DNA of 28,218 bases from a virus: positions 1 to 28,218 of the IMG/VR virus record IMGVR_UViG_3300034198_029528. One strand, given 5' to 3'. The notes beneath the pieces are model-generated. The model did no database searches. It was given only the letters and a program-made list of their open reading frames with translations, and was not told where the DNA came from. Numbering within the stretch: position 1 is the stretch's first letter; each line of letters opens with the position of its first letter. The position numbers and the translations under genes are program-made. Below, in pieces: positions 1 through 28,218 of the stretch.

Positions 1-2727
1 AAGCCTCCAACTGGTAAAATCAGCATTGGCAATAGAAGAGAAAGAACTGTATTTGAAGTCAAGGTAGATCCAGCAGCAACAGATCCATACGGATTATTTG
101 ATGAGGTTTCGGGCATAGATAAGATGGTTGTATCTAACTTTACCAACTTCACATCAGATGGCGAAACAGAGATAGAGCCTATAGTTTTCACGAGATTCTT
201 GTTACATAATATTGGCGATATTTTTGATTCGGTGACTAAGCAGTATACTTTTGCATCAGGCAAGGGCAGACGGTTGTTGTCATATCAGCCTGTTGGCGGA
301 AATATAACTTTCATGGCTGGCACTGCAGAGCCTGCCAATATCTACAAATATGATAATCAAACACAAACTTGGTCATTGTTTGACAAGCTAGAGGTTGTTG
401 GTGGAGTTTCCGATCCTAGTGCGTCGGTTGAGTTTATCATTGCATATAATGATAGGATTTATGTAGGCACAGGCAGTCCATCTGGTGTTGGAAAGATATG
501 GATTCTCAACACGAATACAAATAAATTTGATTTGTTTAGAACTTTGCCTGGCAATACTCATGCATATTGCGCTCTTGTATATGATGATGTTTTGTATTTT
601 GGTGGCGGTGGCGGAAGTTATGGTGCGTTATATTCCTATGATGGAGTTACTTCCAAAGAGATATTCACGGGCATAAGCGGCGCAGTATTCTCGCTTGTTG
701 AGTCAAATGGTGAGCTCTATGCCGGAACAGGTGCTGAGGGACGTGTATATAAGCTGGATGTAAAGAATCAAACGCAGCAAATTGTTGATGTTAATGCAGA
801 CAGAAATTGCATAAGCATAGATAAGGCATTGGTAAACGGTACTGAGTTTGTTTTCAGTGGATATAGTTCTAATGGCCAAATAAAGCGTTCACGTACGCCA
901 GATGGAGTATTCATTCACTCATTCAAGACTGTTCCATCAAGCGTCTATTCGTTACGCAATATAGATGGTACACTCTACGCTGCCATCGGTAACTCTGTAT
1001 ATTATCTTGACAATGTGTGGACGAATAAGTACACGCACAGAGAAAATGTCAGAGATATTGTTGCGGGCGATGGCGGATCTGTTTGGTTTGTTTCTGATTC
1101 ATACATTTATAAAATCGCGCAAATAGATAATATCAAGAGAGTATATCTCAAATTGATAGATAAGGCTGGTAACGAGACTGCATTGTACACGGACGCAGCA
1201 CAAACTGCCCTCAACGAAGATTTGTTTGCTGAAATATCGTTGAGCAATCTTTCAGAATTTATAAATCAAAATCGCATATTGAAAGTAGATGAATTCGGCA
1301 ATGCAACATCTCTCAGAGAAGGCAACGATAGATTCTACTCGGCTGACATCATTGAAGAAGAGAAGGGCGAGTATTATTCAGAAATTTTCAACGGCTCGAA
1401 TAACTTTGTGTCTTGGGATAAGATTTTATGGGATGCTAGCATTCCTGAAAATACAAGCATGGAAATTCAGGTCAGAACGGCTAATACTAGAGATGCAGTA
1501 ATGGATGCTGATTTTTCATATGCTGTAGATGGCAAGGATGCATCTGCTGATGTTTCATTTTTGTCTGGTCAATTCTTGCAGTTCAAAATCATATTACGTA
1601 GTATGGTAAGGGGTCTAAGCCCAACTGTCAAGAATGTGGTGGTCCGCATGGTTTCAAGCGATTCGACACACTTCTTTACTACAAACTTCGTTCTTCCAAG
1701 CAGATTGAAGGGCGGCATACTTACTTCAACTAAGCTCTTGCCAGTATCTGCTGAAGTAGTCTTTGGTATCAACACTTCTGATTCAACCAATTTCTCGGAA
1801 TATCAGATCATTGATGAAAATAGAGTGTTCACTACTGATGAAATTCAAAATGGCAGTAATATGCGTGTTGGCATAAGATTCATAACTCCTACAAAATCAG
1901 AAGCATCTGACTATGTACCTGAATACTCGCCTTACGGCGAGGCAGCTATGCTCAACTCGTTGGAATGGAATTATACGAATGATAGTGGATCGTCAGTGTT
2001 GTACAACTTCAAAGTGAGTTTCTATGAAGATAGTTCGTTGAATACTTTGATTTATAGTGCAAGTTCTGCTGACTCGTATGTTGGGTTTAGTGCTGATGGC
2101 GATATTTTCCCAACAGGCGGCATATACATCAACTCAGGTAAGAGTGCAACACTATCCTTTACGCCTGTCGGAGAAACTCCGCTGCGTTGTAATACAATTT
2201 ATTATATCAAAATAGAAAGCCTCAGCACATTAGGAGATGAAGTTGTTTTGGATAACAACATATTCTATCAAACTTGTGCTACCACATTCGTTGATACCAT
2301 AAGCTTCGATTTTGTAAACACAACAACAGTGTCTGAGGATTATCACTTCAGAATAAGATTCTATAATAATTCTGAAAGAACCGATTTAAAGTATACAGCA
2401 TTTAGCGGAAATGATACTAGCAATTGGTTTGTAGGGTCATCACCGATAAGCGTTTACGGAGCTTTGGTCGAGGCAGGCGAAACTGTGAATGTTACATTCA
2501 CTCCATCGTTGTCGTATATAGATCCGAACAAGACTTACTATCTATCTGTTGATATTTATGATGGAACCAAGTTTGAAAATAATAGCAACTCATTCACATT
2601 CAAGGCAAATGAGGTTTCATCACAAATATACTGTGGTGACTATGCGGATGTACCTGTGGTGAAGAACTTTGCAATAATGTTTGAACTTGAGAACAATGAA
2701 TTCATTAGCATGCGAGTTAAAGTATAA
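1..2727 (+). CDS. Virion surface/fibre-like protein with beta-propeller and tandem Ig-like repeats (5' partial)
   Basis: The reading frame is open from base 1, so the start lies upstream; 908 residues are visible. The first internal ATG is at 124, but the in-frame sequence before it reads like continuing protein. Bases ~250-1120 encode a beta-propeller of kelch/WD character, with repeated blades such as 'YNDRIYVGTG', 'YDDVLYFGGG' and 'SNGELYAGTG'. Bases ~1375-1655 encode a beta-sandwich of the kind often found behind propellers in surface proteins (a W-D-x-I-x-W motif, then GQFLQFKI and SPTVKNVVV). Bases ~1951-2560 hold two tandem ~95-residue Ig-like repeats. There are no membrane segments and no enzyme motif. 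The TAA stop overlaps the next ATG by one base (TAATG), so the two genes are probably translationally coupled. I infer a tail-fibre or tail-tip component from architecture and neighbours; the exact role is unknown. Confidence 0.8.
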   Translation, partial: KPPTGKISIGNRRERTVFEVKVDPAATDPYGLFDEVSGIDKMVVSNFTNFTSDGETEIEPIVFTRFLLHNIGDIFDSVTKQYTFASGKGRRLLSYQPVGGNITFMAGTAEPANIYKYDNQTQTWSLFDKLEVVGGVSDPSASVEFIIAYNDRIYVGTGSPSGVGKIWILNTNTNKFDLFRTLPGNTHAYCALVYDDVLYFGGGGGSYGALYSYDGVTSKEIFTGISGAVFSLVESNGELYAGTGAEGRVYKLDVKNQTQQIVDVNADRNCISIDKALVNGTEFVFSGYSSNGQIKRSRTPDGVFIHSFKTVPSSVYSLRNIDGTLYAAIGNSVYYLDNVWTNKYTHRENVRDIVAGDGGSVWFVSDSYIYKIAQIDNIKRVYLKLIDKAGNETALYTDAAQTALNEDLFAEISLSNLSEFINQNRILKVDEFGNATSLREGNDRFYSADIIEEEKGEYYSEIFNGSNNFVSWDKILWDASIPENTSMEIQVRTANTRDAVMDADFSYAVDGKDASADVSFLSGQFLQFKIILRSMVRGLSPTVKNVVVRMVSSDSTHFFTTNFVLPSRLKGGILTSTKLLPVSAEVVFGINTSDSTNFSEYQIIDENRVFTTDEIQNGSNMRVGIRFITPTKSEASDYVPEYSPYGEAAMLNSLEWNYTNDSGSSVLYNFKVSFYEDSSLNTLIYSASSADSYVGFSADGDIFPTGGIYINSGKSATLSFTPVGETPLRCNTIYYIKIESLSTLGDEVVLDNNIFYQTCATTFVDTISFDFVNTTTVSEDYHFRIRFYNNSERTDLKYTAFSGNDTSNWFVGSSPISVYGALVEAGETVNVTFTPSLSYIDPNKTYYLSVDIYDGTKFENNSNSFTFKANEVSSQIYCGDYADVPVVKNFAIMFELENNEFISMRVKV
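1951..2560 (+). repeat. Two diverged ~95-residue Ig-like protein repeats
   Basis: Copy 1 (~1951-2224) and copy 2 (~2293-2560) align along their length. Each runs: an opening strand ending in N-T or N-D, then Y/H-x-F-(K/R)-(V/I)-(S/R)-F-Y, an L-(I/K)-Y-(S/T)-A strand, (I/A)-x-x-(S/A)-G-(K/E)-(S/T)-(A/V)-(T/N)-(L/V)-(S/T)-F-T-P, and (I/T)-Y-Y-(I/L) near the end. The similarity is at protein level only; the DNA has diverged, so the duplication is old. The pattern resembles CARDB/Ig-like stalk domains that lengthen a fibre. Confidence 0.65.
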
Positions 2728-5700
2728 TGGCTGAAAAATCTCCATATTTTGGTTTGGAATATTTCGTTGTTGGCGATTATTATTCCGCAACAATAGATAA
2801 AAGAAGATTTGAGACTATAGACCAAGGCATGGCCTTCATTTCAGACCTCATAGGTCCAGGTGTAATTCAAGGTTGGAATTTGTCTGTAGATACCAATCTG
2901 TCTCTGACCATATCAGAAGGTTGGGGCATGATAGGTAGGCAGATAACGAAAACATATGGCGATTACACTCGTTCTCTTACTGATAATAATTTGTATTATG
3001 TTTGGATGCGAGGCAGGCCAGGTGTTATAGGTCAACTCAGTGGCTTTTCCAAAACTGCTTCATGTGTTTATTCAGATACAACTCCGCCAGCAATACCAAC
3101 TAATTTGCATGCTACTCAAAGCAGCACCGATTCTATAACAATAGAATGGAATGCTGTGACTGCAATAGATTTGGCTAAATACCTTATATATCGTAGCACA
3201 AACAACATTGATTATTCTTTGATAGATGAATCTACGGAAAATTCTTATAATGATGTTGGCTTGGATGAAAACACAATATATTACTATAAAATCAAAAGTG
3301 TAGATTATTCGGGCAACTACAGTAATTTTTCAAGTGTTTTAACCTCAGTTACATCTGTAGATTCGTCGCAACCTGCAAATCCAAGTAATGTAAAAATTAC
3401 TGCAGGCAAAAATTTGCTCTATCTTACATGGAATACGGCTCCTTATGGTAATATAGCCAAATATATCGCATATGTGACTCCGATCAATGTTGATGGCACA
3501 TCGCAAGGTTCTACTTTGACTTTCGAAACAACTTATGACAAGGTTGATTTGACAGTATATAATCTTGAAAATGATCAGTTATATTCCGTAGTACTCAAGT
3601 CTGTTTCGGTAAATGAAATTGAAAGTGATGGAGTAGAAAAGAAATCTACGCCACGCTACTATGTTGGTCCACCAGATATAATATTCGTAACTGTTGATGA
3701 TTTTGAGAATACTACATCACAGTATCGAAATGGACTTAACATAAATTGGTCAACATATGACAACCCATATGAGACATTTGATGGTTATGCTGAGATATTG
3801 ATCGAGGAATACAGTCCAACTGATGTAATTACAACGAGCGAATGGATAAGAGTAGCGGCTGGTGTAACGACTAAATCTATAGAAGTTTTTTTATATAAGA
3901 AAAATAACAGTAATTTCTATAAGTCAATCGAAGCTAGATTTACCTACTATGTCACAGTTCGTAACGTAGATGAAAATGGCGTTACCAGCGTCGGCAAACG
4001 AATCAAACATGTGGCTCGTAATTATGTGTTGCCTGAAACTCCAGGTAACTTGCAGATAACACAGAATCAAGATTATAGTTTATATTTCACATTTGATAAT
4101 ACCAAGTCTGTTTTTGCTACCAATTACGTGCGAATATTGCAGACCCTCAATTCAGTACAAACAGAACTGCTGGCATTTACGAATATTGGCAAATCGACTT
4201 ATTATTTATTGGCCAAAGATTTTGTGCAGAATGATGCTACATACACTTTTGAAATTTATTGTGTTGATGAATTTGACAATCAAAGCGATACGGCTAGTGT
4301 TTCTGCTCAAGTAAGCATCGCAGCACAGGTTACTACTCCTGTGCCTCCACGAACTTCAATATTTCCAGGCGATAAGCAAAATACACTTACTTGGAATATT
4401 GATGATGCCACTAAAATATCAACCTATAAAGTTTATAGAGCATTAGATAAATTTGATCTAACTTCCACAGATTTTTCTCTGATAGAAACGCTTGATGGAG
4501 ATCAACTTACATATACTGATTATGAGGTTGACAACAATACAGCATATGCATATTTCGTTGTTGCAACTAATTCATTAGGCAGATCATCACCGAATATCAT
4601 AAACAATCCAAGAACATCGCAAGCGTTTGTTGTCGGCAAGCCCAAGTCTGTATCAATTTTGCCTATAATTACAGATTTAACAGCAAGCATACTTGGAAGT
4701 AGCATCGAGATTTCATGGCAACCCACAGGTGGCGTTTTTGATGGTTATGAAATATATAAATCTATAGATAATAAATATTCGTTTCAATATTTAACAAATG
4801 TTTCTGCATCTACAAGTTATTACTTGGATCAGAATGCCTTATTGAAGACTTCAAAAATATATTATATTATTCGCAAATATAGAAACGAAGCAGAGCCATA
4901 TATAACTGAAAGCAATGTAGACGTTACTAATGCCGTGATTCTCGCGAAAATTACTACTAGTAATGGATCTGCAACTATAGATAAAACAGTCGCTAGAAAT
5001 ATTGCAGGCCTCGAAGACCCTATTAGAATTGAAACACGCAAAGTATTGGCTGAACATAAACATACCTATAATTCCGATACTGATGATCGCAGAATAAATC
5101 TTAATGATCAGATTATAGTTGATGATTGGACTTCGCTGGATAATCAAGCGTTCATCACCGCAACAGATATATCTAATACTACAACCTATGAAGTTTATCT
5201 TGATGGCAAAATAGCAAGTGAGTATAAGATAGTCTATTTGTTGAATAAAGAAAGTGGAAAGTTAACATTTGAAACTAAACTTGCTGCAACAGGATATGAA
5301 TCTGATACAGCAACGTATCCATTTTCAACTTTGCCAACTATTTCTGTTAAATTTGGCGGCATAGAAGAAGTACAAGGAACTTTGCCAAAAAATAGATTGC
5401 AAAGCGTTAGTGCAACGCAAATTACATCTGGCAAGTTCATGAAGAAACAGTTGGAAGATTTCAATCATGATGGTCGTATCAAAGAAAAACTTGTGCCTTT
5501 GCAGTTGCAGACAGTGAATTTAGATAGCGGCTATCGTTACTCATTGCAAGATCAAACTGAAATATTCGGTAATGCTATAGTTTTTTATGAGATCATTCCC
5601 ATAAATTCAGAAAATGTAGATTTGCTTGCATCAACAAGTGACGGCATTTATACCAGCGCAGATTATGGAAATACATGGACCAAGAAGATTAGTCTTGTCA

Positions 5701-7337
5701 CGCCGCCATCAAAATTCTATTATTCTGAAAAATATAAATCATTCTTTGCTGCTACCAATACTGGCTTTTTCTATGGTCGAGGCGAAACTGCTGCTGATTT
5801 CAATGAATGGAGAGAAGTTGTTGGTGCAGAAAATACAAAAATAATAAGAGATATCATCGAAGACAATAACGGTGATATATATTGCAGTAGTGATCTAGGT
5901 GCTTATAAATTAAGAAAGTCTGTCGGTGAAAATATATTTTATCTAGAGCAGTTGCCAATATTCGGTCCAATAAGTACCGAAGGTTATGCGATGCTTTATG
6001 ATGCGAATCATGGTAGAATTATTGTTAGCAACTCGTTGGGTATTTTTGAATCGTATGATGGCGGAGCAAATTGGTTCTTCAGTGATGAATTTACCGAGCA
6101 AAGACCAATTCATGTCTTGATACAAGATAATGATTATACGTTTGCTTTGACCGATTTCATGGTATGGAGAAAATCGATTACATCTCAATTCTTTGAGCGT
6201 ATCGGAGTTCTTGAAGATGTTGAAATTTCAAGGAAAATGGTGATATGGAATGATAGAATTTACATATCCACTGATATTGGTCTTGTTGCTTCCTCGCCTG
6301 ATGAAAATATTTATACAAATGATACTGTAGTTTTTGAAATAGCATATCCTAATTTGAGAATCAAGAGCCATAGATTGCCTGCAACTTCGTTGAATATAAT
6401 TGATGATAAGTTGTTTATAGGTACCGAAAACAGTCTTTATATAAGCGATAGGCCTTCACATATTGCGATACATTATGAAAATACACAATATTTGATGCCA
6501 ACAATATATGTCAATGGCATAGAGCAAAAAATTGGTTATAGATTCACTACAAACGATACGGCCTTGGGTAAATATCTTTGTTTTGATGAAAAGCAGCCAT
6601 ATGGAACAATAGTTACCGTTGCAAATCAATACCAAATTTATACTGCTAAATATGGTGGTTGGGTAAACGACAACTTCATATCTTCCGTAACCTTGCATCT
6701 TGATGGCATATCTTTGAATCAAATAAGTTTGGCTGAAAGGCCAGCAGATACTATGCAGGCACTTGTTTTGCCAACATATAATGATAGAAATGCTCATGCC
6801 AGCGGAGCTTCTGCTGCCTCTACATCTTTTGAATCAGCTAGATCGGAATTGCTTGCTACAAATGTCGATTCTACTAATGCATTCTTGTCATTCAAGAATT
6901 TTGACAAGGATCATGTAGTGCTAACTTTCAACTATTTGGATAGATTCTTGTCACAATTATACGAAAGCGCAAGAGTTACAACTATTACAAACGCAGACGG
7001 CACAACTACTACTGTTGATTTTACGCCACCAGAATTCAGAGTATTGCTTATGAATACTGATACCGCATATGATAAAAACTACATAGGTTCTCATGGCGTT
7101 TATAACGAATGGATTAACACGAATTCGAGTTCAACTTCGCCAGGTAAATTTGGCAATGAACTTGATGCAACATTTAGATTGAAGCAAGAATTGTTGGGCG
7201 GTACTGCTGACTTAGGAATTCAGGGTGGCGGAGAAAATATTGCTGGTGGTTTGTTATTGCCAGATACTGCATCTGATTCGTCATCTACAACAAGTTCTAC
7301 TGGAACTAGCAAAACATCAACCAGCATAGGAGGATAA
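2727..7337 (+). CDS. Giant fibre-like protein: six FN3-like domains plus Asp-box beta-propeller
   Basis: The protein has 1536 residues and starts at an ATG overlapping the previous stop by one base. Residues ~1-115 form a distinct N-terminal region (GDYYSATIDKRRFETIDQG, then GPGVIQGWNL), a good candidate for the virion-attachment domain. Residues ~118-735 read as six successive fibronectin type III-like domains, each with an I/L-x-W strand and a Y-K-I/V-Y or Y-Y-x-I-K strand. Residues ~760-945 are an unassigned linker domain with an EHKH motif. Residues ~954-1244 are a sialidase-type (BNR/Asp-box) propeller with Asp boxes at S977-A-D-Y-G-N-T-W984 and S1109-Y-D-G-G-A-N-W1116. The C-terminus ends in a Ser/Thr-rich tail of about 20 residues. 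Known Asp-box propellers include sialidases, but I see no catalytic arginine triad, so a binding or structural role is safer. No membrane segment is visible. Confidence 0.85.
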   Translation: MAEKSPYFGLEYFVVGDYYSATIDKRRFETIDQGMAFISDLIGPGVIQGWNLSVDTNLSLTISEGWGMIGRQITKTYGDYTRSLTDNNLYYVWMRGRPGVIGQLSGFSKTASCVYSDTTPPAIPTNLHATQSSTDSITIEWNAVTAIDLAKYLIYRSTNNIDYSLIDESTENSYNDVGLDENTIYYYKIKSVDYSGNYSNFSSVLTSVTSVDSSQPANPSNVKITAGKNLLYLTWNTAPYGNIAKYIAYVTPINVDGTSQGSTLTFETTYDKVDLTVYNLENDQLYSVVLKSVSVNEIESDGVEKKSTPRYYVGPPDIIFVTVDDFENTTSQYRNGLNINWSTYDNPYETFDGYAEILIEEYSPTDVITTSEWIRVAAGVTTKSIEVFLYKKNNSNFYKSIEARFTYYVTVRNVDENGVTSVGKRIKHVARNYVLPETPGNLQITQNQDYSLYFTFDNTKSVFATNYVRILQTLNSVQTELLAFTNIGKSTYYLLAKDFVQNDATYTFEIYCVDEFDNQSDTASVSAQVSIAAQVTTPVPPRTSIFPGDKQNTLTWNIDDATKISTYKVYRALDKFDLTSTDFSLIETLDGDQLTYTDYEVDNNTAYAYFVVATNSLGRSSPNIINNPRTSQAFVVGKPKSVSILPIITDLTASILGSSIEISWQPTGGVFDGYEIYKSIDNKYSFQYLTNVSASTSYYLDQNALLKTSKIYYIIRKYRNEAEPYITESNVDVTNAVILAKITTSNGSATIDKTVARNIAGLEDPIRIETRKVLAEHKHTYNSDTDDRRINLNDQIIVDDWTSLDNQAFITATDISNTTTYEVYLDGKIASEYKIVYLLNKESGKLTFETKLAATGYESDTATYPFSTLPTISVKFGGIEEVQGTLPKNRLQSVSATQITSGKFMKKQLEDFNHDGRIKEKLVPLQLQTVNLDSGYRYSLQDQTEIFGNAIVFYEIIPINSENVDLLASTSDGIYTSADYGNTWTKKISLVTPPSKFYYSEKYKSFFAATNTGFFYGRGETAADFNEWREVVGAENTKIIRDIIEDNNGDIYCSSDLGAYKLRKSVGENIFYLEQLPIFGPISTEGYAMLYDANHGRIIVSNSLGIFESYDGGANWFFSDEFTEQRPIHVLIQDNDYTFALTDFMVWRKSITSQFFERIGVLEDVEISRKMVIWNDRIYISTDIGLVASSPDENIYTNDTVVFEIAYPNLRIKSHRLPATSLNIIDDKLFIGTENSLYISDRPSHIAIHYENTQYLMPTIYVNGIEQKIGYRFTTNDTALGKYLCFDEKQPYGTIVTVANQYQIYTAKYGGWVNDNFISSVTLHLDGISLNQISLAERPADTMQALVLPTYNDRNAHASGASAASTSFESARSELLATNVDSTNAFLSFKNFDKDHVVLTFNYLDRFLSQLYESARVTTITNADGTTTTVDFTPPEFRVLLMNTDTAYDKNYIGSHGVYNEWINTNSSSTSPGKFGNELDATFRLKQELLGGTADLGIQGGGENIAGGLLLPDTASDSSSTTSSTGTSKTSTSIGG
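3078..4930 (+). repeat. Array of six fibronectin type III-like domains
   Basis: Domain starts fall at about residues 118, 215, 315, 432, 535 and 645 of the second giant protein. Each opens with a proline-containing linker (PAIPTNL, PANPSNV, GPPDIIF, PETPGNL, TPVPPRT, ITDLTAS), followed by a strand with tryptophan or an equivalent aromatic (ITIEWNA, LYLTWNT, LNINWST, LYFTFDN, NTLTWNI, IEISWQP). The later copies carry the typical tyrosine-rich F/G strands. FN3 arrays are common spacers in phage tail proteins and may give weak adhesion to bacterial surface carbohydrate; that role is inferred here. Confidence 0.75.
7328..7333 (+). promoter_or_regulatory. Strong Shine-Dalgarno site AGGAGG
   Basis: AGGAGG lies five bases before the ATG at 7339, inside the last codons of the preceding gene. 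It fixes the start of the 1490-residue protein and is the best ribosome-binding site in the window, which argues for a host with a conventional anti-Shine-Dalgarno 16S rRNA. Confidence 0.9.
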
Positions 7338-7338
7338 T

Positions 7339-10300
7339 ATGTCGTTGTTTTCGCCTCGTGAAAGTGGAAATCCTGATGCACAGCGTTATATTTGGTTGAA
7401 TGTAAATAACTATACTGCCGATATGATACGCGATTACAGCACAGGCTCGCCTATATCGCAAAACACAGCCACATGGTCTGTAACATTTGAAAAGCAAACT
7501 ATAGAATGGCGTGGCATATCGTTCACAATCACGCTTACGAATAAAACTCAAACAGAGCAGCCAGCCCCATATCTAAAAATAGATAGCGGCATGTATCATC
7601 CTAATTGGAACGCTGCAGGTGGCGATTCGGTATGGCGACATGTTAGAAATTATACGAATCACGATTCCTACGGTTTGCGCATGGAATCAGTTTCATATCC
7701 GTCCGTCAAAAATCCTGCGACTGATTACTTTGGAAATAAAAACGCTATTTATGGAATCAATTGGTTCGCTCCATGTTTGACTGTAGACAATTATGCTGCA
7801 AATACATTTGTTGGAGAAGGCTTGCAGATGATGTCGGTATCAACCAACTATCCATATCCATTTAAAATCTATGGTGAGTTTGATGCATCTACTCTTAAGG
7901 CATATTTCAGGATAGATGCCAACGTTGATTTGCCAGACGTTGGTATCATAGATAAATTTCAGCCAGGCGAAGTTCGATCATGGAAAGTTTGGTTGCGTTT
8001 TGAAAATTACAACAACATGTGTTTGTTTGACAGTCCTTTAACTCGCCATGGAAGTCCTTCGTATAGAAAAGTTGCTGCTTTGCGATCTTATGAACCATAT
8101 TTCTTATGGTATTGGGACAAGCACGGCGATCCAAATCATGGCCCAAGAGTAAGTGGCAGAATTTACGGAGTGAAGCTCGCAGGTCCATCTGCTCCGAAAT
8201 CATATTTCAATGCCAAAGACAATCCACGACGATACTTCTTGTTTACAACACAAGACAAGATAAATCTCAATGGAGCTTTGCCGCTGCCAGGTCAGTCGTA
8301 TGTAAATCCACAAAATGTAACAGGATGGAAAGAATTACTAAATGGGATCATTGATGTTGCAACCTTGAAAACATATGGCTACAAAGCCGCCATGTTGTTC
8401 AATGTTTCTGGTTGGGGAAACAACGACGCAGGCGGCAATCCGTCGTATTTCACCAATTTGCCCATAAATCTGCGCAATACTTTATCTGAATTGAAAAAAT
8501 GGGAAACCGACAATTCATTCAGAATTATTTTCGCGGCAGATAATGCTATGAACAAGATAAATCTTGGTTCATATTCTGATGCTGCCATCAATTTTGATAA
8601 TAATAATCCACAACATGTCGATTCGCTTCTGAATAATTACAACAATGGTGGCTTGAAATCAGTGAGCGGTTTATCAATGCTCGATCTGCCATTGACCACG
8701 ATTAAGAAGTATGTTAATACATATCTAGAGAGTTGGCGTAGTTTATTCGGATCAATAAGTTTTGTGGGCGAAAATCGTCAAGAAAATAGTTTGTATGATT
8801 TTGCTGTTCCATCATATATTGATAGATCTGAATTTTTGACTGCGGATTATTCCAAAGGCGGAAGAGATTGGTTCTTGGATATGCTTATGCAAGGAGCAGA
8901 TCCTTGGGTATTCATGCCTCTAGATTCTTGGTATGCAGATTATGGAAACAGCGATCAAACACGAGCTGCATACGATGCATATGCTCAATATATAGAAAAT
9001 AAGCATCAAGTTATACCTGTTACCATAGGCAGAATAGTAAAGAGTGAATGCTTATATCCGAAAAAATTGGATTGGAAAGATGATTTCGTAATCTATTCTA
9101 GCATCACTCCTAGTGGCAACGATTCTGTATGTCGTGCGGGTGATGGTGTTCTGAATCGTAAGATTTGCTTACCAGATGATTTGCATAAGTCATATACATC
9201 TAATTCGCCCGCAATTACTAATATGTTAGGCTTGTATCAGTTTGATGCATATTATGATTGGTCTATGCCCGGCGATACTAAACAGTCATGGGTTCCATGT
9301 TCAAGTATTGGTGGCGAATTGAAGTCGATGAGTGGCGACTCTTTACTGTGGTTATATCAAGACGACAAGCTCCAGAAAGCCAAACAAACATTGTCAAATA
9401 ATTTGCAAGGCATATATAGGCCAGGTGGAGCATACATACCTGCAAGTTATGCTTCTGATATTTTTCATAATTTTGAATTAAGTATTACATTGGATAACGG
9501 AACCAATAGACAAGTTGCTGTTGGATTTGGTTTGGAAATGTATGATGTTAACGATACGAGATTGGTAAGATCATCGCCTGGCTCTGGTTTGCAATCAAGA
9601 ACACTTCGTAATTGGTGGATATGGGTGCAAGACCAAGTTAATCCTGGCTGGTCAACAAATAAAACTGTTGATCAGCAAAGCGCATATCTGCAGCAGGCTT
9701 GGGCAGATCGTTGGCTTTATTACATGCAACAGCTTAATGTTACAATAAGATCTGTGCGTCCTAATATTAGAAAAATAGGATTCTACGGAGCGGTGCCTGA
9801 GAATAATGGATGGAGACTCGACGGATTGAATTTCGGTAAATCAAATCCTGAGCAAACCAATACTGCTTCACAAACTGAGATGATGCATTGGGATGCTTGG
9901 ATAAAGGCATTTGACTTCTTGGCTCCATCACTCTACTTGTTTCAGCCTACTGCAAATTATGAGGTTCCTTTGCAAATCACCGATCAAGGACGCAAGCAAG
10001 GCGATCCAATACAAGAGCGATTATTTTATCTTCTATGTCTGCGTGATAATTTGGAAATTGGCAGAATAGCAAATAAGCAGGTCTATGTTTTTGCTTGGCC
10101 TAGATATTTGCGCGGAGAAACAGTAATAAACAATAATATTGGTGATTTTTTAACACGCTCTGTATATACTGCGGGCTGTCAAGGTGTTATTTGGTGGGCT
10201 ATCGTTGGCAATAGACAGGCTACATTGAGTGAAATGGCCTTGATACAGAATTCATTCTATGATGCTGCTAATTTCATTAATGCCAGAGTTGCCGCACATA

Positions 10301-11811
10301 AGTTGACGGTTGCTCCACCCGATCCTATAACGATAGAGAATTTCGATATTAATGACGTTATACTATCAATTAATCCAACCACACAAACGATACCTGGCTA
10401 TGGATCTAAAATACCAGCACAATATCAGAGTGCAACTGAAATCGCCAAATATGGAAAGTATCGAATTACTTCTATCGGCGGTACAACCAGAATTGACACC
10501 ATAGAAGGCTTCGGTCTTCCTAGATATACCTATACAAAGACTGGTGCTGTTGGAGATAAATTCCCAGTTGATTATGCAAAATATGAAGTAGTTGCGATTG
10601 CAAATTCAGTCACTGGCACAGTTACCTTGCCACAAAATCTTACGAAATATGATAATTTGGAAATCACTATTAGAGACCCATCGTTTACTAATGTCGGTTA
10701 TCCACATACGACTGTTGAGGATACATTTGAATGGGTCAACTCGGGTATGCCATCGCATCTAAGTCAGGTTCATCATGCAAACGTAGTGTGTGGCGGTATT
10801 GGCCAAGAAAGGCTTTATCCAAGTTATCAGGAGCTTACGGCACCTGTATATCAAGCTAAATTTATTGTGCCTAAATCTTCCGTATTCTATGACAAAGTAA
10901 ATTCTACCATCGATTACAGTTTGTATATAGACTCGGGTAATAAGAATCTTTCGCTGCCCTATCCTAACGCAATTTTATATTTGGAATCAAAAAATCAGTT
11001 ACTTATAGGTGGTTATGGTGGCGTTATAGTTATTGACACTACAACAAACGCAATTACAAAACTAGCCATAGATACTGATAAGATACTGCAGATTAAAGAC
11101 ATGAAGCAGTATGAAAATATAGTTTATATTCTAGATGATAGTGCAATATATAAATACGACGTAGATACAGGCGAAATTGTTGCAGATATTACGCTTGGTT
11201 TGCCAAAGAAATTATACAGTATTATTTCAATACATGGCAAAACGCTGGCTGTAGGCGGCTCAGATGGTATCTACGCTCGCCAAATTGATGGATCGTCTTA
11301 TGTCAAGGTACTTACAAGCAGCAGCCCAATAACTCAAATGATATCGCCAGACGCTGGCTTTGCAGTATCTGATAATTCTACTATTTATTCAACTACTGAT
11401 GGATATACGTGGTCTAATTTAGGCAAAATACAATCCAAAGTCATCAATAGAATAGTAAAATACAAAAACAAGATACTTGTGGCCACGAACACTGGCCTCT
11501 ATCAAGATAATGGATCTTTCTACAGCGGGAAAGTCCAATTGCAACTATTGAACATTCTTGGTGACTTGGATGCATCTGCTGCGATTTCCGTAAATGATAT
11601 TTATAGTACGAATAATGCTTGCTATATAGCATTAGGCGATGGAAGATACGTGCAATATACAAATGATTTTGCCGTAGTTACATCGAAACTTGATACGGTG
11701 CATCGAGTTGTAAAAACAGATGCAGAGCTATATTTATTCGGCGGAAATAAATATCAAATAACATCTGAAACCTTTGTTCGTAGGCTTGCAACTGGCGCAA
11801 TCATGCGTTGA
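7339..11811 (+). CDS. Fibre/tailspike-like protein with two TIM-barrel-like (glycoside hydrolase-like) segments and C-terminal propeller
   Basis: The protein has 1490 residues; the start is set by the AGGAGG site. Residues ~1-235 are a beta-sandwich of the type that precedes glycosidase barrels. Residues ~245-555 alternate strands and helices like a TIM barrel (YKAAMLFNVSGWG, FRIIFAAD, SISFVGEN with E478, DPWVFMPLDSW). Residues ~691-981 form a second barrel-like segment whose order of motifs resembles GH56 hyaluronidases: R-P-N (~807) then GFYG (~814), LAPSLYLF (~861), KQVYVFAWPRY (~913), and AGCQGVIWWAIVG (945 onward). The GH56 catalytic D-x-E after strand 4 is not obvious; the equivalent region reads NWWIWVQDQ, so the barrel may be inactive or diverged. 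Residues ~1208-1490 are a propeller with one Asp-box-like S-T-T-D-G-Y-T-W. I infer a receptor-glycan depolymerase or binding spike; enzymatic activity is unproven. Confidence 0.8.
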   Translation: MSLFSPRESGNPDAQRYIWLNVNNYTADMIRDYSTGSPISQNTATWSVTFEKQTIEWRGISFTITLTNKTQTEQPAPYLKIDSGMYHPNWNAAGGDSVWRHVRNYTNHDSYGLRMESVSYPSVKNPATDYFGNKNAIYGINWFAPCLTVDNYAANTFVGEGLQMMSVSTNYPYPFKIYGEFDASTLKAYFRIDANVDLPDVGIIDKFQPGEVRSWKVWLRFENYNNMCLFDSPLTRHGSPSYRKVAALRSYEPYFLWYWDKHGDPNHGPRVSGRIYGVKLAGPSAPKSYFNAKDNPRRYFLFTTQDKINLNGALPLPGQSYVNPQNVTGWKELLNGIIDVATLKTYGYKAAMLFNVSGWGNNDAGGNPSYFTNLPINLRNTLSELKKWETDNSFRIIFAADNAMNKINLGSYSDAAINFDNNNPQHVDSLLNNYNNGGLKSVSGLSMLDLPLTTIKKYVNTYLESWRSLFGSISFVGENRQENSLYDFAVPSYIDRSEFLTADYSKGGRDWFLDMLMQGADPWVFMPLDSWYADYGNSDQTRAAYDAYAQYIENKHQVIPVTIGRIVKSECLYPKKLDWKDDFVIYSSITPSGNDSVCRAGDGVLNRKICLPDDLHKSYTSNSPAITNMLGLYQFDAYYDWSMPGDTKQSWVPCSSIGGELKSMSGDSLLWLYQDDKLQKAKQTLSNNLQGIYRPGGAYIPASYASDIFHNFELSITLDNGTNRQVAVGFGLEMYDVNDTRLVRSSPGSGLQSRTLRNWWIWVQDQVNPGWSTNKTVDQQSAYLQQAWADRWLYYMQQLNVTIRSVRPNIRKIGFYGAVPENNGWRLDGLNFGKSNPEQTNTASQTEMMHWDAWIKAFDFLAPSLYLFQPTANYEVPLQITDQGRKQGDPIQERLFYLLCLRDNLEIGRIANKQVYVFAWPRYLRGETVINNNIGDFLTRSVYTAGCQGVIWWAIVGNRQATLSEMALIQNSFYDAANFINARVAAHKLTVAPPDPITIENFDINDVILSINPTTQTIPGYGSKIPAQYQSATEIAKYGKYRITSIGGTTRIDTIEGFGLPRYTYTKTGAVGDKFPVDYAKYEVVAIANSVTGTVTLPQNLTKYDNLEITIRDPSFTNVGYPHTTVEDTFEWVNSGMPSHLSQVHHANVVCGGIGQERLYPSYQELTAPVYQAKFIVPKSSVFYDKVNSTIDYSLYIDSGNKNLSLPYPNAILYLESKNQLLIGGYGGVIVIDTTTNAITKLAIDTDKILQIKDMKQYENIVYILDDSAIYKYDVDTGEIVADITLGLPKKLYSIISIHGKTLAVGGSDGIYARQIDGSSYVKVLTSSSPITQMISPDAGFAVSDNSTIYSTTDGYTWSNLGKIQSKVINRIVKYKNKILVATNTGLYQDNGSFYSGKVQLQLLNILGDLDASAAISVNDIYSTNNACYIALGDGRYVQYTNDFAVVTSKLDTVHRVVKTDAELYLFGGNKYQITSETFVRRLATGAIMR

Positions 11812-11913
11812 CGATAATTAAAGAGTATTAGAAGATTTAACGATAAAATGTTGTATTCATAAAATACGTAACATAGTTGTTGCATATCTATAGAAACCAA
11901 GGTTTTAAACAGC
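11812..11913 (+). other. 102-base intergenic leader, longest non-coding gap of the window
   Basis: It separates the TGA of the 1490-residue gene from the ATG of the 3257-residue gene. It is very AT-rich, contains one weak hairpin and an AAGG (11899-11902) eleven bases before the start as a poor Shine-Dalgarno match. I find no sigma-70 pair with acceptable spacing, no T4-type late promoter, no tRNA and no terminator with a U-run. Its length in a tightly packed region still makes it the likeliest place for a promoter or processing site. Confidence 0.6.
11848..11874 (+). promoter_or_regulatory. AT-rich hairpin in leader of the giant adhesin gene
   Basis: ATGTTGTATT (11848-11857) can pair with AATAC-gt-AACAT (11863-11874), giving ten base pairs with a two-base bulge and a five-base loop. 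The stem is mostly A-U and no T-run follows, so it is not a standard terminator. It could be a 5' UTR stability or processing element, or chance in AT-rich DNA. Confidence 0.3.
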
Positions 11914-14900
11914 ATGACAATTACCAAGGCATCAGTTTTCATTCGCACAGTTGGTTTAATTGACTCATCAGCCTCATTTTATGTTGCTGAAGGCAGTCAT
12001 GCCGCTTTTAGTGCGGCTAATTTTTCCTCTTTGACACAAGATGATAATTACATTACTTTCACACCAAGCGTAACCGATTCGTATCATGCTGGTTGTATGC
12101 AAGTTGTAAAATCAAATGTTTCATCGCAATTTGGTTATCTTACCTATCCGATTACTGCTGCTCAGGCAGGTAAATACTATGTTTATATAAGGGTCAAAAA
12201 TTTTGGAACCAATAATCATCTGCCAATAAATTATTTCATCAATGATGTGTATCAAAATAGCACCAATAGTACGGTTGTGCTGAATCAATGGGGATGGGTA
12301 AGCACTGAAATAGTTATTAAAGATGATCAGAAATTCAATCTAACTATACAGCCAACTGTACCTGATTGCTACATTGATACGATTGTAATTACGCAAGATT
12401 CTTCTTTGCCGTCATCTCTTACATTTAAAAAGAACTTCTGCACTTTACATTGCAAATTATTCAATTTAAACAGTTCCAATTCTATCACAAGCACATTAGA
12501 CTTCTATTCATATAAAACTACTCTTGGCGAAATCACAAATGATGGCTGGTACAATTTTGCCCTCGATCCGTTGCCTGGTTATACAAGTATTGATTTCTCT
12601 GGAAATTATGCCTTGGGATTGTTTATATCAGGCGCAAGTGATTCTTTGTATTTGGCATGGGATTATGCGGATGAATCTACTGGTGATGCTGCAAATACAT
12701 GTATTTTGTCATATAATGACACAACGCAGTCTTGGACTACTGATTGCACTAACAAGTACGCTGTAAAATATTATACGCATCATGATCCAATAGACGAAAC
12801 TACAGGCCAAATAGTAATACCACCATCAAATACAATTAACAAAAGAATAGAGTTGTTTGATGATGCCAATTTAGATCCAACCTTTCTGCAAGCAAAAATA
12901 GTTGCGGTTGATTCCAACTCAAATAAGGTTGCGTTGAATCTTTCGGATCGACTTGTTTCTATCGTCGTTGATCAAAGCGGTTCGCAGACATGGAATGATA
13001 ATCCTGGTCTACGTCACGTTACAACTAGAAGAATGATTGATAGATTGGAAGCAACATATCCTGGCGTTATTAAATATAATCTTGCCACATATGGTGCTAC
13101 GCCTATTCAGTTGGACTTTTTTGCGGTAGTCGAGTCTGATCAAGTAAATACGAGCAGTTCATCTGCCGTTGCTCAGTCATACTTCTCGGATCAAGAGAGC
13201 GGATATGCTGGCGTTAGAATAGTGCGCAAACTTGGCAGTTATCCAGTTAGCCCACTCGATGGCGAGGTTGTTGCTGAAGGCTTATTTCAACGAGCCTTGG
13301 ATGAAGATCTTACAAGTGGTGAGACCTATTATTATGCTGCTTATACATACAATTCCGATGGCGTATTTAGTGATGGTAAGTTTTTGTATGCAACTCCTCA
13401 TGATCGAATTTTGCCACAAGGCGCAGGCAATTTTACGTATCGAGTTGTTGTTGGCACGGGTATTAAACGCGATGCGAACACAGTTGCATTGTGGCACACT
13501 AACGAATCTGACGGAAATGTTTTATATGATTTTTCTGATTCTAATTTGATTCTCAATGCCAACAAGACTGATCTAATTTGGTTAAATAAAGCAGATGTTC
13601 CTAATGGCACGAGCGGATTGCGGCTTGATGGTACTACTCGGTTCTCTGCTTCGGATTCCAATAATTTATTGGTAAATAATCAGTTTACAATAATGTCTTG
13701 GATTTATCCATTCAATTTTGCATCTAAAAGAGTAATTTTGAGTAGAGAAAATACTAGTACAAGCAAACTTACATTCAAGTTTGGTATAGACGTGGATGGT
13801 TTGCTGTTTATCACATTAGATGATGTTATTGTTGCTAAGTCGGATACGGCTATTGTTGCAAATAGTTGGCAGCATGTCACTGCAACGGTAGATGTTGATC
13901 TTTTAGTTGCAACATTTTATATTGATGGTGAGTTTGCTGGTACGGCAGTTTTAAATACAGGCGCAAAACATAGTACTTCTGCTATGCCCGTATATGTTGG
14001 CGGCGCAACCAATTCTTTCCTTGGCAAAATAACTGAAATTAGTGTTCATAACACAATTAGATCTACTAATTACATTGTTGAGGCCTCCACATTGCCTGCA
14101 TCAGCGGCAAGCAAGGTTATTGACAATGGTGATAGACTTGTAATTTTGAAATATCTAGTAAGCTCTGATTTCAATTACTCGGGTGGCAACATAAAAATTC
14201 TACGCAAAGAGGCGGTTGGATCTGCAAACTTTGACTACAATGAACCACAAACAACAGGCGCAACATCTGAAGTTTTCAACGAACCAATTCTGACATTCAA
14301 TGGATTTGGAGAACACATCAACAATGAGTTTGATGGATCTACTGTATTCTCTGAAACAGCGACTAGTGGCGAAAAAGTACTTGCTTTGCCATTTGATTAT
14401 GTGCATGCGAGGGATTATTATTTCAGAATTTTCACCAAGAACACTTTAGGGAATACTAGTTCTGATTCTGACTCACCAGAGCTCAAGGTCACTATTCCTC
14501 AATTCGAAAGCGTTAACGCTAGAGATGCTGCAATAACAATTCCATTTTTGCCTAAGATACAAAATGTTCAATTCATTACTGGCAATGCGAAAGCATATAT
14601 TACTTGGGATGCACCTACAGATGAGAACGTTGCTCAAATACAAGTTTTCTGGTCTGATAAGGGTACACCGATCATTGATGGCGAGTCAAAGACTAGCAGT
14701 TCTGCAATACTTGTGTATTCTGACAATTCTACAAGCACTGGATTCGTTGATAGAAACATAGAAAATTTAGTTATCAGTTATTATTCGATTGTAGCAGTAG
14801 ATAAGTATGGAAACTTCTCACAATCTGTAAATATAAGTGTTGCCCCAAGCGAAAATGCTGATGAATCATTGATTCCGTTACTTGAAGTCAAGAACTTCCA

Positions 14901-17900
14901 TTATGAAATAGTCAATCCAAATGCCATAAGTTTGGCATGGGATGCGCCAGTAAAATTCCAAAAAGACATTGATGCGTATTTCGATGAAAGAATAGTTCTT
15001 TACGCACAATTGACTGATGATTATGGATCACCAATTTCAGATTTGAGCAACATAAAATTCACTGTAACAGCGAAAATAAATAGCGATGATATTGCAGAAG
15101 ATGTTTTTGCGCCAGCAAATCAAGCGGCAACAAACTTTACCGTTAATGATACATACGTAATATCTAGTACAGTATTGGGTGATGGTGTAATTAAGGGAAT
15201 ATTTAGGATGACTACTAATCCTGATATATTGTCTGCAATTAATTATTTGTATGCTAATATAACAGTTTCATATTTCATACCTGATAAAAACGATAGTACT
15301 AGAAATGTATTTGAAATGTATTCTTTGCCAATAAGATTGAGGATGCTCAATCCGTTCGGCATGGAAATTGTGAACGTGGGTGATAATACAAATAATTATG
15401 GTGATCCACTTGTAAGCAATACCGCCATAAAACGATCAAAGAGAAGAAGCAGCAAGACTCTTGCTAACGCAAATACTCAAGAAGGATTGCAGGACAATAC
15501 TGCACAAAAATCTGGCGACAAGGTAAGAATATTTTGCAAGAAAACAGTTCCTTTGGATGATCAGTCTTTCATTGCCAGCGGTGGCACAAATTACGAGCCT
15601 AGCAGATATAAGGATTTTGATGGATGCTACATAAGAAGAAGTAGGCCTTATACGGCTCGTGTTATAGTTACATATAAAAATCAGCCATTGCCGCAAGGCT
15701 CGTCTTGCAACGTTGCGGTTTATGAAGCTTCAGATCCACAGTGCGATCCTAGCGAGGCCGAATCAACGAATCCTTGTGCTACATCAACTGATCAGACAAC
15801 AACTACTCCGTTTGTTCCTACGTATTCAAATATCAGAAGTAAAACAGTTCAACCACCTGCTACATCTATAGTATTTAAGTTGGCTCTGCAAACTCTTTCT
15901 GACGGAAGTTCACGATACGTTTCGTATGCGGATGTACCCTTGAAGGCACCTGCATCGCCTCAGGCAGTAATGCTTTTTGCCAAGGCAAATTTTGCCAATT
16001 CTAATTCTAGAAGAAAAGCTTATGTAGTATTTGCAAATATTTTGCGCATAGAAACGACTATCGAGCCACCTCAGCCTAATTGCGTAGATGTTGCAGAACA
16101 ATTCGCTAATGTCTATTTGGTTAATCCTGATAGTCCTGATCCAATCAAGCCGAATATAACAAAAATTAAGGAATCCATACCCGTACGATGGGAAATTCGC
16201 AAGGGCTTGGGAGCCAAGGATAGGCCTTTCTATACCACAGATAATGTACCAATCGGGCCTGGCATTTTCTCATACGCACGCAATGGCAACGCTCGCAAAG
16301 TGTTTTTTGGACCCGCATGTGGTGTCCAATTTACTCTTTATACATGTAATGCAAATGTTCTGATGTTGCCTGAACTTTATGCCATCAAAGCATCAGTAGT
16401 TTATGATGGATTGCAGGATTTCGAGGAAAGGCCAGCAATCATTTATCCGCAAAATGTTGCAGGCTCGGGCTTCGGTTCTAGATTCCTCATATCCTTACCT
16501 CAGTATTATAATCCCTTATACGCTGATGGATACACATATATCAAGGGAACTATATATCATGATCCATCCGTGACTGGCGGGCAATTTGGCGGATGTTTCT
16601 TGCAGTGCGCATCCGATGCTAATCGACCTGTTTTTTCTCTCACTTCAGGTCAGTTGGTTGATCTTGAATCGGGCGATGCATTCGAAATATTCTATGGAGA
16701 TGATATAACTCTTGAATATGATGAGGACATCGATGAGACTTTAATCAAGAATGGAACAGAGGCTATAGGTTTTGCGCAAATACCTTTATCAACCAGCAAG
16801 AACTATACTGATTTTTATCTGCGCATAAATAAATTCGTTGGAACAGAATCTGAAAGTGGTACGCCATCACAGAATGACAATGGTAGAAATCTTAACCCAT
16901 GCCTTTGCGTTGAATTACCTGCAGGTCTATTGAATAAAAAGGGATTGCCTGTGGTGAGAGGCACCACTACGATCAACTATAACGGTGATGTTCTCTATCT
17001 GCAGGGTGGTGGTGACTTCAAGAATGGCATACCTCCAACTGTAATTGAACTCAGAGAGCCTTTAAGCCTTATAATAAGAGATATTAGACGCAATGGAGTT
17101 TCTGTTGAAACGTTCTTGTGCGATGGCGTATCGACTCATGAAATTATTGTTGAGTTGGCATTCAAAGACAAGCCTGTACCTAACGGTACAGCAGTTTTTG
17201 TGGCAGTAGGTGGCAAAAATCCTGAACGCATAGTTTTGCAAAATGAGGTTGTTTATACAGAGCAAAAGGTAGATTTAACGCTCGACAATATAGGGAATAT
17301 ACGCAGTTATGCTTCGGTTTTTGTTTTGCCAATAAATAATGATACTGCATTTGAATCGCAAATCAGAGTCGAAAGCAACTACGATAAGAGAGGAGATGCA
17401 GATCGCAGCATCTCGTCATGCTTGACAATAAAATTTGATCCTTCAATCAAACCTGAAGCTAACGTTGATGGATTGCAGAATAAAATTAATAACATATATG
17501 ATAGCAAATTAGAAGTATATGATACCGTAAATGATTCTTGGTCCACCAAAACAGGCATGAATAATCCTAGAGGCTGTTTGTCTTTGACATGGGGTTTTGA
17601 TGCGTATGGTGAGCAGTTGTTTGCAATCGGCGGCATGAATGGTCAATCGATACTTGCTACCAATGAAGCATATGATGTAGCAACAGACTCATGGCAAGAA
17701 AAAACATCCATGAGTATACCTCGATTCTATCATATGTCAGCGTATGATGGAAATTACGTTTATGTATTTGGAGGAATTACAGTTACGCAAAATGTGTTGG
17801 AAATAACTAGGGTTGTAGAAAGATATGATATTGCCAACGATTCTTGGGAAGTTGTTGCAAGCATGCCAGTTTTCGATCAGAATCCTTATGGTGTAGCGTT

Positions 17901-20900
17901 GGGTTCTTGTGTTGTTGTCAATTCCAAGGCTTACATAATCGGAGGTATCACCAAGATAGGTAATAAAGGCAGCATAGATGCACTGAATGATAGAATATTG
18001 ATATTTGATTTTGATACATTGGAGTGGAGCTATTCTAGCCCATTTACCAACTTGGAATATGAAGTTTATTGTCGTATCAGTCCATTTGTTTATGTTTCAT
18101 CTGATGCCAGCACAATACATGTATTAGGCGGCTCTGTATCTCAGCCAATCAATCAAGACACAGGCGAACAATCACTTGACTTCCCAACGGAAACATTCGC
18201 AATAAATGTTTCGAACTTGGAGTTGTCATTGGATGATTCAATTTATACGCAGATTCCACGCTTGCGTTATAGAGGTGGTTGCGCCAGCGTGGTTGATAAG
18301 CATTATTTCTTGGGTGGCACCACTAAGAAATCTCTTGTATCAAATATTTTTGAAGTTATTACGGAAAATGTCGGAATAAATTATTATGCCAAACTTGATG
18401 ACATGCTCACGCCAAAAACTTCATTTGGCTACGCTAGTGATAATTGGCAATACATTTATGTATGTGGTGGTTTAAATAGTGGCAGACCTAAGGGTTTCAT
18501 ACAAATAAAGGCAGATGTTAATCCTATAAATGTACGCTTGGATGGCAAGCAGTCATCAACTCTGAAAATAGAACTTATAAATGATATAGGCGAAAGGCCA
18601 GATGCAACTATTAGAGTTCTTGTGCAAGGAATCGTAACATTCCCAGACGCAGCAGCAGGTGCTTCAACAGGTGGCGATACCGCACAGCAACAATCGGGTA
18701 ACTCTGCTTTGCGTGACGCATTAATCTATCCTGTTGTATTTAGCAGTCATGATCTAAATATTGAAAATGGTTTAGGTTCAACTATACTTTTGCCTAGATC
18801 TGATGATATACTTAAGAAGGTTGGAGAAATCAAGCAGGCATTGGGTATTACAGATACGTTGCCTGGCGAAGGGGGCAGCGACGGCTCTGATACTTTGGTA
18901 ATTAAGGAAGGTCAGATACGTTATCCATATACCATACAAATTAGAATTACGGTATTGGATAGTTTCTATTATGGTCAGACAGTGGTAGACGTTAAGGATA
19001 ATGAAGACGAAGCAGTAAATACAACTGCTACGACACCAACGCAAGTTGTAGATACGCCGATATCTCAGCCAACATCTCCTACCCCCACAAATCAAATTAT
19101 ATTTACGGGTTGTAGGGAAGTCCTAGCAAATAATTATGTTACGCAAAGCGGAAACGGCACCGTCCCTACCATTGGCAAGAATCAAGAAAACAACAAAACT
19201 ATTGATCAGTCTATACAGTCACAGGACAATCCAGTATTCGATTTGAATCCGCCTCAGTCACCACAGTTCTCAAGTCCTGAGGTTTCCTATTACAGCGATA
19301 TAGAATGGATACCGCAATCCAAGATATTAGTGCAGTTTGGTACATATGATGAAGTATCAACCAAACTGAATATTTTGAAAAATGAAATACCATTTGGGGC
19401 TTCTCCATTGTATGACTGCTTACAGAAGATATCTGAAATATCTGTTGGCGAGGAACTAGATCCATATGTCAAGGTAATATATCTTAATACCGACAATGAG
19501 CAGAGCATGTCATTGATAACTCTCGACGAAGCGATTGAATCAATACAAGCAATAGATGGATATGCAAAAACACCTGTAGTTATTAATAACTTTAGTGTTG
19601 TGTCGCCAATTACATTGTCAGCTCTTGTGTCTCGTACCGATACGGATACTCTTGAGAGATTGGCTTCAGAAACTGGTGGTCAAAGTCAGACAATTCTTGA
19701 TGAAGATACTATTTCTGTAGTTCTCAACAATTCTATAGGTAGATTGCAGGGATCTATTGGGTATGGATTATACGAATGCGTAGTTGACGTACAAGAAGAC
19801 AATATCATCAATACGATAAGTGCTGATTTTGAATTATTTGCAAATACTGATGCTAATTGGTCAATATCTACGAGCTCTGATGGGTATTCTTACAATGATT
19901 ATAGCGACATGTATGGTCCAAACGAGACGATAACTTTTGATAATTTGCATGCAAGATTCATTAAATTCAAAGTAACTTTACTCTCAGGATTGAGCGCATC
20001 GATTGATGATGCATATGAACTTATTCCATCGCCTGGTGTTCCTGCTCTAACTGGAATTACAATCAAATACAGCGATCCTACAGTAAGTTACATTTATCTC
20101 AATCAGGATACTTTAGATTATAGTGCGCAGCAGATAGCCATAGCAGTATCCGCAAATCAGCCAAAACTAAGCACAATTGAGGTTGGCGCAACTTCAAGCA
20201 ATTCATTTAATTGGGATGAATATCAAAGTGGAGCGCAGCCTACTGTTGATCGATTCGGTAAGGTTTTCATTCCTATACGTTACAATCAATCGCATGACAT
20301 CACTCTTAATGAGCCTTTAGATTATATAGATGGCTATGTTTGGAAGGCTCGTTATGGTAGATGGGATACTTCTTCATCTGTTTACGTATATGATGCAACT
20401 GGTACGATGTTGGAATCTGATTTGTTTGATGCATATCCTCAAGATGGCTTGATTGTCTTTAAGCAAAGATATGTAAATCCATTAACAATCGGCATTGAAA
20501 ATGCTGGTAAATTGCGTGTTGGACTGAAGATAACAAATAAAGATGCATATAACACTGTAAAAATTGATGGCTTGGGTTATATGTACAATACGAATGTGTT
20601 CTTGCCAGCACCATTATCTCAAAGAGCGCCAGTAGTAACCGATTTTGCAATAGTGCCATCAGAAATATTTGTTTATGAGACAATATCGTTGACTTACAAA
20701 TATTTTGACTTAAATAATGATGCAGAAATTACTGAAGATGCAGATATAAGGTGGTATATAAATGGTGTTGAAATCGAGTACTTGCGTGGATTGAGAACGT
20801 GGAATGATATTACCAACGTCAATGATCCGATTTGGACTTATGCATTCTCGTTTACGTTGTCAGATGTGCCTTCTACATCAACGGTAGAGCAATACGCGAG

Positions 20901-21687
20901 AGAAAAACAAGAAAGCATAATCAAAGTTGATGATCTTATATATGCTACGATTAGGGTTACAGATGGCAATTTTTATAGCGATACTTATCGTTCGCAAGCT
21001 GTCAAGGTAATTGCCACACCTCCGTTTATTAACGCAGTAGTCATCAAGGGAATGAACAATAATGGTCAGTTGCAAGATAGCGTGACTTCGACAACTAGGG
21101 CTGTTGCTGATTTCGGATATTTTGCTGACGAGAATTCTGCTGACAAGGTTAAGTCACAAATTGTCTGGTACGTAAATAACGTCGAATTCAAGCGAGGCAA
21201 CTTGAATGAAACAGTGAATGGAATATCTAATAATCAAATCATACAAAATGAAACCGTTGGAAACGTTGTTGGCATAACTTATGGCAATGTTTTGCAAGTT
21301 GTAATCACTCCAGTTGCAAACGATATAATAGGATCACCTGTTTCTAGCGAGAGCGTCACAGTGCAAAATGATCCGCCAAAGGTCAGTAATGTTGTTTTGT
21401 CACCAAATCCTAGGGCTTCGGCTGCATCTTCTCTGCAGGTAACGTATACATACACAGATAGGGAGTCCATACAAACAGGCAGTCAACAGTCAAATCAAAG
21501 CTCAACCAAGTGGTATCGAGCTGTCAAGGGCAGTTCGGTATTCGAAGAAGTTGTGGCATTGCAGAATGCCACTTTGATTACTTCAGTGAATCTTTCTTCT
21601 GGCCAGAAATGGAAAGCCGAAGTAATACCATTTGACGGCTTCGACACAGGTACGCCTGTTCAAAGCAATGTTGTGGAAATAATCTAA
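11914..21687 (+). CDS. Giant 3257-residue modular adhesin-like virion protein
   Basis: This is by far the largest gene here. The order of modules, by residue, is as follows. ~1-170 is a CBM6/35-like jelly roll (GKYYVYIRVKNFG, then a central W and CYIDTIVI). ~345-410 is the first half of a VWA fold with the MIDAS-type motif D-Q-S-G-S. ~415-500 is FN3-like. ~518-730 is a LamG/concanavalin-like domain (FTIMSWIYPF, SWQHVTATVD, FYIDGEFAG). ~875-1060 is FN3-like. Invasin-like Ig segments lie near 1244, 1742 and 2215. ~1862-2200 is a kelch propeller (LEVYDTVNDSW, NEAYDVATDSWQ, VERYDIANDSWE). ~2463-2610 is the second half of a VWA-like fold. ~2605-2730 is a discoidin-like beta-sandwich. ~2906-3257 holds PKD/Ig-like repeats with W-Y-x-N-N/G strands. 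There is no signal peptide or membrane segment, which fits a cytoplasmically assembled virion protein. Host adhesion or a tail-fibre role is inferred from these modules and from position. Confidence 0.85.
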   Translation: MTITKASVFIRTVGLIDSSASFYVAEGSHAAFSAANFSSLTQDDNYITFTPSVTDSYHAGCMQVVKSNVSSQFGYLTYPITAAQAGKYYVYIRVKNFGTNNHLPINYFINDVYQNSTNSTVVLNQWGWVSTEIVIKDDQKFNLTIQPTVPDCYIDTIVITQDSSLPSSLTFKKNFCTLHCKLFNLNSSNSITSTLDFYSYKTTLGEITNDGWYNFALDPLPGYTSIDFSGNYALGLFISGASDSLYLAWDYADESTGDAANTCILSYNDTTQSWTTDCTNKYAVKYYTHHDPIDETTGQIVIPPSNTINKRIELFDDANLDPTFLQAKIVAVDSNSNKVALNLSDRLVSIVVDQSGSQTWNDNPGLRHVTTRRMIDRLEATYPGVIKYNLATYGATPIQLDFFAVVESDQVNTSSSSAVAQSYFSDQESGYAGVRIVRKLGSYPVSPLDGEVVAEGLFQRALDEDLTSGETYYYAAYTYNSDGVFSDGKFLYATPHDRILPQGAGNFTYRVVVGTGIKRDANTVALWHTNESDGNVLYDFSDSNLILNANKTDLIWLNKADVPNGTSGLRLDGTTRFSASDSNNLLVNNQFTIMSWIYPFNFASKRVILSRENTSTSKLTFKFGIDVDGLLFITLDDVIVAKSDTAIVANSWQHVTATVDVDLLVATFYIDGEFAGTAVLNTGAKHSTSAMPVYVGGATNSFLGKITEISVHNTIRSTNYIVEASTLPASAASKVIDNGDRLVILKYLVSSDFNYSGGNIKILRKEAVGSANFDYNEPQTTGATSEVFNEPILTFNGFGEHINNEFDGSTVFSETATSGEKVLALPFDYVHARDYYFRIFTKNTLGNTSSDSDSPELKVTIPQFESVNARDAAITIPFLPKIQNVQFITGNAKAYITWDAPTDENVAQIQVFWSDKGTPIIDGESKTSSSAILVYSDNSTSTGFVDRNIENLVISYYSIVAVDKYGNFSQSVNISVAPSENADESLIPLLEVKNFHYEIVNPNAISLAWDAPVKFQKDIDAYFDERIVLYAQLTDDYGSPISDLSNIKFTVTAKINSDDIAEDVFAPANQAATNFTVNDTYVISSTVLGDGVIKGIFRMTTNPDILSAINYLYANITVSYFIPDKNDSTRNVFEMYSLPIRLRMLNPFGMEIVNVGDNTNNYGDPLVSNTAIKRSKRRSSKTLANANTQEGLQDNTAQKSGDKVRIFCKKTVPLDDQSFIASGGTNYEPSRYKDFDGCYIRRSRPYTARVIVTYKNQPLPQGSSCNVAVYEASDPQCDPSEAESTNPCATSTDQTTTTPFVPTYSNIRSKTVQPPATSIVFKLALQTLSDGSSRYVSYADVPLKAPASPQAVMLFAKANFANSNSRRKAYVVFANILRIETTIEPPQPNCVDVAEQFANVYLVNPDSPDPIKPNITKIKESIPVRWEIRKGLGAKDRPFYTTDNVPIGPGIFSYARNGNARKVFFGPACGVQFTLYTCNANVLMLPELYAIKASVVYDGLQDFEERPAIIYPQNVAGSGFGSRFLISLPQYYNPLYADGYTYIKGTIYHDPSVTGGQFGGCFLQCASDANRPVFSLTSGQLVDLESGDAFEIFYGDDITLEYDEDIDETLIKNGTEAIGFAQIPLSTSKNYTDFYLRINKFVGTESESGTPSQNDNGRNLNPCLCVELPAGLLNKKGLPVVRGTTTINYNGDVLYLQGGGDFKNGIPPTVIELREPLSLIIRDIRRNGVSVETFLCDGVSTHEIIVELAFKDKPVPNGTAVFVAVGGKNPERIVLQNEVVYTEQKVDLTLDNIGNIRSYASVFVLPINNDTAFESQIRVESNYDKRGDADRSISSCLTIKFDPSIKPEANVDGLQNKINNIYDSKLEVYDTVNDSWSTKTGMNNPRGCLSLTWGFDAYGEQLFAIGGMNGQSILATNEAYDVATDSWQEKTSMSIPRFYHMSAYDGNYVYVFGGITVTQNVLEITRVVERYDIANDSWEVVASMPVFDQNPYGVALGSCVVVNSKAYIIGGITKIGNKGSIDALNDRILIFDFDTLEWSYSSPFTNLEYEVYCRISPFVYVSSDASTIHVLGGSVSQPINQDTGEQSLDFPTETFAINVSNLELSLDDSIYTQIPRLRYRGGCASVVDKHYFLGGTTKKSLVSNIFEVITENVGINYYAKLDDMLTPKTSFGYASDNWQYIYVCGGLNSGRPKGFIQIKADVNPINVRLDGKQSSTLKIELINDIGERPDATIRVLVQGIVTFPDAAAGASTGGDTAQQQSGNSALRDALIYPVVFSSHDLNIENGLGSTILLPRSDDILKKVGEIKQALGITDTLPGEGGSDGSDTLVIKEGQIRYPYTIQIRITVLDSFYYGQTVVDVKDNEDEAVNTTATTPTQVVDTPISQPTSPTPTNQIIFTGCREVLANNYVTQSGNGTVPTIGKNQENNKTIDQSIQSQDNPVFDLNPPQSPQFSSPEVSYYSDIEWIPQSKILVQFGTYDEVSTKLNILKNEIPFGASPLYDCLQKISEISVGEELDPYVKVIYLNTDNEQSMSLITLDEAIESIQAIDGYAKTPVVINNFSVVSPITLSALVSRTDTDTLERLASETGGQSQTILDEDTISVVLNNSIGRLQGSIGYGLYECVVDVQEDNIINTISADFELFANTDANWSISTSSDGYSYNDYSDMYGPNETITFDNLHARFIKFKVTLLSGLSASIDDAYELIPSPGVPALTGITIKYSDPTVSYIYLNQDTLDYSAQQIAIAVSANQPKLSTIEVGATSSNSFNWDEYQSGAQPTVDRFGKVFIPIRYNQSHDITLNEPLDYIDGYVWKARYGRWDTSSSVYVYDATGTMLESDLFDAYPQDGLIVFKQRYVNPLTIGIENAGKLRVGLKITNKDAYNTVKIDGLGYMYNTNVFLPAPLSQRAPVVTDFAIVPSEIFVYETISLTYKYFDLNNDAEITEDADIRWYINGVEIEYLRGLRTWNDITNVNDPIWTYAFSFTLSDVPSTSTVEQYAREKQESIIKVDDLIYATIRVTDGNFYSDTYRSQAVKVIATPPFINAVVIKGMNNNGQLQDSVTSTTRAVADFGYFADENSADKVKSQIVWYVNNVEFKRGNLNETVNGISNNQIIQNETVGNVVGITYGNVLQVVITPVANDIIGSPVSSESVTVQNDPPKVSNVVLSPNPRASAASSLQVTYTYTDRESIQTGSQQSNQSSTKWYRAVKGSSVFEEVVALQNATLITSVNLSSGQKWKAEVIPFDGFDTGTPVQSNVVEII
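17497..18500 (+). repeat. Kelch-type beta-propeller blades in the giant protein
   Basis: At least five blades are visible. Each combines a glycine pair strand (LFAIGGMNG, VYVFGGITV, AYIIGGITK, IHVLGGSVS, HYFLGGTTK, IYVCGGLNS) with a Y-D-x-x-x-(D/N)-S-W element, clearest in the first three. This is the textbook kelch pattern. The propeller sits between invasin-like Ig segments, so it appears inserted as a side lobe in a fibre. Confidence 0.85.
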
Positions 21688-21709
21688 GAATCAACTCCGA
21701 AAATAGTTT

Positions 21710-22417
21710 ATGAGTACCATTGACACGACCATTGTTGTTTTATCATATAATGGCAAAAGTGTTACTGAAAAATTTATAGAGTTATTGTATGCAAATACAT
21801 CTACATTCAATCTTATAATGATTGATAATGGCTCTACAGATGGAACGAAGGAATATCTATCCGAATCTCTCGGAAAATTCGACAACCATACTCTGGTTCT
21901 TAATGATCAGAATCTTGGGGTCATAGGGGGTCGTAACATGGGTTTCGCTTTGTATCAAAACGAACCTACTGACTTATTGTGCTTTTTGGATAACGATCAA
22001 TTTGTTCGCAAGGGATGGCTTGAGCAATATCGTGAGTTTATGGACGCAGGCAACTTTGATGTCATTGGCGCAGACGCATGGCTGATGGATGCCGCATTCA
22101 TGCCAAGGAAGAATTGCAAGAAAGCAGGCGAGCCATATACTTACGTCGGTTGTGGCGGGATGATGGTCAAACGCAAAGTTGTTGAAGACATAGGCATGTT
22201 TGATGATCAATTTAATCCTGCATATTTTGAAGATCCTGATTTCAACTTCAGAGCAAGAAAAAATGGATATAAAATAGGTTGGAATTATTTGGCAAAAATA
22301 GATCATTTGCCGCATCAGACATTGGGCAAAAACAATAATAGAATGAATATTTTCGCGCAAAGTTATAACAAATTCAAGGCCAAATGGAAAGGCGTGCAAA
22401 TGCTGCCTTTGCGATAA
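21710..22417 (+). CDS. Family 2 glycosyltransferase (GT-A fold)
   Basis: The product is a soluble 235-residue enzyme predicted to transfer a sugar from a nucleotide-sugar donor. The N-terminal strand TIVVLSYNG and DNGSTDGT (39-46) are the family's nucleotide-binding motifs. D94-N-D96 is the metal-binding DxD. GCGGMMVKR (147-155) and the acidic pair E174-D175 in AYFEDPDFNF mark the acceptor/catalytic region. The length equals a bare GT2 catalytic domain, with no membrane helices. It starts 22 bases after the giant adhesin gene with no clear Shine-Dalgarno site. Donor and acceptor are unknown; fibre or surface-glycan modification is inferred from position. A rhamnosyl-transferase-like specificity is possible but not demonstrable. 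Confidence 0.9.
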   Translation: MSTIDTTIVVLSYNGKSVTEKFIELLYANTSTFNLIMIDNGSTDGTKEYLSESLGKFDNHTLVLNDQNLGVIGGRNMGFALYQNEPTDLLCFLDNDQFVRKGWLEQYREFMDAGNFDVIGADAWLMDAAFMPRKNCKKAGEPYTYVGCGGMMVKRKVVEDIGMFDDQFNPAYFEDPDFNFRARKNGYKIGWNYLAKIDHLPHQTLGKNNNRMNIFAQSYNKFKAKWKGVQMLPLR

Positions 22418-22431
22418 GTCGATAATCAACT

Positions 22432-23577
22432 ATGAAACTTGTGATATGTACAAATTTTGCTCAACCATTTCACATGGGAGGCGCAGAAAAAGTTGTGCAA
22501 CAGATAGCCGAGGCTATGGTGCATGATTTCAATTATCAATGCACAATCATTACGCAGCATGGAATATCTCGTGTCATGCATAACGGCGTACAAATCCTTC
22601 CTACTGGCAGTTTGCCAGAAAATGTTTTTGTTGATGCTCTGCTGAAAGAAAAGCCGGATCACATATTAATTTATGGTGATTGGTTCTTCAGGTTTCCTAC
22701 AATCTTGCAGCATATTGATAAATTGAAATGCAAAATAACTCTTATACCTGTTGGATTTAATAGATTAAGATCACAGCATAATGCAAATAAAATATTGAAA
22801 AATATATTTCATGAGAAACACGAGAAATTCTCGATTATTGTGCATTCAGACTATTATATAGATGCAAAGTTTTGTCAAACAAACAATTATCCATATAAGA
22901 TCATAGCGAACGGAATTAATCTTCGTGAATTTGAAAACACCAAGAATGCTTTCCGTGACAAATATAAAATAAATTCTGAAAAGATTTTGCTATGTGTTTC
23001 CAACTTCTTTCCTGGCAAGGGTCAAGAATTCTTGCTGCCTATTGTCAAAAATCTTACCAATAATCGTTCGGACTTCACCTTGGTATTCGTCTCAACAACT
23101 TTGTCTTTCATGCTAGGAAATAAGAGAAGAGAAGAAATTAATAGGACAGCCACGGCGCAAAACTTGCCTATTCTATTTTTGAATGATATTCCAAGGGAAG
23201 ATGTTATACAATCGTACTTTGCGTGTGATGCTTTTGTTTTTCCATCACAACAAGAAGTTTCGCCTCTTGTGCTGCTTGAAAGTATGGCTGCATCGAAGCC
23301 TTGGATCAGCATGAATGTTGGCAATGCAGAAGACTTGCATGGTGGCTTTTGTTTCAAGTCAGCGATAAATAACGATAATATGTTGGTTTTTGATAATGAA
23401 ATCAAGAACAAATTCACTGATACAATAAACATGCTGCTTGATAATCCCTCTTTGTGTAAAACTATGGGCGAAGTTGGAAATAGGCAGATAATAGAAAAAT
23501 ACAATTGGGATAAAATCAAGTATAAATACAAAGAAGAATTTGATGCCAATACTATCAGTCGTAATGACCGCATATAA
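22432..23577 (+). CDS. Family 4 glycosyltransferase (GT-B fold)
   Basis: The 381-residue protein has both Rossmann halves of a GT-B enzyme. The N-terminal glycine-rich loop FHMGGAEKVV (13-22) is typical. NGINLREF (160-167) opens the second half, and FFPGKGQEF (192-200) carries the phosphate-contacting lysine. The donor-binding E-x7-E motif is E275-VSPLVLL-E283, preceded by VFPSQQ. Retaining transfer is the rule for GT4. The length is normal for the family. It begins 14 bases after the GT2 gene, without a visible Shine-Dalgarno site, and its 3' end overlaps the next gene by 35 bases. This strongly suggests one transcript and a shared pathway. Donor and acceptor cannot be read from the sequence. 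Confidence 0.9.
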   Translation: MKLVICTNFAQPFHMGGAEKVVQQIAEAMVHDFNYQCTIITQHGISRVMHNGVQILPTGSLPENVFVDALLKEKPDHILIYGDWFFRFPTILQHIDKLKCKITLIPVGFNRLRSQHNANKILKNIFHEKHEKFSIIVHSDYYIDAKFCQTNNYPYKIIANGINLREFENTKNAFRDKYKINSEKILLCVSNFFPGKGQEFLLPIVKNLTNNRSDFTLVFVSTTLSFMLGNKRREEINRTATAQNLPILFLNDIPREDVIQSYFACDAFVFPSQQEVSPLVLLESMAASKPWISMNVGNAEDLHGGFCFKSAINNDNMLVFDNEIKNKFTDTINMLLDNPSLCKTMGEVGNRQIIEKYNWDKIKYKYKEEFDANTISRNDRI

Positions 23578-24286
23578 TGCTGAAAAATATATAGCAGAAT
23601 CAATTGAATCTGTTATATCACAAAGTCATGCTGACTTTGAATTCATCATAGTGAATGATGGCAGCACCGATGGAACGGCTCAGATAATACAGAAATACAG
23701 CGATGATCGTATAAAATTTATCAATAACAGTCGAAATCGTGGATCTGTTCCATGTTTAAGAGATGCCATAAATATGGCAAGTGGAACTTATGTAGCCACT
23801 CAAGATGCTGACGACATAAGTATGCAAAATAGGTTTCAGTTGCAATTAGATTATTTTTCGAGAAATACGGCCACATTTTGTGTTGGTGGTAGATCTTTGA
23901 AAATAGATCCGAATGGGCACTTGATTGGTGAATGGAATTTCCCACCTGAAAATCATGATGATATTGTGAAAATGTTGGTGCGCGAAAAGAAATGTCCAAT
24001 CATAAATCCCACGAGCATGTTCAAGAGAAGTGAATACTTGGAGATAGGTGGCTATTCGCTTGATGCGGGTGTTGTTGCTTCATATGATCTTGAACTATGG
24101 ACTAAGGCAATACTGGCAAACAAGATTTTCGGTAATCTTAGAGACTATTTGGTTAAATATAGAATTCATTCGCAGAGCATGACACAAAGGCTGAAGTGGC
24201 CTCAGATAGCTGCTTATAACAAGATAATGGTAAATTTTATTAAAAGGGTAAAACATGTCAACTATGCAGGCAAAAAAGTGGACTGA
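23543..24286 (+). CDS. Family 2 glycosyltransferase, second copy
   Basis: The protein has 247 residues from ATG 23543; the TTG one codon earlier is less likely, because GT2 proteins commonly begin just before the SVVMTAYN strand seen here. NDGSTDGT (38-45) binds nucleotide, D88-A-D90-D91 is the metal site, and YDLELW (181-186) supplies the later acidic residues. NPTSMFKRS (155-163) is a common acceptor-side motif in this family. It is not a close duplicate of the first GT2: motif spacing and C-termini differ, so the two probably form different linkages. It overlaps the upstream GT4 gene by 35 bases and the downstream phosphoesterase gene by 32. There is no membrane anchor. Confidence 0.9.
   Translation: MPILSVVMTAYNAEKYIAESIESVISQSHADFEFIIVNDGSTDGTAQIIQKYSDDRIKFINNSRNRGSVPCLRDAINMASGTYVATQDADDISMQNRFQLQLDYFSRNTATFCVGGRSLKIDPNGHLIGEWNFPPENHDDIVKMLVREKKCPIINPTSMFKRSEYLEIGGYSLDAGVVASYDLELWTKAILANKIFGNLRDYLVKYRIHSQSMTQRLKWPQIAAYNKIMVNFIKRVKHVNYAGKKVD
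24244..24248 (+). promoter_or_regulatory. Shine-Dalgarno AAGGG for the phosphoesterase gene
   Basis: AAGGG within AAAAGGG lies six bases before ATG 24255, inside the end of the second GT2 gene. It supports the chosen start and independent initiation despite the overlap. Confidence 0.7.
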
Positions 24287-25451
24287 AAAAGAACTTGAGT
24301 TTCTTTATACGCAGAGGCTGCAAGGCACGCCGTACAAGATCATAGCTGAAAAGCTAGGACGCTCGGTAAAGGCTATTGAATCCAAGTATAACAAAGATAC
24401 TGTATGGTCTATGTATAAGTTTTACGATCCTGACGCAGAGGCGATGCGGGCCAATAAGGTTGCGCAACATTACTCCAAGTCCGACATATCATTGAACAAA
24501 TCTTTGGACAAGTATCGCTTACAGGCCGATGTCGTGGCTGATAAACTTGTACAAGCCGCTAGAAAGTTGCCCGTTGCCCCACCTCCGAAATACGTTCCAA
24601 ACAAAAAGGCTACTCGTACTGCTGAGGATATGGGAATCATATTGAGCGATTTGCATATTGGCCACGAGCATACTTTGGAAGAGACGGGCGGACTGTCTGA
24701 ATATAATTTAGATATATTCATGCAGCGTCTAGAGAATCTTAAAACTGCAATCACAGATATTTATGAATTGCATTCTAAGCTCTATAAGATACCGACACTG
24801 CATATTTTCAGTTTGGGAGATATTGTTGATGGTGCGAATACTGCAGGTGCGTGGTCGCCTGTTTGGATCAATACCCCAATTTTCGATCAAGTCATGATAG
24901 GCTATCGAGCTTTGTCTGACTTTATTTATTACATGTTGACATTATTCGATAATGTAGAAATGTATTCTTTGTATGGCAATCATGGTAGAATTGCTCCTAA
25001 TGGCGCAGAAAAGAAGTATAACAACTTCGATCTCTTCTGCTATAAATATATAGAATTGGAATTTGCAAATCAGCCACGCCTTAAAATGCACATTGAAAAA
25101 ACTTGGTGGTCAATTAAAGAGATACAGAATCATAGGTTTTTGATGGTGCATGGTGATGATGTCAAGAGCAAAAATCCGCCTGTTACTGCCTTGTTGGATC
25201 TTGAGAAAAAGATGACTGGCATAACCAAGGTGATTCCTGATTACACCATTTGCGGCCATTTCCACAACTGCTCAGAATATACTACGCATAACGGCAAGGC
25301 TCTCATGAATGGGTCGTTTGTCGGAGCCGACGTTTACTCGCTTAGTAATTGCATGCCTGGTTGTTTGCCTGAGCAAAAGCTCTTCGGTATACATCCGAAA
25401 ATAGGTATTACTTGGACTTATAACGTCAATCTGAAGCATCAAAGAGATTGA
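24255..25451 (+). CDS. Calcineurin-like metallophosphoesterase with N-terminal Myb/HTH-like domain
   Basis: The protein has 398 residues. Residues ~7-47 (KKWTEKELEFLYTQRLQGTP, then IIAEKLGRSVKAIESKY) match a Myb/SANT or HTH-type DNA-binding module. Residues ~125-340 carry the complete metallophosphoesterase set: D132-L-H134, G188-D189-x-x-D192, G241-N242-H243, H299-G-D301 and G334-H335-F-H337, the ligands for two metal ions. The family hydrolyses phosphodiesters or phosphomonoesters and includes the nuclease SbcD/Mre11, but this protein lacks an accompanying SbcC-like gene in view. The HTH suggests a nucleic-acid substrate or DNA targeting (inference). The start has an AAGGG site. It overlaps the upstream glycosyltransferase gene, so expression is likely linked to that cassette, although the function differs. 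Confidence 0.9.
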   Translation: MSTMQAKKWTEKELEFLYTQRLQGTPYKIIAEKLGRSVKAIESKYNKDTVWSMYKFYDPDAEAMRANKVAQHYSKSDISLNKSLDKYRLQADVVADKLVQAARKLPVAPPPKYVPNKKATRTAEDMGIILSDLHIGHEHTLEETGGLSEYNLDIFMQRLENLKTAITDIYELHSKLYKIPTLHIFSLGDIVDGANTAGAWSPVWINTPIFDQVMIGYRALSDFIYYMLTLFDNVEMYSLYGNHGRIAPNGAEKKYNNFDLFCYKYIELEFANQPRLKMHIEKTWWSIKEIQNHRFLMVHGDDVKSKNPPVTALLDLEKKMTGITKVIPDYTICGHFHNCSEYTTHNGKALMNGSFVGADVYSLSNCMPGCLPEQKLFGIHPKIGITWTYNVNLKHQRD

Positions 25452-25484
25452 AGGATTGCAAGATTTTGTTGTAGTATATAAACT

Positions 25485-26525
25485 ATGGATTATAAAATAA
25501 GCGATTATAGTTTGGCATGCAAGTCTTTGCAAATTTTATGCAAAAGGCTCGATTGTGACTTTTTTGATCTACCAGTTGTATTTGAAAAAGAATGCAAGCA
25601 GGTTGGATACAAGGATGGCAGCATTTGCTTAGATAGCGATGCTACGCTTATTGATACCATGTCGAATATATACTCAATTTATGTCAATAACTTGAGTAAA
25701 ATTTGTGGTAGGAATATAGATAATCTTGATTTCAGGCGTGCTGTCACAAATTATTTCATGGCTATGCTTAGAGATTTTGCCATTCAATATAAGAACAAGA
25801 GAGTGCGAGATCCCAATGAGCATATCGTTATGTATATTGATCAGTTCCCATTAGTTTGGATGTTGCTCAAAAATATCATTTGTCCATACAAGAACATACA
25901 ACTTAAAAATCTGAAAGTAGTAGCAAAGAATTCGGCTGAGTATGATTGCGTAAGAATTTTTAATGTTAAGGAAGAGAATGTTCTTTTTGTCAACTTAGAT
26001 ATTGAAAAAAATTCAATTAGATCTGCATTCCTTTTGGTCGAAAGTCTGCGATTGATGGTTGATGACGATAACGAGCCAGAAGCAATTTTGAGAGATATGT
26101 TCACGAATTATTTCATGAAAGAAAGAATTTTAGATTTTCTTGGAATAGTTCTGAATGACGATACTGAAATAGCAAACTTTATTGCTGTCCTTTCAGTTCT
26201 TTGTCAGTCACCAGAGATGGAAGCATTTGCTTTGAAATTGAAGTCAAATGTGAAAGTTGCACAGGCAAGTGCATATGTGGGTAACTGGTGGTTCATGGGA
26301 TTGACAGAAAAGATGATGGAATCTGTGAGAGGGCCTGATTATTCCACAACGGTATCCTTGAAAGACTTCAGTAAGGAACTTTGGGAAAAAGTGGAAAAAG
26401 AAAGAAAAGCGAGAGGCTTGACCGAGCTTCCATTTGAAATGTTGTTGAGATTGCAGAGCGAAGATAAGAAAACGCCGCCAGATCAAGTTTTACAAAAGTT
26501 GTTATCAAAAGTTAGAATATGGTGA
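25485..26525 (+). CDS. Unrecognised 346-residue protein
   Basis: I do not recognise a family. The protein appears mainly alpha-helical, with no signal peptide, membrane segment or known catalytic motif. It has a Trp-containing segment GNWWFMGLTEKMM near residue ~270 and a charged C-terminus (SKELWEKVEKERKARGL) that could be a helix or short coiled coil. It starts at ATG 25485, 33 bases after the phosphoesterase gene, with no Shine-Dalgarno site. It is followed after eight bases by a small helical gene. It lies between a phosphoesterase and a helicase, so a role in DNA metabolism is a guess from context only. Confidence 0.75.
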   Translation: MDYKISDYSLACKSLQILCKRLDCDFFDLPVVFEKECKQVGYKDGSICLDSDATLIDTMSNIYSIYVNNLSKICGRNIDNLDFRRAVTNYFMAMLRDFAIQYKNKRVRDPNEHIVMYIDQFPLVWMLLKNIICPYKNIQLKNLKVVAKNSAEYDCVRIFNVKEENVLFVNLDIEKNSIRSAFLLVESLRLMVDDDNEPEAILRDMFTNYFMKERILDFLGIVLNDDTEIANFIAVLSVLCQSPEMEAFALKLKSNVKVAQASAYVGNWWFMGLTEKMMESVRGPDYSTTVSLKDFSKELWEKVEKERKARGLTELPFEMLLRLQSEDKKTPPDQVLQKLLSKVRIW

Positions 26526-26528
26526 GGT
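26524..26528 (+). promoter_or_regulatory. Shine-Dalgarno GAGGT for the 83-residue gene
   Basis: GAGGT lies five bases before ATG 26534 and overlaps the TGA of the preceding gene. It supports the small gene as real. Confidence 0.7.
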
Positions 26529-26533
26529 AAAAT

Positions 26534-26785
26534 ATGCCAGAAGAAATAAATTTTGCTGCTTTAACTGAGGAAGATGTTATTCGCAAGTTGGCTGCTATTG
26601 CACAAAGGCATATAGCAAATTTGGACAATTCATTGGCCATGATGCGGAACGGACATTTTATTGATGCCTATCAAAGAATAAGCGGAACCAAAGAAGGCTT
26701 GCTATATATAAAGTATATTGCCGATTCAAAATTAGCACATATTGGAATACAAAAGCAAACTAATAATGAAAACAATACTCAGTAA
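26534..26785 (+). CDS. Small helical protein of unknown function
   Basis: The product has 83 residues. The sequence from TEEDVIRKLAAIAQRHIANL through AYQRISGTKEGLLYIKYIAD is strongly helix-forming, like a two- or three-helix bundle. The last ten residues are Gln/Asn-rich and probably disordered. No family is recognised. A good Shine-Dalgarno site and the tight fit in the gene string support it. The position just before the helicase suggests an accessory protein of DNA metabolism, but nothing in the sequence shows this. Confidence 0.65.
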   Translation: MPEEINFAALTEEDVIRKLAAIAQRHIANLDNSLAMMRNGHFIDAYQRISGTKEGLLYIKYIADSKLAHIGIQKQTNNENNTQ

Positions 26786-26798
26786 AAGTTTCATAAAA

Positions 26799-27002
26799 AT
26801 GAGTTCTGACTTCAAGCGTCAGCCTAGTACATTTCCAGGCGAGAACGATTCTGGTCAGACTGCTTTGTTGGGTGTTTCTGATGATAGTGTAGACGCTAAT
26901 GTGAAAAAATGGCGCAAGAAAAAGAAATATCCGACTAAAAAGATATACCAATTGGGTGTTGATACACCTATTTACGATGATACAAAATTAAGGATGTTAT
27001 GA
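26799..27002 (+). CDS. Small basic protein of unknown function
   Basis: From ATG 26799 the product is 67 residues (MSSDFKRQPSTFPGENDSG onward). A TTG at 26742 or an ATG at 26766 would add 19 or 11 residues and overlap the previous gene; none of the three has a convincing Shine-Dalgarno site, so the start is uncertain. The middle is strongly basic (KKWRKKKKYPTKK), which suggests nucleic-acid or polyanion binding. The ends look flexible. The TGA stop overlaps the helicase ATG (ATGA), and the helicase ribosome-binding site lies within this gene, so the two are coupled. No family is recognised. Confidence 0.55.
   Translation: MSSDFKRQPSTFPGENDSGQTALLGVSDDSVDANVKKWRKKKKYPTKKIYQLGVDTPIYDDTKLRML
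26989..26994 (+). promoter_or_regulatory. Shine-Dalgarno TAAGGA for the helicase gene
   Basis: TAAGGA lies four bases before ATG 26999, inside the preceding small gene. Together with the ATGA overlap it fixes the helicase start. Confidence 0.7.
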
Positions 27003-28218
27003 GCGATCAAAATGTTTCGTCCGTGACTTTGAGAGTCACGGATGCATCAACTTTTGTCATAGGCAAAATGACCAAAGAGTTGTACCAAGAATTCAAAAAA
27101 ACACTTGGATATAAAGACCCCAACGCAATATGGCGCGGTAAGAATGCAAAAAATTGGGACGGCTATATCACAACTGTATGCTATGATAAGGCTCGCTGCA
27201 GATGTTCAATCAAGAAAGATGGCGTGCATTTTCCTACAGGTCTGTATAGTAGGGCTCTTGACTTTTTTAGAGCATATGGAGTCACCGTTGCAGTAAAAGA
27301 TGAGCGTGGAGATAGTTCTACAGGCACGCTGTCGATACTTCCAAGTTCTGCCTTGCAAGTGCGTGACTATCAGCAGGAAATTATTGATAGGGCAGTCAAG
27401 CAGCAACGCGGCATCATAAAAGCAGCAACAGGTGCTGGCAAGACTGCTTTGGGTTCAGGTATAGTTGCCAAATTAGGCGTATCTCCATTTATCTTTTATG
27501 TCACTTCTCAAGATTTGCTTAGACAAGCAAAAGATGAATTCGAGAAGTTTTTGACCGTGAATGGCTCTCCGCTGCAAGTTGGTGTTATAGGCGGTGGCGA
27601 ATGTGACATTAAAGATGTAAATATAATGACGGTACAAACCGCTGTTCGTGCTGTAGGTGAAAAGTATAAGAAGTTTGATGATGAGGATGAGCAAGAAGAC
27701 AATAGTGCCGAAGCAAAAGCAAAATACGCTACTATAGCCAATTTAATTCATAATTGCAGAGGCTTTATAGCTGACGAAGTGCAGCATTGGGCTGCTGAGA
27801 CGTGCCAGATTATCGCAGATCACTCTTTGAATGCTAGATTCAGATATGGGCTGTCAGCGACTCCTTGGCGAGACATGGGTGATGATATGCTTATTGATGC
27901 ATGTTTTGGTAGACTTATTGCCGACATCAATGCCTCATTCCTCATACAAAAAGGAATTCTTGTAAAACCAACTATCTATTTTGTACATACTCGCAAGAAA
28001 TTGGATGATGATATAACATATGCTGATGCATACAAAGAGGGCATAGTTCTAAATGAAGAACGGAATGCCATGATAACGAGTATTGCACAAAACATGGTCA
28101 AGGAAGGCAGATATGTTTTGATACTTGTGAGAAATATTGAGCATGGCGAATTGCTTGAAGCGGCTATTCCGAACAGTGTATTTGTGCATGGCAGCAAGGG
28201 CAACAAGGTTCGTCAATC
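26999..28218 (+). CDS. Superfamily 2 DNA/RNA helicase, UvsW-like (3' partial)
   Basis: The frame is open to the right edge; 406 codons are visible. Residues ~1-115 form an N-terminal domain with WDGYITTV and FPTGLYSRALDFFRAYG, resembling the substrate-binding N-terminus of phage UvsW-type helicases. R122-D-Y-Q-Q resembles the Q-motif region. Walker A is A-T-G-A-G-K148-T149. Walker B is D259-E260-V-Q262, a DEVQ form of the DEAH box. Motif III is S286-A-T288. The second RecA-like domain begins at ~320 and is cut off. T4 UvsW unwinds branched DNA and R-loops in recombination-dependent replication; the same role here is inferred. An acidic insertion (DDEDEQEDNSAEAKAK, ~227-242) precedes motif II. 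RadD/XPB-like relatives are an alternative. Confidence 0.88.
   Translation, partial: MSDQNVSSVTLRVTDASTFVIGKMTKELYQEFKKTLGYKDPNAIWRGKNAKNWDGYITTVCYDKARCRCSIKKDGVHFPTGLYSRALDFFRAYGVTVAVKDERGDSSTGTLSILPSSALQVRDYQQEIIDRAVKQQRGIIKAATGAGKTALGSGIVAKLGVSPFIFYVTSQDLLRQAKDEFEKFLTVNGSPLQVGVIGGGECDIKDVNIMTVQTAVRAVGEKYKKFDDEDEQEDNSAEAKAKYATIANLIHNCRGFIADEVQHWAAETCQIIADHSLNARFRYGLSATPWRDMGDDMLIDACFGRLIADINASFLIQKGILVKPTIYFVHTRKKLDDDITYADAYKEGIVLNEERNAMITSIAQNMVKEGRYVLILVRNIEHGELLEAAIPNSVFVHGSKGNKVRQ
27018..27044 (+). promoter_or_regulatory. Strong hairpin inside the 5' end of the helicase gene
   Basis: TCCGTGACT (27020-27028) pairs perfectly with AGTCACGGA (27034-27042) around the five-base loop TTGAG. 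The stem extends outward by one G-U and one C-G pair, to 11 pairs. It begins 19 bases after the A of the start codon, just beyond an initiating ribosome. No U-run follows. It could modulate helicase translation or be a protein-binding operator; coding constraint alone would rarely give such a stem in AT-rich DNA. Confidence 0.6.

Follow-up and report, generated by a model that had tools for sequence, protein, structure and literature searches.

Hyaluronidases of family GH56 are mammalian and venom enzymes according to a review of microbial hyaluronidases, which places the phage enzymes in PL16 (PMC11669647), and no paper on a phage GH56 was found in the literature searched, a result that is not proof of absence. 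The locus studied here raises the question of whether a phage tail protein carries a barrel of the GH56 type, a fold described as (β/α)7 in a 2025 review (PMC12254123), and whether such a barrel could still cut a polysaccharide. The original prediction, made from the sequence of the window (the whole 28.2-kb stretch of viral DNA analyzed) and without database searches, had recognized the landmark order of GH56 in one giant protein, here called P0001.

Gene context and domain limits

The gene, its domains and its neighbors are the following:

7339..11811, + strand: gene for the 1490-residue tail/fiber protein P0001, a single open frame with an ATG start, the third giant ORF of the window
9193..10314, + strand: GH56-like alpha/beta barrel domain, residues ~619-992 (~375 residues), proposed from the fold search with a homologue model, the weak agreement of the window's own model and family profile statistics
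10495..11808, + strand: C-terminal domain, residues ~1053-1490, common to the GH56-bearing sibling L006 (40% identity) and, by its sequence, to L026
2727..7337, + strand: left neighbor, a J-like tail protein with fn3, conserved across the group
11914..21687, + strand: right neighbor, a 3257-residue LamG/kelch giant; LamG homologues lie to the right also in L008 and L010

All the landmark motifs named in the original prediction are present in the protein encoded at 7339-11811: FGLEMYD (residues 730-736), NWWIWVQDQ (758-766), SVRPN (with R-P-N from residue 807), GFYG (814-817), PSLYL (863-867), the K-x-V-Y-V-F-A-W-P-R-Y-type landmark, which reads NKQVYVFAWPRY, and AGCQGVIWW (containing W952-W953). 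Most of them are kept in homologues only 35-50% identical and the family profile reaches Z ~5 against GH56, so that their occurrence goes beyond chance. The span proposed for the barrel, 9411-10281 (residues 691-981), lies in the right region but is too short and begins off frame: base 9411 falls inside a codon starting at 9409, translation from it runs into stops, and the first two strands of the domain lie upstream, with MLGLYQFDAYYDW from residue 629 and SLLWLYQ from residue 668. The domain was therefore set at residues ~619-992.

With a fn3-containing, J-like protein on its left and a LamG/kelch protein on its right, P0001 likely belongs to a tail-fiber or host-contact setting, an assignment supported by computation. 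Three consecutive glycosyltransferase-like genes adjoin the tail genes at 21710-24286 of the window.

Relatives and distribution

Among IMG/VR records the whole protein recurs in a small group only, namely L002 and L003 (identical in sequence), L004, L005 and L025. Those of L002/L003 and L004 are full-length homologues at ~50% identity, and the L025 protein is longer (14464-22824, ~2757 residues), with about ten PKD-type repeats between the GH56-like and the C-terminal domains. The L005 homologue (6001-10470) is split over many frames, and so are the genes next to it, which more likely reflects assembly or sequencing errors of this contig than decay. The contigs of the relatives reach 494 kb, and at least some of these viruses are therefore very large phages. 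No relative of P0001 or of the GH56 domain of its siblings (see below) was found among 50,697 GenBank phages, nor was any relative found among bacterial and archaeal genome contigs. In L030 (34-12457) the homologue of the fn3 tail protein is followed directly by a LamG-type giant, the GH56-like slot being empty.

Fold and family assignment

Two AlphaFold2 models were examined, the first of the window domain, with six alignment rows, and the second of the L004 domain, which is 50% identical to it, from an alignment that took in the distant L025 and contained no GH56 rows. The former was poor (pLDDT 35) and the latter of low confidence (pLDDT 48, pTM 0.53), and at this low confidence both consist of alternating helices and strands; the fold evidence rests mainly on the better of the two, which is the homologue's and not that of the window domain. 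For the L004 model, Foldseek placed human HYAL1 first (E 1.1e-6, the next match following at 5.6e-4), and all of the first six VIA-align matches were GH56 enzymes (PH-20, wasp, three bee entries and HYAL1; Z 13.8-12.4, over 256-273 residues at rmsd 4.5-5.3), ahead of beta-amylase, GH42, GH164, PgaB and GH5 at Z <=11.3. The window's own model had GH56 at VIA ranks 1-4, at weak Z values of 4.5-4.1, and no significant Foldseek match; a viral structure library yielded no match at E <1e-3. A structural comparison had been suggested with the original prediction; the fold searches leaned toward GH56, with the low confidence of the models to be kept in mind, and the agreement of two such models on one rare family may be regarded as good but not conclusive evidence.

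Sequence searches were less telling. The GH56-like stretch of P0001 had no match in Pfam, NCBIfam or PHROGs, searched as protein or domain, and, even with E values up to 10 allowed, Pfam GH56 (PF01630) matched neither the window domain nor the homologues from L002 and L004. Searches of PDB sequences with the protein or with profiles returned chance matches only (e.g., RTT109), which were set aside. Default hhalign gave insignificant results against the sibling GH56 domains and against a human plus sibling GH56 profile (probability 1.3%, E 0.042); its two best blocks were nevertheless collinear, and a realignment over 295 columns paired FHNFE with VIDWE, NPGW with HPDW, GFYG with GFYG, PSLYL with PSIYM and GVIWW with GVVLW. 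Probabilities of 84-86% arose only when the gap or shift settings were changed, which voids the calibration of hhalign, and were discarded.

A profile-profile alignment of our own compared four family members with HYAL1 (whose query sequence matches the PDB chain exactly), PH-20, L026 and L006, and resulted in Z 5.2 with column shuffles and 4.8 with block shuffles, none of 200 reaching the observed score, while other regions of the same and of neighboring protein families remained at Z <=1.3 and 1.4, respectively. Against the two human enzymes alone the signal was weak (Z 2.1, a value of 2.2 being reached by one unrelated stretch). Single sequences compared with 252 E. coli fragments scored at or near the top of the decoys before correction for composition, and mostly only within the top few percent, or lower, after it. 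The profile comparison with GH56 foreseen by the original prediction had in this way a divided outcome, insignificant by default hhalign, positive with the four-member profile and weak with human enzymes only.

The domain could alternatively be a barrel of another glycosidase group (e.g., PgaB-like, GH5 or GH42), or of a new one, whose likeness to GH56 is convergent, given that PgaB, GH5, GH42, GH164 and beta-amylase also stand at Z 10-11 and that default sequence methods provide no link to GH56. We consider this unlikely, because GH56 takes the first six VIA places, ~1-2.5 Z ahead of the next matches, as well as ranks 1-4 for the second model, because the profile signal is specific to this stretch, and because true GH56 occurs in the same slot of sibling phages. 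In light of these comparisons the resemblance of the fold to GH56 is supported by computation, and the claim that the landmarks follow the order of a GH56-type barrel stood, with Foldseek, VIA-align and the Pfam GH56 of the siblings on its side, except for the placement of the catalytic strand.

The putative active site

The residues considered are listed below. For the HYAL1 active-site residues Y202, Y247, W321 and R134, the letter at each position was checked against the sequence.

9469..9477, + strand: N711-F712-E713, proposed catalytic N-x-E in place of the GH56 D-x-E (HYAL1 D129, E131); invariant in five members, paired with IDWE in hhalign blocks, at a predicted strand end
9610..9636, + strand: NWWIWVQDQ (758-766), a predicted helix (146-157 in both models), its Asp absent in L025
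9784..9786, + strand: Y816, counterpart of HYAL1 Y202, with an alignment stable over nearly all settings; F in L004
9934..9936, + strand: Y866, counterpart of HYAL1 Y247, invariant in four aligned members
10195..10197, + strand: W953, counterpart of HYAL1 W321, invariant in four aligned members

The original prediction had expected the catalytic acids in NWWIWVQDQ, found no pair there, and offered the glutamate of FGLEMYD (E733) as a substitute. Neither placement is supported. Both models show NWWIWVQDQ as a helix, which in the alignment falls on the GH56 helix with HPDW at its end, and E733 is replaced by I in L004 and by V in L025. The likely pair lies ~48 residues upstream of NWWIWVQDQ, where N711-x-E713 closes a predicted strand (96-101 in the L004 model). 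None of the five family members departs from this N and E, the LNWEP form of L025 included, a conservation that is plainly observed. That N711 and E713 occupy the places of HYAL1 D129 and E131 is likely yet unproven, since our aligner, run under 60 settings, favored a three-residue shift of the motif in 37 of them, against 20 for the exact register; the latter is thus one that we infer.

A GH56-like barrel that uses D765 (in VQDQ) or E733 as its acid is highly improbable. D765 is conserved in four members, frame-broken L005 among them, but both models place it in a helix, and it is missing from L025, which reads WALVLSTNEPGW there; I or V stands in place of E733 in L004 and L025; neither residue being conserved throughout, both were rejected as catalytic acids.

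Compared with the GH56 hyaluronidases (PF01630; HYAL1 2pe4, PH-20 9jub, bee/wasp 1fcq, 2atm), which provide its best fold match and share its landmark order, the window domain has putative counterparts of E131, Y202 (as Y or F), Y247 and W321; it differs in having no Pfam match, in carrying N-x-E for D-x-E, in the lack of a counterpart of R134 in the alignment to HYAL1, and in being part of a phage tail protein instead of a secreted animal enzyme. Since a search for a Pfam match and for the D-x-E pair revealed neither, the domain would be better described, judging from its sequence, as a GH56-like variant than as a member of GH56 as defined.

Sibling phages with GH56 in the same slot

Two sibling records carry, in the equivalent gene, a GH56 domain that is significant in Pfam, at 4015-5010 in L006 (E 8.4e-9) and at 14590-15720 in L026 (E 1.2e-14), and a profile built from these two domains has bee venom hyaluronidase, HYAL1, PH-20 and wasp hyaluronidase as its four best PDB sequences. 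These genes occupy the same place as that of P0001, with the same neighbors, have the GH56 domain at their start and share the C-terminal domain of the window protein; they differ from it in their Pfam match, in their domain order and in their catalytic pair, of which D is kept (IDY) and E is replaced by S or K/R (IDYRKKWHP, IDYSRFHP). The records searched have either a Pfam-GH56 domain, or a domain of the window type, or neither, and never both. The siblings show that a GH56 domain can be found at this position of the gene order, which does not by itself prove the ancestry of the window domain, because the two kinds of domain are unalignable by BLASTP or default hhalign and differ in their place in the protein. 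In the likely register, the two lineages have lost opposite halves of the catalytic pair, the window type having N in place of D and the siblings lacking E.

These losses bear on the main rival to a catalytic barrel, a GH56-derived domain that does not cut and through which the fiber binds glycans and recognizes its receptor. The replaced assisting Asp and the missing R134 agree with such a role, and the loss of the acid in the sibling lineage suggests that a protein in this slot can do without catalysis, whereas the invariance of N and E in members down to 34-40% identity, and the use of N-x-E as a working pair in GH85, speak against it; we hold binding without cutting to be a substantial possibility. 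The original prediction had left room for a diverged or a non-catalytic barrel: divergence is part of the reading preferred here, and a non-catalytic state, while possible, has ceased to be the first choice, given the conserved acid that lies where one is expected (N711-x-E713).

In L008 (10245-11915) and L010 (10506-12236) an extra ORF of ~557-577 residues belonging to no Pfam family comes after the counterpart of the P0001 gene; the 557-residue ORF of L008 has no detectable homology to either barrel.

Proposed mechanism and meaning

We tentatively prefer, at not far short of an even chance, a diverged GH56-type barrel in the tail fiber that uses N-x-E for catalysis on a GlcNAc- or GalNAc-containing polysaccharide of the host surface. 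The activity, substrate and infection role that we infer are these: E713 would donate a proton to the glycosidic oxygen, and the substrate's own 2-acetamido group would be oriented and polarized by N711 in a substrate-assisted, oxazoline-type reaction as in GH85, so that the most likely chemistry would be that of a retaining oxazoline-type endo-hydrolase on a cell-surface polymer of 2-acetamido sugars, which the fiber would cut before injection. Endo-A of GH85 employs N171 and E173 for substrate-assisted hydrolysis (PMC2646837), and in a QM/MM study of venom hyaluronidase the pathway was far easier when the assisting Asp was neutral (PMC13080975); a neutral Asn is therefore chemically reasonable. 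The likeness to GH85 is limited to the motif, whose active-site place in the window domain rests on a low-confidence model; GH85 is not among the listed matches of the fold searches and the window domain has no Pfam match. The PL16 hyaluronate lyases of phages (HylP) resemble the proposed enzyme in being phage enzymes that degrade a glycosaminoglycan, but are trimeric beta-helix lyases (PMC11669647), unlike the alternating alpha/beta barrel predicted here by low-confidence models and having no Pfam match.

It is conceivable, albeit with some doubt, that the window domain stands for a new family of glycoside hydrolases carried on phage tail fibers, derived from GH56 by an Asp to Asn change and cutting a GlcNAc/GalNAc polymer of the bacterial surface, beside a sister lineage that has kept D and lost the acid. 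Should the preferred GH56-type reading be true, GH56 would be extended to phages, with two lineages showing opposite losses of the catalytic pair; it would bear on the origin of the animal hyaluronidase fold, offer, in the change from D to N, a natural test of substrate-assisted catalysis, and give a lead to the receptor used by a phage group without relatives among the GenBank phage records searched. On the modeled fold, these phages may use the barrel to cut the host's sugar coat or to hold on to it.

P0001 has a second conserved region of alpha/beta appearance at 8230-9180 of the window (residues ~298-614). Its alignment with the part that follows GH56 in L006 and L026 is not significant (hhalign E 0.01 over 104 columns); the two are perhaps related, in which case the order of domains would have been shuffled between the two lineages.
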